NCBI RefSeq assembly: GCF_018967645.1
Contig: NZ_JAHLZF010000006.1
Span: 62,001-126,000 of the forward strand
DNA from: Allobacillus halotolerans
Lineage (GTDB): Bacteria; Bacillota; Bacilli; Bacillales; Alkalibacillaceae
DNA: 64,000 nt
Direction of reading: 5' to 3'
Both the position numbers and the translations under genes were made by a program. Numbering within the stretch: the stretch's first letter is position 1; each line of letters starts with the position of its first letter. Of the stretch, positions 1-64,000 are shown in pieces. The notes below the pieces were generated by a model, which saw only the letters and a program-made list of their open reading frames with translations, did no database searches and was not told the origin of the DNA.

Positions 1-739
1 CATACATTCCACAAGTCACCATAAAGGTTTTACAAACACGTGCAACATGTGATGGAAGCAGTGGTTGATTTGTATCTGGATCTTTTCCATCATTGGCAAA
101 AACTGCAGCAATACGAGCTAGCTGTTTCACATTGACTGTGATTGCACATTGTTTCGTATAAACATCAAGTAACTCTTCTACACTTCCGGTAATGATACCA
201 TTTTGTTTCATGAAGTAACTGAGCGCACGATTCAAAAATGCTGTTTCAAACTCTGAACGGGCTACTTCTTCGTCATACTCAATCGACGGATCATCGGTTA
301 ATAGTCGAACAAGATTTAAAATTTCTTCAACCATTTCTTCTGACCCACGTCCTCTGATCATGTTGGTAACAGCAAGTGCACCTGCATTAATCATCGGGTT
401 TAATGGCTTGCTCGGTTTTTCAACTTCTAACTTTTGAATGGAATAGAACGGGTCAGATGACGGTTCCTTACCGACTCGAGAAAAAACAGCTTGCTCCCCG
501 TGTTGGATCAAGGCAAGTGCTAATGTAAGAACCTTTGATACACTTTGAATGGTAAAAGAATAATCAGCCTGTCCCGCACATGCTACTTCTTTATCTCCAA
601 TCGGATAAAAGGCCGTTGCATTGATTTCTGGTTGCTGATTGGCCAAAGCTGGAATATAATCTGCGACCTTTCCATTATTTGCATAAATTTTCACGTGTTC
701 GAGCCAATAATGTAAGTCTTTTTCATCGATTTCGATCAT
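1..739 (-). CDS. glsA: Glutaminase (partial, C-terminus off the left edge)
   Basis: Beta-lactamase-fold glutaminase that hydrolyses L-glutamine to glutamate and ammonia in the cytoplasm. Reading the minus strand from the ATG at 739 gives 246 open codons that run off the window. The sequence contains FTIQSVSK with the Ser66-x-x-Lys69 catalytic pair at the same numbering as in known glutaminases, and the family stretch NPMINAGALAV. An AGGAG ribosome site lies about 9 bases upstream of the ATG. It is divergent from ylaL, matching the Bacillus ylaL-ylaM(glsA2) neighbourhood, although here the two genes face away from each other. No frameshift is seen in the visible part. Confidence 0.93.
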   Translation of the reverse strand, partial: MIEIDEKDLHYWLEHVKIYANNGKVADYIPALANQQPEINATAFYPIGDKEVACAGQADYSFTIQSVSKVLTLALALIQHGEQAVFSRVGKEPSSDPFYSIQKLEVEKPSKPLNPMINAGALAVTNMIRGRGSEEMVEEILNLVRLLTDDPSIEYDEEVARSEFETAFLNRALSYFMKQNGIITGSVEELLDVYTKQCAITVNVKQLARIAAVFANDGKDPDTNQPLLPSHVARVCKTFMVTCGMY

Positions 740-820
740 GAAAAATCACTCCTTTAATGCATTCATCAAAAATGTTCGTTATACTTGTATAGAAATTTAT
801 AAAAAAGAGGTGTAACAACG

Positions 821-1279
821 ATGATTGTTCAATTAAAAGGGAACGTTCAATTTCCCATAACACTTGACCCAACAGTATGGATCTTTGATGATCGAAAAAT
901 CAAGCTGGAAGAAGCCTTTTTACCGGATAAAGAAGAAAACCATCCTGAAAAGGACGTCGAGCCTCAACAGCGGATCAGACCACCTGTCAAACGAAGTGTC
1001 AGTCGATTTGAAGGTAAAAAAGTGCTTGAAAACAGTTATGTGATGCCGATCAAACCTTTTTTAGAAACATCCAATCCAAAAGAGGATGCAACCTCAGCCA
1101 TCCTACATACCGACCAAGGTGAAATTGAAATTTCATTGGATGAATTAAAAGAGTCGTTATTGATCTTTGCAATCGACGGTAAGCCGCCGAAAGAAGATGG
1201 ACCCGTTCACCTATTATTCGGTGATGGTACCAATCAACAGAATCCTTTTAAAGGCATTGATGTGATTACGATTAACTAA
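821..1279 (+). CDS. ylaL: YlaL-like conserved protein
   Basis: A 152-residue soluble protein with no signal peptide or membrane segment. It resembles Bacillus YlaL in size and position next to the glutaminase gene; database entries for this family are sometimes labelled peptidyl-prolyl isomerase, which I cannot confirm from the sequence. The N-terminal part reads MIVQLKGNVQFPITLDPTVW. A charged proline-rich middle (about residues 38-60) joins it to a C-terminal part with alternating acidic and hydrophobic residues. The ATG at 821 follows an AGAGGTG ribosome site. Phosphatase-like ylaK (phoH), which sits between ylaJ and ylaL in B. subtilis, is absent here. Biological role unknown. Confidence 0.7.
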   Translation: MIVQLKGNVQFPITLDPTVWIFDDRKIKLEEAFLPDKEENHPEKDVEPQQRIRPPVKRSVSRFEGKKVLENSYVMPIKPFLETSNPKEDATSAILHTDQGEIEISLDELKESLLIFAIDGKPPKEDGPVHLLFGDGTNQQNPFKGIDVITIN

Positions 1280-1333
1280 GCCTTTCCATTTTCTCATAGA
1301 TGTTGATTAACTGTCTATTTTTACAATGCATAC

Positions 1334-1372
1334 AACCTCCTTTTTTGCTCAAGCTAGTTAAAAAAGGAGGTT
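1334..1372 (+). promoter_or_regulatory. Hairpin occluding the ylaJ ribosome binding site
   Basis: A perfect 13-bp inverted repeat: AACCTCCTTTTTT at 1334-1346 pairs with AAAAAAGGAGGTT at 1360-1372 across a 13-base loop. The right arm is the Shine-Dalgarno sequence of ylaJ, whose TTG start is at 1379. In the mRNA the whole AGGAGG would be buried in the stem. It could also act as a terminator for ylaL, but no clear U-run follows it. Confidence 0.6.
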
Positions 1373-1378
1373 ATTTAT

Positions 1379-1951
1379 TTGAAGTGGAAATTTACACTCC
1401 TTATCTTATTTATACTTCTTTTCTCAGCTTGTAGCAATCAAGAAGCTAACTCACCCGAAAACACTGCAAGTCCGGACTTACAACGTGTAAATGATCCAAC
1501 GAATCATCAGACTACTCAAGAACATACAAACCAAGAGGCGGCTGAACGATTAGTCCAGTTAGCCAACAGTGTTCCAAATGTAAACAATGCACGAGCTGTC
1601 GTCTTTGGTGACTATACAATTATCGGTATAGATATCGATGAAGATTTGGATCGAGGTAAGTCAGGATCTGTTAAACATGCAGTAACAGAAATCATTAAAC
1701 ACGACCCTTACGGTCACTATGCGTATGTTATGGCTGATGGTGATATTATGAAACGAATAGCGAATATTAATGAGTCTATTCAAAACGGCCAAGGACGAAG
1801 TGTCATTTTAGACGAAATTGCTAATGTAATTGGACGATATATCCCTGATATGCCAATGCGTGAGACAGATCAAGATGAACAATATGAGAAAAACCAAGAA
1901 AACACGGATGACATTCAACAAGAGCGACAAGAACAAAATCAACCACTATAA
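1379..1951 (+). CDS. ylaJ: YhcN/YlaJ-family sporulation lipoprotein
   Basis: A 190-residue lipoprotein. The N-terminus has Lys residues, a hydrophobic stretch and the lipobox FSAC, so the mature protein begins at Cys18. The folded part (about residues 55-150) has the YhcN/YlaJ look: a segment after AAERLVQLANSVPNVNNARAV, then a strand-rich VVFGDYTIIGIDID region. The tail from about 160 is Gln/Glu/Asn rich and disordered. Members of this family are found in the inner spore membrane, so a sporulation or germination role is inferred. The start is TTG at 1379, 8 bases from a full AAAGGAGG that is itself inside a hairpin. Confidence 0.85.
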   Translation: MKWKFTLLILFILLFSACSNQEANSPENTASPDLQRVNDPTNHQTTQEHTNQEAAERLVQLANSVPNVNNARAVVFGDYTIIGIDIDEDLDRGKSGSVKHAVTEIIKHDPYGHYAYVMADGDIMKRIANINESIQNGQGRSVILDEIANVIGRYIPDMPMRETDQDEQYEKNQENTDDIQQERQEQNQPL

Positions 1952-1978
1952 TCTTTACTTTATTTACGTTTACGCAGG

Positions 1979-2013
1979 AAACTCCCTTGTCCATCACACA
2001 GACAAGGGAGTTT
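1979..2013. terminator. Bidirectional terminator hairpin after ylaJ
   Basis: Perfect 13-bp stem (AAACTCCCTTGTC at 1979-1991 with its complement at 2001-2013, 9-base loop) between the convergent ends of ylaJ and the small minus-strand gene ending at 2019. Confidence 0.75.
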
Positions 2014-2018
2014 CAGTA

Positions 2019-2294
2019 TTATTGTTGAGTTGGATATTTAGTTGGGTCTTCGCCTTCACGAACTTTATTGTAATATTGAACTCCAAATTGCGATCCTTCA
2101 TTGACCATTTTGGAGTTTTCGTCATTCTGTAAGTCGGGTTTTCCTGATTCAACTTCAGGGATTTGATCTTTTTCACCGAAATATTTATTTTTCAGCCCTT
2201 TGATTTTCGTCATCACTTTTTGTTTTCGATTTTCATCAGACATTACATAAGCGACTGCTCCTGCTCCGAGTGCCGCAAACAATCGTTTTTTCAT
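2019..2294 (-). CDS. Small uncharacterised protein with N-terminal hydrophobic segment
   Basis: A 91-residue protein starting MKKRLFAALGAGAVAYVMSD. The N-terminal 18 residues form a Gly/Ala-rich hydrophobic segment after a basic tip, resembling a membrane anchor of the YtxH type. The rest is charged, ending in EGEDPTKYPTQQ. I chose the ATG at 2294 rather than an upstream in-frame start at 2312 because GAGGAGGGG sits 7 bases before it. It is convergent with ylaJ and shares its terminator. No family was recognised with confidence, and the function is unknown. Confidence 0.65.
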   Translation of the reverse strand: MKKRLFAALGAGAVAYVMSDENRKQKVMTKIKGLKNKYFGEKDQIPEVESGKPDLQNDENSKMVNEGSQFGVQYYNKVREGEDPTKYPTQQ

Positions 2295-2430
2295 CGTAAA
2301 TCCCCTCCTCATTATGTTCGGAAACGCTTATGATTTTATCAATTCCCTATCCAACAATTTTCAAACCTTGTCCTTATATTTTTTGTTGGCCGGCAATTCT
2401 TATTCATCATTCCAAATTTGTCGTTGTTGG

Positions 2431-2439
2431 TGGTATAAT
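2431..2439 (+). promoter_or_regulatory. Extended -10 promoter element for ylaI
   Basis: TGGTATAAT, a TGn-TATAAT extended -10 box, lies 26 bases before the ylaI ATG. No convincing -35 hexamer is visible at the usual distance, which is tolerable for an extended -10 promoter. Confidence 0.5.
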
Positions 2440-2464
2440 GTAGAGTGGATTTGAGGTGAAAATA

Positions 2465-2665
2465 ATGCGTGTAAAATGTATTCTATGTGATCGGGTAGAT
2501 ACCTTGGAGCCTTTTTCATTAGTCGCCAAAGAAATACAAAAAAGAAGAAAGCTCTCCTACTTATGTCCTGATTGTGATCAACGGATCACTCAGAAAGTTG
2601 AACAAAAATCACAAGAATCGCCACAAAGCAAGACAATTAAGACGGACTTTTCCAGTAAAAATTAA
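2465..2665 (+). CDS. ylaI: YlaI-like small zinc-ribbon protein
   Basis: A 66-residue protein starting MRVKCILCDRVDTLEP, with two Cys-x2-Cys knuckles (Cys5/Cys8 and Cys34/Cys37) typical of a zinc ribbon, and a Lys/Gln/Ser-rich tail. Its sequence and position match B. subtilis YlaI. The open frame extends to a GTG at 2456, but GAGGTG just before the ATG at 2465 marks the real start. The cytoplasmic function is unknown. It is convergent with ylaH. Confidence 0.8.
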   Translation: MRVKCILCDRVDTLEPFSLVAKEIQKRRKLSYLCPDCDQRITQKVEQKSQESPQSKTIKTDFSSKN

Positions 2666-2668
2666 AAA

Positions 2669-2692
2669 ACTGCCGCCAGTGAAGGCAGCAGT
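2669..2692 (-). terminator. Rho-independent terminator of ylaH
   Basis: Nine-pair stem (one G-U) built from ACTGCCGCC and GGCAGCAGT. On the minus strand it is followed by six T residues and lies 3 bases past the ylaH stop. Confidence 0.7.
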
Positions 2693-2694
2693 CT

Positions 2695-3030
2695 CTATTC
2701 ATTGCTTGAACGATTTCGTTCTTTTCGTTCCCGGTATAGCCGAAAACGATAAATCCCTAGTACAAGAGCAATCACAATAAGCACTTCAGCAATTGGCAGG
2801 GCAAATATAGCAAAGATGGCTAAGATAAAACAACCAATAAATAACATTATGTACACAATGATTGATTTCAATAATGGTAATTCTTTTGCGAAGCCTAACT
2901 TATATGTGATTACTGCTAAGATAAATATAGCAAAAAACATTAGCCAAAACCCTAGTTCTCCACCAACGTCCATTAAAAAGTAACGTTCGACTGGGCTAAA
3001 GCTAAATTGTTGGGAAACCGTTTTATCCAT
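2695..3030 (-). CDS. ylaH: YlaH-like membrane protein
   Basis: A 111-residue integral membrane protein with about three hydrophobic segments (roughly residues 25-45, 53-72 and 73-92) and a very basic C-terminus (RFRLYRERKERNRSS). It matches YlaH of Bacillus in size, character and position. The ATG at 3030 has AGGAGG 7 bases upstream. In B. subtilis typA (ylaG) lies between ylaF and ylaH; here the two small genes are separated by only about 120 bp and are divergent. The function is not known. Confidence 0.75.
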   Translation of the reverse strand: MDKTVSQQFSFSPVERYFLMDVGGELGFWLMFFAIFILAVITYKLGFAKELPLLKSIIVYIMLFIGCFILAIFAIFALPIAEVLIVIALVLGIYRFRLYRERKERNRSSNE

Positions 3031-3148
3031 CGGGTAACCTCCTATCGTGTCCTATACAATCATACTAAATCAATTTGTTTTTTTCTATAATGAAACCATA
3101 AAAAACATAACAAAACCGTGAATTTATCAGTTTAGGAGTTGAATAATA

Positions 3149-3331
3149 ATGAAATTTGAAATAAAGATGGCTTTATTGGCCGTGTTGGTTGTCTCACTCT
3201 TTTTAGCGACAGCAGTTGCGATAAGCTTTCAAAACTTTTGGTTGGTTTTTGCCTTTTTCTTCGGAGGCATGGCTGTGATGGTCTTTGGCCTACGCTACAA
3301 AAAGAAACATTACTCATCAATTAAAAAGTAA
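3149..3331 (+). CDS. ylaF: YlaF-like small membrane protein
   Basis: A 60-residue protein made almost entirely of two membrane helices (about residues 6-27 and 31-48) with a basic tail KKKHYSSIKK. Length and layout match Bacillus YlaF. The ATG at 3149 follows TTAGGAG at good spacing. A TATAAT at 3086-3091 could be its -10 box, but no good -35 is visible. Function unknown. Confidence 0.75.
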   Translation: MKFEIKMALLAVLVVSLFLATAVAISFQNFWLVFAFFFGGMAVMVFGLRYKKKHYSSIKK

Positions 3332-3377
3332 TCGTTTACGTTTTTTGTAGACTCTAAATAAGTATAAGTACTTAAAT

Positions 3378-3417
3378 CGGCTGCACTGTGCATAAACTTA
3401 CTGCGACTGTGCAGCCG
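3378..3417. terminator. Inverted repeat between convergent ylaF and suhB
   Basis: CGGCTGCAC at 3378-3386 pairs with GTGCAGCCG at 3409-3417 across a 22-base loop, with no strong U-run on either strand. Its placement suggests a weak bidirectional terminator. Confidence 0.4.
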
Positions 3418-3474
3418 TTCACTTAAATGGTATAACGAATTCTAAGCAAAAACGTTCGATGTTATCCATGCAGC

Positions 3475-4275
3475 CTATTTCTCTTCAATATAGTCGATGT
3501 AGCCACTATGAACAACTTCATTTGCTGCCAATACAGTATTGTCTTTTAAAAGATCAAGCGGTTCTCCATTGACCTGAGTCGCTTTGCCTCCAACCTCATT
3601 AATGATAATTATACCGGCAGCTATATCCCATGGAGAGAGGCGCATCGTTATATATGCGTCAATAATCCCTTCTGCAATATAAGCAAATTCAAGTGCTGCA
3701 GAACCATAGGAACGTGTACCTCTCACATCGCGAATTAATTGATGGATTTTTTCTTCATTTAAGCGTCTATTTGGTATAGACCAGAAACTGTTAATTCCAA
3801 TTAATGTATCCTTCAATTCTCTTTCTTTTGTCAATTCGGGGATTTTTTTGCCATTTTTATAGGCGCCTTCTCCCTTTATACCCTCATAGAGTGTATCATC
3901 CATCACGTCGTAGATCAGTCCAACAATACCTTCACCATTATGATAAATACCAATTGAAATCGCAAAAAAGCGTTTTTGATGAATAAAGTTCATTGTGCCA
4001 TCGATCGGATCGATAATCCATACGGTTCCATCTAAGGAGTTAACCTCGTCTCCCGTTCCTTCTTCAGCCATAATTTTATGATCTGGAAATGAACTCCTAA
4101 CTTTTTTGATAATAAATTTTTCAGTACTTTCGTCAATCTCTGTGACTAAATCTTTTCGATCTTGCTTTGTATTGATGTCATAAGGACGTTGCATATGGTT
4201 TTTTATTTGTTCACTTGCTTTGAAAATAATTCTTTTTGCTTCATCGATTAATTTACTTTTTTCAAAGTTGTCCAT
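3475..4275 (-). CDS. suhB: Inositol-monophosphatase family phosphatase
   Basis: A 266-residue Mg-dependent, Li-sensitive-type sugar phosphatase (IMPase fold), orthologous by position to B. subtilis YktC. Visible metal-site residues are Glu71/Glu72 in MAEEG, Asp89 and Asp92 in WIIDPIDGTMNF, and Asp217 in SPWDIAAG. It probably hydrolyses inositol-1-phosphate or a related sugar phosphate in the cytoplasm; the exact substrate cannot be read from sequence. The ATG at 4275 follows AGAAGGAGA. It is divergent from yktB, as part of the conserved yktA-yktB-yktC group. Confidence 0.92.
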   Translation of the reverse strand: MDNFEKSKLIDEAKRIIFKASEQIKNHMQRPYDINTKQDRKDLVTEIDESTEKFIIKKVRSSFPDHKIMAEEGTGDEVNSLDGTVWIIDPIDGTMNFIHQKRFFAISIGIYHNGEGIVGLIYDVMDDTLYEGIKGEGAYKNGKKIPELTKERELKDTLIGINSFWSIPNRRLNEEKIHQLIRDVRGTRSYGSAALEFAYIAEGIIDAYITMRLSPWDIAAGIIIINEVGGKATQVNGEPLDLLKDNTVLAANEVVHSGYIDYIEEK

Positions 4276-4437
4276 TCTATCTTTCTCCTTCTATAAAAAC
4301 TTCTTCATATCAAATATCCTATCAAATAATGCCGAATAATACACTTAAAGTACAGTGTCCTTCACAATTCTTAACGTTGTCATTCGATTTATGCTACAAT
4401 TTCAATGGAGAAAATGGAACTGAAATGAGGTGACAAA

Positions 4438-5082
4438 ATGAGCAGTTTTAACGGCTTTGAACAACGAGACTTTAATGTATTTACCATCGATGGCTTGGAA
4501 GAACGAATGGAGGCACTCAGAAGTCGAATTTCCACCAAGCTTGAGGCGATTGCTAACCATCTTGAACCTGACCTATCCAGTCTTTCAGGTGACGAGATGT
4601 TTGTCCATGTCGCCAAGCATGCTCGTAGAACAAAAAATCCTCCGAATGATACATGGGCTGCATTGGCAAGCAGTAAGAGAGGATATAAGAAACTACCACA
4701 TTTCCAGATTGGTATGTGGGAGTCTCACGTATTCATCTGGTTTGCGGTCATTTATGAAAGTCCAATAAAAGTAGGTTTAGCTGAACAGCTGAAAAAGCAC
4801 AAAAAAGAAATTTTAAACGAAATACCGAATGACTTCGTTTGGTCAGAAGATCATATGAAACCAGAAACAATTTCACATGAAGAAATGAAAAAAGGTGAAT
4901 TCGATCGTGTCGTCGATCGCCTGGAAAATGTGAAGAAAGCAGAAATCCTTTGTGGTAAAACATATGACCGACAAGACCCCATCTTACAGGATGGTGAAAA
5001 ATTTCTGAAAGAATGCGAAGATACGTTCAAGCAACTCATGCGTTTTTATGATCTTGCTAAAAATGTCTCAACGAATAATTAA
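4438..5082 (+). CDS. yktB: YktB family protein (UPF0637/DUF1054)
   Basis: A 214-residue soluble protein starting [19 protein letters not shown], with the conserved central stretches [15 protein letters not shown] and [17 protein letters not shown] that mark the DUF1054/UPF0637 family. Function in Bacillus is unknown. The ATG at 4438 has GAGGTG 5 bases upstream. It lies between suhB and yktA as in B. subtilis, but here the three genes alternate in strand, so they cannot be one operon. Confidence 0.88.
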
Positions 5083-5160
5083 TAAATAGCGACTAAGACA
5101 AGAACGTTAATGTATTATTTGTTTCCATCGTATTGAGGTTATTTTGGTTATAAGAATTGA

Positions 5161-5196
5161 AAAGATGATCCCGATTGCCAATCGAGATCATCTTTT
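5161..5196 (+). terminator. Terminator of yktB
   Basis: AAAGATGATC pairs with GATCATCTTT, with an inner GATT/AATC pairing, followed on the plus strand by TTTTTG about 80 bases after the yktB stop. Confidence 0.75.
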
Positions 5197-5234
5197 TGTG
5201 CTATAGTAATAAAATTTTCATAAAATCAGCAATT

Positions 5235-5501
5235 CTACATTTTAATCTTTCCATCACCAGCTGCTCTCGCTTTTTTTATCACCTGAAAAGGAATGAAACC
5301 TGATTTTTTCTCAAAATCTTTAAATAAAGTTTTTTCTTCAGCTTTTGATGGAACGACTTTTTTAAACTCTTTGTATGCCTGTAATATATCCTTTGGCCGT
5401 GTTCCTTGCTCATATGCTTCTTCAACCTTTTGAAAAAGCCCAATGACGTTTACAATTTCATCTGTTGTCCAGTCTGGATCAATTGGATAGCTATATTCCA
5501 T
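5235..5501 (-). CDS. yktA: YktA family protein (UPF0223)
   Basis: An 88-residue small helical protein starting MEYSYPIDPDWTTDEIVNVI, with the C-terminal FIPFQVIKKA motif that identifies the UPF0223/YktA family. Function is unknown. The ATG at 5501 is 16 bases after the stop of the nitronate monooxygenase-like gene on the same strand and has its own AAGGGAG site, so the two are probably co-transcribed. Confidence 0.85.
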   Translation of the reverse strand: MEYSYPIDPDWTTDEIVNVIGLFQKVEEAYEQGTRPKDILQAYKEFKKVVPSKAEEKTLFKDFEKKSGFIPFQVIKKARAAGDGKIKM

Positions 5502-5517
5502 ACGATCAGTACTCCCT

Positions 5518-6483
5518 TTATTTCGTAGTTATTTGTGTTAAACGCTGTTGAATTTCATCCACTTCATCAACCATTTGATCAAAAAGCTCCTGAACCGATG
5601 GGAGATCTTGTATTCGCCACGCGACTTGCCCTGCCCAAACAAAACCTTCATCTACTTGTCCCTCTTGTGCAAATCGTTTGTTGGCTTTTCCGCTAATATA
5701 ATCTTTCAATCCTTCATAACCGACATTCTTTTGTTCCAATTCTAAAATTTTATCGGTCCAATCGTTTTTCAATGCACGAGCTGGAGCGCCAATGGACTCT
5801 TTAATCAATACTGTTGACTGGGCCCCGGCGTCAAGGATTGCTTGTTTATAGGCTTCACTTGCATGGACACACTCTTTTGTTGCAATAAACCGGGTCCCCA
5901 TCTCAATTCCTTCAGCACCAAATGACAATGCAGCCATTAACCCTTTGCCATCACTAATTCCACCAGAAGCAACTACTGGAATATCAACTGCTTGGACAAC
6001 TTCAGGAATGAGCACGAAATTTCCGATATGGTCTCTTCCCAAGTGTCCTCCGCCTTCATAGCCAACAACCATTACTGCATCAGCACCTAATTCTTCAGCT
6101 TTCTCTGCTTGTCTTCTAGCTGCCACCAAAACCAATTTTTTTGTGTTTGTTCCTTGAAACATTTCCAGTACAGGCTTCGGATTCCCACCTGTTACGGATA
6201 TCACTGGTACGTTTTCATCCAAGGCCACTTGGACCATATGTTCAAACGGCCGACCATGCTGTCCGATCGCAAAGTTTACACCAAATGGTTTGTCAGTTAA
6301 TTTTTTCACTTTTTGTATTTCTTCCCTCAGTGCATCTTCATTATCCAAACTCATGGCAGTAATCTGGCCCAAACCGCCAGCATTTGAAACGGCTGCTGCT
6401 AATTCAGCATATGCCAAATGAGCTAATCCACCTTGAATAATCGGCATTTCAATTTTAAGTAATTCCGTCAATCTCGTTTTCAT
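5518..6483 (-). CDS. Nitronate monooxygenase-like FMN enzyme
   Basis: About 321 residues of a TIM-barrel flavoprotein of the nitronate monooxygenase/FabK group. Features are an N-terminal PIIQGGLAHLAYAELAAAVS, the EGGGHLGRDH stretch carrying the catalytic-type His, and the FMN-phosphate loop ASGGISDGKGLMAALSFGA. The usual reaction is FMN-dependent oxidation of alkyl nitronates such as propionate-3-nitronate; an enoyl-ACP reductase role is possible but less likely from the sequence. Three ATGs stand in tandem (6489, 6486, 6483). AGGAGG is 1, 4 and 7 bases away respectively, so I take the third. It is followed closely by yktA. Confidence 0.82.
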   Translation of the reverse strand: MKTRLTELLKIEMPIIQGGLAHLAYAELAAAVSNAGGLGQITAMSLDNEDALREEIQKVKKLTDKPFGVNFAIGQHGRPFEHMVQVALDENVPVISVTGGNPKPVLEMFQGTNTKKLVLVAARRQAEKAEELGADAVMVVGYEGGGHLGRDHIGNFVLIPEVVQAVDIPVVASGGISDGKGLMAALSFGAEGIEMGTRFIATKECVHASEAYKQAILDAGAQSTVLIKESIGAPARALKNDWTDKILELEQKNVGYEGLKDYISGKANKRFAQEGQVDEGFVWAGQVAWRIQDLPSVQELFDQMVDEVDEIQQRLTQITTK

Positions 6484-6647
6484 CATCATGCCTCCTGCTA
6501 TGGTATTCTGTCTTCATAATATCATTAAATTCAAATTAATTAAAAAACCACACCATTCACATAACCTTCAGTGTACATATAAAAGACTGCCTGCTTCACC
6601 CACCACCTTTGAAAGGTTGTTTGAGTTTAAACAGACAGTTCGATTAT

Positions 6648-7538
6648 TTACGATTCAATTGTTTGAATTTCGTATGGATCGATGAAGCCAAACCCTTTAT
6701 CTCTTAAGCCGGTGATAATATCAGGTAAAGCTTCTTTCGTCCATTCTCGGTCATGCATCAGAAGGTTGGAACCATTCCCTAATAGCTCTGTTTCCAACAT
6801 GATTTCAGTTAGCGCCTCTTTTTCCATATAGTCTGCTTTAAAGTCATAACCAAATGACCAGTTCATCAACAGCATGCCCTCTTCTTTGACAAGCTTCTTC
6901 GCGTAATCTGTATTTGCACCATGTGGAGCTCTGAAAAACAGTGGGCGTTCTCCAATAATTTCTTCAATCTTATCGCTTAGTGGAATAATTTGTTCTCGCT
7001 GTTCTTCTTCTGTTAATTCCTTTAAATTCTTATGATCATACGTATGGTTACCGATCGGGAAACCCATTTCGTGAATCTGTTTTAACGCTTTTTTCTCTTC
7101 CTCAGATTCAATAAAGTGACCATTGACAAAGAAAATTGCTGGAACGTCCATCTCCGTTAAAATCTCAGCCATTTCAACTGCATGTTCATCAGGTGCATCA
7201 TCGATTGTCATCAAAACCACTTGCTCGTCCGCATCATCGATTGGATCAAAGCCAAATATGTCGTTCATTTTATATTTGGGTGTTTTTTCTTTTTCTTCTG
7301 TATCGTTAGTTTGTTCTTCTTTTACTTGGTCATCCTCATTTTCATCAGCAGAGTCGTCCGCTTCTTCGACTTCTGTTTCTTCTTCTTTATCTATTTCTTC
7401 CGCGGATTGTTCTGTATCTTCTGATGTGTCTTGTGCTGTTTCAGATTGATGATCATTAGGTTCTGCTTCGTCATTTGTTTGACAGCCTACGACGAATAAT
7501 AAAATAAGTAGTATTCCAATGGTGTATTTCGTTTTCAA
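6648..7538 (-). CDS. Polysaccharide deacetylase (NodB) lipoprotein
   Basis: A 296-residue exported enzyme. The lipobox VVGC sits at residue 19 after a short hydrophobic signal. Residues 22-90 are a highly acidic Glu/Asp/Gln linker. The NodB domain (about 105-285) shows motif 1 TIDDAP, motif 2 HTYDH, motif 3 RAPHG and motif 5 LLMHD. Motif 1 has the IDDAP form rather than FDDGP, and motif 4 is atypical. It likely de-N-acetylates cell-wall peptidoglycan or a polymer at the membrane surface. The start is TTG at 7538 with AGGAGG 7 bases before it; no closer ATG exists. It stands alone. Confidence 0.88.
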   Translation of the reverse strand: MKTKYTIGILLILLFVVGCQTNDEAEPNDHQSETAQDTSEDTEQSAEEIDKEEETEVEEADDSADENEDDQVKEEQTNDTEEKEKTPKYKMNDIFGFDPIDDADEQVVLMTIDDAPDEHAVEMAEILTEMDVPAIFFVNGHFIESEEEKKALKQIHEMGFPIGNHTYDHKNLKELTEEEQREQIIPLSDKIEEIIGERPLFFRAPHGANTDYAKKLVKEEGMLLMNWSFGYDFKADYMEKEALTEIMLETELLGNGSNLLMHDREWTKEALPDIITGLRDKGFGFIDPYEIQTIES

Positions 7539-7692
7539 TGGTTGTCCTCCTATATATGTAATAACTCCATTATAACTCGATATTTCTTTTCTTGAAACAG
7601 TTATTTTTTTGCTGAATGGTTATTTTATAAACAAGAGGGTAAAAGTAAAAGAACGCTAATAAATGAAATTTCCTTGATTGTCGTTTGAATTT

Positions 7693-7720
7693 TTGTTTCA
7701 ATGGATTATGTCCTTATGAT
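7693..7720 (+). promoter_or_regulatory. Putative sigma-A promoter of the BCCT gene
   Basis: TTGTTT at 7693-7698 and TATGAT at 7715-7720 with 16 bases between, about 38 bases before the start codon. Confidence 0.45.
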
Positions 7721-7757
7721 AATGTACGTTTTCTCGTCCAATAGGAGGTTTTTTAAC

Positions 7758-9305
7758 ATGGGAAAAAAGGTTACTAAGGTTTTTTATATTTCATTATTAA
7801 TAGCACTTTTATTTATTGTTTGGGGGATTGTTCCTTCAAGTATCCTGCCGACTTGGAACTTAAATAACATTACGACTAATATTCAAGGTTTTATTGTAGA
7901 TAAGTTCGGTTGGTTTTACTTACTTTCAGCAACTTCATTCCTGATCTTTGCTATTTTCTTAGTTGTCTCGAAATATGGGAATATCAAATTAGGAAAAGAA
8001 GCAGACAAACCAGAATACAACTATTTAACCTGGTTCGGAATGTTATTCAGTGCAGGAATGGGAATTGGGCTTGTATTTTGGGGAGCTGCGGAACCTATCT
8101 CGCATTTCAACATGCCTCCTTATGCAACCGCGAATGAAACGGAAGCAGCGAAAACTGCATTACGGTATTCATTTTTCCACTGGGGACTACATCCTTGGGG
8201 GATTTATGCAATTTTAGCTATGGCACTAGCCTACTTTCAATTCAGAAAAGATGAACCAGGATTGATCAGCACAACGTTAAAACCATTATTTGGGGATAGA
8301 ATGAATGGGCCATATGGTACAATCGTCAACGTGATTGCTGTCTTTGCGACAGTATTCGGTGTTGCAACTTCTCTTGGTCTAGGTGCACAACAAATAGCCA
8401 GTGGATTAGGATTCATTATACCTGGAATCAGTAACACAATTGTCGTTCAATTGATTATCATTGCAGTAGTTACTGTTTTATTCATGATATCAGCAGCGAC
8501 TGGATTGAATAAAGGTATTCGGATTTTAAGTACAACGAATATTATTATTGCATTCTTGTTGATGTTTTTCTTGTTGTTCGCTGGACCAACTAATTTCATC
8601 ATGAATTTCTTTACAACTTCATTAGGCGGTTACGTTCAGAACTTACCGTCCATGAGCTTTAGAACAACACCTTTCAATTCTGAAAACGCAGTATGGCTAC
8701 AAGATTGGACGATGTTCTATTGGGCATGGTGGATCGCATGGGCACCTTTCGTCGGAATGTTCATAGCCCGCGTCTCTCGTGGACGTACAGTTAGAGAATT
8801 TGTCATAGGTGTACTATTAGTACCTACCATCTTCGGTGCATTGTGGTTCGCTGTTTTCGGCGGATCAGCTATTTCTCTGGAATACCACCAAGGGATGGAT
8901 ATTATGTCAGTGGTTAATGATCAAGGAGCTGAGATTGCATTATTCACGGTCCTTGAGAACTACCCATTGTCATTTATAACATCGCTACTGGCGATTTTAT
9001 TGATTAGTACTTTTTTCATTACTTCTGCCGATTCAGCAACATTCGTATTAGGCATGCAAACGACGGGCGGTAGTCTCAACCCAAATGTTCGAGTAAAACT
9101 TGCTTGGGGATTGGTACAGTCAGCAACTGCTGCTGTGTTGCTATGGCAAGGTGGATTAGGCGCATTGCAAACAGCGTCAATTTTAGCCGCCTTTCCATTC
9201 GTGTTCATCTTGCTGATGGTTATCTTCTCATTGGTTAAAGAATTCAGAGAAGAAGCAAGGAATGCCCCTCTCAAGAGACGAAGAAGAAACGAACCGATTG
9301 AGTGA
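7758..9305 (+). CDS. BCCT family Na+-coupled osmolyte transporter
   Basis: A 515-residue, 12-helix secondary carrier of the betaine/choline/carnitine family, probably OpuD-like and importing glycine betaine or a similar compatible solute with sodium. Family marks are the Gly-rich GMGIGLVFWGAAEP in helix 3 (the GMGIG form seen in Na+-coupled betaine carriers) and the WAWWIAWAPFVGMFIARVSR signature in helix 8. The C-terminus is short and basic. The true start is ATG 7758 after ATAGGAGG, not the in-frame ATG 57 bases upstream, which overlaps the promoter. It stands alone between promoter and terminator. The exact substrate is inferred. Confidence 0.92.
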   Translation: MGKKVTKVFYISLLIALLFIVWGIVPSSILPTWNLNNITTNIQGFIVDKFGWFYLLSATSFLIFAIFLVVSKYGNIKLGKEADKPEYNYLTWFGMLFSAGMGIGLVFWGAAEPISHFNMPPYATANETEAAKTALRYSFFHWGLHPWGIYAILAMALAYFQFRKDEPGLISTTLKPLFGDRMNGPYGTIVNVIAVFATVFGVATSLGLGAQQIASGLGFIIPGISNTIVVQLIIIAVVTVLFMISAATGLNKGIRILSTTNIIIAFLLMFFLLFAGPTNFIMNFFTTSLGGYVQNLPSMSFRTTPFNSENAVWLQDWTMFYWAWWIAWAPFVGMFIARVSRGRTVREFVIGVLLVPTIFGALWFAVFGGSAISLEYHQGMDIMSVVNDQGAEIALFTVLENYPLSFITSLLAILLISTFFITSADSATFVLGMQTTGGSLNPNVRVKLAWGLVQSATAAVLLWQGGLGALQTASILAAFPFVFILLMVIFSLVKEFREEARNAPLKRRRRNEPIE

Positions 9306-9355
9306 TCGTAATAATGTCTTAATCAATAGAAAGTTGAATAAAAATATCAGCTAAA

Positions 9356-9401
9356 CAACTCCGAACTAAGCGATAAATTACTGTAGCTTAGTTCGGAGTT
9401 G
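9356..9401 (+). terminator. Terminator of the BCCT gene
   Basis: Perfect 16-bp stem (CAACTCCGAACTAAGC and its complement, 14-base loop) followed by TTTTG, about 50 bases after the stop. Confidence 0.85.
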
Positions 9402-9477
9402 TTTTGTTCATGAATCATCTTGGTTTGATTAATGACATCTTCAAGGTAACCGTTGTGTAAATTATATCTGGGGCTTT

Positions 9478-9621
9478 TCATGAATTCTGAAGAAGCGTCT
9501 CAATCGCTTTTTCGACTTCTGGTATAGCTGAGGCTTTTACGGTTTTGTAAAACTCATATAAATTCTCTTTGATCGCGTTTAAGTACTCTAGCCCTATCTT
9601 GCGTATCTCTTTATGTCTCAT
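9478..9621 (-). CDS. Possible 47-residue helical protein or gene remnant
   Basis: Between the BCCT terminator and the pdh terminator the minus strand encodes 47 residues from an ATG at 9621, starting MRHKEIRKIGLEYLNAIKEN and ending IETLLQNS. The composition is that of a normal helical soluble protein, with no low complexity. There is no good Shine-Dalgarno sequence, so it may be a degraded end of an older gene such as a transposase or regulator. No family was recognised. Nothing else is visible in the 9402-9690 stretch. Confidence 0.3.
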   Translation of the reverse strand: MRHKEIRKIGLEYLNAIKENLYEFYKTVKASAIPEVEKAIETLLQNS

Positions 9622-9690
9622 TTAATACCAGCGATCGCCACCGAAACTTACGCTAAGTTGTGTATTAGAATCTTTATATTTTTCAAAGAA

Positions 9691-9741
9691 AAAACACACC
9701 GATCAGCGAACCGGATAGGTTCAACTGAATCGGTGTGTTTT
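9691..9741 (-). terminator. Terminator of the pdhABCD operon
   Basis: AAAACACACCGAT pairs with ATCGGTGTGTTTT (inner CAG/CTG pairs, one bulge). On the minus strand a T-rich run follows, 18 bases past the pdhD stop. Confidence 0.85.
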
Positions 9742-9758
9742 AATTTCTCACCTATTCA

Positions 9759-11168
9759 TTATTTCATTGTATGAATTGGCATGCCGATTGCAAGGTCGCC
9801 TGCTTCCATAACCGTCTCACCAAGTGTTGGGTGAGCATGGATCGTCAATGCTAAGTCTTCAGCTGTCATACCAGCCTCCACAGCAAGTCCTAATTCTGCA
9901 ATTAGATCACTTGCACTTGGACCAGCAACTTGAGCACCAATGACTAATCCGTCTGATTTACGCGTAATTAATTTCACGAAACCATCCGTATCATTTAAGC
10001 TTAACGCACGGCCGTTAGCTGCGAATGGGAATTTAGAAACTTTAACATCATAGCCTGCTTCTTTTGCGTCGCTCTCATTGTATCCAACGCTTGCAAGCTC
10101 TGGATCTGAGAAAACGACAAGTGGCATGGATAGATAATCGATTTCTGATTTCTCTCCACTAATCGCCTCAGCAGCAATTTTACCTTCATAAGAAGCTTTG
10201 TGAGCTAATGGTGGTCCGTCAACAATGTCACCAATCGCATAAATGGTATCTAGATTCGTACGTCCTTGTTTATCCACTTTAATTAAGCCTTTATCATCCA
10301 TTTCCACGCCAACTTCTTCAAGTCCAATTTCATCCGTGTTTGGACGACGGCCGACTGTTACCAATAGGTAATCAGCTTCTATTGTTTTTTCTTCGCCTTT
10401 TACTTCATAGGTTACTTTTACACCATTATCGGTTTCTTCAACGCCTTGAGCCATAGCTTCTGTAACAATATCAACGCCTTTTCCTTTCAGACGTTTTTTC
10501 ACTAATTGGGTCATTTGTTTCTCGAAACCGCCCAAGATATCTTTTGTACCTTCAAGGATAGTTACTTCTGTACCAAAGCTTGCGTACGCGCCACCAAGTT
10601 CAGTACCGATATAACCTCCACCGATTACAACCATTTTTCCTGGAACTTCTTTTAAGTCCAATGCACCTGTAGAGTCTAACACGCGCTCAGAATAAGGGAA
10701 TGGTTTTAATTCAACCGGTCTAGATCCTGTTGCTAAAATACAATTTTTGAACTTATACGTTTGCGACTGCTTTTCGTCCATGATTTTGGCTGTATTTTGA
10801 TCAACAAAATAAGCTTCACCTTTAACGATATCTACTTTATTCGCTTTTAATAAGCTTTCAACACCGCCGGTTAATTTGTTAACAACCTGGCCTTTCCACT
10901 CTTGGACTTTATCCCAATTGACAGATACCTTTTCTGCAACAATTCCCATGTCATCAGAACCAGACGCTTGTTCATAACGATGACCTGCTGAAATTAATGC
11001 TTTAGATGGAATACAACCTACGTTCAAACAAACACCGCCTAGGTTGCCCTTATCTACAATGGTTACTTTTTGTCCCATTTGTGCAGCTCGGATTGCTGCA
11101 ACGTAACCGCCGGGTCCAGCACCGACGATTAGCGTATCTACTTCTTCTGGAAAATCTCCTACTACCAT
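9759..11168 (-). CDS. pdhD: Dihydrolipoamide dehydrogenase (pyruvate dehydrogenase E3)
   Basis: About 469 residues. This FAD flavoprotein re-oxidises the lipoyl group of E2 and reduces NAD+. Visible parts: FAD site [17 protein letters not shown]; redox disulfide Cys47/Cys52 in [16 protein letters not shown] site [13 protein letters not shown]; second FAD site YAIGDI; and the C-terminal catalytic His-Glu in HAHPTLGET that closes the partner subunit's active site. The ATG at 11168 has GGAGGG 6 bases upstream, preferred to the TTG at 11174. It follows pdhC with only 2 bases between and ends the operon. Confidence 0.97.
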
Positions 11169-11170
11169 AA

Positions 11171-12466
11171 TCAACCCTCCATCATAATTAGTTGTGGATC
11201 ATTCAATAATCGTTTTACATGATTCATCGCATATTGTGCTGTTGCACCGTCAACCATGCGATGATCAAAGCTTAGAGATAATGCCAATACAGGTGCTACA
11301 ACAACTTCTCCGTCGCGAACAACTGGTTTCTCGCTGATTCGACCAATACCTAAAATACCCATTTCAGGATGATTGATGACAGGAGTGAACCACTGTCCAC
11401 CTGCAGATCCGATATTCGTGATCGAACAAGAAGCACCTTTCATCTCCCCTGGAGAAAGTTTACCATCACGCGCTTTTGTTGCCAACTCATTTATTTCAGC
11501 AGAGATATCAAACATGGATTTGCGATCTGCATCTTTTACGACCGGTACAAGTAGTCCACGGTCTGTATCAGCAGCAATTCCAATATTGTAATAATGCTTA
11601 TAAATAAGTTCTTCTGTTTCATCGTCGAAGGAAGCATTCAAGATCGGATACTTCTTCAATGTTGAAACTAGAGCTTTTACGACATATGGTAAATAAGTTA
11701 GTTTAATGTCTTGCTCTTCTGCAATTGCTTTGAATTTCTTACGGTGTTCTACCATAGCGGTAACATCCACGTCATCCATCAATGTAACATGTGGTGCTGT
11801 ACGTTTGGAGTTCACCATTGCATTTGCAATTGTACGGCGAATACCACTGATTTTCTCTCTTGTTTCAGGGTATTGACCTTCCGTTGTTTGCGGTGCCGCT
11901 TGTTGCTCTGCAGTTTCTTCCGTCTGCTGGACATCTTCAGTAGGTTGATCCCCACTTAAGAATTGATCAATATCATCTTTTAAGATTCGACCATTTTTAC
12001 CTGAACCACTAACTTGCTGAATATTTACGTCATTGTCTCGTGCATATTTACGGACAGAAGGCATCGCAATGACCCGTTTGTTTTCGTCAACAGACTTTTC
12101 GCTCGCTTCTGTTTGTTTACGATCCGCTGTTTGCTCTTCTTTCGGTTCTTCTTTCTTTTCTTCCGTTTGTTCTTCTTGTTTCGGTTCTTCTTCTTTTGAT
12201 GATTCTTCTTCCGAGTCGTCTTCATACCCTTCTGCATCGAAGGTTATGATGACCGTACCAACGGTCGTTACTTCGCCTTCATCAACAAAGATTTTTTTGA
12301 CTGTCCCATCAACCGGAGATGGGATCTCAACAACTGCCTTGTCGTTTTGAACCTCGGCTAAGACATCATCTTCGCTTACTTGGTCGCCTTCTTTCACAAA
12401 CCACTTGGCAATTTCACCTTCATGGATTCCTTCACCAATATCAGGAAGTTTAAATTCAAAGGCCAA
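11171..12466 (-). CDS. pdhC: Dihydrolipoamide acetyltransferase (pyruvate dehydrogenase E2)
   Basis: A 431-residue core subunit of the pyruvate dehydrogenase complex. Domain order: one lipoyl domain (1-78) with the lipoylated Lys43 in NDKAVVE; a Glu/Lys/Gln-rich linker (80-130); the E1/E3-binding domain (about 134-172, [15 protein letters not shown] to [12 protein letters not shown]); a second linker; and the acetyltransferase domain (about 200-431) with the catalytic His402 in DHRMVDG. The start is TTG at 12466, with AGGAGG 7 bases upstream. A single lipoyl domain is the normal Bacillus form. It lies between pdhB and pdhD, all on the minus strand. Confidence 0.97.
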
Positions 12467-12497
12467 GATAATCCCTCCTATTCATTATCAATTTCAA

Positions 12498-13475
12498 TTA
12501 AAAGTTCATGGATTCTTTTACTTTTTCTTTAATGTCTTGATGATCAGGTAACCATACTTCTTCCGCTTGGGAGAATGGATATACTGTATCTGGAGCAGTC
12601 ACTCGAAAAACAGGTGCTTCTAAATGCAAAATCGCACGCTCTTGAATTTCAGCAACAATTCCAGCTGCCACTCCTGCTTGACGCTGAGCTTCTTGAACAA
12701 CGACTGCACGGTTTGTTTTCTTAACGGATTCTAGAATTGTGTCAATATCAATTGGGCTCACCGTACGAAGGTCAATGACTTCACAGCTGATTCCTTCTTC
12801 TTCTAATTCTTCCGCTGCCTTAATGGACGAATGAACCATCGCACCGTATGCAACTAACGTCATATCGGTACCTTTTCTTACAACGTTCGCTTTGTCTAAA
12901 TCGATCGTATATTCGTCTTCAGGAACTTCTTCACGGAAAGAACGATATAACTTCATGTGCTCCAAGAAAATAACAGGGTCGTTATTTCGAATCGAAGAAA
13001 TCAATAACCCTTTTGCATCATATGGACCTGATGGAATAACGACACGAAGACCCGGTGCTTGAGTCATAAAACCTTCTAAGCTATCTGCGTGAAGTTCTGG
13101 TGTGTGAACACCACCACCAAAAGGTGAACGGATTGTAATTGGCGCATGCCATCTACCTCCGGAACGGTAACGCATACGAGCAGATTGACCTACCACTGCA
13201 TCCATAGCTTCGAAAACGAAGCCGAAGAACTGAATTTCCGGAACTGGTCGGTAACCTTGTGTCGACAAACCGACAGACATGCCGATGATTCCTGATTCAG
13301 CCAATGGCGTGTCAAAAACTCTTTCTTCTCCAAACTCATCCTGTAAGCCTTCAGTCGCACGGAAAACACCACCATTTTGGCCAACATCCTCACCAAAAAC
13401 GAGCACATTGTCATCGTTTTTCAACTCTGTGCGTAAGGCATCTGTTATTGCTTGAATCATAGTCATTTCAGCCAT
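12498..13475 (-). CDS. pdhB: Pyruvate dehydrogenase E1 beta subunit
   Basis: A 325-residue beta chain of the thiamine-diphosphate E1 decarboxylase; with PdhA it decarboxylates pyruvate and reductively acetylates the E2 lipoyl group. Characteristic stretches are [17 protein letters not shown] near the N-terminus, [18 protein letters not shown], and [17 protein letters not shown]. The full family length is present. The ATG at 13475 is 3 bases after the pdhA stop and its AAAGGAG lies inside the end of pdhA, so translation is probably coupled. It is separated from pdhC by about 30 bp. Confidence 0.97.
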
Positions 13476-13478
13476 TGT

Positions 13479-14588
<1,110 letters not shown>

Positions 14589-14728
14589 TTATATTCTTAC
14601 CATAGTTTGGCTAACGTTCCTCATACTAAACTTCATCTTTTATATTTACCCTTAAGCTCGGGCATTTAATCAAACAAACTGTTTCATGAAAAAGATAAAT
14701 TTTAGTGATACAAGGTTCTATAGAGTAG

Positions 14729-14756
14729 TTTATAACATAAAGGGAACACTCGTCAA
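14729..14756 (-). promoter_or_regulatory. Sigma-A promoter of pdhABCD
   Basis: On the minus strand TTGACG (14756-14751) and TATAAA (14734-14729) are 16 bases apart, a near-consensus housekeeping promoter. The leader to pdhA is about 155 bases long and has no recognisable riboswitch. Confidence 0.75.
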
Positions 14757-15157
14757 TTGTATTTGCTTACCAAGCAACCAGTCAGTTTTCTGAATTTTTA
14801 TATGAGTTGAAATACGTTCATCTGTTATAGTAATAAACTGAGTCTGTAATATAACAGACTGGCTAAATTCATGTAAAACAGATTGATCGATCAGCAATTT
14901 CAATGGCAGTGAATGAAGAAGTCAGTGAACTAAAGTGGTATCAGTTGCGCGTGTCTTATTCGAATTGCGATTCATATGAAAGTGGAGTTGGGAAATATTT
15001 GAGTTGAGCGGCATGGAGGGTAATCATTAGCGGAACAGTTGTAAGTATTATTTCGGGGGATGAAGACAGATGCGGCCTATCTTTGATTAATCGCTTTTAA
15101 AAAAGAAGAACGATCTTGCGAGTAATTAGGAACTGAACTCGATAGGTTTAAGGAGTG

Positions 15158-15248
15158 GTTTTAATCAAACGTGGCGGGCGAAAATAGTGCCCTACCCACG
15201 ATCAGAGTTAATTAAAACGAAAGCGTTAATAACGCCTAAGAATAGGCT
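15158..15248 (+). ncRNA. Candidate structured RNA in the pdhA-ykyA gap
   Basis: The 950-bp gap between pdhA and ykyA holds no convincing gene. Within it is a three-part nested stem: GTTTTAAT at 15158-15165 with ATTAAAAC at 15211-15218; CGTGG at 15170 with CCACG at 15196; and GGGC at 15176 with GCCC at 15189. Two small hairpins follow directly, GCGTTAATAACGC (15223-15235) and GCCTAAGAATAGGC (15235-15248), and 50 bases later an intrinsic terminator (15297-15339). A TTGAAA with TAATAA 18 bases on (near 14815-14845) could be a promoter. I recognise no known RNA family. This is an inference from base pairing only. Confidence 0.3.
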
Positions 15249-15296
15249 GCCAACATGCACTTGTCCTATCTTCTTTTGTTAGAAGTTGGGATAAAA

Positions 15297-15339
15297 ACAA
15301 AAGCCCGAACGACTATATCTAAATCGTTCGGGCTTTTGT
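15297..15339. terminator. Strong bidirectional terminator
   Basis: Perfect 16-bp stem (ACAAAAGCCCGAACGA and its complement, 11-base loop), T-rich on both strands. It could end ykyA transcripts (minus) or a plus-strand RNA from the pdhA-ykyA gap. Confidence 0.8.
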
Positions 15340-15532
15340 TTGAATAATACTCATTGATAATTTCATGCATTTCACGGACATGGCAAGATTTATTGCACAG
15401 AATTTCACAAAGTGCGTGGCATGCAAGTTTCCCTACAGGGCGTGTGCGTTTTTGGTGAAAGAACGTTCGCATTGGTTTGTTATTTAAATAATTGGCTTTA
15501 AAATCATCATTTTGTTTTTGTTTTAGCTGTGA

Positions 15533-16201
15533 TCATTCCGACTCTTCTTCATATTGAACATCTAATTCAATTGTTTCGTAAAACTGTTTTTTAAGTTCAT
15601 TGAACTCGTTGGTCAGTTCATTAAATTCCTCTTGATGAGTCGCAATCTCTTCATACTTTTGATTAATTTCATTTACTTGCTCGTCTAATGTTTCTTTATC
15701 CAACTCTTCATCCATCAGTAAATCATATAGCTTTTGATCACTTTTAATGGATGATAAATAAGTTTCATGGAGTTCGGCAAATGACTTATAACGGTTTTCC
15801 ATTACCTCGACCATCTCATTTGCCTGGTTTTTCGCCTCTTCGCTCTCCAGTTCCTCGACTAAAGGAACCATTTCATCAAACTCTTCTTTTCCTGCTTTGA
15901 TACTTTCCATTTCATTTTCCATAATCTCTTTTCGATCTTGGGAGAGTTTTTTCGCCTTCTCTGCTTTGTCTTTTACTTGGTCAATCTCTTCCATATTAAT
16001 CTCTATCATTTGTTCATATAGCTTACTTTCTTCTTTTTCAACTTCCACAAGATCTTTTTGTGCTTCGTGAAAATCCTTTTCTTTTTTGACGGCTTCTTCC
16101 AGATGATTATAAATCTCTTCTTTTGTTTGATCACTACTGTTACAGGCTGCAAGTGTGATACCCAAAACCATTATGCTTATGATTGTTAATAATCTCTTCA
16201 T
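15533..16201 (-). CDS. ykyA: YkyA-like putative cell-wall-binding lipoprotein
   Basis: A 223-residue lipoprotein with lipobox LAAC and mature Cys20, followed by an almost entirely alpha-helical, Glu/Lys-rich coiled-coil body (about residues 30-215). It matches the Bacillus YkyA family, labelled putative cell-wall binding lipoprotein, and sits upstream of def as in B. subtilis. The frame is open to 16264, but the signal peptide begins at MKRLLTIISIMVLG, so the ATG at 16201 (GGAAGAG upstream) is the start. Role in the envelope is not established. It is divergent from def. Confidence 0.85.
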   Translation of the reverse strand: MKRLLTIISIMVLGITLAACNSSDQTKEEIYNHLEEAVKKEKDFHEAQKDLVEVEKEESKLYEQMIEINMEEIDQVKDKAEKAKKLSQDRKEIMENEMESIKAGKEEFDEMVPLVEELESEEAKNQANEMVEVMENRYKSFAELHETYLSSIKSDQKLYDLLMDEELDKETLDEQVNEINQKYEEIATHQEEFNELTNEFNELKKQFYETIELDVQYEEESE

Positions 16202-16400
16202 GTATGTGTCTCTTCCTTCCTGTCTATCTATCAAATTCTTTCTAGCTATTATAACACAAAGCAATTCATTTTTTGAGATACATTTTATTATGAATCCAAT
16301 AAATATATGATAAAATATGTAAAGAATGAATTAAACGGTATTTTCAATATTTAATTGTATCATTCATATATATAGAGCACCAAGCAAGGAGATGAATCGT

Positions 16401-16958
16401 ATGCTCACCATGAAAGATATTGTTCGGGAAGGTCATGAATCCCTACGAATAAAGGCTGATCAAGTCGAGCTTCCGGCTTCAGAGGAAGATAAAACACTTT
16501 TAACGAAAATGTTGCAGTTTATTAAAAATAGTCAAGATGAAGAAATGATTGAAAAGTATAATTTGAGAAGCGGAGTCGGTTTAGCGGCTCCTCAGCTTGG
16601 CATATCCAAAAGAATGATGGCTGTTCATTTCACTGATCATCATGAACGAACTTATAGCTATGGATTATTCAATCCAAGAATCATCAGTCATTCAGTTGAA
16701 GAAACCTACCTCCCTGGTGGAGAAGGTTGTTTAAGCGTAGATAGAGATGTGCCAGGTATTGTTCCCCGTTATGCAAGGATAACAGTGAAAGCAACAACTC
16801 TTGAAGGTGAAGAAGTAAAATTACGTCTTAAAGGTTATGCAGCAGTTGTTTTTCAACATGAAATCGACCATTTAAACGGTGTCATGTTCTATGATCATAT
16901 TGATGAAAACGATCCGATGACACCACCAGAAAATGCAGTATCTGTTGATGATCTATAG
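16401..16958 (+). CDS. def: Peptide deformylase
   Basis: A 185-residue metal enzyme that removes the formyl group from the initiator Met of new proteins. All three signature motifs are present: [13 protein letters not shown] (metal ligand Cys110) and QHEIDH (ligands His153 and His157, catalytic Glu154). The extra residues after motif 1 ([11 protein letters not shown]) place it in the longer type 2 Gram-positive group, like B. subtilis YkrB. Three in-frame ATGs occur; AAGGAG is 9 bases before the one at 16401 and directly abuts the earlier one at 16392, so 16401 is chosen. Confidence 0.96.
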
Positions 16959-17146
16959 GTCGTACACTGATTCGTCTAAATACTTTTTCTAAAACAATCG
17001 ATTATATTGTTTCAATTGTGATACGGGAAAGTATATAATGGAAATAATAAGTGGATAATAACGACAGGAAAATGTAATGTAGTGTTCTCTTTTCTCAGCG
17101 AATCGTTTTTTGGATTTACGTCATACATTAAGGAGCGTATGTCGCC

Positions 17147-17224
17147 ATGTTAAAGCGTTTACGAGAAAAATTGAGAAAACGTTTAAAAAAGTTGCTTCGA
17201 GACAAAAAGACACTTGGGGCTTAA
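17147..17224 (+). CDS. 25-residue strongly basic peptide
   Basis: An open frame of 25 codons from ATG 17147 gives a peptide starting MLKRLREKLRKRLKKLLRD, with Leu every third or fourth residue and Lys/Arg between: an ideal amphipathic cationic helix. TAAGGAG lies 11 bases upstream, a little far. A TATAAT at 17034-17039, with a weak TTCAAT 17 bases before it, may be the promoter. The first codons overlap a cre-like sequence (TTAAAGCGTTTACG). It lies in the 400-bp gap between def and rpoY. I do not recognise the family. It could be a leader peptide, a toxin-like or membrane-active peptide, or chance. Confidence 0.4.
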   Translation: MLKRLREKLRKRLKKLLRDKKTLGA

Positions 17225-17355
17225 ACATTCTGATCAACTATATGCAGCAAACCTTTTGAATAACAATTTATCCATAATGCTATCATCTTAGCATTTAAAT
17301 ATTGCTTTTACGGATAGGTAAACAACGTAGGAAACAATTAACTAGGAGGAAAAAA

Positions 17356-17565
17356 ATGATTTTTAAAGTATTATTTCAGGAGCACGCAGAAGAAGCTCCT
17401 GTACGTGAAGAAACACAAACAATGTATATTGAAGCAGATAGCGTGAAGAAAGTCCGTGAAAAACTCGCTGATCGAAACATCAATATTGAACACATCCTTG
17501 AATTAAATGAAGCTCATTTAGCTTATGAGCAAAAATCCGAAGACTTCAAAGTGGAGAATATCTAG
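17356..17565 (+). CDS. rpoY: RNA polymerase epsilon subunit
   Basis: A 69-residue small RNA polymerase accessory subunit (YkzG), starting MIFKVLFQEHAEEAPVREE and containing TQTMYIEADSVKKVREKLAD, the core of the family. It binds near the jaw of RNA polymerase in Firmicutes. The ATG at 17356 follows TAGGAGG; the open frame continues upstream to 17302, but that part is not family-like. It is 3 bases before rnjA, the same conserved rpoY-rnjA operon as in B. subtilis. Confidence 0.93.
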   Translation: MIFKVLFQEHAEEAPVREETQTMYIEADSVKKVREKLADRNINIEHILELNEAHLAYEQKSEDFKVENI

Positions 17566-17568
17566 CTT

Positions 17569-19236
17569 ATGAAATTTGTCAAAAATGATCAAGTAGCTAT
17601 CTTCGCTTTGGGGGGATTAGGTGAAATCGGAAAAAATACGTACGGCGTTCAATTCCAAGATGAAATTATTTTGATTGATGCCGGTATCAAATTCCCTGAA
17701 GACGAACTTTTGGGAATTGATTATGTCATTCCTGATTACACTTATCTCATCCAAAACCAAGATAAAATCAAAGGATTGTTCATCACTCACGGACACGAAG
17801 ACCACATCGGAGGCATTCCATATTTATTACGTGAAATCAATGTTCCAATTTACGCTGGAAAGCTCGCGATCGGTCTGATCAAAAACAAACTAGAAGAACA
17901 CAAATTATTAAGGAATGCGAAGCTACATTCTGTTGAAGAAGAAGATGTCATTAAGTTCAGAAAAACAGCTGTAAGCTTCTTTAGAACGACACACAGTATC
18001 CCGGATTCACTCGGAATTGTTGTCAAGACACCACCAGGAAACATCGTACAAACCGGTGATTTCAAATTTGATTTCACTCCAGTTGGAGAACCAGCCAACT
18101 TGACGAAAATGGCTGAAATTGGAGCAGAAGGTGTTTTATGCCTAATGTCTGACAGTACAAACAGTGAAGTTCCTGGATTCACACTTTCTGAGAGTGTTGT
18201 CGGCGAAAGCATACGGGATATCTTTAACAAGGTAGACGGAAGAATAATCTTTGCAACGTTTGCTTCCAATATTTATCGTCTACAGCAAGTCGTTCAATCT
18301 GCGGTTGAAAATGATCGTAAGATTGCTGTATTTGGACGCAGTATGGAAAATGCCATTCGCCTTGGACAGGAATTAAATTATATTAATGCTCCTGACGATA
18401 CGTTTATCGAGCCAAATAAAATTAATCAAATGCCTAGCGATGAACTCGTCATACTTTGTACGGGGTCTCAAGGTGAGCAAATGGCAGCTCTTTCAAGAAT
18501 TGCCAATGGTACACATCGTCACATCCAAATCCACCCAGATGATACAGTTGTTTTATCATCATCACCGATTCCCGGGAATGCCATTAGCATTAACCGCAAT
18601 ATCAATAAACTCTACCGTGCAGGAGCAAATGTGATTCATGGTTCTTTAAATGATATCCATACATCCGGACACGGTGGACAAGAAGAACAAAAGTTAATGT
18701 TACGGTTGATGAAGCCTAAGTACTTCATGCCAATTCACGGTGAACATCGTATGCTTGTTGAACACACAAAACTTGCAGAACAAACAGGTGTACCACGTGA
18801 AAATTCATTTGTCATGGATATTGGTGACGTGCTGGCCATTGGTAAAAAAGATGTGAGCGTTGCAGGAAAAATCCCTGCAGGTTCTGTTTATGTCGATGGC
18901 AGTGGTATTGGTGACATTGGAAATATCGTACTGAGAGACCGTCGCATACTATCTGAAGAAGGTTTAGTGATTGTCGTCGTCAGCATCAATATGAAAGAGC
19001 ATAAAATCGCTTCAGGTCCGGACATTATCTCAAGAGGATTTGTCTACATGCGTGAATCTGAAGATCTCATTAAAGAAGCACAAGGCTTGGTTGCAAAACA
19101 TCTTGAAAAAGTTATGGAAAGAAAAACGACACAATGGTCAGAAATCAAGAATGAAATTACTGATACGATTCAGCCATTCTTATTCGATCGTACTAAGCGT
19201 CGTCCAATGATTTTACCAATCATTATGGAAGTTTAA
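17569..19236 (+). CDS. rnjA: Ribonuclease J1
   Basis: A 555-residue metallo-beta-lactamase/beta-CASP ribonuclease with 5'-3' exonuclease and endonuclease activity, central to mRNA decay and rRNA maturation. The zinc motif is HGHEDH (His74, His76, Asp78, His79) and later ligands are seen in [15 protein letters not shown] and the C-terminal IHGEHRM. The length matches RNase J1. The ATG at 17569 starts 3 bases after rpoY, with only a weak TGGAG inside the end of rpoY, suggesting coupled translation. A terminator follows. Confidence 0.96.
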
Positions 19237-19278
19237 TTTTTTACCTATCCGAAAGCAATTTAATAAATGAAATAAAAA

Positions 19279-19317
19279 AATCACCAATTACGCTTTATGC
19301 GTGATTGGTGATTTTTT
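19279..19317 (+). terminator. Terminator of rpoY-rnjA
   Basis: AATCACCAATTACGC pairs with GCGTGATTGGTGATT (one G-T), 5-base loop, followed by TTTTT, about 40 bases past the rnjA stop. Confidence 0.85.
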
Positions 19318-19416
19318 ATCACTTTTGAAGTTCATTTTGATGGCGATATCCATCATTTCGGTATTTTTCTTATGTAACTTTTGAAAAAGGGAGTTTACGG
19401 TTTAAGCCCTCCCTTT

Positions 19417-20082
19417 CTACTCTTCGATAACTAACTTTTTCTCGAATCGGGAGATATCTTTATCCGATCCAATGACAATCAGAATATCTCCATGTCTTAA
19501 TACTTCATCTGCCATCGGTGACACATTTACGTCCTTACCTCTTTTAATCGCAACGATATTACATCCAAATCGTGCACGTACATCCAATTCTTGAATCGTT
19601 TTTTGATCCATTTTATTGCCGACTTTCACTTCTACCACACTATATTCATCGGAAAGTTCAATATAATCAAGAATATTACTGGATACGATACTATGTGCAA
19701 TTCGTTTACCCATATCACGCTCCGGATGAACAACATGATCAGCGCCAATTTTGTTTAGTATCTTTTCATGATAATCATTTTGTGCTTTAACGGTGATGCG
19801 TTTAATGCCTAATTCTTCTAAAATAAGCGTTGTTAATATACTCGCATGCACATTATCTCCGATGGCAACAATCACATGATCGATGTTTTTAAAACCAAGA
19901 TCGATTAACGTCTGTTCATCCATCGAATCACCGATGACGGCATGTGCAGCTATATCTTTAAATTCATTTACACGGTCTTCATCACGGTCGAGTGCTAATA
20001 CTTCAAAGCCTTCTCGGGCTAACTCCAAACAAACACTTCCGCCAAAACGGCCGAGTCCGATTACCCCATATAACTTTTTCAT
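19417..20082 (-). CDS. ktrC: Ktr potassium uptake regulatory subunit KtrC
   Basis: A 221-residue RCK protein that forms the cytoplasmic gating ring of a Ktr potassium channel. The N-terminal Rossmann domain has the nucleotide-binding GLGRFG and LALDRDEDRV; the RCK_C (TrkA-C) domain spans about residues 135-218, the part that binds c-di-AMP in Bacillus homologues. Its position next to rnjA matches B. subtilis ykqB (ktrC). Its membrane partner KtrD is encoded 18 kb away in this window (37550-38914). The ATG at 20082 follows GGAGGAAT. Mononucleotide control is family knowledge, not seen here. Confidence 0.93.
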   Translation of the reverse strand: MKKLYGVIGLGRFGGSVCLELAREGFEVLALDRDEDRVNEFKDIAAHAVIGDSMDEQTLIDLGFKNIDHVIVAIGDNVHASILTTLILEELGIKRITVKAQNDYHEKILNKIGADHVVHPERDMGKRIAHSIVSSNILDYIELSDEYSVVEVKVGNKMDQKTIQELDVRARFGCNIVAIKRGKDVNVSPMADEVLRHGDILIVIGSDKDISRFEKKLVIEE

Positions 20083-20143
20083 CGGAATTCCTCCTTCAAT
20101 CTATCAAGGATATCATACCATAATTTTATCATCAGAAAATAGT

Positions 20144-20173
20144 CGGCCACCTAATCCATTGATTAAGTGGCCG
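20144..20173. terminator. Hairpin between the ABC exporter genes and ktrC
   Basis: CGGCCAC at 20144 pairs with GTGGCCG at 20167, with inner TAAT/ATTA, and is followed by eight T residues on the plus strand. It lies between the end of the ABC exporter and the start of ktrC, both on the minus strand, so the T-run faces antisense. Confidence 0.55.
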
Positions 20174-20179
20174 TTTTTT

Positions 20180-22003
20180 TTATAGCTGATCAAGCATTTG
20201 AAATTGCGATTTGACTAAGTGATAATATTCACCTTGTATATTCATTAATTCCTGATGACTTCCACGTTCGAGAATTTTACCGTTTTCTAGAACAATGATC
20301 TGATCGGCATCTCGAATCGTTGAAAGCCTGTGAGCGATAATAATGGATGTTCTACCTTCTAATAAGCGTTTCAAAGCTTCTTGGATTTTCATTTCCGTTT
20401 CTGTATCAATACTGGCAGTAGCCTCATCGAGAATGATTATTTTTGGATCAGCCAACAATGCTCTTGCAAACGAAAGCAACTGTCTTTCACCTGCTGATAA
20501 AATATTCCCTCGCTCTTCTACTTCTGTTCCATATCCATCTGATAATCTCTGAATGAATTCATCTGCCCCAACGACTTTGGCCGCTTCAATAACTTCTTCA
20601 TCAGAAGCCGTTGGTCGACCAAAACGGATGTTTTCCATAATTGTCCCCGAAAAAATGAAGGTATCTTGCAACACGACACTGATGCGCTGTCTGACATCGT
20701 CTAGTTTGACGTCACGCAAATCATTTCCATCGATTTTAACAGAACCTTTTGTAGGATCATAAAAGCGATTGATCAAATTGGCGATCGTTGACTTTCCGGA
20801 TCCTGTATGACCGACTAATGCGACTGCTTCACCCGGTTTCATTTCCAGGGAAATTTCATGTAGTGCAACCCGATCTTCATCATATGAGAACTGGACATGA
20901 TCGAATTCGATATGACCCTCGATATCTTCCAATCGTTTAGCATCTTCTTTTTCAACAACGTTCGGCTGCTCATCTAAAAATTCAAAGATTCTTTCAGAGG
21001 CAGACATCGCCATTAGTAACTGGTTATACATTTGTCCTAGTCGGGAAATTGGCTCCCAAAACATCCCGATAAAGAAACCAAATACAACAAATGTACCAAT
21101 ATCGATTGTTCCATTGATGATCAAGTAGGAACCATAGGCTACCAATATTACTGTTCCAAACGCGTTACTCATTTCTACAAATGGACGGAACATCGCACTT
21201 TTTCGGGTCGCAGTTCGCCACGTACCAAAGTTATCGGTATTCACACCATCGAAATATTCGGTGTTTGCACGCTCTTGCCCGAATGACTGAGTAATACGAA
21301 TACCCTGTATACTTTCATTCAAATGAGAGTTCAGACGAGATTGCTGGATCCGTACATCTTGCCATGATTTACGAATGTTTTTTCGCAGTTTAGTCGAAAT
21401 ATAGAACATAATTGGTATAATCACCATGACTGCTAGAGCTAACTGTGGACTCAGCACAACCAATATAACGATGATGCTGATTAACATGGTAACGTCCATT
21501 AACAAATTGATAATGCCATTCGTAAACAGCTCTTGCAAAGAATTAATGTCATTCATAATTCGCACGATAATACTACCTGCTGATCGATTATCAAAGAATC
21601 GATTCGATAATCGCTGTACATGGGAAAATAAATGCTTCCTTAGATCATAAATGATATTCTGTCCTAGAATGTTGACATATTTAATACGTACAGCATTGCC
21701 AATATAACTTAAAAGATAGAGTATTGAAATCCCTACCACCAACTGAATCAACAAGTTAACGTCCTGGTTGGCAACGGCTATATCGATTGCCACACGACCG
21801 ATTAAGATTGGAACAATTAATCGAACTGCGGTTGAGACGAGCATTGCAATGATTGCAATCGGTAAAACGGTTTTAGCATATGGTTTTAAAAACTGAAGCA
21901 AACGTAACATCTGCTTCCAGTTGAATGGCTTATCGACTGCCACATCTAGCGTGTAATGAAATCTTTTTAAATGCGGACTTTTTTCTTTTGTTGCTGTCGC
22001 CAT
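20180..22003 (-). CDS. yknV: ABC exporter half-transporter, active-site subunit (YknV-like)
   Basis: A 607-residue half-transporter: cytoplasmic start, six membrane helices (about 35-330) and a nucleotide-binding domain (about 360-600). Walker A is GHTGSGKST and Walker B IIILDEATASID keeps the catalytic Glu, but the signature is LSAGERQ instead of LSGGQ. The partner gene just upstream has the opposite pattern, so together they form a heterodimeric multidrug- or lipid-type exporter with one consensus and one degenerate ATP site. The length fits YknV (about 604). The ATG at 22003 has GGAGGG upstream and lies 14 bases after the partner's stop. Substrate unknown. Confidence 0.85.
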   Translation of the reverse strand: MATATKEKSPHLKRFHYTLDVAVDKPFNWKQMLRLLQFLKPYAKTVLPIAIIAMLVSTAVRLIVPILIGRVAIDIAVANQDVNLLIQLVVGISILYLLSYIGNAVRIKYVNILGQNIIYDLRKHLFSHVQRLSNRFFDNRSAGSIIVRIMNDINSLQELFTNGIINLLMDVTMLISIIVILVVLSPQLALAVMVIIPIMFYISTKLRKNIRKSWQDVRIQQSRLNSHLNESIQGIRITQSFGQERANTEYFDGVNTDNFGTWRTATRKSAMFRPFVEMSNAFGTVILVAYGSYLIINGTIDIGTFVVFGFFIGMFWEPISRLGQMYNQLLMAMSASERIFEFLDEQPNVVEKEDAKRLEDIEGHIEFDHVQFSYDEDRVALHEISLEMKPGEAVALVGHTGSGKSTIANLINRFYDPTKGSVKIDGNDLRDVKLDDVRQRISVVLQDTFIFSGTIMENIRFGRPTASDEEVIEAAKVVGADEFIQRLSDGYGTEVEERGNILSAGERQLLSFARALLADPKIIILDEATASIDTETEMKIQEALKRLLEGRTSIIIAHRLSTIRDADQIIVLENGKILERGSHQELMNIQGEYYHLVKSQFQMLDQL

Positions 22004-22017
22004 GCGAGCACCCTCCT

Positions 22018-23772
22018 TTAAGCATGTTTTTGGTTTGCCATGATGGCTTCTTCATCTTGGTACTGGATATCATAAATACGTTGATAAGCTCCTTTGTTCT
22101 GGAGTAGAAAATCGTGTTTTCCTCGCTCGGCGATTTCTCCGTTCTCAAGAACTAAAATCTCATCTGCGTGTTTCAATGATGAAATACGATGAGCAATTAT
22201 AAATGTTGTTCGACCTTCCATCACTTCTTTCAACGCTTTTTGGATTTTAAATTCTGTCTGCATATCAACAGCCGAAGTAGCGTCATCAAGAACAAGAATA
22301 CTTGGGTTAATCAAAATTGCACGAGCAATGGATATTCGTTGCTTTTGGCCGCCAGAAAGTCCCATTCCTCTTTCGCCTAATAACGTGTCATATCCATTGG
22401 GCATTTCCATGATGAAATCGTGTGCTTGTGCTCGTGTCGCAGCATCAACAATCTCTTCCATGGTTGCTTCTGGATTGCCGTAAGCAATATTGTCTCTGAT
22501 GGTTGTTGAAAATAAAAATGGTTCTTGTAAAACAAAGCCTATATTTTTACGTAATTGAGTTAAAGGGAATTCATTAACTGGCTTCCCATCAACTAACACC
22601 TGACCTTCTTCAGGCTCATAAAAGCGTGTAATCAACTGGGTAATACTTGTTTTTCCTGCACCTGTTCCACCTATTAAACCAATCACTTTACCTGGAGGAG
22701 CATCGAAGCTTATATTCTTTAATGCTTGATCATCATCCTCTGAGTACGTCAAGGTGACATCTGTAAATGTGACATGACCTTGTATGCGATCAATCTGTTC
22801 GGTTGGTTGGTCCTCAATTTCTAGATCTGATTCTAAAATTTCCAATAATCTTTCACCGGATGCTTTCGCTTGTGAAAATTGGTTTACGACGAATCCTAAA
22901 TTCATTAATGGCCCAAGAATATACCAAACTAAGCTAAAAAATGCGATTAATCGGCCAACAGATAAGTCTCCTTGAATCACTAAATAACCACCAAAGGCAA
23001 GCAATGCAACCACGCACACATTCCCGATAAATTCCATTAAAGGAAAGTATCTTGACCATATCTTCGCTGTATCTAAATAGTGTTGTCGGTAATTCTCACC
23101 CTTCTCTGAAAAACGTCCGATTTCGAAATCTTCGCGGGACAAGGATTTAACTGTATTCATTCCAGAAATATTCTCTTGGACACGAGTGTTCATTCGGCCA
23201 AATGATTTACGGATCCCACGGAAGGCGGGATGAACACGTCGATCGAACTTATAGACGACAATAGCAAGAAAGGGCATAGCGGCCATTGTCACCAGCGCTA
23301 ATGGAACTGAATAAAAGAACATAACACCTAAACTAACGGTAATTAACAAAAAGATCCTCAACAATTCAGAAAAGCCGAATGATAAGAAGAAACGAAACCC
23401 TTCCACATCCGCCGTCAAACGTGACATGAGATCCCCTGTTTTTGCATTATCATAATACTTAAAAGAGAGCCGTTGTAACTTTTTATACATTTCATCGCGA
23501 ACGGCATAAACAGATGAAATGCCAAACAAATCACCTAAATATTGATTGAAATAAGTTGCGATTGATTTCACAACCATCAAACCAACAAAAATAAGTGCAA
23601 TGTACGGAACAAGCTGAAATCGTTCCTTGGCAACGACATCATCGATCGTAATCTGTAAAACGATCGGATAAATGACGGTAATGCCCGCTACAAACACAAG
23701 TGAAATAATAGAGAAGAAAAAATACCACCGATAAGGCCAATAAAACTGTTTTAATTTCTTGAAAACTTCCAT
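22018..23772 (-). CDS. yknU: ABC exporter half-transporter, degenerate-site subunit (YknU-like)
   Basis: A 584-residue half-transporter with six membrane helices (about 15-310) and an ATPase domain. Walker A is GGTGAGKTS, the signature LSGGQKQRISIARA is canonical, but after Walker B the catalytic Glu is replaced by Asp (LVLDDATSAVD), which marks the slow site of heterodimeric exporters. Its canonical signature would complete the active site with the Walker motifs of the downstream partner. The length matches YknU (about 585). The ATG at 23772 is first in a two-gene operon; 250 bp of non-coding DNA separate it from divergent ykuT. Substrate not predictable. Confidence 0.85.
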   Translation of the reverse strand: MEVFKKLKQFYWPYRWYFFFSIISLVFVAGITVIYPIVLQITIDDVVAKERFQLVPYIALIFVGLMVVKSIATYFNQYLGDLFGISSVYAVRDEMYKKLQRLSFKYYDNAKTGDLMSRLTADVEGFRFFLSFGFSELLRIFLLITVSLGVMFFYSVPLALVTMAAMPFLAIVVYKFDRRVHPAFRGIRKSFGRMNTRVQENISGMNTVKSLSREDFEIGRFSEKGENYRQHYLDTAKIWSRYFPLMEFIGNVCVVALLAFGGYLVIQGDLSVGRLIAFFSLVWYILGPLMNLGFVVNQFSQAKASGERLLEILESDLEIEDQPTEQIDRIQGHVTFTDVTLTYSEDDDQALKNISFDAPPGKVIGLIGGTGAGKTSITQLITRFYEPEEGQVLVDGKPVNEFPLTQLRKNIGFVLQEPFLFSTTIRDNIAYGNPEATMEEIVDAATRAQAHDFIMEMPNGYDTLLGERGMGLSGGQKQRISIARAILINPSILVLDDATSAVDMQTEFKIQKALKEVMEGRTTFIIAHRISSLKHADEILVLENGEIAERGKHDFLLQNKGAYQRIYDIQYQDEEAIMANQKHA

Positions 23773-24019
23773 GATGATCCCCTCGCTTTTATAAATACCT
23801 TTGCCTTATTAATATATCGGGTTCCGAAATAAATTTCCACCCTTTTGTCGCAATTTATTAAAAAATTATTATTTTCAACCAAATTAAATTATTTGCTTTT
23901 TCGTTTGAAGATATAAGTGTAAGGGTATATAGTGTTGTTGTTTAGTGTATTTCGTTAAATACATAAACGAAGTTAACAATTTACACTGAAGAAAATCATC
24001 GTTAAAAGGGGTTATTAAA

Positions 24020-24841
24020 ATGAATTTTGATCTTGATTGGGGCGTAATGATCAGCTCTGCATTAACAATTTCCGGTAGGATTTTGTTATTACTTATTTTA
24101 TTTTTAATTATTAAACCAATTGGCAAGAAATTGATCACAAGCTTAATGAATCAAGTTGCCACCAAACAAAAGCTAAGTGAAGGTAGAAAGAAAACGCTTA
24201 GCAATCTACTCATTAACGTATATAATTATGTATTAATTTTCTTGTTTATCGTTATGTTGCTGGGAATCTTTAATATACCGATTACTCCTCTATTGGCAGG
24301 TGCAGGTATTATTGGATTAGCCATTGGTTTCGGCGCACAAGGATTAGTCAGTGATATCGTGACAGGATTTTTCATTTTGATTGAAAAGCAGATTGATGTG
24401 GATGATTATGTTACAGCAGGTGGAGAAAACGGAATCGTTGAAGAATTAGGTCTTCGGACAACTCAAATCAGAAGCTTTGACGGCACGTTAAACTATATTC
24501 CGAACCGATATATACAAAATGTTAATAACCACACACGCGGAAATATGCGTGCACTTGTGGATTTTGGAATTGCTTATGAAGAAAATATTGACCATGTTAC
24601 ACAAGTCCTTCAAAAAGTTTGTGAAGAAATGAGCGAAAATCCTTTGATTAAAGAAGGACCTGATGTCGTTGGCGTACAATCCCTTGACGACTCACAAGTC
24701 ACATTACGTGTCATTGCACAAACGGAGAAAAACGAACAGTTCGGCATAGAGAGAGAGTTAAGAAAACGAATCAAAGAAGCGTTGGATGAGAACAACATTG
24801 AAATTCCTTACCCTCATCAGGTCAATGTTCCAAAATCTTAA
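24020..24841 (+). CDS. ykuT: Small-conductance mechanosensitive channel (MscS family)
   Basis: A 273-residue MscS-type channel that opens under membrane tension and releases solutes during osmotic downshock. Three hydrophobic helices occupy about residues 10-30, 60-85 and 88-115; the third is the pore helix with the GAGIIGLAIGFGAQGLVSDI pattern. The beta domain (VDDYVTAGGENGIVEELGLR) and alpha-beta tail follow. The ATG at 24020 has AAAAGGGG upstream. It is orthologous in context to B. subtilis ykuT, near dapL/dapH. Confidence 0.93.
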   Translation: MNFDLDWGVMISSALTISGRILLLLILFLIIKPIGKKLITSLMNQVATKQKLSEGRKKTLSNLLINVYNYVLIFLFIVMLLGIFNIPITPLLAGAGIIGLAIGFGAQGLVSDIVTGFFILIEKQIDVDDYVTAGGENGIVEELGLRTTQIRSFDGTLNYIPNRYIQNVNNHTRGNMRALVDFGIAYEENIDHVTQVLQKVCEEMSENPLIKEGPDVVGVQSLDDSQVTLRVIAQTEKNEQFGIERELRKRIKEALDENNIEIPYPHQVNVPKS

Positions 24842-24869
24842 GTTTTGTGCCCTTTGTTTTACAAGTTCT

Positions 24870-24917
24870 AAAAAACCCTTTGGAAGTCCTATCCGTTGGA
24901 CTTACAAAGGGTTTTTT
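24870..24917. terminator. Bidirectional terminator between ykuT and the VOC gene
   Basis: AAAAAACCCTTT and AAAGGGTTTTTT flank an inner AAGTCC/GGACTT pairing. It lies between two convergent genes. Confidence 0.85.
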
Positions 24918-24930
24918 AAGTTTAATCGTA

Positions 24931-25305
24931 TTATTGCTCAATCCATTCCAAGACTTCCAATCGATTGCCAAACGGATCGTTTAAATAGATTCGATTTGCA
25001 TTCGGTAATTGGTCATCTACTGTGTAATTTACTTTATGTTCTTCCAATAAGGCGATGAATTCATCAAGCTGGTCAACCTCAAAAGCGGGATGAGCTTTTT
25101 TGGCCGGCGTATAGGGTTCTTCAATACCGATATGAAGTTCAAATTCACCAAATCGGAACCAAACCCCTCCGTTTGCTTCTAAAGATTCCGGCTTCTTCAC
25201 CTCTTCCATACCAAGCATACCAGCGTAGAATTCCCTTGCTTCGTATTCAGAACCGGTTGGTGCTGTCAGCTGAACATGATCGATTTTTTTAAACATATGA
25301 GTCAT
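24931..25305 (-). CDS. Glyoxalase/VOC-superfamily protein
   Basis: A 124-residue vicinal-oxygen-chelate protein of the glyoxalase/bleomycin-resistance fold. Two beta-alpha-beta repeats are visible, starting at HVQLTAPTGSEYEAREFY and at HPAFEVDQLDEFIALLEE. Candidate metal ligands are His in HVQL, His in LHIG and Glu in NRLEVLEW. The substrate cannot be told. The frame is open further upstream, but that part overlaps the end of dapL; the ATG at 25305 follows GGGAGAG, 20 bases after the dapL stop, so it may be the last gene of the dap operon. Confidence 0.82.
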   Translation of the reverse strand: MTHMFKKIDHVQLTAPTGSEYEAREFYAGMLGMEEVKKPESLEANGGVWFRFGEFELHIGIEEPYTPAKKAHPAFEVDQLDEFIALLEEHKVNYTVDDQLPNANRIYLNDPFGNRLEVLEWIEQ

Positions 25306-25324
25306 GTGTTTATCTCTCTCCCGT

Positions 25325-26437
25325 TTATAATTTTTCCAATGCAGCGGTAACCGCTTCAATACCGACGTGGATCGCTTCTTCTTTCGGTTGAAGTTTACTA
25401 TGATGGAGTCCATACGGTGATTCAACTCCCAACCAAAACATAAATCCGGGAATATTTTTTAGAAAATATCCGAAATCTTCACCAGCCATTGAGATTGGAG
25501 CCTCCTGGTATTGAACAGAAGTTCTTTGAATAGCAGTTTTAAATTGCTCTACAGAAGCAGAATCATTATCCACCATATAATAGCTCGCCCCGAAATCTAC
25601 GGAAGTACTGCAATGATAACGTTCCTCAATACCATTGAGTAGCGTTTGAATGTGCTCACGTAAAAGTGGTATGACTTGGGGATCCAACGTTCTCATGGTC
25701 CCTTCTACTCTTGCATGTTCTGCAACAATATTACCTGCTGTACCAGCTACCATTTTACCCAGCGTCACCACTGCTTCACTAAGTGGATCGGTAACACGAG
25801 ATACCAACTGTTGAAGCTGTAGATTAAATGCGCTTGCTGCCATCAACATGTCAGACGTTAGATGAGGATACGCTGCGTGACCGCCTTTTCCGTAAAAATC
25901 GATAAATAGTTCACTCGTATTCGCAAAGAGAACTCCTGGCTTCGTAGCAACTGTTCCAACTGGCAATGAAGGATCTATATGCAGTGCAAAAATGATATCC
26001 GGACGATGCTGTTGAAAAAAGTCACTTGTTTGCATCGGTTCAGCGCCCCCCGGTCCTTCTTCGGCCGGTTGGAAAATAAATAAAATATCATCTTGCATTC
26101 GATTTTCAACCACTTCGGTTAATGCTCCAAGTGCAATTGTCATATGAAAATCATGCCCACAAGCATGCATATATCCCTCGTGCTGTGATGCAAAGGAATA
26201 TCCAGTCTCTTCTTTAATGGGAAGTCCATCGATATCTGCGCGGTATCCAATTGTACGTTTCCCCTCAATACCTTTCACTAAAACAAACAATCCTGTTTTC
26301 CACTTTTCGACATGAAGATGCTCTTGTGGCAAGCGATTAATCATCGATTCCAAATAACCCTGTGTTTTATATTCTTGATAACCAATCTCAGGAATTTGGT
26401 GCAAATCCCTACGTACTTGTACCCACTGTCTTTCCAT
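25325..26437 (-). CDS. dapL: N-acetyl-diaminopimelate deacetylase
   Basis: A 370-residue M20-family metal amidohydrolase that removes acetate from N-acetyl-LL-diaminopimelate, the last step before DAP epimerisation in the acetylase branch of lysine and cell-wall synthesis. Motifs are HACGHDFHMT (metal His/Asp), FQPAEEGPGGAEPM (metal and catalytic Glu) and the N-terminal RRDLHQIPEIGYQEYKTQ close to B. subtilis YkuR. Because dapH is directly upstream and patA is in the same window, this assignment is preferred over a generic amidohydrolase. The ATG at 26437 has AAAGG 11 bases upstream. Confidence 0.92.
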   Translation of the reverse strand: MERQWVQVRRDLHQIPEIGYQEYKTQGYLESMINRLPQEHLHVEKWKTGLFVLVKGIEGKRTIGYRADIDGLPIKEETGYSFASQHEGYMHACGHDFHMTIALGALTEVVENRMQDDILFIFQPAEEGPGGAEPMQTSDFFQQHRPDIIFALHIDPSLPVGTVATKPGVLFANTSELFIDFYGKGGHAAYPHLTSDMLMAASAFNLQLQQLVSRVTDPLSEAVVTLGKMVAGTAGNIVAEHARVEGTMRTLDPQVIPLLREHIQTLLNGIEERYHCSTSVDFGASYYMVDNDSASVEQFKTAIQRTSVQYQEAPISMAGEDFGYFLKNIPGFMFWLGVESPYGLHHSKLQPKEEAIHVGIEAVTAALEKL

Positions 26438-26484
26438 TCTTTCTCAAACCTTTCACAATAGAAAATTGATGCTACAGAAACAAA

Positions 26485-26519
26485 TAAGCGGGCTATCGAC
26501 AAAATCGAAGTCCCGCTTA
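26485..26519 (-). terminator. Inverted repeat between dapH and dapL
   Basis: TAAGCGGG at 26485 pairs with CCCGCTTA at 26512. On the minus strand a modest T-rich run follows the dapH stop. It may attenuate rather than end transcription into dapL. Confidence 0.55.
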
Positions 26520-26527
26520 GATGAATA

Positions 26528-27247
26528 TTAGTTATCTAACTTTCTCAATTCTTTTTTGATCTCTGTCTTGGACTTTGTTTGGTCATCAATTTCTTTAATC
26601 ACTTTTGCAGGTGTACCCGCCACGACTGTATTCGGTGGTACATCCTCTGTTACAATTGCACCAGCCGCTACAACCGCGCCTTTGCCGACAGTGACACCTT
26701 CCAATACGACGACGTTTGCTCCAATGACGACTTCATCTTCAACAATTACCGGTTTTGCGGATGGTGGCTCAATGACACCAGCTAACACTGTTCCGGCTCC
26801 GATGTGACAATCTTTTCCGACAGTTGCTCTTCCACCGAGTACTGCATTCATATCAATCATCGTGCCTTCACCAATGGCAGCTCCAATATTAATGGAAGCC
26901 CCCATCATAATAACGACGCCATCACCAATGTCAACTTGATCGCGAATGATCGCGCCCGGTTCGATTCTAGCATTGATTCCTTTCAAATCCAGTAAAGGAA
27001 TTGCCGAGTTACGACGGTCATTTTCGACGACATAATCATCAAAGATATTTTGGTTGTCTTCAATGATCTTTTCAATATCCTTCCACTCACCGAATAAAAC
27101 TCCTGTGTCACCCTGAATGAAGTCTTTCACGTTTTCAGGATATTCAATAGCATCCAACTTACTGCCTTTTACATATACCTTTACAGGTGTTGATTTTTTT
27201 GCATTTGAGATAAAATCAATAATTTGATTTGCGTCCATCATTTCCAC
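26528..27247 (-). CDS. dapH: Tetrahydrodipicolinate N-acetyltransferase
   Basis: About 239 residues: an N-terminal alpha/beta cap and a C-terminal left-handed beta helix made of hexapeptide repeats (about 90-220, for example [16 protein letters not shown] and [16 protein letters not shown]). It acetylates tetrahydrodipicolinate with acetyl-CoA, the first step of the acetylase diaminopimelate route. I place the start at GTG 27247 (protein [12 protein letters not shown], like Bacillus MKMMDANEII) because GGAGG is 8 bases upstream; the longer frame to 27277 overlaps the darB stop and has no ribosome site. Confidence 0.93.
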
Positions 27248-27276
27248 TTCAATTTCCTCCAATACTATTCTGATCA

Positions 27277-27723
27277 TTAGATTGTTTTTTGCTGATAAAA
27301 TTGATTCCTAATTTGCTTCAACAGCTGCCTTCTGGTTAAGATGCCTTCCATTATGTTGGAATGGTTTACGACACAGACAAAATTATGATCAATTAATAAA
27401 TGTAATGCTTTTTCCAGTGTTTCACCCAATTGCAATGTTTTTATGTCATTGTCCATTACATGCTTCACAGTTATTTCATCAAGTAAATCAACTTCGATTT
27501 GATCTAAACCGAACATTTTCTCGATAATATGTGATTTGCTGATCAGACCCTTAAACGTGCCGTCATAATCCAAAACTGGAACAGCGTTATATCCAGTTTT
27601 TGTGAGTACCAGCAGCGCATGTTTCAATGGGTTGTTCAATTGGACGTGAGCCACTTTGTCAGAATCGATCATGTATTCATTCACTAATTTTTGCGTGAGA
27701 TCAAATTCTGTCACATTAAGCAT
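27277..27723 (-). CDS. darB: CBS-domain c-di-AMP receptor DarB (CbpB)
   Basis: A 148-residue protein of two CBS domains (about 15-75 and 85-142), closely resembling B. subtilis YkuL/CbpB, for example [18 protein letters not shown] and VCVV with [11 protein letters not shown]. In Bacillus this protein binds c-di-AMP and in the unbound form stimulates Rel and pyruvate carboxylase; that role is family knowledge. The ATG at 27723 follows GGGGGAG. Its TAA is only 30 bases from the dapH GTG, so darB, dapH and dapL likely form one minus-strand transcription unit. Confidence 0.9.
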
Positions 27724-27930
27724 TTAGTCTCCCCCTAACCTTAATGGAAGTGGTGATCTCTTTCTCCAGTCAACCATAATTTTATCATAAACCAATTCGA
27801 ATGAGTAATGAAATCATTATTCTCGATTTTGCTTTTTCACTAGCGAGACTCCAACTAAGGGTATCTTACAAGCCATGGATACAATGTAATCAGAAAGAAT
27901 AGAAGAGTATTTGAAGATACCTATGACATG

Positions 27931-27963
27931 AATAGGATAGGAAAACTGGCTTCCTATCCTATT
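27931..27963. terminator. Inverted repeat downstream of fadH
   Basis: AATAGGATAGGA pairs perfectly with TCCTATCCTATT across 9 bases, 34 bases after the fadH stop on the minus strand. No clear U-run; probably the fadH terminator. Confidence 0.6.
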
Positions 27964-27996
27964 TCATCAAATTGAGATTACAATAAGATTGTTTTT

Positions 27997-28761
27997 TTAG
28001 AAAGGGTGCTCATTTAACCATTGTCCACCATCCAATGTAATAACTTCCCCATTTAGATACGTTGCTTTATCGGAGAACATGAAATAGGCCAACTCAGCAA
28101 TCTCTTCAGGTTCACCTAGCCGCTGTAGTGGAACGGAATGAATCGTACGCTTGGCCGCCTCTTCAGATTCCCATAACTTTTCAGAACCTCCTGTCCGATC
28201 AATCGGTCCCGGTGCGATTGCATTGACTCGAATACCATACTTCCTCCCCCACTCAACCGCCAATGTACGTGTCAGAGATAAAACACCGGCTTTCGCAGCA
28301 GCAGAGTGAGCAACGTATGCACCTGCATTCCACGCATAAGTTGCGACCATATTTGTAATACAACCTTTTATGCCTTTTTCAATCCAATACTTGCCGACGA
28401 TGGAAGAGCAGTTAAACGTTCCATTCAATACGATGTCGATTACGGATTTCCAACCATTTGGAGTCAATTTCTCAAAAGGTACAATGAAGTTACCTGCAGC
28501 ATTATTCACTAAGAAATCAATACGTCCATATGTCTCATCTGTGACTTGAACCATTCGTTCAACGTCTTCCGGATTCCTGACATCCATAGCTACTGACAGT
28601 ATATTTGAACCATCTGAACTTATTTCTTTCTTTGCTTCATCCAACCTTTCTTCATTTCTACCGGTAATCACGACTTTAGCTCCTTCATTGTGAAATTTTT
28701 TAGCCATATACTTACCCATTCCACTGGAGCCACCTGTAACGATAACAACTTTGTTTTTCAT
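27997..28761 (-). CDS. fadH: 2,4-dienoyl-CoA reductase / short-chain dehydrogenase (FadH)
   Basis: A 254-residue short-chain dehydrogenase/reductase. The NAD(P) site is VTGGSSGMGKYMAKKF, NNAAGNF is conserved, and the C-terminus is YLNGEVITLDGGQWL. Sequence pattern and neighbourhood (ykuE next door) match B. subtilis YkuF/FadH, which reduces 2,4-dienoyl-CoA in unsaturated fatty-acid beta-oxidation. The usual YxxxK appears as HSAAAKAG, the dienoyl-CoA reductase form. The ATG at 28761 follows GGGAGGGG; upstream open frame is not family-like. A FadR-type operator lies 54 bases upstream. Confidence 0.88.
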   Translation of the reverse strand: MKNKVVIVTGGSSGMGKYMAKKFHNEGAKVVITGRNEERLDEAKKEISSDGSNILSVAMDVRNPEDVERMVQVTDETYGRIDFLVNNAAGNFIVPFEKLTPNGWKSVIDIVLNGTFNCSSIVGKYWIEKGIKGCITNMVATYAWNAGAYVAHSAAAKAGVLSLTRTLAVEWGRKYGIRVNAIAPGPIDRTGGSEKLWESEEAAKRTIHSVPLQRLGEPEEIAELAYFMFSDKATYLNGEVITLDGGQWLNEHPF

Positions 28762-28814
28762 TTTTTCCCCTCCCTGTCGAATACATTCGAGATAGACACT
28801 CGAAATCCTCCAAA

Positions 28815-28832
28815 AAAATGAATATTCGTTCA
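28815..28832. promoter_or_regulatory. FadR-type operator upstream of fadH
   Basis: AAAATGAATATTCGTTCA matches 15 of 18 positions of the B. subtilis FadR box TGAATGAMTAWTCATTCA. It lies in the fadH promoter region, where a repressor relieved by long-chain acyl-CoA would be expected. Confidence 0.65.
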
Positions 28833-28843
28833 TTTTTCTCAAG

Positions 28844-28871
28844 TTACAAACAGTGAACCTCATGCTATAAT
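28844..28871 (+). promoter_or_regulatory. Putative promoter of ykuE
   Basis: TTACAA at 28844-28849 and TATAAT at 28866-28871, 16 bases apart, about 35 bases before the ykuE ATG. Confidence 0.55.
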
Positions 28872-28905
28872 GCAACTAATTGAACAGAAAGGTGATTAAC
28901 CGCTT

Positions 28906-29772
28906 ATGAATCGGAGAACATTTCTGAAACGTTCGTTAATAGGGACAATTGGTTTAGTCGGAGCAGGTTACGGTGGTTATTACTATGCGCACGAAATTGA
29001 GCCTCGTTGGGTAAATATTGTTCGAAATGACATAAAATCAGAACGGATACCTGAGTCTTTTGAAGGGTTTAAAATGTTACAGTTAACGGATACTCATATC
29101 GGGTTTAATTATGGATTGAAGGAACTCGATGATTTGATTCAAACAATCGGAGAATTGGACCCAGATCTTATCTTATTCACCGGTGATCTTATCGATGATC
29201 CATCGACAATCTCCAACCAACAGTACGCAAAGGTCATTGATAAACTAAGTGAAATACAAGCACGTCATGGAAAGTACTGGATATACGGAAACCATGATCA
29301 TGGCGGATATGGAACTGAAAAGATTGCTCAAGTGATGTCCTCTGCAGGTTTTCAACTGTTAAAAAACGAGACGACGAAAATTCAAAAAGATGGGGATTAC
29401 TTCAATCTCTCTGGATTGGACGATATTTTACTTGGCAATCCAGAGATTACCCAATTAATTGATCAATCAGAACAAGATCGATTCAATATTCTTCTTTCAC
29501 ATGAACCAGATTTTGCGGACACGACGAAAAACTTTCCGTTTGATGTGCAACTATCTGGTCATAGTCATGGCGGTCAAATTCAGTTACCGATCATCGGTTA
29601 TATTATTACACCTATTTTAGGTGAGAAGTATGTAGAAGGAAGCTTTACGCTTGGCGAAAGGCCTTTACAGCTATTTGTCTCAAAAGGCCTTGGAACAACC
29701 CGTCTTCCATTTCGGTTTTTATGTCGTCCAGAGATCAATCTATATACACTAAGAAAAGATGATTCAAAGTAA
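28906..29772 (+). CDS. ykuE: Tat-exported metallophosphoesterase YkuE
   Basis: A 288-residue calcineurin-like phosphoesterase with an N-terminal twin-arginine signal (NRRTFLKRS then a Gly-rich hydrophobic stretch), so it is exported folded. Metal motifs in order: DTHIG, GDLIDD, GNHDH and GHSHGGQ. B. subtilis YkuE is carried by the TatAyCy pathway to the cell wall; its substrate is not established. The ATG at 28906 has AAAGGTG about 9 bases upstream. It is divergent from fadH as in related genomes. Confidence 0.92.
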   Translation: MNRRTFLKRSLIGTIGLVGAGYGGYYYAHEIEPRWVNIVRNDIKSERIPESFEGFKMLQLTDTHIGFNYGLKELDDLIQTIGELDPDLILFTGDLIDDPSTISNQQYAKVIDKLSEIQARHGKYWIYGNHDHGGYGTEKIAQVMSSAGFQLLKNETTKIQKDGDYFNLSGLDDILLGNPEITQLIDQSEQDRFNILLSHEPDFADTTKNFPFDVQLSGHSHGGQIQLPIIGYIITPILGEKYVEGSFTLGERPLQLFVSKGLGTTRLPFRFLCRPEINLYTLRKDDSK

Positions 29773-29878
29773 AACTTCTCACTTCTAAGATTTGTTGAAA
29801 TTTCTTCATGTTTTCGTTCGTTAGCATTCAAGTTAAGGTGTTAAAATGATAGTAAATATAGTACTGGAGTGGCAGGTT

Positions 29879-30481
29879 ATGAATCTGAAAAAAATAATGA
29901 TTGGATTGCTCGTTATTCTTTCGGTTACGTTTCTTTCAGCGTGTGGAGAAGACGAGTCAGGGAAATATACACCAGACCCTCAACTTGAAACGGAAGTAGA
30001 GAACTTTGAGTATACAAACCAAGATGGAGAGACTGTCAGCCTTGAAGACCTTAAAGGCAATTACTGGGTGGGCACCTTTATCTTCACCAACTGTGAAACG
30101 GTTTGTCCACCAATGACTGCAAACATGTCAAAAGTACAGTCCGAAGCGAAAGAAAAGGATATTGATTTACGATTTGTATCATTTTCCGTGGACCCAGTAA
30201 ACGATGATCCAAAAGATTTAAAAGAGTATGGAAATAATTTTAATGCAGACTTTACGAATTGGGATTTTCTAACTGGGTATAACCAAAAAGAAATCGAAAG
30301 CTTTGCGGCAAATTCATTTAAAACGCTTGTTTCTAAAGTCGACGGTTATGATCAAGTAAACCATGGAATATCTTTTTTCCTCGTTTCTCCTGAAGGTACC
30401 GTTCTGAATATGTTTTCTGGTACTGACCAAGAAGAATACGGGCAGATTCTAGATTACGTGGAATATTATAAGAAAGATTAA
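29879..30481 (+). CDS. Sco1/SenC-family copper chaperone lipoprotein
   Basis: A 200-residue membrane-anchored thioredoxin-fold protein. Lipobox LSAC with Cys22; copper ligands Cys72 and Cys76 in NCETVCPP and His162 in VNHGISFF. Sco proteins (Bacillus YpmQ) deliver copper to the CuA centre of cytochrome c oxidase. The ATG at 29879 follows GGAGTGGCAGG; the frame opens earlier, but residues before MNLKKIMIG do not form a signal. It lies downstream of ykuE on the same strand with about 100 bp between. Confidence 0.92.
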   Translation: MNLKKIMIGLLVILSVTFLSACGEDESGKYTPDPQLETEVENFEYTNQDGETVSLEDLKGNYWVGTFIFTNCETVCPPMTANMSKVQSEAKEKDIDLRFVSFSVDPVNDDPKDLKEYGNNFNADFTNWDFLTGYNQKEIESFAANSFKTLVSKVDGYDQVNHGISFFLVSPEGTVLNMFSGTDQEEYGQILDYVEYYKKD

Positions 30482-30509
30482 AAACGAGCTCATCAATAGC
30501 TCGTTTTTT
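30481..30509. terminator. Terminator of the sco gene
   Basis: AAAACGAGCT pairs with AGCTCGTTTT, 7-base loop, then extra T residues on the plus strand. It starts at the sco stop and also faces the convergent membrane-protein gene. Confidence 0.85.
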
Positions 30510-30516
30510 CTTCACC

Positions 30517-30861
30517 TTATATATTGTTCTTGTTTTTCTTCATCTGTGATAAACTCTTAACAGTAATCGCAGCAATCAATAAAAGTCCGAATAACATTAA
30601 TGCAATGAGTACATTGAGAAGAAATTGATACCTTTCATTCGTATCTGTCAGTTGATGGGATAGAAAGCTGAAATCGCTAAACACCCAGAATAACAACAGG
30701 ATGGTTGTAAACATAAAACTCAATGTCCTGGTTCCATATCGCATTAAACAAAAACGGACGAATCGATTGACTCCTAGATAGCTAATTGCTGAAATTAATA
30801 TTAACAAGAACACAGCAAGATAATCTTCTGTAATGATTTGATACATCTCTTTGAAAATCAT
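30517..30861 (-). CDS. Uncharacterised three-helix membrane protein
   Basis: A 114-residue protein with hydrophobic helices at about residues 14-32, 44-64 and 84-104, a basic loop (RFVRFCLMRYGTRT) and a Lys/Asn-rich tail. It starts MIFKEMYQIITEDYLAVFLL from the ATG at 30861. I do not recognise a family. It is divergent from patA and convergent with the sco gene, sharing that terminator. The hydrophobicity pattern and codon use look genuine. Confidence 0.65.
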   Translation of the reverse strand: MIFKEMYQIITEDYLAVFLLILISAISYLGVNRFVRFCLMRYGTRTLSFMFTTILLLFWVFSDFSFLSHQLTDTNERYQFLLNVLIALMLFGLLLIAAITVKSLSQMKKNKNNI

Positions 30862-30937
30862 TTTCTCACCCCATCACCCATTATGGGCAATGACATGACA
30901 ATTCAATCAAGAATATTTGTAAAGGTAGGAATAATCA

Positions 30938-32086
30938 ATGGAGCATTTATTGAATGATACCGTAAGAGGACTTGAAATCTCTGGAATTCGTAAGTTTTTC
31001 AATTTAGTTGGTGACCAAAAAGACATTTTATCTTTAACAATTGGGCAACCCGATTTTCAGACTCCAGCTCATATCAAAGAGGCAGCCAAACAAGCCTTAG
31101 ACCAAAATCATACGCAATATACACCAAACGCAGGTTTGTTGGATTTGCGGAAAGCAATTAGCGATTTTGTCCAATCAAACTACCAATTATCTTATCGACC
31201 TGAAGATGAAGTGATTGTTACCGTTGGAGCTTCCCAAGCGATTGATATCACATTACGTTCAATCCTTTCACCTGGAGATGAAGTCATTTTACCAGGACCG
31301 GTTTATCCAGGCTACGAACCACTAATTCGCTTGGCTGGAGCAACACCAAAATATATAGACACACGGACAAACGGTTTTAAATTAACGGCTGACCTTTTAA
31401 AAGAAAACCTGACGAGTAAGACCAAATGTATCATCCTTTCTTACCCTTCAAATCCTACAGGCGTTACCTTATCTAAAGAAGAACTCCAAGAAATTGCCGA
31501 TTTGATCAGTGGTAGAGACACTTTTATTTTAGCAGATGAGATTTATAGCGAATTAACTTATGAGCGTAACCATACATCTATTGGGATATTTGAACAGGTT
31601 CGAAAGCAGACACTGATTGTACAAGGGTTATCCAAATCTCATTCAATGACAGGATTTCGGATCGGTTATTTGCTTGCACCGAAAGAAATCCAACAGCATG
31701 TTCTGAAGGTGCATCAATATAATGTGTCATGCCCAACATCCATCAGTCAATACGCCGCACTGGAAGCCTTAACAGAAGGGAAATCAGACCCGGTCGTGAT
31801 GAAAAATGCTTATAAAGAAAGACGTAACTATGTACTGAAGCGACTTGAACAAATGAACATGGAAGCGGTCGCTCCAGACGGGGCTTTCTATGTGTTTGTC
31901 AAAATTCCTACAAATGAAAAGAGTTTTGAATTTGCCATGAGACTGGTCAACGAAGCTAAGTTAGCTTTTGTTCCAGGGGATGCATTCTCAAAGTTTGGAG
32001 AGGGTTATCTTAGGCTTTCATACGCTTATGAAATGAGCGTATTGGAAGAAGGGTTAAATCGTCTTGAGCAATTCTTAAATCAATAA
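30938..32086 (+). CDS. patA: N-acetyl-LL-diaminopimelate aminotransferase PatA
   Basis: A 382-residue fold-type I PLP aminotransferase. Asn172 in SNPTG, Asp200 and Tyr203 in LADEIYSEL, and the Schiff-base Lys233 in QGLSKSHSMTGFR are all in place. The N-terminus MEHLLNDTVRGLEISGIRKF is very close to B. subtilis PatA (DapX). With dapH and dapL in this window it supplies the missing middle step of the acetylase diaminopimelate pathway. The ATG at 30938 has AAAGGTAGG 11 bases upstream. It converges with the Spo0E-like gene, only 3 bases apart. Confidence 0.92.
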   Translation: MEHLLNDTVRGLEISGIRKFFNLVGDQKDILSLTIGQPDFQTPAHIKEAAKQALDQNHTQYTPNAGLLDLRKAISDFVQSNYQLSYRPEDEVIVTVGASQAIDITLRSILSPGDEVILPGPVYPGYEPLIRLAGATPKYIDTRTNGFKLTADLLKENLTSKTKCIILSYPSNPTGVTLSKEELQEIADLISGRDTFILADEIYSELTYERNHTSIGIFEQVRKQTLIVQGLSKSHSMTGFRIGYLLAPKEIQQHVLKVHQYNVSCPTSISQYAALEALTEGKSDPVVMKNAYKERRNYVLKRLEQMNMEAVAPDGAFYVFVKIPTNEKSFEFAMRLVNEAKLAFVPGDAFSKFGEGYLRLSYAYEMSVLEEGLNRLEQFLNQ

Positions 32087-32089
32087 GCA

Positions 32090-32260
32090 TCATTTCTGCA
32101 TTTTTTGTTGAAGTTCAATATGTTCATTAATCAATCGATCAAGCTCTTGGGAAGCTTCAATGGACTCATCACTAAGTCTTCCTTTCTCTGTTGCTTGCTC
32201 GACCATTTTCTCCCGAAGTATTTCAATTTCTTTTTCAAGCTGGCTAAGTTTATTTTTCAT
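32090..32260 (-). CDS. Spo0E-like aspartyl-phosphate phosphatase
   Basis: A 56-residue helical hairpin protein starting MKNKLSQLEKEIEILREKMV. It carries the Spo0E-family signature S-x3-D as SQELDRLIN (Ser37, Asp41) in the second helix. Such proteins dephosphorylate Spo0A-P and hold back sporulation. GGTGG lies 9 bases before the ATG. It overlaps no other gene and ends 3 bases from the convergent patA stop. The hairpin at 32307-32338 lies in its leader. Confidence 0.85.
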   Translation of the reverse strand: MKNKLSQLEKEIEILREKMVEQATEKGRLSDESIEASQELDRLINEHIELQQKMQK

Positions 32261-32306
32261 TTATTTCAAACCACCATTCTAAGGTATTCTTTTCTATAAA
32301 TCATTT

Positions 32307-32338
32307 AAGGATTTCGAGCAGCTGCGCTCGTTATCCTT
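32307..32338. promoter_or_regulatory. Hairpin upstream of the Spo0E-like gene
   Basis: AAGGAT / ATCCTT and CGAGC / GCTCG form a stem with symmetric TT/TT internal loop and a 6-base loop. It may be a patA terminator or leader structure of the Spo0E-like gene; no U-run decides. Confidence 0.4.
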
Positions 32339-32348
32339 ATTGCATAAG

Positions 32349-32640
32349 TTATAAAACAGTAATACTATATTATAATAGCGATTGAAAAGGCAACCGATTT
32401 GAACTACTTTTCCCTAAATAATCTGATCAGCAAGATCGATACCTCCCAACACCGAAACGTATGTTCTCATTATACAATTTCGAAGGTCGTATGGGAAGTG
32501 ATATAGCTTCTTGCCAGACAATAGGGGTGCCCGTTTATCCTTTGGCGGAAAGCAGTTCACCTCCACTCTTCGCTTACCTGAGAATGGAGTCCTTCAGTCT
32601 GAATCGATAAAGAATATAAATTAATTATACCCTTTCATTT
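32349..32640 (+). ncRNA. Candidate structured RNA or unexplained non-coding stretch
   Basis: About 560 bp between the Spo0E-like gene and the signal peptidase gene have no convincing ORF. A plus-strand promoter is plausible: TTATAA at 32349 and TATAAT at 32371, 16 bases apart. Downstream, the predicted 5' end (CGATT, AAGG near 32380-32390) can pair with CCTTCAG and AATCG near 32591-32605, enclosing a hairpin CTCCA/TGGAG (32561-32589). The sequence is more GC-rich in the 32500-32600 part. I could not match any known riboswitch or small RNA; this is a pairing-based guess. Confidence 0.3.
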
Positions 32641-32837
32641 TATAGATAAACTAAGTCAAACTATTTTTTGTAGCCATTTAACATGCATTTGAGCATACGT
32701 TTAAGAAACGGGTAACAGGGAAAATAAAAAACGATGATTAAAGAAGTTGCCACATAATTGTGGTAAACTAATCAGTATACAATGATTAAAATGAACTTCC
32801 TTATATAGAAGGATCAGCACGGAAAGGAAGAACCAAA

Positions 32838-33347
32838 TTGAAAAAAGAATTATGGGAATGGGGTAAAGCAATTGTTATTGCTTTGATTATTGCTTTTTTC
32901 CTTCGAACATTTGTGTTTGCGACATCAATTGTTGAAGGCGCAAGTATGGATCCAACCCTAGAAGATGGAGAGAGGGTTATTTTCAATAAAATTGTTTACT
33001 TTGTCAATGAACCAGACCGTGGCGAAATTGTCATTATCTCTCGTGAAACTAAAAATTATGTTAAACGTATTATTGGTAAACCAAATGACATTATCGAGTA
33101 TAAAAACAATACGCTTTTTATAAATGGCGAAGCTTACGAAGAAGATTATCTCACCGAAGCATTACGACATGAGACGGATGCATTTGGGCCTGTAGAAGTT
33201 CCTGAAGGAAAATACTTTGTTATGGGAGACAATCGACCGATCAGTAAAGATAGCCGAAACGGATTAGGCTTAATTGATGAAGATGATATTATCGGTCGTT
33301 CTGAATTTATTATCTTCCCGTTTGACCATATTTCAATGACACGATAA
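32838..33347 (+). CDS. Type I signal peptidase
   Basis: A 169-residue S26-family leader peptidase of the Gram-positive type. One N-terminal membrane helix (about 9-27) is followed by an extracytoplasmic catalytic domain: nucleophile Ser36 in GASMDPTL, general base Lys76 in NYVKRIIG, and the box E GDNRPISKDSR. It cleaves Sec and Tat signal peptides after export. The start is TTG at 32838 with AAAGGAAG 7 bases upstream. SipS-like by size; it stands alone with its own terminator. Confidence 0.93.
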   Translation: MKKELWEWGKAIVIALIIAFFLRTFVFATSIVEGASMDPTLEDGERVIFNKIVYFVNEPDRGEIVIISRETKNYVKRIIGKPNDIIEYKNNTLFINGEAYEEDYLTEALRHETDAFGPVEVPEGKYFVMGDNRPISKDSRNGLGLIDEDDIIGRSEFIIFPFDHISMTR

Positions 33348-33380
33348 GAACTGAAATGTACATCATAAGTGACAGACGAT

Positions 33381-33425
33381 AACCCCAGTTAATGGACAAC
33401 TGTAAACAGTCCACTAACTGGGGTT
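33381..33425 (+). terminator. Terminator of the signal peptidase gene
   Basis: AACCCCAGTTA pairs with TAACTGGGGTT and TGGAC with GTCCA inside it (one mismatch between). About 33 bases after the stop. Confidence 0.8.
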
Positions 33426-33545
33426 AATTATATCACTCTTGCTATTATCGTAGTTTTACTTATAACTTATTCGGATTACGATACGAATCACTTTCTCAAT
33501 CATTTAAACTTCCCTTTTCAGGGAACATTTTAGTGATCGTTTATC

Positions 33546-33692
33546 TTATCTTTTATACGTGCCAAGATTCAGTGGTAGCTGAAGTAAAGATTCATTTAAT
33601 TCCTTCAATCGATGATCAATTCTGTGTAATAAATAAAACGTTACCAAAATTGGAAAACCAACTTCTGGAATCCAAGTAATCCATTGCTCCAT
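33546..33692 (-). CDS. YvrJ family small protein
   Basis: A 48-residue protein starting MEQWITWIPEVGFPILVTFY. It has one short hydrophobic helix (WIPEVGFPILVTFYLL) followed by a polar RIDHRLKELNESLLQL helix, the standard layout of the YvrJ family. The ATG at 33692 follows GGAGGGAT. It lies downstream of the DUF1659-DUF2922 pair, beyond a terminator, so it could be reached by read-through or have its own promoter. These three families often occur together in Bacillaceae. Function unknown. Confidence 0.8.
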   Translation of the reverse strand: MEQWITWIPEVGFPILVTFYLLHRIDHRLKELNESLLQLPLNLGTYKR

Positions 33693-33772
33693 ACCTATCC
33701 CTCCTTTTTTATCAATCTAGGCCACGATGCTATTGAGTCACACTTAGATTGAAGTGTTGCACTTAATCATTA

Positions 33773-33810
33773 AAAAACGACTGAATAGAGCCGTCCTCTA
33801 TTCAGCCGTC
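33773..33810 (-). terminator. Terminator after the DUF2922 gene
   Basis: CTGAATAGAG pairs with CTCTATTCAG, 5-base loop. On the minus strand it is followed by CGTTTTTT. It separates DUF2922 from yvrJ. Confidence 0.75.
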
Positions 33811-33815
33811 ATCAA

Positions 33816-34031
33816 TTAATCAAGTGAGATTTCTTCAACTGTACGATCGACGACTTGAGCACTATCCATACTGACATATGAGCCGCCACTTGATGTGAAA
33901 ACGTCTTGATCGATAATCACCTGCATAGCTTGTTTAACGGCAATTGGATCTACAGGCTCCTTAGGGTCATCTAGTGAAACTGTTGATAACCGTCCTTCTT
34001 CATTCCGGAACTTTAATTCGATTCGTTTCAT
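33816..34031 (-). CDS. DUF2922 family small protein
   Basis: A 71-residue protein starting MKRIELKFRNEEGRLSTVSL, with the family core DPKEPVDPIAVKQAMQVIID and a C-terminal strand DRTVEEISLD. The frame begins at a GTG (34040) directly against the AAAGGAGG, so the ATG at 34031, 8 bases away, is chosen. Together with the DUF1659 gene just upstream it forms a small two-gene operon found in many Bacillaceae. No function is known. Confidence 0.82.
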   Translation of the reverse strand: MKRIELKFRNEEGRLSTVSLDDPKEPVDPIAVKQAMQVIIDQDVFTSSGGSYVSMDSAQVVDRTVEEISLD

Positions 34032-34064
34032 CCTCGCCACCTCCTTTTTTGTGAACTGCTACTA

Positions 34065-34283
34065 TTAGTTTTGAATATTGTACGTATTGTTTCGAACGAT
34101 TTGGTGAAGTGGATGCGCCTGCAAGTTAGCTAAAGAATTTGCTACAGTATAAAGTGCAGTTGCATCGGCTTCTGTATTCACTTGGTTGAAATTTTTACGC
34201 TTGATTATGATTTTCCCTTCTTGGTCAATCCCCGTTTCAAACATTAACTGGAGTTGTGTATCTAATTTTAATTCGCTCGCCAT
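34065..34283 (-). CDS. DUF1659 family small protein
   Basis: A 72-residue protein starting MASELKLDTQLQLMFETGID, containing GKIIIKRKNFNQVNTEADA and a C-terminal amphipathic helix. This is the DUF1659 layout. The ATG at 34283 has AAAGGAGGG 9 bases upstream. It precedes the DUF2922 gene by 33 bases on the same strand. Uncharacterised; the strand-rich look of both partners suggests a small beta-sheet protein pair, which is only an impression. Confidence 0.82.
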   Translation of the reverse strand: MASELKLDTQLQLMFETGIDQEGKIIIKRKNFNQVNTEADATALYTVANSLANLQAHPLHQIVRNNTYNIQN

Positions 34284-34327
34284 GTGTCTGCTCCCTCCTT
34301 TCAACTATATAATCGCCAAGAACATAA

Positions 34328-34363
34328 AAAAAGTGTGAAATGTATTGAAACATTTCACACTTT
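34328..34363. terminator. Terminator of the 27-residue peptide gene
   Basis: AAAGTGTGAAATG pairs with CATTTCACACTTT around an 8- to 10-base loop. The minus strand then reads a long T-run. It sits between the peptide gene and DUF1659. Confidence 0.8.
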
Positions 34364-34404
34364 CTTTACGTCTAATGATAAGGGAACAGTTCTTTAAGTG
34401 AAGA

Positions 34405-34488
34405 TTATTGGTTTGCATTGTCGAATATACAGTAACCAATAAACGTAACAAGAACAGCCATCATGATAATACCTAATACAACATCCAC
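34405..34488 (-). CDS. 27-residue single-helix membrane peptide
   Basis: From a GTG at 34488 the minus strand encodes a 27-residue peptide beginning (M)DVVLGIIMMAVLVTFIGYC and ending IFDNANQ: one membrane helix with a short polar tail. AGGAGGTG lies about 9 bases upstream and a terminator follows, so a real gene is likely. A TATAAT occurs about 50 bases upstream on the same strand. No family was recognised. Peptides of this size are often sporulation- or stress-related in Bacillus, but that is only inference. Confidence 0.55.
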   Translation of the reverse strand: MDVVLGIIMMAVLVTFIGYCIFDNANQ

Positions 34489-34678
34489 TTCTGTTGCACC
34501 TCCTAAGGTTGCTACTATCAAATCTATACATATTATATCATAACAAATAACATATCTTTTATGGAAATGTTCACAGAAAAAATTTAACAAATAGCCACGA
34601 ACTTCACCAATTATTCACGAGAAACTATGCTAAAATGGATTTAATAGATCAAATGAAAGGCGAGCGACAGGTGATTGA

Positions 34679-35833
34679 ATGAAATATTGTACACAATGCG
34701 GCACACAAACCGAAAAAGATGAACGATTCTGTCTCGTCTGTGGCGCTGAGATTCCTGATGTAAAGGAACGAATACGGAAAGAAGATGGGTTTAACCGTTG
34801 GTGGTTATTACCGATCATTACGTTATCCGTTATTTTGGCTGGCGGTATCATTATTCATTTTTATTTGGAGAATCAAAATAGCGAAACCATAGAAGCTTAC
34901 CAAACAGGTATCCAGCATGCAGAAGAAGGTCATTATTCTCAAGCATTAGAAGCGTTTGAAAAAGCTGGGTCTTTAAAGACAAATTTTCAAGCGGCTAAAA
35001 CTGCTAAGGAATTTATGAAGGTTGCGCTTAAAGTGGAATCAAAAATCCAATCCATCGACGAGTTGATCGGGGATCAAGCATTTCAAGAGGGACTGCAACT
35101 AGCACAAGAAGCAGAGGATCAATTGAAACCCTATAAAGGTGAAGTGACTCAACGATTATTAGACCGGATTATTTCTAAACGAAATGAAGTTCAAGTCGCA
35201 CAAATTAAACAACAATTTAGCGAAAACCCAACAATTGATGAATTAAAAATATTGTTATGGCAAATTCATTCCATTAAGGCAGATAAATCAGAAGAATTAG
35301 TCCAATCGATGGAAGACCGGTTTATTAATGATACATTTTCCCGAGCAAGTGAAAACCTCCAAGACAACCAATTCACAACTGCCCTTAACATTGTGGAAGA
35401 AGGTTTAAGGTATATCCCTGAAAGTGAACGTTTAAAAAACTTAAAATCGACGATTGAAAAACAAAAAGTCGCGTTTGAAACAGAGCAACAAAAACGTATT
35501 GAACAAGCCCTAAGTCAATATGAATTGGAACAAGACCAGAACAAAAACAATGCCGTAGAAATTGTCAAAGTAGAAGCGAAGCCAGATGAATATGGTGATA
35601 TCGTCGTCAAAGGAGAAATCAAGAGCGTGGCGACTGTACCCATCCAATCGGTTACGGTGAATTATTCGTTGTACGATGAAAACGATGAATTGTTGACTGA
35701 AAATGAAACATTCTTATATCCAGAAACACTCTATCCGAATGAGACGGGTAAATTTGAATACATCCACTATGAGATGCCTGATAAAGTATCCATTGAAATT
35801 AACCAAGTTTCATGGTTCCTGGATGAAGAATAA
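34679..35833 (+). CDS. Zinc-ribbon membrane protein with extracellular FxLYD-like domain
   Basis: A 384-residue protein. An N-terminal zinc ribbon (CTQC at residues 4-7 and CLVC at 18-21) is followed by a basic stretch and one membrane helix (about 42-62). Outside lies a long helical, Gln/Glu-rich region (65-285, tetratricopeptide-like) and a C-terminal beta domain (about 290-380, including VNYSLYDENDELLTE) of the FxLYD type. The plan resembles envelope proteins such as TcaA. The ATG at 34679 follows AGGTGATTGA. It is 12 bases before the protease gene, so the two form an operon. Role unknown; envelope sensing is inferred. Confidence 0.7.
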   Translation: MKYCTQCGTQTEKDERFCLVCGAEIPDVKERIRKEDGFNRWWLLPIITLSVILAGGIIIHFYLENQNSETIEAYQTGIQHAEEGHYSQALEAFEKAGSLKTNFQAAKTAKEFMKVALKVESKIQSIDELIGDQAFQEGLQLAQEAEDQLKPYKGEVTQRLLDRIISKRNEVQVAQIKQQFSENPTIDELKILLWQIHSIKADKSEELVQSMEDRFINDTFSRASENLQDNQFTTALNIVEEGLRYIPESERLKNLKSTIEKQKVAFETEQQKRIEQALSQYELEQDQNKNNAVEIVKVEAKPDEYGDIVVKGEIKSVATVPIQSVTVNYSLYDENDELLTENETFLYPETLYPNETGKFEYIHYEMPDKVSIEINQVSWFLDEE

Positions 35834-35845
35834 GGAAGTGATCCT

Positions 35846-37054
35846 ATGTACCGAGCCAAAAAAATAATTCTGCCTGTCTTTCTTACAGTCCTCTTACTTG
35901 TCACGGGTCTCTCTCTGTATTACATCTATTATAACCAATGGCAGGAGCAAGCACTTGGTGTCTCTTCTGATTTGGTAGATGTCGTCAACAAAGAGGATCA
36001 AGATTCAGATCAGACAAAGGATCTACAGACTATTATTCACGATGCTGAAAAACACGTCGTACAAGTCGAGACAACCGGCCCTTACGGCCAAAACATTGGT
36101 TCCGGTTTTGTTTACAATGACAAAGGCGATGTGGTGACGAATGCCCATGTCGTCCAAAATGCCTCAGAAGTGTATGTAAAAACCTCTGATGCGCAAAATT
36201 ATGTTGGAGCAATTATCGGAATCGGTGAGCGTGATGATATCGCTTTAATCCGGGTACCCCAATTAGCAAATAACGGCGGCTTGGAGATTAATACCCGATT
36301 AACCCCAAATACGGGTGATAATATCATTGCTATCGGGAGTCCTCATGGATTTCAAAACACTGTCACGATCGGAACGATTTCAGGAAAGAATCGTAGTTTC
36401 ACTGTTGATGGTTCGGATTATGAGTATAATAATTTGTATCAGATTACTGCAGACATATCAACTGGGAATAGCGGAGGTCCATTGATTCATAGAGATACAG
36501 GTACAGTAATCGCCATCAATTCAGCTGCCACGTCTGAAGGTGATATGGGCTTCAGCATTCCGATCTCTCAAGTTTATGATCGTTTGTTGATGTGGTCAGA
36601 TACCGCAAATAACGAAGAGTTAAATTACGATGGCGACCCAAATGGTTTTCTAGATGTAGCAGATGACAAATTATTGACCGATGTTGAATATTTAATTGAT
36701 TATTTTTATGAGACCTTGAATTTACGGGATTACTTTACAGCATATTCATTATTAGGTAGTGAAGAACAAGTCGAATACTCCTATCCAGAATTCCGTGAAC
36801 TATACGTTGTATCCGGTGAGATTAAACGCTCAGATACTGAAATAGAAATTAATAAGGAAAAGAACGCTTCAGTGACTGTTCTATCCGATCACCAAATCTT
36901 GCAAAACGAAGAAGTTCAAGAGACACATCATTATCGTACAAACTTTACCATCGGATATGAAAACGACCAACTAAAGATTCTCAATTTGCAAAGAGAACTG
37001 TTATCGAAAACAGAGCATAGCGAAGAAGAAGAAGATCAATCAACAGATGAATAA
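35846..37054 (+). CDS. Membrane-anchored trypsin-like serine protease
   Basis: A 402-residue protein with an N-terminal membrane anchor (about 8-28) and an HtrA/trypsin-type protease domain (60-250) showing the triad His101 (TNAHVV), Asp131 (RDDIAL) and Ser209 (TGNSGGPL). There is no PDZ domain; residues 275-390 form a different C-terminal domain with an NTF2-like look (YFYETLNLRDYFTAYSLLGS), ending in an acidic tail. The protease domain faces outside the cell. Immediately downstream of the zinc-ribbon protein with its own GGAAGTGATCCT site. A surface quality-control or processing role fits, but no substrate is evident. Confidence 0.85.
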   Translation: MYRAKKIILPVFLTVLLLVTGLSLYYIYYNQWQEQALGVSSDLVDVVNKEDQDSDQTKDLQTIIHDAEKHVVQVETTGPYGQNIGSGFVYNDKGDVVTNAHVVQNASEVYVKTSDAQNYVGAIIGIGERDDIALIRVPQLANNGGLEINTRLTPNTGDNIIAIGSPHGFQNTVTIGTISGKNRSFTVDGSDYEYNNLYQITADISTGNSGGPLIHRDTGTVIAINSAATSEGDMGFSIPISQVYDRLLMWSDTANNEELNYDGDPNGFLDVADDKLLTDVEYLIDYFYETLNLRDYFTAYSLLGSEEQVEYSYPEFRELYVVSGEIKRSDTEIEINKEKNASVTVLSDHQILQNEEVQETHHYRTNFTIGYENDQLKILNLQRELLSKTEHSEEEEDQSTDE

Positions 37055-37153
37055 TATTTTAAAAAAATTATTAAAACTAGGTCATTGTCCCTTCCCAGTC
37101 ATTCAATCGAGACATAGGAATATAGTACATGAATAACTTGGAGGTGAAATGAT

Positions 37154-37318
37154 ATGCACGGATTCGGAGGATACAACAACTGCGGATGCCAAAATAACTT
37201 TGTAAGCCCAGCCGGATATGGAGGAAATAACTGTGGAAGCGGATATAACAACAACTTCGCGTTAATCGTCGTTCTATTTATTTTGCTAATCATTGTTGGT
37301 GCTGCGTTTTATTGCTAG
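37154..37318 (+). CDS. YjcZ family sporulation peptide
   Basis: A 54-residue peptide starting [20 protein letters not shown], Gly/Asn/Cys/Tyr-rich in its first 34 residues, then one hydrophobic helix [20 protein letters not shown]. This is the YjcZ family layout, whose members are made during sporulation. The ATG at 37154 follows GGAGGTG. It has its own terminator just downstream. Function inferred from family only. Confidence 0.88.
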
Positions 37319-37351
37319 TTGAATGAACAAAACTTTGAATCTGAAAATATG

Positions 37352-37388
37352 AAAAACGCCGATCGTTTTCTAAAACGATCGGCGTTTT
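37352..37388. terminator. Terminator of the YjcZ peptide gene
   Basis: AAAACGCCGATCGTTTT with its complement, 4-base loop, followed by GT then mixed sequence; symmetrical, so it works both ways. Confidence 0.85.
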
Positions 37389-37445
37389 GTAATTTCACCC
37401 ATTAACTGAAGTTCCGTACTCTCTTTAGCGCTAGTAATTTGTTTA

Positions 37446-37550
37446 TTATCCGACAGATGAAGTGGCATCCAGTCGATTATTCTGATCAGCTATCTGCACC
37501 CATTTTCCATTTATAATTTTAGTTAAGATATCTCGATTATAAACCAACAC
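37446..37550 (-). CDS. Possible 34-residue ORF coupled to ktrD
   Basis: A GTG overlaps the ktrD TAG stop by one base (TAGTG) and opens a 34-codon frame starting (M)LVYNRDILTKIINGKWVQI and ending DATSSVG. There is no separate ribosome site, so it would depend on translational coupling. The composition is protein-like, but no family was recognised. It could equally be chance. Confidence 0.25.
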   Translation of the reverse strand: MLVYNRDILTKIINGKWVQIADQNNRLDATSSVG

Positions 37551-38914
37551 TAACCAATATTGATCTTTTCTTTCGGATAGCGATAAGATGATTCTTGACG
37601 GTCTCGATTAAGTGAGAAAAGAAAGGTTAAGATTCCAATTCTTCCGATGAACATCAAGGCCATTAATAATGTCTTACTTACATTCGACAAATCAGGTGTG
37701 ATCCCCATCGATAGACCTGTTGTTCCGAATGCCGATGTCACCTCAAAAATTATACTGATTAATGAAAAAGGCTCAATAACCCGTACGATCGTAACGACAA
37801 TAAATGTCATCAGCAATGCCAAAAATGTGACGACGACCGCTTTGAATAAGTCTTCCTCTTCAATTTCTCTTCCAAAGATTTTCAACCTGAACCGGCCTCT
37901 GGCAAACTGTAAAATAAAAATAATGACCAAAGCAAACGTGGTTGTTCGGATTCCCCCACCAACACTACTTGGCGAAGCACCAATAAACATCATTGAGGAT
38001 AAGAACAATTGAGTTTGTTCGGTAAACTCATTGATATCCAATGTCGTTAATCCAGAGCTTCTTGCGGTAGTCGACTGAAAGAGAGCATAAAATATCGTCT
38101 CGTGCCAGCTCTTATCTGCAAAGAAATGATTAAACTCTAATAGCAATACGACGACAAAGGAAAAACAGAGCAAAACAAAGTACGTTAACGAAGTCAATTT
38201 AGTAAATAATGAAAATCGTTTCATATTGCGTTCTTCTCTTGGTACTTGCAAATACTCTTTCACTTCGATTAATACTGGAAATCCGATTGCCCCAGAGATA
38301 ATTAATAACATAACAATGAACTGAATAAAATAATCATTTTGATAAGGTATGAGTGAAGCACCTGTAATATCAAAACCACCATTGGTCGTTGCACTGATTG
38401 CCGTAAAAAACCCATGATAAAAAGCTTCCCAGATGGAATCATAATACGTCATAAAATATGTGCCAAGGGTTAGGAAACCAATGAACTCGATGCCTAAAAT
38501 GACAAAAAACATTTCTTTGACTAAGCGAACAATCCCAGAGATAGACTTTGTGTTTGTATCTGTCATAATAAGGCGCCGTTCTTTAAAGCCTATTTTTTTA
38601 CCGAGGACGATCCAAATTAACGTACCCAATGCCATAACACCTAATCCACCAGTTTGGAGTGCAAGCGCAATCGCAAATATACCGAAGACGGAGAATGAAT
38701 CAGCTGTCGACACGACGGTCAACCCGGTAACACTTACTGCACTGGTAGCTGTAAAAACAACATCCATGAAACTTAGATCCGCACCCTCTTTTTGAGCAAT
38801 TGGCAGTGAAAGAAGCAATACGGTTACAGATACGGCAACGAAGTAATATATTGAAATAAGTTGTACAACTGTTAGTCTGTCTAATAATGATTTTTTTTGT
38901 TTAATTCGATTCAT
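37550..38914 (-). CDS. ktrD: Ktr potassium uptake membrane subunit KtrD
   Basis: A 454-residue ion-conducting subunit of the SKT superfamily (KtrB/KtrD/TrkH). It contains four repeated membrane-pore-membrane units with pore-loop sequences near TSAVSVTGLTVV, SATTNGGFD, TARSSGLTTLD and TSAFGTTGLSMG. Together with KtrC (19417-20082) it forms a Na+-dependent K+ uptake channel for osmotic adjustment. The start is ATG 38914 after AAAGGAG (8 bases); the frame opens 27 bases earlier without a ribosome site. Stand-alone gene, as ktrD is in B. subtilis. Confidence 0.92.
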   Translation of the reverse strand: MNRIKQKKSLLDRLTVVQLISIYYFVAVSVTVLLLSLPIAQKEGADLSFMDVVFTATSAVSVTGLTVVSTADSFSVFGIFAIALALQTGGLGVMALGTLIWIVLGKKIGFKERRLIMTDTNTKSISGIVRLVKEMFFVILGIEFIGFLTLGTYFMTYYDSIWEAFYHGFFTAISATTNGGFDITGASLIPYQNDYFIQFIVMLLIISGAIGFPVLIEVKEYLQVPREERNMKRFSLFTKLTSLTYFVLLCFSFVVVLLLEFNHFFADKSWHETIFYALFQSTTARSSGLTTLDINEFTEQTQLFLSSMMFIGASPSSVGGGIRTTTFALVIIFILQFARGRFRLKIFGREIEEEDLFKAVVVTFLALLMTFIVVTIVRVIEPFSLISIIFEVTSAFGTTGLSMGITPDLSNVSKTLLMALMFIGRIGILTFLFSLNRDRQESSYRYPKEKINIG

Positions 38915-39008
38915 GATACGTTCTCCTTTTACCGGCATCAACCCTTTGCATGCTAAAGAATGAACTTCAACAGATTCATTCTAGCGGGCGTTTATACAAA
39001 TAGGACAA

Positions 39009-39045
39009 AAAACCCTAACTGGATCTTTCCTCCAGATTAGGGATT
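39009..39045 (-). terminator. Terminator of the YwpF-like gene
   Basis: CCCTAACTGGA pairs with TCCAGATTAGGG (one bulged T), followed on the minus strand by GTTTTTTG. It overlaps the stop codon of the gene by one or two bases. Confidence 0.75.
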
Positions 39046-39469
39046 ATAAAATGCTCTCTTGATTTTTTTCTTTGAATTTAATCAATAATTGTTCACCTTG
39101 ATAGCCGGCTTCTATTAAATCTTGTAACGTTTGCTCAACTAATTCACGCTCACGATTGACCATATTGCCGATGATGATGACGCTGATGTTATCATCCACT
39201 TCCTCAATCGCTTCCACTTTCCCAACTAGTGTCGCTTTCGGGTTTTCAGTCTTCGTGATTCGGACTTGAAAAACAATTTCACGATTCTTGTCCAGCTTAC
39301 TTCTGAAAAAGTCTTCATAAGATTTAGGCATATAGCCTTCCACTAGCCAACGATCTCTATCGATTTCACGGTCAATGATCAAGCCTTCATAAAACTCAAT
39401 TTCTTTATTTTGAAGCTCGTCGCCTAGTTTTTCCAATGTTGTAAGGGAGATTAATTTAAATGTTTTCAT
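39044..39469 (-). CDS. YwpF-like family protein
   Basis: A 141-residue soluble protein starting MKTFKLISLTTLEKLGDELQ, with strand-rich middle (EFYEGLIIDREIDRDRWLVE) and a helical end LVEQTLQDLIEAGYQ. The N-terminus and length match the YwpF family of Bacillus as I remember it; this is a moderate-confidence call. The ATG at 39469 has AGGAAAGGAAG upstream. Function unknown. It lies between the HD protein and ktrD on the minus strand, with its own terminator. Confidence 0.6.
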   Translation of the reverse strand: MKTFKLISLTTLEKLGDELQNKEIEFYEGLIIDREIDRDRWLVEGYMPKSYEDFFRSKLDKNREIVFQVRITKTENPKATLVGKVEAIEEVDDNISVIIIGNMVNRERELVEQTLQDLIEAGYQGEQLLIKFKEKNQESIL

Positions 39470-39537
39470 GCAATCTTCCTTTCCTCAAATTAACCTCATT
39501 ATATAAGATACGATGGGAATAGAAAAGCTTTTATTGG

Positions 39538-40065
39538 TTAGATTGCACTTTTATTGTTTGCTGTCTGAACTTTTTTGTCGATGATTGCTAATCGCTCGAT
39601 TGCTTCTTCTCTCTCCATTTTCAAATAATGATGTCCACCTTTTGGCAACTCATCTATTTCATCCGCTTCATAAATGATTTGTTGTAGGGGTGTACGAAAT
39701 TCCTTTACAGAAAACGGTAAATAAGAGTCGGTGTGTAATAATATTGCAATTGCAATCTCTTTGGCCTTTACTCTGTTCTCCCCTAATCGAATCAATAATT
39801 TATGAGCTCGTTCTGCCCCTTTAATTGCATGGATATCGTGTTTTCGATATTCTTCATAATCCCATTTTCCTTCTCTATACCACTCAAAATGACCCATATC
39901 ATGTAGTAATGCGGCCTTCGTGGCAAGTTCTGGATTTTCTTCTCGTTCGGTTGCAAGGCGGCAGGCAATTTCTGTTACCTTAACAGCATGATGAACACCT
40001 GAACGTCTCAAATACTTTTGAGTGATTGGATGTTTAAAAATATCGACTAGCGTAACATAGCCCAT
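39538..40065 (-). CDS. HD-domain phosphohydrolase
   Basis: About 175 residues of an HD-superfamily metal hydrolase. The motif order is His-26 region (HHAVKVTEIA), LLHDMGHFEWY with the paired His-Asp, and a later ILLHTDSYLP Asp. Such small stand-alone HD proteins hydrolyse phosphomonoesters or nucleotides; the substrate is not evident. Two ATGs lie near AGGAGG: the one at 40071 is only 2 bases away and the one at 40065 is 8, so the latter is chosen. It is divergent from the chemoreceptor gene. Confidence 0.8.
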   Translation of the reverse strand: MGYVTLVDIFKHPITQKYLRRSGVHHAVKVTEIACRLATEREENPELATKAALLHDMGHFEWYREGKWDYEEYRKHDIHAIKGAERAHKLLIRLGENRVKAKEIAIAILLHTDSYLPFSVKEFRTPLQQIIYEADEIDELPKGGHHYLKMEREEAIERLAIIDKKVQTANNKSAI

Positions 40066-40219
40066 TGGCATCTCCTCCTAATTTTAAACATTAATATACC
40101 ATAATTTAATGACGCTGGCGATTTTTCCTAAACTAAATGATTCTCTAGTCGAATTCATTTACTTTTCCCTAAAATAACTTGATAAATTTTCAAAAATTCC
40201 TATTTATTTTTTTAAACAA

Positions 40220-40227
40220 ACCGATAT
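40220..40227 (+). promoter_or_regulatory. Sigma-D-like -10 element before the chemoreceptor
   Basis: ACCGATAT differs at one base from the sigma-D (flagellar/chemotaxis) -10 box GCCGATAT and is 35 bases before the ATG. The TAAA -35 is not clearly present at the expected spacing. Confidence 0.5.
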
Positions 40228-40261
40228 ATAGAGTAAATACTGTTTTTTTGGAGGTGAAAAT

Positions 40262-41734
40262 ATGGAAAATACGGCTCAAACAATCGTCTCAGATACACTC
40301 CACTTAAAGAACCGATTATCCATTATTTTTCTATTTGTCACTATGGTGCTTGGCACAGGTGTGACTTATTTAATTGGACAAACGAAACTCGTTATTCTAA
40401 CCATTTTGATTGGCAGCCTAATTACCTTATTACTCGTCACAACTCTCGTCTATCTCAGAAAGCTATCTAACGTTGTACCTTACATACTGATCTCAGGGAT
40501 TGCTATGATTATCGGAACAATTTTAATTCTCGCAACAACATCAGGACAAACAGCCGCTTTGATTTATTTTTTATTGATCACTAGTTCTTTCTATTTATCT
40601 TTACCCGTTTTCTTATTTGGTTTCACACTAAGTATTGGATTATTCATAACGTTTATCTATATACATGGGGAGACTTATTTATTCGACTATGCAACATCGT
40701 TATTGATTTTTACACTGACAAGCGTTGTCTTGCTGTTACAGCTTGTCATTACATCTCGAAATCAAAAAACATTGGAAGAACTCCAAGCCAGTAATGAACA
40801 AGCATTCCAGAAGGAACAAAAACAAAATCAACTCATTGAGCAACAGACGAAAACAATCCAACAAAGTATGGACGGGATTGAATGGCAATCCAACACCCAA
40901 AAAGATTCGTTAAATGAAATGAACCGAGCCATCCAAGAAATTGCAACAGGTACTGAATCACAAGCAGGAACAATTTCCGATATTCACCAGTCCATTGGTA
41001 CAACTTCGATGTTATTAGAAAAAATGGTTGGTGATTTAGATCGCATTGAGGCGGAAACAGATGAAACGAAAACGAAAGCTGAAAAGGGTAAAATCGAATC
41101 ATTTGAACTCGTTGATGAAATGAGAACTTTCCAAGCAAGTGTTGGAGAAATGAAGGCGGCTTTTAACGAATTAAGTGATAAAGTGGATTCATCTGTATCA
41201 TTTATTCAATCTATTCAAGATATTACTGAACAAACAAGCTTGCTTTCATTAAACGCTTCGATTGAAGCAGCTCGTGCAGGTGAGCATGGTAGAGGGTTTG
41301 CTGTTGTTGCAGAAGAAATTCGTAAGCTGGCAGATCATACAGAGCAAACGGCTAAACAAATTTCAAACAACTTAACAAGTATGAGGGCTTCCAATGAAAC
41401 AACCGATCGACAAATCCATGATATTGATAAGCAAATGAAAGAACACATCGAGTCCATTACTGAGAATAGTGAGTTATTCGGTTCATTTTCTGAAAATGCC
41501 AATACATTGATGGACCAAATGAAAAGCTTTAGACAATTAGCCGATGAAGTCAATGATCATGCAAGACTCATCGAAGATTCCATGAATGATTTCTCATCAA
41601 CTGTAGAGCAATCGACTGCTTCTGTGGAAGAGATTAGTGCTACCGTTCAAAATCAAGCGAACCAGAACGAAGAGTTACACGGAGAGATCAAGCGCACGAC
41701 ACAAGCTTTACACGAATTGAATCAACGTGCTTAG
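40262..41734 (+). CDS. Methyl-accepting chemotaxis-type receptor, six-helix sensor
   Basis: A 490-residue protein. The first 170 residues form about six membrane helices with almost no extracellular part and no HAMP domain; a coiled coil then leads into the cytoplasmic signalling domain (about 215-490). The tip matches the strict MCP consensus: [28 protein letters not shown] with EEIRKLAD after it. It would bind CheA/CheW and sense membrane or energy state rather than a ligand outside, which is inferred from the layout. The ATG at 40262 follows GGAGGTGAAA, and a sigma-D-like element lies upstream. Confidence 0.9.
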
Positions 41735-41804
41735 CAGGAGAACTTAAAAGAGAGCTAAGACAAAAGAGATATTGAAGTGTTTTGACGGATCACCAATCAA
41801 ACAA

Positions 41805-41847
41805 AAAGCCCGAACGATTTATTTTACGCATAAATCATTCGGGCTTT
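41805..41847. terminator. Bidirectional terminator between chemoreceptor and acylase
   Basis: AAAGCCCGAACGATTTAT with its complement (one mismatch), 7-base loop. It shares the AAAGCCCGAACGAT arm with the terminator at 15297-15339. Confidence 0.8.
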
Positions 41848-41888
41848 AATTTCTTTTATGAAATTTTGTTGCATACTATCGAATTGTT

Positions 41889-44291
41889 CTACTTAGGCTC
41901 CAATGTAAGTTGATCACCTGAGTAATTATCGATCCTCGTCTCATGATAATTGCCTTTAATCCAATCATCTAATTGATTCTGATAATAATCACTTCGGTAA
42001 TGCTCTGATTGGCCAGGACCCACAATATGATAGCCTGAATTTGGATCAGCTAAATCGTTCACGAATCGCCAGCCTGCTCCATGGTTAACTATCCCATCTT
42101 CTTTTCCTCTTGCTGCCATAACAGTGACTCCACTTCCACCGAGTGGTTGTGGTGGATCAGGATTGAAAAATCGTTCTAAGAAGGAAATGCCAGAAAGATT
42201 ATGTGCAAAATAGATCTGGTGATAGTCTCCCCATTTCCACTCATTCAAACTTTCACCATATTCATCTGTAAGATATTGAATGGTTTCGCTGAAAGAATTG
42301 GAAAGCAATTGATCCAATCCTCCATTTTGCTCAATCCAATGTAACTCTTCTCCATCATAAGACTGAAGAATCAGTTGGTCTGTTGTTTGGCCCATTCCCT
42401 TGAACATTGATCGTACTTCTTCAGGAATTTCATCAGCGTATAAATTTTCTTCGATTTTTTTCAACATTGTATGGAATATAAGTGGACCCGCTTCATCTTT
42501 ATGATCTTCAAAGTCCCAATCGGCTAATATTTTGATCGCTTGCTCTTCCGCCGGCGAATCAGCTTGGTCGCCAAGAACATCTAAAAATATGGGAACAAAT
42601 AACTCTGCTTGTTTATTTTTCTGATCCATTTGAAGTTCCATCATATCTTCTGCAGTCAAATCATCCTTTGATGCTAAATACTCCTCAATACGTGAATAAC
42701 GGTAAGGCTGTGCCCATACATGACTAATATGATATGGATACGAATCATCAATGACTTTGTTGTTTGCTGTTGCAATGAAGTTTTTATCCGGATTTACTAC
42801 TGTTGGGAGTTCATCAAATGGGATGAATTCATCTAATGTGTACTGGCTATCCCAACCAGGCATCGGCAATAGGGCATCATCTGGGTTTTCATAGATTGGT
42901 ATTTTGCCATTTGCCTTATAAGCAATCGTTCCATCCTTAGAAGCAAACATAAAGTTTTGGGCTGGTGCATGAAACCCTTCTAAAGCTTTCTCAAATTCTT
43001 TCCAGTTGGTTGCCTGGTTAAACTCCAATAAAGCTTTCAACTCTGTTGTAGCTTCTAGAGCTGTCCAATCAACCGACAACACAGTATCTCCTTCTATTTC
43101 TTCGACTCCATTGGCAAACTCTGATATGACCGGCCCGTGAATGGTTTCAGTTACTTCATAGTCGATTGATTCTTGACCATCAACGTGAATGGTTTCCGTA
43201 ATGACGTCCGCCTCATACCACTCCCCGTCATACTCAAATTTTGCTGGGTCATTTTCATGTCTTCGCTCCAAATATAACTGCTGTACATCAGGGCCAACAT
43301 TTGTAACTCCCCATGCAACATGGTCATTATGCCCTAGGATGATACCTGGCACTCCTGCGAATATAACGCCAGAAACATTATAGTTAGGTGACTCTAAATG
43401 ACTTTGATACCAAATGGAAGGTGTCGATAAACCTAAATGCGGATCATCTGATAATAATGGCGAACCGGATTTCGTCTTTTCCCCACTCACTGCCCAGTTA
43501 TTACTTCCATTGAACTCATGTGGCATAACTGCTTTCGAGAGACTGGCAGTCACATCGACGTATTCTTCTTCCAAAATATTAGTCGGTCCATTTTCAGGGT
43601 AAGTCGGAAATAGTTCATAAGCGACTTCTTCATCGAAATGGTTCATCAAATAATAATTAAATGCTTGCCGTTCCCAATGCCCACCTAAATCGAAGGCCAT
43701 GAATTTTCCAATTGTCAGTGAGTCCAATGGCGTCCACTCGCTAATTTCACTCAGACCTGCTAATTTAAATTCAGCAGGCATAGAATTATTCGTTTCCATT
43801 TGTTCGATATATGCATTTACTCCATCTGCATATGCTTGTAATACATTCAGTGATTCTTCATCATATATTTCTAATGATTTCTCTGCAGCTCTCCGCAAGC
43901 CTAATGTCCGAAAATATTTATCCTGCTCAACCATACTTTCACCAATGACTTCGCTTAACTGTCCAGATGCTTGCCTTCTCGATAGTTCCATCTGAAAGAT
44001 TCGATCCTGTGCTGTTATGTAGCCTTGAGCATAGAATAAATCTAAATCATTTGTTGCTTGAATATGTGGGACGCCCACCTCATCATATACAACCGTCACT
44101 TCCTCTTCCAGACCATTCAGTGAAACTGTCCCTTCTGTCTGTGCGAGTGACCGATCGATGTAAGCGTTTACGTAAATTAGCAAACCGATTATGATGACAG
44201 CTAGAATCGCCAAAATGATGAGTGTCCATTTTAACCACTTATTCATCTTTTTCTTTTGGTCCATTGACTCTAATTGAATCGCATGTTTCAT
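41889..44291 (-). CDS. Penicillin-acylase family N-terminal nucleophile hydrolase
   Basis: An 800-residue Ntn hydrolase of the penicillin acylase/acyl-homoserine-lactone acylase family, anchored by an N-terminal membrane helix (about 20-42). The predicted self-cleavage point is before Ser263 in FNGSNNWAVSG, giving an alpha chain of about 200 residues and a beta chain of about 540. The stretch SGSPLLSDDPHLGLSTPS is typical. It would hydrolyse amide bonds to an acyl group outside the membrane: a beta-lactam side chain, an AHL or a similar compound. The ATG at 44291 follows AAGGGGG. A cre-like sequence lies inside its 5' end (44159-44172). Confidence 0.88.
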   Translation of the reverse strand: MKHAIQLESMDQKKKMNKWLKWTLIILAILAVIIIGLLIYVNAYIDRSLAQTEGTVSLNGLEEEVTVVYDEVGVPHIQATNDLDLFYAQGYITAQDRIFQMELSRRQASGQLSEVIGESMVEQDKYFRTLGLRRAAEKSLEIYDEESLNVLQAYADGVNAYIEQMETNNSMPAEFKLAGLSEISEWTPLDSLTIGKFMAFDLGGHWERQAFNYYLMNHFDEEVAYELFPTYPENGPTNILEEEYVDVTASLSKAVMPHEFNGSNNWAVSGEKTKSGSPLLSDDPHLGLSTPSIWYQSHLESPNYNVSGVIFAGVPGIILGHNDHVAWGVTNVGPDVQQLYLERRHENDPAKFEYDGEWYEADVITETIHVDGQESIDYEVTETIHGPVISEFANGVEEIEGDTVLSVDWTALEATTELKALLEFNQATNWKEFEKALEGFHAPAQNFMFASKDGTIAYKANGKIPIYENPDDALLPMPGWDSQYTLDEFIPFDELPTVVNPDKNFIATANNKVIDDSYPYHISHVWAQPYRYSRIEEYLASKDDLTAEDMMELQMDQKNKQAELFVPIFLDVLGDQADSPAEEQAIKILADWDFEDHKDEAGPLIFHTMLKKIEENLYADEIPEEVRSMFKGMGQTTDQLILQSYDGEELHWIEQNGGLDQLLSNSFSETIQYLTDEYGESLNEWKWGDYHQIYFAHNLSGISFLERFFNPDPPQPLGGSGVTVMAARGKEDGIVNHGAGWRFVNDLADPNSGYHIVGPGQSEHYRSDYYQNQLDDWIKGNYHETRIDNYSGDQLTLEPK

Positions 44292-44377
44292 AGCCTTTCC
44301 CCCTTTAATCTTATATAGATATAATATTACAAAAATTCTATCTAATTAACAAATTTTTGTACTTTTGAGGAATTGCA

Positions 44378-44406
44378 TTTACTCACCACCTTCCCCTCTA
44401 TATAAT
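44378..44406 (+). promoter_or_regulatory. Promoter of the 217-residue membrane-anchored protein gene
   Basis: TTTACT at 44378-44383 and TATAAT at 44401-44406 with 17 bases between, about 48 bases before the TTG start. Confidence 0.65.
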
Positions 44407-44453
44407 AGATAGCGGAAGAGTAATATTACTCTCAAGAAAACTGAGGTGATGAA

Positions 44454-45107
44454 TTGAGTAATAAAAATAAGGTTTTTTTAGTAATCGGTATCTTCTTGCT
44501 AGGATTAATTATTTTAATCGTCGCAGCTACTTATTTCGGACTACAAAAAGATCCTGAACATACAAAAAAGGTTAGAGAGGAAGCTACTGATTATTTAGAT
44601 AAACATTTTACGGATGAAATGGAAATCGTTGACGTCATGTATGATAATGCTTCTATTTATGAACAATTCTCTTATGCAGCGATTGTACAGCCGGTCAAAG
44701 ATCCAGATTTCCAATTCTTAGTTTATTCTCATCTAGAAACAGGTGAATACACGGACAGTTACGTTGCTGAAGTATGGGAAGAAGAATTAGAAGATTTCTT
44801 AATGCCTCGTTTGAAGGAAAGCTTTGGGAAGGACGTTATTAAAGAATTGTGGATGACATATCCAAAAGACGTAGGTGAGCAACTGAATATATCCCACGAT
44901 GATATCCCTTCATTAAAGGGACAAGATACAGGCGTAGTTATTCGTCTCACTCTTTCCAGAGGAGAAAAGGATAACGATGAAGATGCGTTGGAACAAATCA
45001 TAGACGAAATGAAAGATGAATTATCTATTAAACGCGGTCACTTTACGTTATCGTTTTCAGAGCAAGCTTTATTCTTTAAAGATAAAAATATCAACAAAGA
45101 TTTTTAA
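44454..45107 (+). CDS. Uncharacterised membrane-anchored protein
   Basis: A 217-residue protein with one N-terminal membrane helix (about 7-29, VFLVIGIFLLGLIILIVAAT) and an acidic exterior domain (30-217) with mixed helix/strand character. The start is TTG at 44454, 6 bases after GAGGTG. A consensus-like promoter precedes it and a terminator follows, so it is transcribed alone. I do not recognise a family. Codon use is like its neighbours. It is divergent from the acylase gene. Confidence 0.65.
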   Translation: MSNKNKVFLVIGIFLLGLIILIVAATYFGLQKDPEHTKKVREEATDYLDKHFTDEMEIVDVMYDNASIYEQFSYAAIVQPVKDPDFQFLVYSHLETGEYTDSYVAEVWEEELEDFLMPRLKESFGKDVIKELWMTYPKDVGEQLNISHDDIPSLKGQDTGVVIRLTLSRGEKDNDEDALEQIIDEMKDELSIKRGHFTLSFSEQALFFKDKNINKDF

Positions 45108-45148
45108 TATTGATCTTCCATCAAATCATTTAATCTATCGCAACAGAA

Positions 45149-45184
45149 ACCCCAGTTGGAAAGGGTAGCTTATCCAACTGGGGT
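45149..45184. terminator. Terminator after the 217-residue protein gene
   Basis: ACCCCAGTTGG pairs with CCAACTGGGGT, 14-base loop. It resembles the terminators at 33381 and 56097. Confidence 0.75.
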
Positions 45185-45269
45185 ATATTTTTGGTGAATT
45201 TCGTTGATTTCTTCAAGTATGGTCAACTTGTACATAAGCCGTTTAAAACGAAAACTCATGCTACAATTC

Positions 45270-45746
45270 TTATAGATATTTCTTGATGTCTGCTTCGATT
45301 TTTTCTGGCTTTGTTTGAGGCGAGTATCTTTCAACGACTTTTCCTTCACGATTCACTAAAAACTTCGTGAAATTCCATTTGATTTCGCCACCAAGCATTC
45401 CTTTCTTTTCTTCCGTTAGATAGTGAAATAATGGATGTTGTTCTTTACCTTTCACATTTGTCTTCGTGTGCATCGGAAATGATACACCATAATTCGTTTG
45501 GCAAAAATTCAGGATCTCATCTTGATCTTCAAATTCTTGATTCATAAATTGATCACTTGGAAATCCAAGGATGACGAAACCTTGATCTTGATAAGTTTCA
45601 TATAACTTTTGCAGGCCCTCAAATTGATTCGTAAAGCCACATTTACTTGCTGTATTAACGATTAACATCACTTGATTCGAATAGTTCTCTAAAGTTGTGG
45701 TCTCACCGCTCATTTTTTCAACGGAAAAATCATACACTGTATTCAC
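45270..45746 (-). CDS. bsaA: Glutathione peroxidase-family thiol peroxidase
   Basis: A 158-residue thioredoxin-fold peroxidase. The active Cys36 is in NTASKCGFT; Gln in FPSDQF and Trp-Asn in KWNFTKF complete the catalytic set. Bacterial Cys-type members reduce peroxides with thioredoxin or bacillithiol-type donors rather than glutathione. The start is GTG at 45746 with GGAGG 9 bases upstream. Stand-alone gene. Confidence 0.93.
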   Translation of the reverse strand: MNTVYDFSVEKMSGETTTLENYSNQVMLIVNTASKCGFTNQFEGLQKLYETYQDQGFVILGFPSDQFMNQEFEDQDEILNFCQTNYGVSFPMHTKTNVKGKEQHPLFHYLTEEKKGMLGGEIKWNFTKFLVNREGKVVERYSPQTKPEKIEADIKKYL

Positions 45747-45872
45747 GATTCTAAACCTCCATTGTTATGACTTCTACAGTTAATTATACGTACATGCCAT
45801 CGACGAAACAAATATTCTAATCCATTTTTCTAAGAGGTTCTTATTTGAACGGTACCTATAATAGGTATAAAA

Positions 45873-45900
45873 AATATCCCTTTGCTGGGAAAGGGATATT
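45873..45900 (-). terminator. Terminator of thiT
   Basis: AATATCCCTTT pairs with AAAGGGATATT, 6-base loop. On the minus strand a T-run follows, a few bases past the thiT stop. Confidence 0.8.
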
Positions 45901-45907
45901 CTGTCAT

Positions 45908-46477
45908 TTAGCTTGTGCGTACTACAAGTTGTGGTCTGGATATAACGAGCATAATGATGATGATAGCAGATAAAATAAAACCTGGAATTAAATAGGTTGA
46001 ATTATATACTAATGAGTAAAGCCATACGGGTTGATCTTCCGGCGCAAAATGAGCAAAGAAGATTACCCCTGCTAAATAGTGTGCGATAAACCGAATAGCC
46101 ATGCCAATAAATGTCCCGAGAATAATTAACATAGACACTTTTGTATGATCATTATTACTTAGGCCTTTCCTGATGCCGCTAGCAAACACACCGGCAACCC
46201 CAAGTCCAACGAAGGCAACAATGTAATCCAATAATCCTTGTAACCAATGGACTACTGTTCCTCCAAATAATAAATCCAATACGCCAAAGATTAATCCGGA
46301 GGCAAGTCCTGCTTTTAACCCCCAACGGAATGCAATAATAAAAACCGGGATCATCGCAAATGATACCGATCCACCCTGAGGCCAAATGGTAAATTGCAAT
46401 CCTGGTATCGTGTCGAGCAGAAACGCTAACGTAGTTAAGATCGCGATTTCCACTAACATCAATGTTTTATGATTCAT
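45908..46477 (-). CDS. thiT: Thiamine ECF transporter substrate-binding protein ThiT
   Basis: A 189-residue, six-helix S-component of an energy-coupling-factor transporter (YuaJ/ThiT family) that binds thiamine and imports it with the shared ECF module, not in this window. Typical stretches are LDTIPGLQFTIWPQGGSVS and FGVLDLLFGGTVVHWLQGLLDYIVAF. The true start is the ATG at 46477 after GGGAGGAA. The frame is open further upstream, but that part is riboswitch RNA. Control by the TPP riboswitch just upstream confirms the substrate. Confidence 0.95.
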   Translation of the reverse strand: MNHKTLMLVEIAILTTLAFLLDTIPGLQFTIWPQGGSVSFAMIPVFIIAFRWGLKAGLASGLIFGVLDLLFGGTVVHWLQGLLDYIVAFVGLGVAGVFASGIRKGLSNNDHTKVSMLIILGTFIGMAIRFIAHYLAGVIFFAHFAPEDQPVWLYSLVYNSTYLIPGFILSAIIIIMLVISRPQLVVRTS

Positions 46478-46514
46478 AATAATTCCTCCCCTTCTGTTTC
46501 TCTTTTTAGACAAC

Positions 46515-46562
46515 AAAAAAAGCAATCCTAGGGAGGCTTCATTATGGGTCACCCAGCATTGC
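46515..46562 (-). terminator. Riboswitch-controlled terminator before thiT
   Basis: GCAAT at 46522-46526 pairs with ATTGC at 46558-46562, with an inner GGG/CCC pairing. On the minus strand seven T residues follow (46521-46515). An alternative GGCTTCA/TGAAGCC pairing overlaps it, the expected anti-terminator. Confidence 0.7.
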
Positions 46563-46569
46563 ACCATTG

Positions 46570-46668
46570 AAGCCACATCCCTACGCTAGTGCTAACTAAC
46601 AGGTTCAAAGGGTTTAGAGCATCGCACTCAATCTCAGCCAACTCATTGGCTCCCCCTGTGGTCTTGTC
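46570..46668 (-). promoter_or_regulatory. TPP riboswitch (thi-box)
   Basis: On the minus strand the conserved TPP elements occur in order: CAGGGGGAGCC, GGCTGAGAT, ACCCTTTGAACCTG, TAGTTAGCACTAGCGTAGGG. Thiamine pyrophosphate binding would favour the terminator downstream and shut off thiT. Confidence 0.95.
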
Positions 46669-46863
46669 GATTCACTTTTTTTGTTACTTTAATTATAACT
46701 GACAATAGATATAACTTCAAGGTGGTCTGATCAACCACGTTGCTTTCTTGGGAAAATTCAACAAACGATGTATACTTAAGATAGAGAGTATATCGTTATT
46801 CAAGATATTAATGAAAATATTTATTTTTAGTGCGCTTGATGACAATATAAAGGAGATGGGCGT

Positions 46864-47007
46864 ATGTCTTTAAAATCAAAAATTTATAAATTCCTTCGCA
46901 TTTGGAATGATGTCGATGCTGTTAGAAAAGGACGTGTAGGAAAACGGGTCGGTAGGCGTGTTGCAGGTAAAGGTTCTGGGAAATTGCTGAGGAAACTATT
47001 TAAATAG
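46864..47007 (+). CDS. 47-residue basic peptide, first gene of a three-gene operon
   Basis: An open frame of 47 codons starting MSLKSKIYKFLRIWNDVDAV and ending GSGKLLRKLFK, with many Arg/Lys/Gly residues in the second half (RKGRVGKRVGRRVAGKG). AAAGGAG lies about 7 bases before the ATG. It is followed after 12 bases by the CxxC-20-CxxC protein gene. The composition recalls small, Bacillus-wide conserved peptides of unknown role. RNA or membrane binding is suggested by the charge, without proof. Confidence 0.7.
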   Translation: MSLKSKIYKFLRIWNDVDAVRKGRVGKRVGRRVAGKGSGKLLRKLFK

Positions 47008-47019
47008 GGAGCGAATAGA

Positions 47020-47319
47020 ATGTTTCAATGCAAACATTGTGGCTATGAATATACCTATAAAGAAGCTTTGGGGATGGCTTCCAGTACAGGTGTTGGAAAA
47101 CGATGCCCAAATTGTGCAAAAACAAATTATTTCACGGCAAGGAGTAGAAAAAAAGGAATGTTTTATGCATTTATCAGTGCCTTTGTCGTTTCTATTTTGG
47201 GTTTTTTTGACGTACCTCTAACAATAGCCATCCCTCTTTTATTCGCTTTTCTCATTGGTTACTACTTAGCCATGCCCTTTTTGTTTGAACTTAGCGATCA
47301 TGAAGAACCCTTGTGGTGA
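47020..47319 (+). CDS. CxxC-20-CxxC zinc-ribbon membrane protein
   Basis: A 99-residue protein with an N-terminal zinc ribbon, Cys4/Cys7 (CKHC) and Cys29/Cys32 (CPNC), about 20 residues apart, matching the cxxc_20_cxxc family. Two membrane helices (about 48-65 and 69-88) and an acidic tail follow. The ATG at 47020 has GGGAGCG upstream. It is the middle gene of a small operon with the basic 47-residue peptide and the DCC protein. Function unknown. Confidence 0.82.
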   Translation: MFQCKHCGYEYTYKEALGMASSTGVGKRCPNCAKTNYFTARSRKKGMFYAFISAFVVSILGFFDVPLTIAIPLLFAFLIGYYLAMPFLFELSDHEEPLW

Positions 47320-47337
47320 TGAATGGAGGATTGCTCA

Positions 47338-47739
47338 GTGAATAAATCCATTATTCTATTCGATGGCGTTTGTAACCTTTGTAACGGAGCCGTCCAATTT
47401 TTAATCAACCGGGATTCACAGGACCAATTCCGTTTTGCTTCATTACAAAGTGATTTAGGCAGAAAAGTGATGCAGCAATTAAACAATAAAAATATAGATA
47501 GCATTGTTCTTATTGAATCAGGTCGAATCTATACAACATCTACCGCAGCCCTCCGCATTGCGAAACATCTCCCTGCACCTTGGAATTATTTGTATCTGTT
47601 AAGACTTTTACCACGACCGCTTCGTGATCAAGCCTATACATGTATCGCCCACCATCGTTATCAATGGTTCGGACGTCAAGATACATGTATGCTACCAACT
47701 CCCGAAAACGAACGGAAATTCTTAATGAAATCAAATTAA
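47338..47739 (+). CDS. yuxK: DCC-family thiol-disulfide oxidoreductase (YuxK-like)
   Basis: A 133-residue protein of DUF393 with the DxxCxxC signature FDGVCNLCNGAV at the N-terminus and a Tyr-rich C-terminus (IAHHRYQWFG). The frame opens at an ATG that is inside the ribosome site; GTG 47338, 7 bases after GGAGG, gives the family-like start MNKSIILFDG. The family is predicted to be a redox protein, but no reaction has been proven. Last gene of the three-gene operon. Confidence 0.88.
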   Translation: MNKSIILFDGVCNLCNGAVQFLINRDSQDQFRFASLQSDLGRKVMQQLNNKNIDSIVLIESGRIYTTSTAALRIAKHLPAPWNYLYLLRLLPRPLRDQAYTCIAHHRYQWFGRQDTCMLPTPENERKFLMKSN

Positions 47740-47786
47740 AAAGCAGTTCAAGAGAGGACTCATTCCCTTCGTTGAACTGCTTTTTT
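47738..47786. terminator. Bidirectional terminator between yuxK and the PLP lyase gene
   Basis: AAAAAGCAGTTCAA pairs with TTGAACTGCTTTTT, ending in TTTTTT on the plus strand and T-run on the minus strand. Confidence 0.85.
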
Positions 47787-47805
47787 CGTCAATTAATCAA
47801 ACTGT

Positions 47806-49014
47806 CTATTCATTCACCTCTGCAGTAAGAAGCTCTTCCGGCAATGCTTGAAATGCTTGCTCTAAATCAGCTATTAGATCATCTGGGTCTTCAATTCCTG
47901 CTGAATACCTGATCAAGCCCTCCGGAATGCCCATTGCTGCACGCTCTTCTGGCGTACATTCAACATGGCTTGTTACTCGTGGAGGTCCGATAATAGTTTG
48001 CACACACCCTAGACTTGCTGCCCGTTTCGCTAACTTTAACTTCGGCAAAAATTTATTCATCGTCTCAACGCCACCTCGGACGTTAAAGCTTAGCATTCCA
48101 CCAAAGCCTTTCATCTGTTTCTTTGCGATCTCATGGCCGACATGATCTTCCAAGCCAGGATAAAACACATCGGTTACCCATTCGGATGTTTTTAAATACT
48201 CTGCAACTTTCATTGCGTTTTCATTTTGTTGACGAATGCGCAAATGCAATGTTTTCATTCCGCGCAATAATAAATAAGCTGCATGAGGATTTATTGTCGC
48301 CCCATTAATTTCACGGTAGTGGTAAATCTGATCGACTAATTCTTTGCTGCCTGCGACGACTCCACCCATTGCATCTGAATGTCCACCTAAATATTTCGTT
48401 GCACTATGAAGAACGATATCCGCACCGAGCTCTAATGGATTTTGATTAATAGGTGATGCGAATGTTCCATCCACGACAACCAGTGCATCGACTTCATGAC
48501 CTGCTTTCGCCATGCGTTCAATATCGATGATTTTCAGTGTCGGATTTGTCGGCGATTCTAAATAAACAAGATCGCAGCCTTTCGCAATTTCCGCTTCCAT
48601 CTCTTCATGATCCGCAGTTTCGCAAAACGTAATGTCTACACCCATATTTGGGAGAAATTCTGTGAAAATTTTATTTGTTCCACCATACGTATCTTTAATA
48701 GTAACGACTCGATCTCCAGGACGTAGAAATGTATATAGCGTATTTGAAATTGCTGCCATACCTGAAGCAAAAGCAGTGGCTGCCTCAGCATTTTCCAAGT
48801 CTTTTACTTTATCCTCAAATGCTTGATTTGTAGGATTTGTGTTCCGTCCATAAATATGACCCTCTCGCTGCCCAGTTGCAATTTCATACCACTCATTCAT
48901 ATCGTCGTAACCAAAAGAAACACTATTTACGACGGGCACCTGTGTCGCACCAAAGGCTAATTGATCCTTTTCCCCTGACCATGAAGCTTTCGTTCCTGGT
49001 TTGAATGTTGTCAT
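47806..49014 (-). CDS. PLP-dependent trans-sulfuration family enzyme
   Basis: A 402-residue fold-type I PLP enzyme of the cystathionine gamma-synthase/gamma-lyase/methionine gamma-lyase family. Typical parts are YGRNTNPTNQAFEDKV (active-site Tyr), ESPTNPTLKIIDI and the Schiff-base Lys in HSATKYLGGHSDAMGG. Which reaction it catalyses (elimination or replacement at the gamma carbon of a sulfur amino acid) cannot be fixed. The ATG at 49014 follows AAGGAGG. It is 44 bases after the creatinase-like gene on the same strand, so it is probably in the same operon. Confidence 0.85.
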   Translation of the reverse strand: MTTFKPGTKASWSGEKDQLAFGATQVPVVNSVSFGYDDMNEWYEIATGQREGHIYGRNTNPTNQAFEDKVKDLENAEAATAFASGMAAISNTLYTFLRPGDRVVTIKDTYGGTNKIFTEFLPNMGVDITFCETADHEEMEAEIAKGCDLVYLESPTNPTLKIIDIERMAKAGHEVDALVVVDGTFASPINQNPLELGADIVLHSATKYLGGHSDAMGGVVAGSKELVDQIYHYREINGATINPHAAYLLLRGMKTLHLRIRQQNENAMKVAEYLKTSEWVTDVFYPGLEDHVGHEIAKKQMKGFGGMLSFNVRGGVETMNKFLPKLKLAKRAASLGCVQTIIGPPRVTSHVECTPEERAAMGIPEGLIRYSAGIEDPDDLIADLEQAFQALPEELLTAEVNE

Positions 49015-49058
49015 ATAATCTCCTCCTTAATTAATATCTATATTCATTCGTTGCTAAC

Positions 49059-50270
49059 TTAACTAATAATTCCTTTTGTATCATCAGGAAAGTGAAAAGG
49101 TATTTTTTGAATAAGTCCACGTTGGTAATTCGTCAGCAGTTCAACACCGTTTTCAGTCACACGGAAGGATTCACTCGTCTCGATACCATCTTGATCGAAC
49201 CATAATCCAGGTATAAAATGAAATGTCATATTTGGCTCCAAGACTGTTCGATCACCTTTACGAATACTTGCAGTATGCTCGCCCCAATCTGGCGGATAAT
49301 TTAATCCAATTGAATAACCTAAACGAGATTCTTTCTCAATCCCATATTTCCGTGTTGACTCAATCCAAGCTTCTTCCAGCTCTTCAAGATAGGCTCCTGG
49401 TTTCACTTTTTGTAAAACACTCTCTATACCTTCCTGTACAATTTCATCAAGTCTCTTTAGGCGATCAGTTGGATTACCGAGAAATACCGTTCTTGCCAAT
49501 GGAGTATGGTAGCGCTTATGACAACCAGCAAGTTCAATAATGACGGCATTGCCTTCCTCAAAATAATCATCGCACCAAGTTAAATGAGGTGCCGATGTCT
49601 TATCTCCTGTGGGCAGCATCGGTACGATCGATGGATAATCCCCACCAAACTCTTCTCTCCCTTTAACCAATTCATAGTAAATTGTCGCTGCTGCATCACA
49701 TTCTCTTGATCCTGTGTGAATTGCGTTGATACCTGCTTGCATGGCTTGCTCTGCCAGCATCCCCGCTCGTCGCATCAACTCAATCTCTTGGTCGGATTTA
49801 ATGATACGAACCCAATTCACCATAGAGGTGCAGTCTCTAAATGTTGCGTTTGGCAAATGCTCAAGTAATGTCGTATAACATTTTGCTGAAAAATAATATT
49901 GATCCATCTCTACACCAATCACGCGCTTTTCTTGTTTTAACTGAGTTAAAAGCTTTGCAATGTACTGCATTGGATGAAATTGATGTGAATTCACGAAATA
50001 ATCCGGATAAGAAACAATATTTTCATCATGCATCCAGGTCGTACGTTTCGCACCATTAGCATCCATATACCGACCGACCCAAATCGGCTGTGGTTCATCG
50101 ATGATTACGATCAACATTTGATGCACATAAAAGGACCATGCATCATAACCTGTTAAATAATTCATATTCGCCGGGTCTGTCACCAACAAAACATCTATAC
50201 CTTCTTTTTCCATTTGATGTTTTGTTTTCTTTAATCTTCTCAGGTACTCTCCTACTTCAAAGGTCAACAC
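49059..50270 (-). CDS. M24-fold metal-free hydrolase, creatinase/ectoine-hydrolase-like
   Basis: A 403-residue pita-bread hydrolase: an N-terminal domain (DPANMNYLTGYDAWSFYVHQ) and a C-terminal catalytic domain. Sequence features are those of creatinase and ectoine hydrolase DoeA/EutD (for example GIETSESFRVTENG). All five metal ligands of aminopeptidase P look replaced: IEL and HTP instead of Asp sites, GYSIG instead of GHGIG, FIPG instead of EPG. It likely opens a ring or an amide without metal; ectoine is the best guess. The start is GTG 50270 with GGAGG 8 bases upstream. A cre site lies just upstream. Confidence 0.8.
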   Translation of the reverse strand: MLTFEVGEYLRRLKKTKHQMEKEGIDVLLVTDPANMNYLTGYDAWSFYVHQMLIVIIDEPQPIWVGRYMDANGAKRTTWMHDENIVSYPDYFVNSHQFHPMQYIAKLLTQLKQEKRVIGVEMDQYYFSAKCYTTLLEHLPNATFRDCTSMVNWVRIIKSDQEIELMRRAGMLAEQAMQAGINAIHTGSRECDAAATIYYELVKGREEFGGDYPSIVPMLPTGDKTSAPHLTWCDDYFEEGNAVIIELAGCHKRYHTPLARTVFLGNPTDRLKRLDEIVQEGIESVLQKVKPGAYLEELEEAWIESTRKYGIEKESRLGYSIGLNYPPDWGEHTASIRKGDRTVLEPNMTFHFIPGLWFDQDGIETSESFRVTENGVELLTNYQRGLIQKIPFHFPDDTKGIIS

Positions 50271-50291
50271 GGTCTTTTCCTCCCTTCTAAA

Positions 50292-50305
50292 TGAAAGCGC
50301 TTTAT
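50292..50305. promoter_or_regulatory. Catabolite-responsive element (cre)
   Basis: TGAAAGCGCTTTAT matches the CcpA operator consensus TGWAARCGYTWNCW at all but one defined position. It lies 22 bases upstream of the creatinase/ectoine-hydrolase-like start codon, in the leader, suggesting roadblock-type repression in rich carbon. Confidence 0.7.
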
Positions 50306-50441
50306 ATTTAGAATATTTAAATAATAACTCTTACTCTATTGTATTACCGGCCGAGTGGTTTTGGTAACATACAATTTGTATGAAATTTCATTCATGGACT
50401 CATACACTTTGTTTACTTGCTAAGTAGGCGTCCAAAAGAAA

Positions 50442-50474
50442 ACCCGTACGGAGTTAAATCTACTCCGTACGGGT
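50442..50474 (-). terminator. Terminator of the PucR-type regulator gene
   Basis: ACCCGTACGGAGT pairs perfectly with ACTCCGTACGGGT, 7-base loop, T-rich after it on the minus strand. Confidence 0.85.
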
Positions 50475-50514
50475 CAGTCATTTTTTCATATTATGTGTCC
50501 GTTGTACTCCTTAC

Positions 50515-52206
50515 CTATGCTTCATTCCATTCTCCATTTTTTAGTTGCCATAATCGGATACTCATCTCCAATAAAAATGAATCATCAGAATCAACGAGTG
50601 TCAGACCCGTCAAACTTTCAATTCTCCGTAATCGGTATAATAATGTTTGACGATGTAAAAACAATGCCCTGGCTGTCTGACTAACGTTTCCTTTGAATGT
50701 TTGATAAGTCATGAAAGTGTGAATTAAATCTGATTGCTTTTTTCGATCGTATTCCAACAATGGACGAATGGTATCATTCACAATATTTATTAATGCATCC
50801 GTCCCTTCTATACTTAATAGCAGTCGGTTCAACTTCGTTTCCTCGAAAAACGTTCTGCCACCAAAGGTCGTTTGCTCTACATGCAGATCGAGTGCTGTCC
50901 GGGCTTCTTGATAACTTTTATAAAAAGATTGCAAACCTTGATTGTGAATACCAATACCCCATGCAAACGTAATCCCCGCCAACTGATCATGTAAGCGTCT
51001 TTCAATCATATCCAAAAAATGACTGACAGTCTTTTGGTGACCTCCTTCATCAATTTCCAGAAAGATAACGACCTCACCTTCTTCAAACGATGACATCGTC
51101 CTTCGATTTAATTGCTGTTCTGCATACGTTATTTCTTTTTGTATATAGTAATTCAAACTATGCAAAGAAGAATGACCAGGTTGGTCCTTCTCTTCACGCC
51201 AAGATGTTTCCGAAAAGCCTGTTGTAAAATCACCAACAATACAGGCATACCGTAAAGAGAGATCATAACCCAGCAAATCACCCTTTGATAAAATTTTCGC
51301 ATCCATACGCTCTATTTCCTTGGCCAACTGCATCACAAAATTATCTTTCAATCGAATTTCTGTCATTTCAATGGCATTTTCCGTTAAAAAGTATAATGCA
51401 CATGCCGTTAAGCCATGCTCCAACGCATGCATGACAAACCAATCTAGCTCATCCGGACTTTTAGGCATAAATAATAAATACCCTTGTTTTTTATGATTTG
51501 AAAAGATCGTCAATTCGTAGCATGTTTGGTTACCGACTGTATATTGGTTAATATGTTGGTAAAGTGGGTGGTCGCTTGATGGTACAATTGGTGATTCCAT
51601 TAACTGAACCGGAAGATCATTAAACTGATTGATGGCATCGATGATTTCTTGATCAAAATCATAATTGGCCCGTATCTGCTTCTCTTCATCACTGATGGCG
51701 ACAGGGATATTGATTTCTTTATATAGTATTTTTATTAATGCTTCCAACGAACTATTGTTGAGCACTTGATCCATCAATTTAATGCGTAGAGCCTCTGTTT
51801 TCTCTCTTCTTTTTTCATTGTGCTCATTGATGACTTGCAAGGATTCCTGGACAATGTCGGAAAAGCTGGATTTCCAGTTCAACAACAAAAGAATAAATTG
51901 ATTTTCATTAGCCATGTCAATAATTCTTTGAGGTAAAGTTTCCGTCCAATTATCACTCGCAACCGCCAAGGCCGTCGCACCAGACTGGATGATATCGCTT
52001 ACAAATTGATCACTTAAATCTGAATCTTGCCTGAAATTTGTTGCCGATGATAAAACAAGCTCATGCTTACGGATAAAGTTCTGAACCGGTAATTCAACGA
52101 TAGAAACCCATTCAACTTTTTTTGTTTCCAACAAAGATTCACCGGTTACGACGTGAACGTCTTGTAAAGAAGGAATATTCATTAATTCTGATAGCCTGAG
52201 TCCCAT
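50515..52206 (-). CDS. PucR-family transcriptional regulator
   Basis: About 563 residues. The N-terminal PucR domain (about 1-130, with SIVELPVQNFIRKHELVLSS) is followed by a GAF-like middle and a C-terminal helix-turn-helix (SQTARALFLHRQTLLYRLRR). PucR proteins activate purine or other nitrogen-compound catabolism in response to metabolites. It is 245 bp upstream of, and on the same strand as, the creatinase/ectoine-hydrolase-like gene, with a terminator between, making it the likely local regulator. The ATG at 52206 (GGTGAGG) is preferred to the GTG 9 bases earlier. Confidence 0.88.
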   Translation of the reverse strand: MGLRLSELMNIPSLQDVHVVTGESLLETKKVEWVSIVELPVQNFIRKHELVLSSATNFRQDSDLSDQFVSDIIQSGATALAVASDNWTETLPQRIIDMANENQFILLLLNWKSSFSDIVQESLQVINEHNEKRREKTEALRIKLMDQVLNNSSLEALIKILYKEINIPVAISDEEKQIRANYDFDQEIIDAINQFNDLPVQLMESPIVPSSDHPLYQHINQYTVGNQTCYELTIFSNHKKQGYLLFMPKSPDELDWFVMHALEHGLTACALYFLTENAIEMTEIRLKDNFVMQLAKEIERMDAKILSKGDLLGYDLSLRYACIVGDFTTGFSETSWREEKDQPGHSSLHSLNYYIQKEITYAEQQLNRRTMSSFEEGEVVIFLEIDEGGHQKTVSHFLDMIERRLHDQLAGITFAWGIGIHNQGLQSFYKSYQEARTALDLHVEQTTFGGRTFFEETKLNRLLLSIEGTDALINIVNDTIRPLLEYDRKKQSDLIHTFMTYQTFKGNVSQTARALFLHRQTLLYRLRRIESLTGLTLVDSDDSFLLEMSIRLWQLKNGEWNEA

Positions 52207-52314
52207 TTTCCTCACCCACTTTAAATTCCTTTTCTATCCTTCATTATATAAAAGGAATCTGTTAACAGTCAATTTAGAAAATTAGGACTTTATGGAGGTT
52301 CGCGCTATCTGTAC

Positions 52315-53025
52315 TTATTTAGCAATGAATAATTGTGTCCAATAAGTCTCCATTTCTCCACCTTCTTCATAACCGACACCAATGTGGGTTACATTCTCAT
52401 CTAAAATGTTCTTTCGGTGCCCCTCACTTTTCATCCAACCATTCACGACGTCTTCTGGATCAAAAAATCCTGCCGCTATATTTTCAGCCGCCACTTTGTA
52501 TTCGATCTCAAATTCATCTAACATGTCAAAAGGTGAACCATATGTTGGGGATTCGTGGCTAAAATAATTGAGTTCAGCCATGTCTGCTGACTTTTCTTGA
52601 GCGACGTCCTGTAACTCCTTGTCGATTTCCAAAGCCGGCAATCCATTCACTTCTCTTTCACGATTCGTTAACTCAACAACTTCTTCCAGCAAATCGTCTA
52701 GCTGTGATGGCGTTTTAATGGAATCTCCATCTCGCTTTTCAGGTGAACCGATCCCTGGGCGTGGGTCAATTTCTGATTCAAATCCACGTCGATTCCTTTC
52801 ATTCGGACGTTCACGTTCCTTTGTTCCTAATGGATAATCCGGATTCTGGATCGAATTTGGATCACCATCATTTGCCCACCGACTTGTTCGTGGTCTCTCT
52901 TGGTCACCATCTCCATCGAAACTCACCGGGTCTGGTTCAAATTGAAAATCAATACTTTCTTCTTCTTGGCCGCAACCGACACAAAAAAGAATAATTGCAA
53001 ATAAAATTACCGATAACTTTTTCAC
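52315..53025 (-). CDS. CAP-domain (SCP-like) lipoprotein
   Basis: A 236-residue lipoprotein: lipobox FCVGC with Cys18, an Arg/Asp/Pro-rich disordered linker (20-110), and a CAP/SCP domain (about 112-236) close to Bacillus YkwD. Markers are NYFSHESPTYGSPFDML, AENIAAG and NGWMKSEGHRKNIL with the conserved His and Glu residues. CAP proteins act extracellularly; the activity is not settled in bacteria. The ATG at 53025 has AGGAGGG upstream. The 52-bp repeats lie directly upstream in its promoter region. Confidence 0.88.
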   Translation of the reverse strand: MKKLSVILFAIILFCVGCGQEEESIDFQFEPDPVSFDGDGDQERPRTSRWANDGDPNSIQNPDYPLGTKERERPNERNRRGFESEIDPRPGIGSPEKRDGDSIKTPSQLDDLLEEVVELTNREREVNGLPALEIDKELQDVAQEKSADMAELNYFSHESPTYGSPFDMLDEFEIEYKVAAENIAAGFFDPEDVVNGWMKSEGHRKNILDENVTHIGVGYEEGGEMETYWTQLFIAK

Positions 53026-53108
53026 TGATATACTCCCTCCTTTAGGTGTCGTTAGTTTTTGTGTCCGTGAAAAAAATATGCCCCTGAATTGTGTCGGGCA
53101 TATTATTC

Positions 53109-53385
53109 GTTCGGAAGTATAATGCGTTCCTATAAGACTTTTCGGATTTATTTTTTCGTCGCTCGGGGGTATAGAGCGCTTCTATAAGACTTTTCGGATT
53201 CATTTTCTCGTCGCTCGGGGGTATAGAGCGCTTTTATAGGACTTTTCGGATTTATTTTTTCGTCGCTCGGGGGTATAGAGCGCTTCTATAAGACTTTTCG
53301 GATTCATTTTCTCGTCGCTCGGGGGTATAGAGCGCTTCTATAGGACTTTCCGGCCTTAATTTTTCGTCGCTCGGGGGTATAGACG
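53109..53385. repeat. 52-bp tandem repeat array (six units)
   Basis: Exact 52-bp spacing of GCTCGGGGGTATAGAG at 53161, 53213, 53265, 53317 and 53369, with a diverged first copy at 53109 (GTTCGGAAGTATAATG). Each unit also contains CTATAAGACTTTTCGG and TCGTCG. Units two and four are identical, and units one and three share a different TTTATTTTTT block, so a 104-bp duplication is likely. The period is not a multiple of 3 and nothing in it is coding. It sits between the M20 dipeptidase terminator and the CAP gene. A related 52-bp array begins at 63919. Confidence 0.9.
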
Positions 53386-53413
53386 TATTCAGGGTTTTTA
53401 TTTTCTTAAAAAA

Positions 53414-53447
53414 CAAAAACCGCACAGCATAAGAATATGCCGTGCGG
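53414..53447 (-). terminator. Terminator of the M20 dipeptidase gene
   Basis: CCGCAC/GTGCGG and GCATA/TATGC form a stem with two mismatches. On the minus strand TTTTTGTTTTTT follows. Confidence 0.75.
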
Positions 53448-53555
53448 ATGGATGACATATCTCGACACTCAAATAAGATCAAAAACTTCACGAAATGTCA
53501 TCGAGTACGTGTCTCGTTACTCAAATGAGCGCGATTATATCATTAATTATAAATA

Positions 53556-54932
53556 TTAACCTTTATAATCATTCAACATATAATAATAATGGGCCAAAGT
53601 CTCCATACCTTTATCGAAATTCTCAAGGTTTAAGTGCTCATTTGGCGCATGTAAATTCTCATCTGGTAAACCAAAGCCCATTAACACAACGGGTACGTTC
53701 AAAATCTCGTCCAACTCAGCTACGATCGGAATGGATCCACCACCACGAATGTAAGCCGTCTCAGCTTGATAAACTTTCTCATAAGCCTTTGCAGCCATCT
53801 GAATAACTGGATGATCGAATGGTGTGACGTATGGTTTTCCTTTATCAAATGGCTTAATGTCAACACTAACACCTTTTGGCTTATGTTTTTCAACGTGATT
53901 GGTCAGTAACTCAACGATCTCATCTGGATCTTGATCAGGAACTAAACGGCAGGTCACTTTAGCTGTGGCTTTATTCGGTAAAACCGTTTTGATACCTTCA
54001 CCTTGGAAGCCACCATAGATTCCATTGACCTCAAGCGTTGGTCGAACCGATGTCCGCTCGACATAGCTATACCCTTCTTCTCCATCTAACTCAGAAACAT
54101 TCAATTCATTTTTTAATTTTTCTTCATCAAATGGTACGGATGCAAGGGCATCTCGTTCTTCTTGCGATAATTCCGGAATTCGGTCATAAAAGCCATCGAC
54201 TTGGATTCGATTATTTTCATCTCGGAAGCTGTCAACAATTTTTACTAGCGCGTGAATTGGGTTGACAACACCTCCACCATATTCACCTGAGTGCAAGTCA
54301 CTTTTCGCTCCTGTGACATCGATTTGAATACCGGCAAGACCTCTTAAGCCATACGTAATTGTCGGTTTACCTCTTTCAACAAGTGCGGAGTCAGATACAA
54401 CAATTAAATCCGCTTCGAGCAAATCTTTTTTCTCTTGGGCAAATTTCGGTAGGTTTGGACTGCCGACTTCTTCTTCACCTTCAATCAGTACTTTAAAATT
54501 CACAGGGGATTCGTCGGATGATTTCAAGATTGCCTCCATGACTTTCAGATGCATGAATACTTGTCCTTTGTCATCTGTAGCACCACGCGCATAAATTTTA
54601 TCATCACGAATGGTTGCATCAAATGGTTCAGAATCCCATAATTCTACAGGGTCGACAGGTTGAACATCATAATGGCCATACACGAGTACGGTTGGTGCGT
54701 TCTCATTGCTTATGTACTCACCATAAACAACCGGATGACCTTCAGTAGACATAATTTCAGCATGACCAAAGTCGATGTTTTCTAATTCATTCTTCACCCA
54801 TTCTGCTGCTTTTTTGACATCTTCATTATGAGATGACAAAGCACTAATACTCTGGATGGATAAAAATTCTTTTAGTTCACTTAAATGTTTTTCACGATGC
54901 TTCTTTAAATATTCAATTACTTCATTTTGCAT
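53556..54932 (-). CDS. M20-family dipeptidase
   Basis: A 458-residue cytoplasmic zinc dipeptidase of the M20/M25 clan with lid domain. Motifs: VYGHYDVQP (metal His and Asp), YARGATDDKGQ (bridging Asp), EGEEEVGSPN (catalytic and metal Glu) and HAPNEH near the C-terminus. The type is close to bacterial carnosinase-like dipeptidases. The ATG at 54932 follows GAGGAGG. Stand-alone. Substrate range is not readable. Confidence 0.9.
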   Translation of the reverse strand: MQNEVIEYLKKHREKHLSELKEFLSIQSISALSSHNEDVKKAAEWVKNELENIDFGHAEIMSTEGHPVVYGEYISNENAPTVLVYGHYDVQPVDPVELWDSEPFDATIRDDKIYARGATDDKGQVFMHLKVMEAILKSSDESPVNFKVLIEGEEEVGSPNLPKFAQEKKDLLEADLIVVSDSALVERGKPTITYGLRGLAGIQIDVTGAKSDLHSGEYGGGVVNPIHALVKIVDSFRDENNRIQVDGFYDRIPELSQEERDALASVPFDEEKLKNELNVSELDGEEGYSYVERTSVRPTLEVNGIYGGFQGEGIKTVLPNKATAKVTCRLVPDQDPDEIVELLTNHVEKHKPKGVSVDIKPFDKGKPYVTPFDHPVIQMAAKAYEKVYQAETAYIRGGGSIPIVAELDEILNVPVVLMGFGLPDENLHAPNEHLNLENFDKGMETLAHYYYMLNDYKG

Positions 54933-55137
54933 AAAAAAACCTCCTCTAATTTCTATTATAAAGAAAACTGATATAATTTACACGAGAACAGCAAAGAATT
55001 ATTTTAGTGGATAAGTTAATTACGACTGTTTTTTCAAAAAGTAGCAATTTTTTAAGTTATCATCTTTATGTTATATAACCTTCATGAAAAGGTATGAATA
55101 GAGTATAGTTTTTGATTGCTAAAAGGTGGAACAGACG

Positions 55138-56064
55138 ATGAAACTGCAGACGAAAAATCGATTCAAGCAATTTTTCCTCATAATAATAGGTATTGCTGTG
55201 GTTTTTATTGCATTGAATTACTTACCCGTAAAACCAATTGATCAGCATCCTTTTTTTAATAACGAACAGGATGCTCCACTCGTTATTGCACACCGTGCAG
55301 GAGATCAAATCGCACCCGGCAACACAATGACTGCGATTAAAATGTCTTCTGAAATGGGTGTCGATATGATTGAAGTCGATTTGCACATTACAAAAGATGG
55401 GCAAATTGTACTTGCACATGACCCAACAGTAGACAGAACGACTGATGGCACAGGTTACGTTTCAGATTATACATTAGATGAATTTTTAGCATTGGATGCT
55501 GGGTTTCACTTTCAAAATACAGAAGGAGAATATGCATTCAAAGGTATCGGTGTTTATAAACCGACGTTACGTGAGGTTTTTGATCGCTACCCGGATATGA
55601 ATTACATGCTTGAAGTCAAACACACGAACCCGGCAGATGTCCATCAAGAAATCGTTGAAGAGTTATGGGCAATTATCGAAGAGTATGAGATGCATGATCA
55701 AGTGATGGTATCATCATTCAACCAGAAAATCATCAATCGATTTGATGCGTTGGCGGATGGACAAATTGCACTTGGAACAGGACGGGAAGTCGTATTTAAT
55801 TTTACGATCGCTCATAAATTCTTCTTACGTAATTTATTTCAACCGACTGGAGATGTGATCCAACTTCCACGAGCAAATAAATACTTTAATTTTTTCACAA
55901 AAGAAATGATGGAAGGTGCAAAAAGGCTTGGAATGGACGTTCATTACTGGACCATCAATGACGAATTGACGATGCGGCAAATGGTTGATGCGGGTGTTGA
56001 TGGAATCATTACGGACCGGCCGGATTTGTTAATTGAAATTTTGGAAGAAAAGGGATTGCGCTAA
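55138..56064 (+). CDS. Membrane-anchored glycerophosphodiester phosphodiesterase
   Basis: About 308 residues with one N-terminal membrane helix (about 13-33) and a GDPD TIM-barrel domain outside the cell. Motifs are IAHRAGDQIAPGNTM (catalytic His), EVDLHITKDGQIVLAHDPTV (metal Glu/Asp, second His) and TINDE near the end. It hydrolyses glycerophosphodiesters to glycerol-3-phosphate plus alcohol, possibly also teichoic acid parts. ATG 55138 is chosen because AAAAGG precedes it at usable distance; the in-frame GTG 12 bases upstream abuts that site. Confidence 0.9.
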   Translation: MKLQTKNRFKQFFLIIIGIAVVFIALNYLPVKPIDQHPFFNNEQDAPLVIAHRAGDQIAPGNTMTAIKMSSEMGVDMIEVDLHITKDGQIVLAHDPTVDRTTDGTGYVSDYTLDEFLALDAGFHFQNTEGEYAFKGIGVYKPTLREVFDRYPDMNYMLEVKHTNPADVHQEIVEELWAIIEEYEMHDQVMVSSFNQKIINRFDALADGQIALGTGREVVFNFTIAHKFFLRNLFQPTGDVIQLPRANKYFNFFTKEMMEGAKRLGMDVHYWTINDELTMRQMVDAGVDGIITDRPDLLIEILEEKGLR

Positions 56065-56096
56065 CTCCCTGAGAGGACGAATAGAATAACATACAA

Positions 56097-56137
56097 AAAC
56101 CCCAGATTGAAAAATAATTTTCCTCAATCTGGGGTTT
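56097..56137. terminator. Bidirectional terminator between GDPD and yceI
   Basis: AAACCCCAGATTGA pairs with TCAATCTGGGGTTT, 13-base loop, between two convergent genes. Confidence 0.85.
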
Positions 56138-56150
56138 GTTTATTCTACAC

Positions 56151-56678
56151 TTATTTTATGATTAACTCAATTTCACCATTTACTTTAACATCTTTACCAA
56201 CTAGTACGCCACCTGTTTCAAGTGCTGCGTTCCAGCTCAATCCATAAGCCTCACGGTTGATCGTACCAGTGAAGTCGAAACCAGCAATTGTATTCCCTTG
56301 CATTGGTTCTTTTCCTTGACCATTGAAGTTTACAGTGAACGTTTCTTCGTTAGTAACACCTTTCATCGTAACGTCACCAGTAAGCTCATACGTATCTCCA
56401 CTTACTTTTTTCAAGGATTTACTTACAAATTTAATCGTTGGATACGTCTCTGCATCAAAGAAATCTGCTGATTTTAAATGTTCATCACGATCTTCTTGAC
56501 TCGTATCAATCGATGCTGTTTGAATTACCGCTTCAATACGTAAGTTTTCTAAGTCGTTAAGATCACCATCAACTTGAATATCAAAGTCTTTGAATTCACC
56601 TTTCGCTTTTGAAACCATCATATGTTTCACCTGAAAGTTAATGGAACTATGTGGTTGGTCTAATATAATATTTGACAT
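56151..56678 (-). CDS. YceI-family lipocalin-like protein
   Basis: A 175-residue beta-barrel protein of the YceI family, which binds polyisoprenoid-type lipids in studied members. The N-terminal DQPHSSINFQVKHMMVSKAKG and the DRDEHLKSADFFDAETYPTI stretch are characteristic. There is no signal peptide, so it acts in the cytoplasm or at the membrane. The ATG at 56678 follows TAGGAGGAA. It is divergent from the hxlR gene, with the promoter and candidate operators between them. Confidence 0.92.
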   Translation of the reverse strand: MSNIILDQPHSSINFQVKHMMVSKAKGEFKDFDIQVDGDLNDLENLRIEAVIQTASIDTSQEDRDEHLKSADFFDAETYPTIKFVSKSLKKVSGDTYELTGDVTMKGVTNEETFTVNFNGQGKEPMQGNTIAGFDFTGTINREAYGLSWNAALETGGVLVGKDVKVNGEIELIIK

Positions 56679-56719
56679 ATTAATTCCTCCTAAAAATTAT
56701 TTAATTACTTTATGTAAGT

Positions 56720-56761
56720 AAGTATACTTTAGACATCTGATTGCGTCAAGTAAGTAAACTT
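56720..56761. promoter_or_regulatory. yceI promoter with paired candidate HxlR operators
   Basis: On the minus strand TTGACG (56749-56744) and TATACT (56726-56721) with 17 bases between form the yceI promoter. The 10-bp palindrome AAGTATACTT (56720-56729) overlaps the -10 and a close copy, AAGTAAACTT (56752-56761), flanks the -35, 32 bp away. This is the expected arrangement for a repressor from the divergent HxlR gene. Confidence 0.6.
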
Positions 56762-56812
56762 TGTTTATTTTTTTACTTATATTTTGTATACTATAGGAAA
56801 GAGGTGATTTAC

Positions 56813-57118
56813 ATGGCAGATTCAGCCGTATGCGATAAAGTTGAAAAAGCATTAACATTGATGGGGAAACGTTGGGTCACATTAATCATTTATCAACTCC
56901 TCGAGAGTCCAAAACGTTTTTGCGAATTCGAATCCTCGATCGGCATCAGCGGTAGGGTATTATCTGAACGATTGAAAGAACTAGAAAAAGAAGGTATCGT
57001 TCAGCGCAAAGTTTATGACGAAACACCTGTACGTGTTGAATATACGTTGACAGATAAAGGAAAAGCAATGGAACCAGTCATTCGTTGCACACAAGAGTGG
57101 GCAGAAGAATGGTTATAA
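56813..57118 (+). CDS. HxlR-family transcriptional regulator
   Basis: A 101-residue winged helix-turn-helix regulator of the HxlR/YodB family. The core is LMGKRWVTLIIYQLLESPKRF and ISGRVLSERLKELEKEGIV, ending in VEYTLTDKGKAMEPVI. Cys7 near the N-terminus is the position of the redox-sensing Cys in YodB-type members, which respond to quinones or thiol stress. The ATG at 56813 follows GAGGTGATTT; the frame is open upstream but crosses the yceI promoter. Its likely target is the divergent yceI gene and itself. Confidence 0.9.
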   Translation: MADSAVCDKVEKALTLMGKRWVTLIIYQLLESPKRFCEFESSIGISGRVLSERLKELEKEGIVQRKVYDETPVRVEYTLTDKGKAMEPVIRCTQEWAEEWL

Positions 57119-57126
57119 GTTTTATT

Positions 57127-57160
57127 AAAACAGCCAGTTGAATATAGCTTGGCTGTTTTT
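57127..57160 (+). terminator. Terminator of the hxlR gene
   Basis: AAAACAGCCA pairs with TGGCTGTTTT, followed by T residues, about 10 bases after the stop. Confidence 0.85.
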
Positions 57161-57260
57161 TTGTTCTTCATTTAAAGAGAATTAGTTATTGTGCATTAAC
57201 CAATCATTTTCACATCCTTTTTCTTTTAAAGATTAGTCTTGGAAATAATTTTTAATATTA

Positions 57261-57294
57261 AAAAAGCCTTATGCAATAAAATCACATAAGGCTT
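57261..57294 (-). terminator. Terminator of the AGCS symporter gene
   Basis: AAGCCTTATG pairs with CATAAGGCTT, about 12-base loop. On the minus strand T-run follows, 14 bases past the stop. Confidence 0.85.
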
Positions 57295-57307
57295 AGCTTC
57301 ATTCATT

Positions 57308-58744
57308 CTATTTTGGAAGGTCATCCTTCTCATCTTGCTTACCCCACCACTCAATATTCTTCAATCCTTTAATTCGAGAATAATGGAATTGTGGGTCGAT
57401 TCCTTCTTTTTTCTGATCGATATAATCTTGTAAAATTCGAAAAGCTATTCTTCCTAGGAATAAAATAGCGATTAAGTTTACAACTGCCATTAATGCCATG
57501 AACAAATCGGCCATATTCCAAACGATTTGAACTGATGCCAAAGAACCAAACATAATCATCGCTAAAACGATTACACGATAAATATTTAAAAACACCGGGC
57601 TGTTTTTCAAAAACGCGATATTCGTTTCACCATAATAATAGTTCCCGACTAATGAACTAAAGGCAAAGAAAAAGATAATAATCGCCAAGAAAATGGACCC
57701 AAATGCTCCAATATGGGCATCAAGCGCAACTTGTGTCAATTGAATACCATCTTCTGAAGCTCCATAAAAATTATCGTAAAGGATAACGATAAAAGCTGTG
57801 AAACTACAAATGACAATTGTATCAAAAAATACAGCTAAAGATTGAACGAGACCTTGTTTTGCTGGGTGACTGACACCAACTGTCGCAGCTGCGTTAGGTG
57901 CACTACCCATACCGGCTTCGTTGGAGAATAGACCTCTACGGATTCCATACATAATTGCTGCTCCGGCACCGCCACCAAATGCTTGTTCCATACCGAATGC
58001 ATCTTTGAAAATCAGTGAGAATACGGCAGGTACTTCTGTAATGTTCGTGACAACTACATACAAAGCGACAATCATATAAATCAAAGCCATGATTGGAACA
58101 ATTGCTCCTGCAACGGTTGCAATCCGTTTAATTCCACCAAAAATCACTAAGCTAGCCAAACCAACAAGAACAATCCCTGTCCATATTGGATCAATATTAA
58201 ATGCCTGATCAACAGCTTGCGATATCGTATTTGCTTGAACTGAGTTAAAGATTAATCCAAACGTAATAATAATCAACACTGAGAATAAGACACCCATCCA
58301 TTTCTGGCCAAGTGCCATTTGCATATAATATGCTGGTCCTCCACGAAAACCATCTTTATCGGGAATTTTATACGCTTGTGCCAGCGTACTTTCAATGAAT
58401 GCTGTTGCCATACCGACTAACGCAACCATCCACATCCAAAAAACAGCACCAGGACCCCCGATGGCAACTGCTAGTGCAACACCCGCCAGGTTTCCGGTTC
58501 CGACCCGTGAAGCGATCGTAATACTGAAAGCTTGGAACGCATTAATTCCTCGTCGGCCACTTTGTTCAACAGCCTCTTCAGTGATGACTTTAAACATATT
58601 GCCGAACAAGCGGAATTGGACAAATTTACTCCCTAATGTGAAGTAAATGCCAGCTCCAATAAGTAAGTAAACTAAAATATAATCCCAAAAAATAGTGTTT
58701 CCATAGCTGACAATGTCATTAAGTACATTTTCTACTGCATTCAA
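57308..58744 (-). CDS. AGCS-family Na+/amino-acid symporter
   Basis: A 478-residue sodium:alanine (or glycine/glutamine) symporter with about 11 membrane helices. Family marks are RVGTGNLAGVALAVAIGGPGA, the FIESTLAQAYK motif and GGPAYYMQMALG. It imports small neutral amino acids with Na+. The start is TTG at 58744, with AAAGGAG 8 bases upstream; the nearby ATG is out of frame. Stand-alone gene. Precise substrate not determined. Confidence 0.92.
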   Translation of the reverse strand: MNAVENVLNDIVSYGNTIFWDYILVYLLIGAGIYFTLGSKFVQFRLFGNMFKVITEEAVEQSGRRGINAFQAFSITIASRVGTGNLAGVALAVAIGGPGAVFWMWMVALVGMATAFIESTLAQAYKIPDKDGFRGGPAYYMQMALGQKWMGVLFSVLIIITFGLIFNSVQANTISQAVDQAFNIDPIWTGIVLVGLASLVIFGGIKRIATVAGAIVPIMALIYMIVALYVVVTNITEVPAVFSLIFKDAFGMEQAFGGGAGAAIMYGIRRGLFSNEAGMGSAPNAAATVGVSHPAKQGLVQSLAVFFDTIVICSFTAFIVILYDNFYGASEDGIQLTQVALDAHIGAFGSIFLAIIIFFFAFSSLVGNYYYGETNIAFLKNSPVFLNIYRVIVLAMIMFGSLASVQIVWNMADLFMALMAVVNLIAILFLGRIAFRILQDYIDQKKEGIDPQFHYSRIKGLKNIEWWGKQDEKDDLPK

Positions 58745-58839
58745 ATCATATTCTCCTTTCTAAGCATATTCTGTAACCAGTTCCCCACTTCATACACGGA
58801 CAAACCAATAAAGGTAGTTAACGAGCAATTTTTTTACAT

Positions 58840-59148
58840 TTACTCATCTTTTAAAGCGGGGCATGTTTCTTTTACATTTGCAAACTCATTTGCTACTGAA
58901 GTAATCAAATTTTCTTTTTGGTCCTTTCTCAATTTCTTTACATAGGCTTCTTTTTTCATAGCTTCACTCTTTGTTTCCAGTTGTTCACAATAGACTAATT
59001 GGACGGGCCCTCTCGATCGAGTGTACTTCGATGCTTTACCGGCCTTATGTAATTTCAATCTATTTTCTAGATCAACTGTATAGCCTGTATATAATGAACC
59101 ATCTCTACAACGAAGCATATAGACAAAAAAACTTTCCTCATTTTTCAC
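58840..59148 (-). CDS. GIY-YIG domain protein (YazA-like)
   Basis: A 102-residue single-domain GIY-YIG nuclease-fold protein of the UPF0213/YazA group. The motif is VYMLRCRDGSLYTGYTVDLE with conserved Tyr residues and Arg, followed by KLHKAGKASKYTRSRGPV and the helix AMKKEAYVKKLRKDQKE. It may be involved in DNA repair; no activity is proven for the group. The start is GTG 59148 with GGAG 9 bases upstream. Same strand as its downstream AGCS neighbour but separated by about 95 bp. Confidence 0.88.
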   Translation of the reverse strand: MKNEESFFVYMLRCRDGSLYTGYTVDLENRLKLHKAGKASKYTRSRGPVQLVYCEQLETKSEAMKKEAYVKKLRKDQKENLITSVANEFANVKETCPALKDE

Positions 59149-59168
59149 AATGACTCACTCCAAAGAAA

Positions 59169-59193
59169 AACCACAACCCAAATGGCCGTGGTT
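59169..59193 (-). terminator. Terminator of the lipoprotein gene ending at 59199
   Basis: AACCAC pairs with GTGGTT around an inner CCATTTGG-type fold. On the minus strand TTTTTCTTT follows. It also covers the start region of the GIY-YIG gene. Confidence 0.6.
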
Positions 59194-59198
59194 AGCAC

Positions 59199-59699
59199 TT
59201 ATGCTTCTTCACTCGCTTCAACTTTTACATAAATGTGATCAAATAATTCGTCGCCAAGGTAGACGTCTAAACGCCAAACACCTTCAGTCGGTAAAGACAA
59301 AACTAAAGGCAAGTGGGCCTGTTCCTTACCAACTTGCGGTGCAGTTGTTTCCCATACCTTTTCTTCATTCTCAGTACCGGCCATGTCAACGATTGCCTTC
59401 TTTTTTTCTTCACTAGATTCATGGAAAGCTTCGATCTTCACTGGGCCATTCATTAATTCTTCCTGTTCACCCCAGAAGTAGATGACATAATGCTCATTCT
59501 CTCCTGCGACAAATGGAATATGATCAATTGCTAAACGCTCTTCTTTTCCAATTACCTCGTAATCACCTAATTCAAAAGCAGGACTTTCACTCCAACCATC
59601 TTCTGTATCCTTTTGAGAATCCTCCGATTGATCTGAGCAAGCAATTAGAGTAACGGATAGTAAGGCGAGTGTGATAAATGAAATCATTGACTTCCTCAT
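59199..59699 (-). CDS. Uncharacterised lipoprotein
   Basis: About 166 residues. Signal peptide MRKSMISFITLALLSVTLIA then the lipobox Cys in LIAC; mature part begins CSDQSEDSQKDTEDG. The body (about 40-165) is a strand-rich domain with FVAGENEHYVIYFWGEQEEL and VWRLDVYLGDELFDHIYV, which has an immunoglobulin-like beta-sandwich feel. I do not recognise a named family with certainty. The second of two nearby ATGs (59699) is 9 bases from GGGGGA and is chosen. Stand-alone. Confidence 0.7.
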   Translation of the reverse strand: MRKSMISFITLALLSVTLIACSDQSEDSQKDTEDGWSESPAFELGDYEVIGKEERLAIDHIPFVAGENEHYVIYFWGEQEELMNGPVKIEAFHESSEEKKKAIVDMAGTENEEKVWETTAPQVGKEQAHLPLVLSLPTEGVWRLDVYLGDELFDHIYVKVEASEEA

Positions 59700-59827
59700 C
59701 GCCATTGTTCCCCCTATGTAAATTGAGTCAACTATTTTACAAATATATCATAATTTCTGAGGATCAGCTATATAAGTTTTTGAAAAATTTACTTATAAAA
59801 TTGTTTCATCCGTACAACCTCTATAGA

Positions 59828-59974
59828 ATGGAACATATTTTTTTATTTTGGGAACATATATCCTGTGTTAGGGTCCATATAAAGAAAGTATGGGTGCATA
59901 AGATTGAACTATGGGCTCATTTCCACGCTAGCAGGAGGCATATATACTGCCATTGGGCCCATATCCCTTTTCTA
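59828..59974. repeat. Diverged 21-bp tandem repeat (seven units)
   Basis: The word CAT of a GGnnCATAT-type core recurs exactly every 21 bp at 59834, 59855, 59876, 59897, 59918, 59939 and 59960, with units such as GGGAACATATAT, GGGTCCATAT, GGGTGCATAA, GGGCTCATTT and GGGCCCATAT. Because 21 is a multiple of 3, the plus-strand frame reads a seven-residue repeat (WEHISCV, RVHIKKV, WVHKIEL, WAHFHAS, RRHIYCH, WAHIPFL). There is no clear ribosome site. It lies in the gap between the lipoprotein gene and the AbgT gene. Confidence 0.75.
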
Positions 59975-60036
59975 ACCATCACCCACTAAATCACTTTCCA
60001 AGGATATTTCCAAAAAACGTTAAAATCACAAAAAAA

Positions 60037-60069
60037 CGAGCATCAAATTGCTATGCAATTCAATGCTCG
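60037..60069 (-). terminator. Terminator of the AbgT gene
   Basis: CGAGCAT pairs with ATGCTCG and AATTG with CAATT inside it. On the minus strand TTTTTTTG follows, about 30 bases after the stop. Confidence 0.85.
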
Positions 60070-60097
60070 ACAGATTAACATTTCAATCTAAATTCTA

Positions 60098-61624
60098 CTA
60101 TTCATATAAAATTGGTGCGCCTGGTCCTAAGTCAATTCCTAATAACATCCAGACAATTAACATGATTGTCCATGAAATTAAGAAAGCTATAGAATAAGGC
60201 AGCATAACAGAAATTAATGTACCGATACCCATTTTCTTATCATATTTCTGCGCAAACGCGATAATTAACGCAAAATATGTCATCAATGGCGTAATGATAT
60301 TTGTTGTAGAATCGGCAATCCGATACGCCATTTGGGTTAACTCTGGTGAGTAGCCCAATTGCATCATCATCGGAACGAAAATTGGTGCAATCATAGCCCA
60401 TTTGGCTGTCGCACTTCCGATGAATAAATTGAGGAAACCAACAACAAATACAAAAGTGATAATTAGTGGAATACCACTTAAGTTAATCGTATCTAAGAAT
60501 TCTGCTCCATATACCCCTAAAACAAGTCCCATATTGGACTCACTGAAGTAAGCCACAAATTGACCGGCTGTGAAAGCCAATACAATGAACATACCCATTG
60601 TCGCCATCGTATCTGTCAACTGGTCAGCGACATCTTTGTCACTTTTAATCGATTTCGTTGCAATTCCATAAAACAATCCTGGAACGAAAAATAATATTAA
60701 AATAACCGGTACTAAAGAGCTCATAAATGGAGAATCGATAATTCCGCCGTCATCTGCACGAAGAGGAGCGTTCGGGAATGCAACGAGCAAAGATAATAAG
60801 ATAGCTGTAATTAAAACAGATAGACCTGCCCATTTTAATCCTTTTTTCTCCGTCTTGTTAAGTTGTTCGATTTCTCCTTGATATCCACCCTCATACTTAC
60901 CTAGACGAGGTTCAACAATTTTTTCAGTTACCCACGCACCTACAAACGTCAAGAAGAACGTTGATGCAATAATAAACCACCAGTTCATTGCAATGTTCAT
61001 TTGTTCTGCATAAGCAGGATCTATAATACTTGCCGCTGATGAAGTCAACTCACTCAGTAAAGCATCAAGTGATGACAAGGTTAAGTTGGCACTGAAGCCT
61101 GCTGATACACCTGCGAAAGCGGCACTAATACCTGCTAATGGGTGACGACCAAGTGCAGCAAATATGACTGCTCCCAACGGAGGTAACACGACATAACCAG
61201 CATCTACGGCGACACTGGACATAATACCTGCAAACACTAAACCTGCTGTGATCAACGAATTTGGAATCGCCATCACAAATCCACGAAGCAGCACGCTGAT
61301 TAATCCTGTGCGCTCGGCAAGACCTATTCCAAGCATCGTGGCAAGGACTACACCTAATGGAGCAAATCCTATGAAGTTGTCCACCATGCTTCCAAATAAG
61401 TAACGTATTCCTTCTTTATCTAATAGGTTGGTGACTTCAACCATTTCTCCTTCTTTGCCTGGATGCTCGACGCTAATTCCTAGGCTTGAGACAACTGCAG
61501 ATAGAATAACGACAATAAGTGCTAATATCGCAAAAAGCGTGATCGGATGCGGTAGCTTATTCCCCGTTTTTTCAATGCGGTCTAAAAAACGTTGAAAAAA
61601 GCTTTTTCGTTTCTCTTGTTGCAT
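60098..61624 (-). CDS. AbgT-family transporter
   Basis: A 508-residue secondary transporter with about 11 helices plus re-entrant loops. Members carry p-aminobenzoyl-glutamate in or export sulfonamide-type antimetabolites (MtrF/YdaH). Marks are an N-terminal FLDRIEKTGNKLPHPITLFA, the cytoplasmic EPRLGKYEGGYQGE loop and the NLFIGSATAKWAMIAPIFVP hairpin. The ATG at 61624 follows GAGGAG. Direction of transport and substrate are not decided by sequence. Stand-alone gene. Confidence 0.9.
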   Translation of the reverse strand: MQQEKRKSFFQRFLDRIEKTGNKLPHPITLFAILALIVVILSAVVSSLGISVEHPGKEGEMVEVTNLLDKEGIRYLFGSMVDNFIGFAPLGVVLATMLGIGLAERTGLISVLLRGFVMAIPNSLITAGLVFAGIMSSVAVDAGYVVLPPLGAVIFAALGRHPLAGISAAFAGVSAGFSANLTLSSLDALLSELTSSAASIIDPAYAEQMNIAMNWWFIIASTFFLTFVGAWVTEKIVEPRLGKYEGGYQGEIEQLNKTEKKGLKWAGLSVLITAILLSLLVAFPNAPLRADDGGIIDSPFMSSLVPVILILFFVPGLFYGIATKSIKSDKDVADQLTDTMATMGMFIVLAFTAGQFVAYFSESNMGLVLGVYGAEFLDTINLSGIPLIITFVFVVGFLNLFIGSATAKWAMIAPIFVPMMMQLGYSPELTQMAYRIADSTTNIITPLMTYFALIIAFAQKYDKKMGIGTLISVMLPYSIAFLISWTIMLIVWMLLGIDLGPGAPILYE

Positions 61625-61718
61625 TGGTCTACTCCTCTCATTTTTTCATTCAGACCTTGTGTTTGATTGTAATACAGACATTTGGAAGTGAAAAGTAAAA
61701 ACTGTTTCCATTATTTGA

Positions 61719-62210
61719 TTAAGAATGAAAGAATTTAAATGATGGGTCAATCGTCTCTTTAATCGTTAAAACAACAAAAGAATTTACTGGAACTCTTCGT
61801 TTGTCCGTTGGTGAACCTGGATTAATCAATAATGTCTTTTGATGATAACGAAGATACGGAATGTGCGAATGACCGAATAAAACGACATCTACTTGCTCAC
61901 TCTCAAATGCTTCCAAAGCTCTTTTCTCCGTCGTGCCCTTTGTACCGTCTCCATGAAAAACACCGATATGAAATCCTTTTATATTCAGGAGTAACTTTTC
62001 TGGAAAGCTCTCTACTATTTCAACTTGATCAATATTCCCTCTAACGCCTTTTACCTCAGCGAACCGACTCAATTCCTCATAGACTTCAAGTGAAGACCAA
62101 TCTCCTGTATGGATAATCAAGTCAGCTCTCTCCAATTCAGATAACAGGGGTATTGGTAGTGTTTCCGCTTTCTTAGGCATGTGAGTATCACCGATTACAA
62201 TGACCCTCAT
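61719..62210 (-). CDS. YfcE/MJ0936-type metallophosphoesterase
   Basis: A 163-residue calcineurin-like phosphoesterase. Motifs in order are VIGDTHMP, IHTGDW, GNID, FHGD and FGHSHIP, followed by LLINPGSPT, typical of the small YfcE/YsnB group of cyclic or phosphodiesterases. The ATG at 62210 follows AAAGGAG; the upstream frame is not family-like. It is divergent from the YetF gene. Substrate unknown. Confidence 0.9.
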   Translation of the reverse strand: MRVIVIGDTHMPKKAETLPIPLLSELERADLIIHTGDWSSLEVYEELSRFAEVKGVRGNIDQVEIVESFPEKLLLNIKGFHIGVFHGDGTKGTTEKRALEAFESEQVDVVLFGHSHIPYLRYHQKTLLINPGSPTDKRRVPVNSFVVLTIKETIDPSFKFFHS

Positions 62211-62353
62211 GGTTAGCTCCTTTCTAAAGTACATCTCTTTGACAGTAAATGAAAATTAAATGAAACAGCTTGGACATTGCCCTTAAAAAGTTTGCTTACT
62301 CACTAACAGGGGTACTGTTTATGCGACTAATCAAAAAAGGAGGATATCCGTCA

Positions 62354-63031
62354 ATGATGTTTCAAACGATCGCTGTTTCATTAATTATCGGCTTAATCGG
62401 TGTCGTCATTATAACACGATTGCTTGGTAGAAAAGAGCTTTCCCAAGTGACACCTCTAGACTTCGTATACGCACTAATATTAGGTGGAATAATCGAAGAA
62501 TCCATTTACGAAGACCAAGCTAAATTTTATCACATTATTTTTGCACTTGCACTATGGGCTTTTTTAATTTGGGCAATTGAAACTTTACTCGTTAAATATG
62601 ATAAATTACGGCCGATTGTTAAAGGTCGTGCCATCACACTCATTAAAGATGGAAAGTTAAATATTAAGAATGTGGAGAAAGCAAAGTTAGAGACGGAACA
62701 ACTTCGAACACTTTTACGAATGCAAGGAATTTTTTCCATTGAACAAGTTCAACACGCCATTTTAGAAACAAGTGGTTTAGTCAGTGTGATTAAGAAAGCC
62801 AGATATGACCAGGCGGATAAAGATGAACTATTAGATGATTTCGAACAAAATCACCCGAGTTATTTATTTATAGAAGAAGGAGATATCAGTAAGCGAGACC
62901 TGGAAGCTGCTGGTAAAACGAAAGATTGGTTGCTTGAGCAATTGAGGGATCAAAATATTGAGGTGAAAGATATTTACTTTGCTGAATGGCATCCAAATAA
63001 CGGTTTCAACATTCAAACGTATGACAACTAA
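62354..63031 (+). CDS. YetF/DUF421 membrane protein
   Basis: About 225 residues: two or three membrane helices in the first 85 residues (MMFQTIAVSLIIGLIGVVII and FYHIIFALALWAFLIWAIE), with RLLGRKELSQVTPLDFVYAL between them, and a C-terminal pair of DUF421 beta domains (90-215). YetF proteins are linked to spore integrity or membrane stress in Bacillus. The frame opens at 62270, but AAAGGAGG is 10 bases before the ATG at 62354, so that is the start. It is followed 67 bp later by the ycsI-like gene. Confidence 0.82.
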   Translation: MMFQTIAVSLIIGLIGVVIITRLLGRKELSQVTPLDFVYALILGGIIEESIYEDQAKFYHIIFALALWAFLIWAIETLLVKYDKLRPIVKGRAITLIKDGKLNIKNVEKAKLETEQLRTLLRMQGIFSIEQVQHAILETSGLVSVIKKARYDQADKDELLDDFEQNHPSYLFIEEGDISKRDLEAAGKTKDWLLEQLRDQNIEVKDIYFAEWHPNNGFNIQTYDN

Positions 63032-63098
63032 CCGTTATTGACTTTCTATATCTCAAAAGATACGCTAACATTATCATTTAAATGGGAGCGTTTGTATC

Positions 63099-63887
63099 AT
63101 GAGAGATTACCCTAAAATATTAAGAGAAAAAATCCGAAATGGTGAATTTAATCATACAACTTCCGGACATTGTGAAGATTTTGTACAAGCGAATGTTGTT
63201 ATTTTACCCAAAGAATATGCATTTGACTTTTTTCTATTTGCTTATCGGAATCCAAAATCATGCCCGATCATCGACGTGTTGGAACCAGGTGAGGTGGAAT
63301 CAAACCTTGCGAATGGCTCAGATATTCGGACCGATGTGCCGAAATACCGAGTTTATCATGACGGGAAAGTCGACCGAGAACTCAGTTCCATTGAATCTAT
63401 TTGGAACAATGATTTGGTCACATTTTTAATTGGCTGCAGTTTTACATTTGAAAAAACATTACTTGATGCTGGAATTTCTTTAAGACATATTACAGAAGGT
63501 AAAAATGTTGCCATGTATACGACAACGATCCCTACAACGTCGGCGGGTGTGTTCCACGGACCTCTCGTCGTTTCGATGCGACCAATCAAAAAAACCTTAA
63601 TTGAAAAAGCTCGCCAAATTACGGCAAACTATCCAAACATGCACGGTGCACCAGTTCATATCGGTGAACCAGATCAAATTGGAATCGAAGCAATTGACCG
63701 ACCTGATTTCGGCGATGCGGTCAAAATAGAAGATGATGAAGAACCTGTCTTTTGGGCTTGTGGAGTGACACCTCAAATGGCTGCGGTAAAAGGTAAGGTG
63801 CCTTTTATGATCACACATTCTCCAGGGCATATGTTTGTTACGGATGTAACCAATGATGACTTTTTAGAAAATCGCACTTCATTATAA
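63099..63887 (+). CDS. YcsI-like putative hydro-lyase (DUF1445, D-glutamate cyclase-like)
   Basis: A 262-residue protein of the DUF1445 family, related to D-glutamate cyclase and called putative hydro-lyase. It starts MRDYPKILREKIRNGEFNHT and contains TSGHCEDFVQANVVILPKEY, FLIGCSFTFEKTLLDAGI, and the C-terminal CGVTPQMAAV with THSPGHMFVTD, all family hallmarks. It is cytoplasmic; a role in amino-acid or lactam metabolism is inferred from family links. The ATG at 63099 follows GGGAG at 10 bases. Gene complete; repeats follow its stop. Confidence 0.88.
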   Translation: MRDYPKILREKIRNGEFNHTTSGHCEDFVQANVVILPKEYAFDFFLFAYRNPKSCPIIDVLEPGEVESNLANGSDIRTDVPKYRVYHDGKVDRELSSIESIWNNDLVTFLIGCSFTFEKTLLDAGISLRHITEGKNVAMYTTTIPTTSAGVFHGPLVVSMRPIKKTLIEKARQITANYPNMHGAPVHIGEPDQIGIEAIDRPDFGDAVKIEDDEEPVFWACGVTPQMAAVKGKVPFMITHSPGHMFVTDVTNDDFLENRTSL

Positions 63888-63918
63888 TTATTTTTTTTCG
63901 AATAGGTATCTATATAAA

Positions 63919-64000
63919 CGCTATCCTTGATGAAGACACTTCTAATTGGGGATAGCATCCCTTTTTGGCTCGCTATCTTTGATTAGGACGCTTCTATTCA
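63919..64000. repeat. 52-bp-period repeat at the right edge
   Basis: CGCTATCCTTGATGAAGAC at 63919 recurs as CGCTATCTTTGATTAGGAC at 63971, exactly 52 bp on, each followed by a CTTCTA. The array continues beyond the window. It shares the period and the CGCTTCTAT word with the array at 53109-53385, so both probably belong to one repeat family. Confidence 0.75.

Follow-up and report, generated by a model that had tools for sequence, protein, structure and literature searches.

Arrays of 52-bp units with inverted half-sites are dispersed at gene ends in Allobacillus and related bacteria

Upstream of a CAP-domain lipoprotein gene in Allobacillus halotolerans lies a short tandem array, and the question it raises is whether such an array serves the gene next to it, is a local duplication, or belongs to something larger. 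We analysed the 64,000-nucleotide stretch that holds it (the window, G000:C56:62001-126000) in the 2.72-Mb draft genome of A. halotolerans (G000), together with the genome of A. saliphilus (G001) and further genomes, from which loci bearing L-numbers were fetched for comparison. The array and its neighbours in the window are the following.

53124..53383, + strand: five complete 52-bp units, starting at 53124, 53176, 53228, 53280 and 53332 (TRF, weight-matrix scan)
53124..53383, + strand: layout of each unit, with left half-site, T-rich linker and right half-site; ~6 bp separate the units
About 53108..53123, + strand: degenerate right half-site left over from a sixth unit (from the sequence)
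53130..53138, + strand: left half-site CTATNNGAC, first copy; further copies at 53182, 53234 (TTAT variant), 53286 and 53338
53164..53175, + strand: right half-site CGGGGGTATAGA, first copy; further copies at 53216, 53268, 53320 and 53372
52315..53025, - strand: CAP-domain lipoprotein gene, 236 aa, downstream of the array (PF00188, 3.1e-23)
53556..54932, - strand: M20 peptidase gene, 458 aa, with its 3' end towards the array (PF01546)
53420..53447, - strand (53410-53449 by own script): intrinsic terminator of the M20 peptidase gene, directly before the array (terminator scan and own script)
53068..53103, - strand: second terminator-like hairpin, in the gap between array and CAP gene (own script; the other terminator scan reports 53410-53449 alone on the CAP strand)

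TRF places the array at 53130-53383 with a period of 52, 4.9 copies and 91% matches, and the weight-matrix scan finds five complete units spaced at exactly 52 bp over 53124-53383. The sequence-only reading from which we started had counted six units; its exact 52-bp spacing holds, and the number becomes five complete units and a degenerate remnant. Units two and four are identical, as it had said, and of the variant that it saw in common between units one and three the T-rich linker is indeed shared, although the two units differ at four positions. The array is non-coding and, as had also been recognised, has no unique spacers of the kind that would make it a CRISPR, the entire unit being repeated at a within-array identity of 0.82. 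A 104-bp local duplication, offered as its history, covers units two and four at most and leaves the origin of the array unexplained. Within each unit the half-sites are inverted, the left one reading CTATNNGAC and the right one, (G-rich)NATAG, reading CTATNCNCC as its reverse complement; dyad axes centre on unit positions 3 and 29 and so recur at 26-bp intervals. The weight-matrix scan gave no unit matches in base-shuffled loci, and the window array is far beyond chance expectation.

The window array is one member of a dispersed family and not a one-off at the CAP gene. A duplication of the latter kind had been expected to show an identical copy number in all strains and a unit absent from the rest of the genome; unit number varies among orthologous arrays (5/4, 9/5, 4/7 and others), and blastn with the window array gave 22 matches in its own genome, 17 in that of A. 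saliphilus and none in 58 other genomes. The fetched stretches contain 17 arrays in G000 and 12 in G001; since two of the pairs among them are each a single array split between contigs, the numbers are about 16-17 and about 11-12 arrays, respectively. A weight matrix trained on the Allobacillus arrays produced 168 scored unit matches, including some weak ones and a few from the second strand at L046, at 28 loci in the two Allobacillus genomes, with the CTAT/GAC/ATAG letters retained in 160-168 of the 168. A model of the unit plus the next left arm, scored on the best 150 of about 800-1600 candidates per genome, matched 100 times in G000, 73 times in G001 and not once in the remaining 20 genomes of the family. 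We then searched 257 Gb of genome contigs with a pattern of 20 fixed bases, for which we estimate ~0.5 chance matches, and obtained 84 stretches. The 80 listed fall in 15 genomes: Sutcliffiella horikoshii (2), Bacillus sp. RO1, RO2 and CHD6a, B. niameyensis, three Neobacillus, Lederbergia, Oceanobacillus sp. Castelsardo, two Allobacillus and two Trichococcus. At 2 mismatches the pattern matched 12-108 times forward and 4-99 times in reverse in six of the seven named genomes tested, compared with 0-1 for reversed-pattern controls. The Trichococcus stretches are single two-unit matches, with one forward match against one reversed control in T. flocculiformis, the seventh genome tested, and were judged to be chance. 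Mobile elements as carriers were likewise set aside, the CTAT-pattern search giving 0 matches in IMG/VR and blastn with the window array giving 0 in phages and 0 in plasmids. One array of B. niameyensis (G060, C6:3404398-3407630) has >60 near-identical 52-bp units in one run, as against 3-10 in Allobacillus.

The same geometry occurs with other arm sequences. A blind 400-kb sample of the complete genome G015 held three more 52-bp arrays, with arms ATGANGG(A/C)C, laid out like the CTAT arrays as a 9-bp half-site, a 27-bp linker, an inverted half-site and 7 bp. The corresponding ATGAAGGMC pattern matched in five of 22 family genomes (matches per strand: G015 179/181, G016 48/53, G010 30/31, G018 15/16, G012 11/11) and in none of the remaining 17, with 0 matches for reversed-pattern controls. 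CTAT or ATGAAG arrays are thus present in seven of the 22, and neither tested arm in 15, which shows that the family as a whole does not depend on these sequences. Arrays with other arms and a period of 51-52 also adjoin CTAT arrays (L026, L032, L049, L052, L062, L063, L066, L077, L116, L122, L127, L153). TRF reports 102 arrays of period 52 in the fetched loci, which proves little about the period because most of these loci had been picked either with a 52-bp pattern or for their similarity to the window array; the exceptions in period are a two-copy repeat of 47 bp (L077), half-unit periods (25-27 bp) and the 114-bp period of L102 (52+62).

The genes that flank the arrays are unrelated (CAP, M20 peptidase, MscS, RecR, EF-Tu/S10, aconitase, BshC and others), and divergent gaps seldom hold arrays. 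Both flanking genes were called for 63 arrays, of which 45 lie in co-directional, 14 in convergent and 4 in divergent gaps, the numbers for array-free gaps of 50-1500 bp being 140, 44 and 58; the use of convergent versus divergent gaps differs with p = 0.0095. In this set Allobacillus orthologues count once, Sutcliffiella strains are not de-duplicated, and arrays at locus edges or within ORFs are excluded. The 45 shared clusters of flanking genes that were listed reveal no evident partner gene family and resemble orthologous loci or common paralogues. A NERD-domain gene adjoins arrays in Allobacillus and, as a homologue, in Oceanobacillus sp. Castelsardo (L024, L055, L115, L089); as a candidate partner it was judged a coincidence.

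Our preferred reading, to which we give a probability of roughly 0.45, is that the arrays are helically phased binding tracks at gene ends for a putative protein with a chromosome-organising role, resembling BIMEs in their working only. Most likely, a DNA-binding protein with sequence specificity would sit on each dyad as a dimer; the exact spacing (52 bp being five turns) would set dimers of the same kind on one face of the DNA and so favour a cooperative nucleoprotein track; and such tracks, at about 15-45 loci in each genome, would serve to mark or organise the chromosome, as a topological boundary or anchor, rather than regulate single genes. If this is true, the gene ends of several Bacillus-like genera bear protein tracks by the dozen, oriented and phased with the helix. 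A bolder extension, which we regard as possible if doubtful, is that these arrays represent an undescribed and widespread class of bacterial satellite with a conserved geometry (five turns, two alternating dyads) and diverse sequence, whose half-site specificity would change from lineage to lineage and from array to array, as though following a fast-evolving family of lattice-forming DNA-binding proteins; replication-oriented and at gene ends, they would form a chromosome-organising system apart from ParB, Noc and SMC sites. In the open-access literature, with most subscription papers outside it, we found no description of such arrays.

Several known systems share part of this form. Noc, SlmA and parS systems use dispersed palindromic protein sites on the chromosome, as the 52-bp arrays putatively do, from which the latter differ in being tandem and variable in arm sequence. 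Noc itself was rejected as the reader of the arrays: it is found in 22/22 family genomes and CTAT/ATGAAG arrays in 7/22, so its presence does not track them. ParR-type plasmid centromeres consist of 20-bp iterons whose repetition at whole helical turns seeds a protein superhelix. The 52-bp arrays likewise repeat at whole helical turns, but at many chromosomal loci, with half-sites that are inverted rather than direct, and the scanned genes beside them include no partition gene. The element bcr1 is not known to form tandem 52-bp arrays; like bcr1 and other MITE-like repeats of Bacillus, the arrays are dispersed, intergenic and present in Bacillus relatives. PMC3733652 classes bcr1 as a MITE and describes REPs as carrying a GTAG or CGTC tetranucleotide beside the palindrome. 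REPs and BIMEs are extragenic palindromes of regular spacing and alternating orientation (PMC2817692), which a work cited in PMC12306157 places at the ends of transcription units. The 52-bp arrays are also extragenic, dispersed, regularly spaced palindromes in alternating orientation at gene ends. They differ in that their consensus has, by eye, no GTAG/CGTC tag, that they form no stable stem-loop and their arms are not stem-like (from the fold of the window array and covariation), and that they have fixed spacing, an orientation relative to replication and several arm sequences. The RAYT domain (Y1_Tnp, PF01797) gave one match in G000 and none in G001 despite the 11-12 arrays there, and for its absence from G001 a RAYT/IS200-type partner was rejected. 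On the grounds of RAYT, tag and stem-loop, we do not file the arrays as REP/BIME.

E. coli BIMEs are nevertheless the nearest working counterpart (PMC2817692, PMC6463007). In a scheme on their model, which we consider unlikely though worth keeping in view, arrays at gene ends would be BIME-2-like topological sites that bind DNA gyrase, or another topoisomerase or HU-type protein, and relieve transcription supercoils. The BIME-like layout (PMC2817692) and the gene-end placement fit, and BIMEs bind gyrase at least 10-fold above random DNA (PMC6463007); gyrase, however, is a general enzyme, yet arm sequence varies between genera and between the arrays of one genome. The arrays resemble BIMEs, but their spacing constraint, orientation and presence or absence by species are measurable, which makes array function a testable question.

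The spacing itself looks constrained, judging from sequence comparison. Adjacent Allobacillus units at 52 bp (n=122 pairs) carry 1000 substitutions, next to four other spacings (103, 105, 105, 106), each of which spans a single unit that was missed. This count leaves out units with scores of <=30, two of which, at the ends of L045 and L048, hold further indels by eye, making 4-6 changes. In 40 orthologous non-array gaps we counted 586 substitutions and 75 gap events (Fisher p 1e-26 for 1000:4 versus 586:75), a comparison of within-genome units with between-species gaps that, at 1000:4-6 versus 586:75, serves as a guide and not as a rate. Left-arm distances across all genera are 402 at 52, 17 at 51, 4 at 53, 4 at 62 and few others, steps of 51 bp being less rare when all genera are counted. 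The earlier suggestion that spacing by five helical turns matters for protein binding gains support from this constraint and from the integer-turn exception in L102. Alternatively, in-register homogenisation rather than a protein could keep the spacing. One 78-bp step (52+26), like a register shift by one dyad, interrupts a 17-unit array of S. horikoshii CH28_1T (L088, 2229-3179), where N is present and an assembly artefact is possible.

Homogenisation is the core of a further alternative, in our view rather unlikely, by which the arrays are a neutral or selfish satellite spread by recombination and slippage, in-register exchange keeps their spacing, and placement at gene ends reflects tolerance. 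Units are more alike within arrays (identity 0.82 in G000, 0.79 in G001) than between orthologues (0.72) or different arrays (0.66, 0.64), the former excess over orthologues indicating concerted evolution. Unit number per array ranges from 3 to >60, and contigs end inside arrays (L031/L034 on G000 C14 and C8, L041/L044 on G001 C78 and C77, the halves matching one locus in the other genome), so the short-read assemblies are broken there and copy numbers are uncertain. Arrays can also be species-specific: of seven G000 arrays without a G001 counterpart, four (L027, L029b, L032, L033) stand opposite short array-free gaps, at the G001 site of L030 there is an array with other arms, and for L025 and L026 a flank is missing or moved in G001; such differences could reflect either gain in G000 or loss elsewhere. 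All of this suits a satellite. Against it, nine array loci are common to G000 and G001, with flanking proteins a median 93.7% identical, and all nine also bear arrays in A. salarius; the 20-30-fold shortage of indels, the identical geometry with unrelated arms and a bias in orientation likewise argue against it.

We set the orientation of each array by its GAC/G-rich arm asymmetry and the strand by local GC skew. Among 52 clear arrays 42 are lagging, 8 leading and 2 ambiguous (p 1e-6, ignoring shared ancestry), and without the clarity filter 105 arrays give 68 lagging, 19 leading, 2 ambiguous and 16 undirected. Single genomes yield lagging:leading counts of 13:5 in G000 and 11:0 plus one ambiguous in S. 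horikoshii CH28_1T. In the complete genome G015, scanned in 60 stretches (25 at known array positions, 35 evenly or arbitrarily spaced), 46 arrays of >=2 units divide into 27 lagging, 4 leading and 15 undirected (p 3e-5), with ratios of 18:3 on the left and 9:1 on the right replichore; GC skew switches near 1.05 and 2.65 Mb, and noc lies at 2.69 Mb. All 8 clear arrays in convergent gaps are lagging, and in co-directional gaps 22 arrays are antisense and 7 sense to the genes, so orientation is partly confounded with gene direction. Conserved and G000-only arrays (8:1 and 3:4) gave p = 0.11, and we claim no difference.

Orientation by replication raises the prospect, quite unlikely in our estimation, of a replication-strand element related to the fork or to segregation, for example a set of markers that become sparse towards the terminus, as nucleoid-occlusion sites do. 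The lagging-strand orientation recurs in two lineages with different arms, and in the plus-strand list of G015 at <=1 mismatch, 33 clusters up to 2.77 Mb, none falls at 0.818-1.581 Mb, which holds the terminus, a gap of a length reached in 0.1% of uniform simulations. A looser scan, however, finds an array at 1.468 Mb within this gap, arrays of G015 are thin elsewhere too (about 0.12-0.56 Mb), and the pattern comes from one genome; avoidance of the terminus is therefore no more than a hint. Also contrary to this proposal, Noc (TIGR04285) is encoded in every family genome, arrays or none.

Transcription offers another setting, in which protein-bound arrays would act as insulators or roadblocks against read-through beyond gene ends. 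A terminator directed at the array lies on the array's 3' side in 23/56 and on its 5' side in 9/56 cases, those beside arrays and pointing away numbering 4 and 3 (n=56; orthologues included in both counts), and the use of convergent and co-directional gaps would fit as well. We find this proposal improbable, since a terminator is often already present and since orientation follows GC skew in convergent gaps too.

A promoter or contingency repeat tuning the CAP gene, the role first proposed for the window array, is very improbable. The array lies upstream of that gene in a conserved neighbourhood (L037) and copy number differs between species; to say that it fills the promoter region was nonetheless loose, as it ends 98 bp short of the start codon, flanked on the CAP strand by two hairpins that resemble intrinsic terminators, and a scan of 52900-53620 found no sigma-70-like site on that strand, all four found being on the + strand. 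In the A. saliphilus (L060) and A. salarius (L067) orthologues no terminator-like hairpin was found on the CAP side. The same element stands beside unrelated genes, and divergent gaps, the ones that contain promoters only, are under-used (4/63 arrays), which speaks against a role specific to CAP.

An RNA element, with hairpins or a CRISPR- or guide-like array, is scarcely credible despite the tandem repeats with dyads, for unique spacers are lacking, the window array folds worse than shuffles on the + strand (z +2.62) and ordinarily on the - strand (z -0.66), and an Rfam search of 701 bases gave none above the gathering threshold and two sub-threshold matches only. Across 85 array consensuses, orthologues included, arm pair 11-47 is Watson-Crick in 37/85 versus 29.4 in shuffles (p 0.01), a weak covariation, and arm pair 12-46 in 25/85 versus 26.9, with no covariation; this argues against hairpins and is expected of half-sites.

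A second type of array was seen in the family, in which a direct repeat recurs at 20.5-21 bp, or two helical turns, with a motif that differs from array to array (L161:3674-3917, L031:3629-3787, L095:6973-7197; G002 L186/L187, G007 L194, G012 L198/L201). Samples of G002, G007 and G012 hold direct arrays of 41/42 bp, equal to two such steps. A tandem repeat of period 122 in G015 (L162:8969-9360) bears no obvious resemblance to the 52-bp arrays. Where both flanks of a 20.5-21-bp array were checked, the gap proved to be convergent or co-directional.
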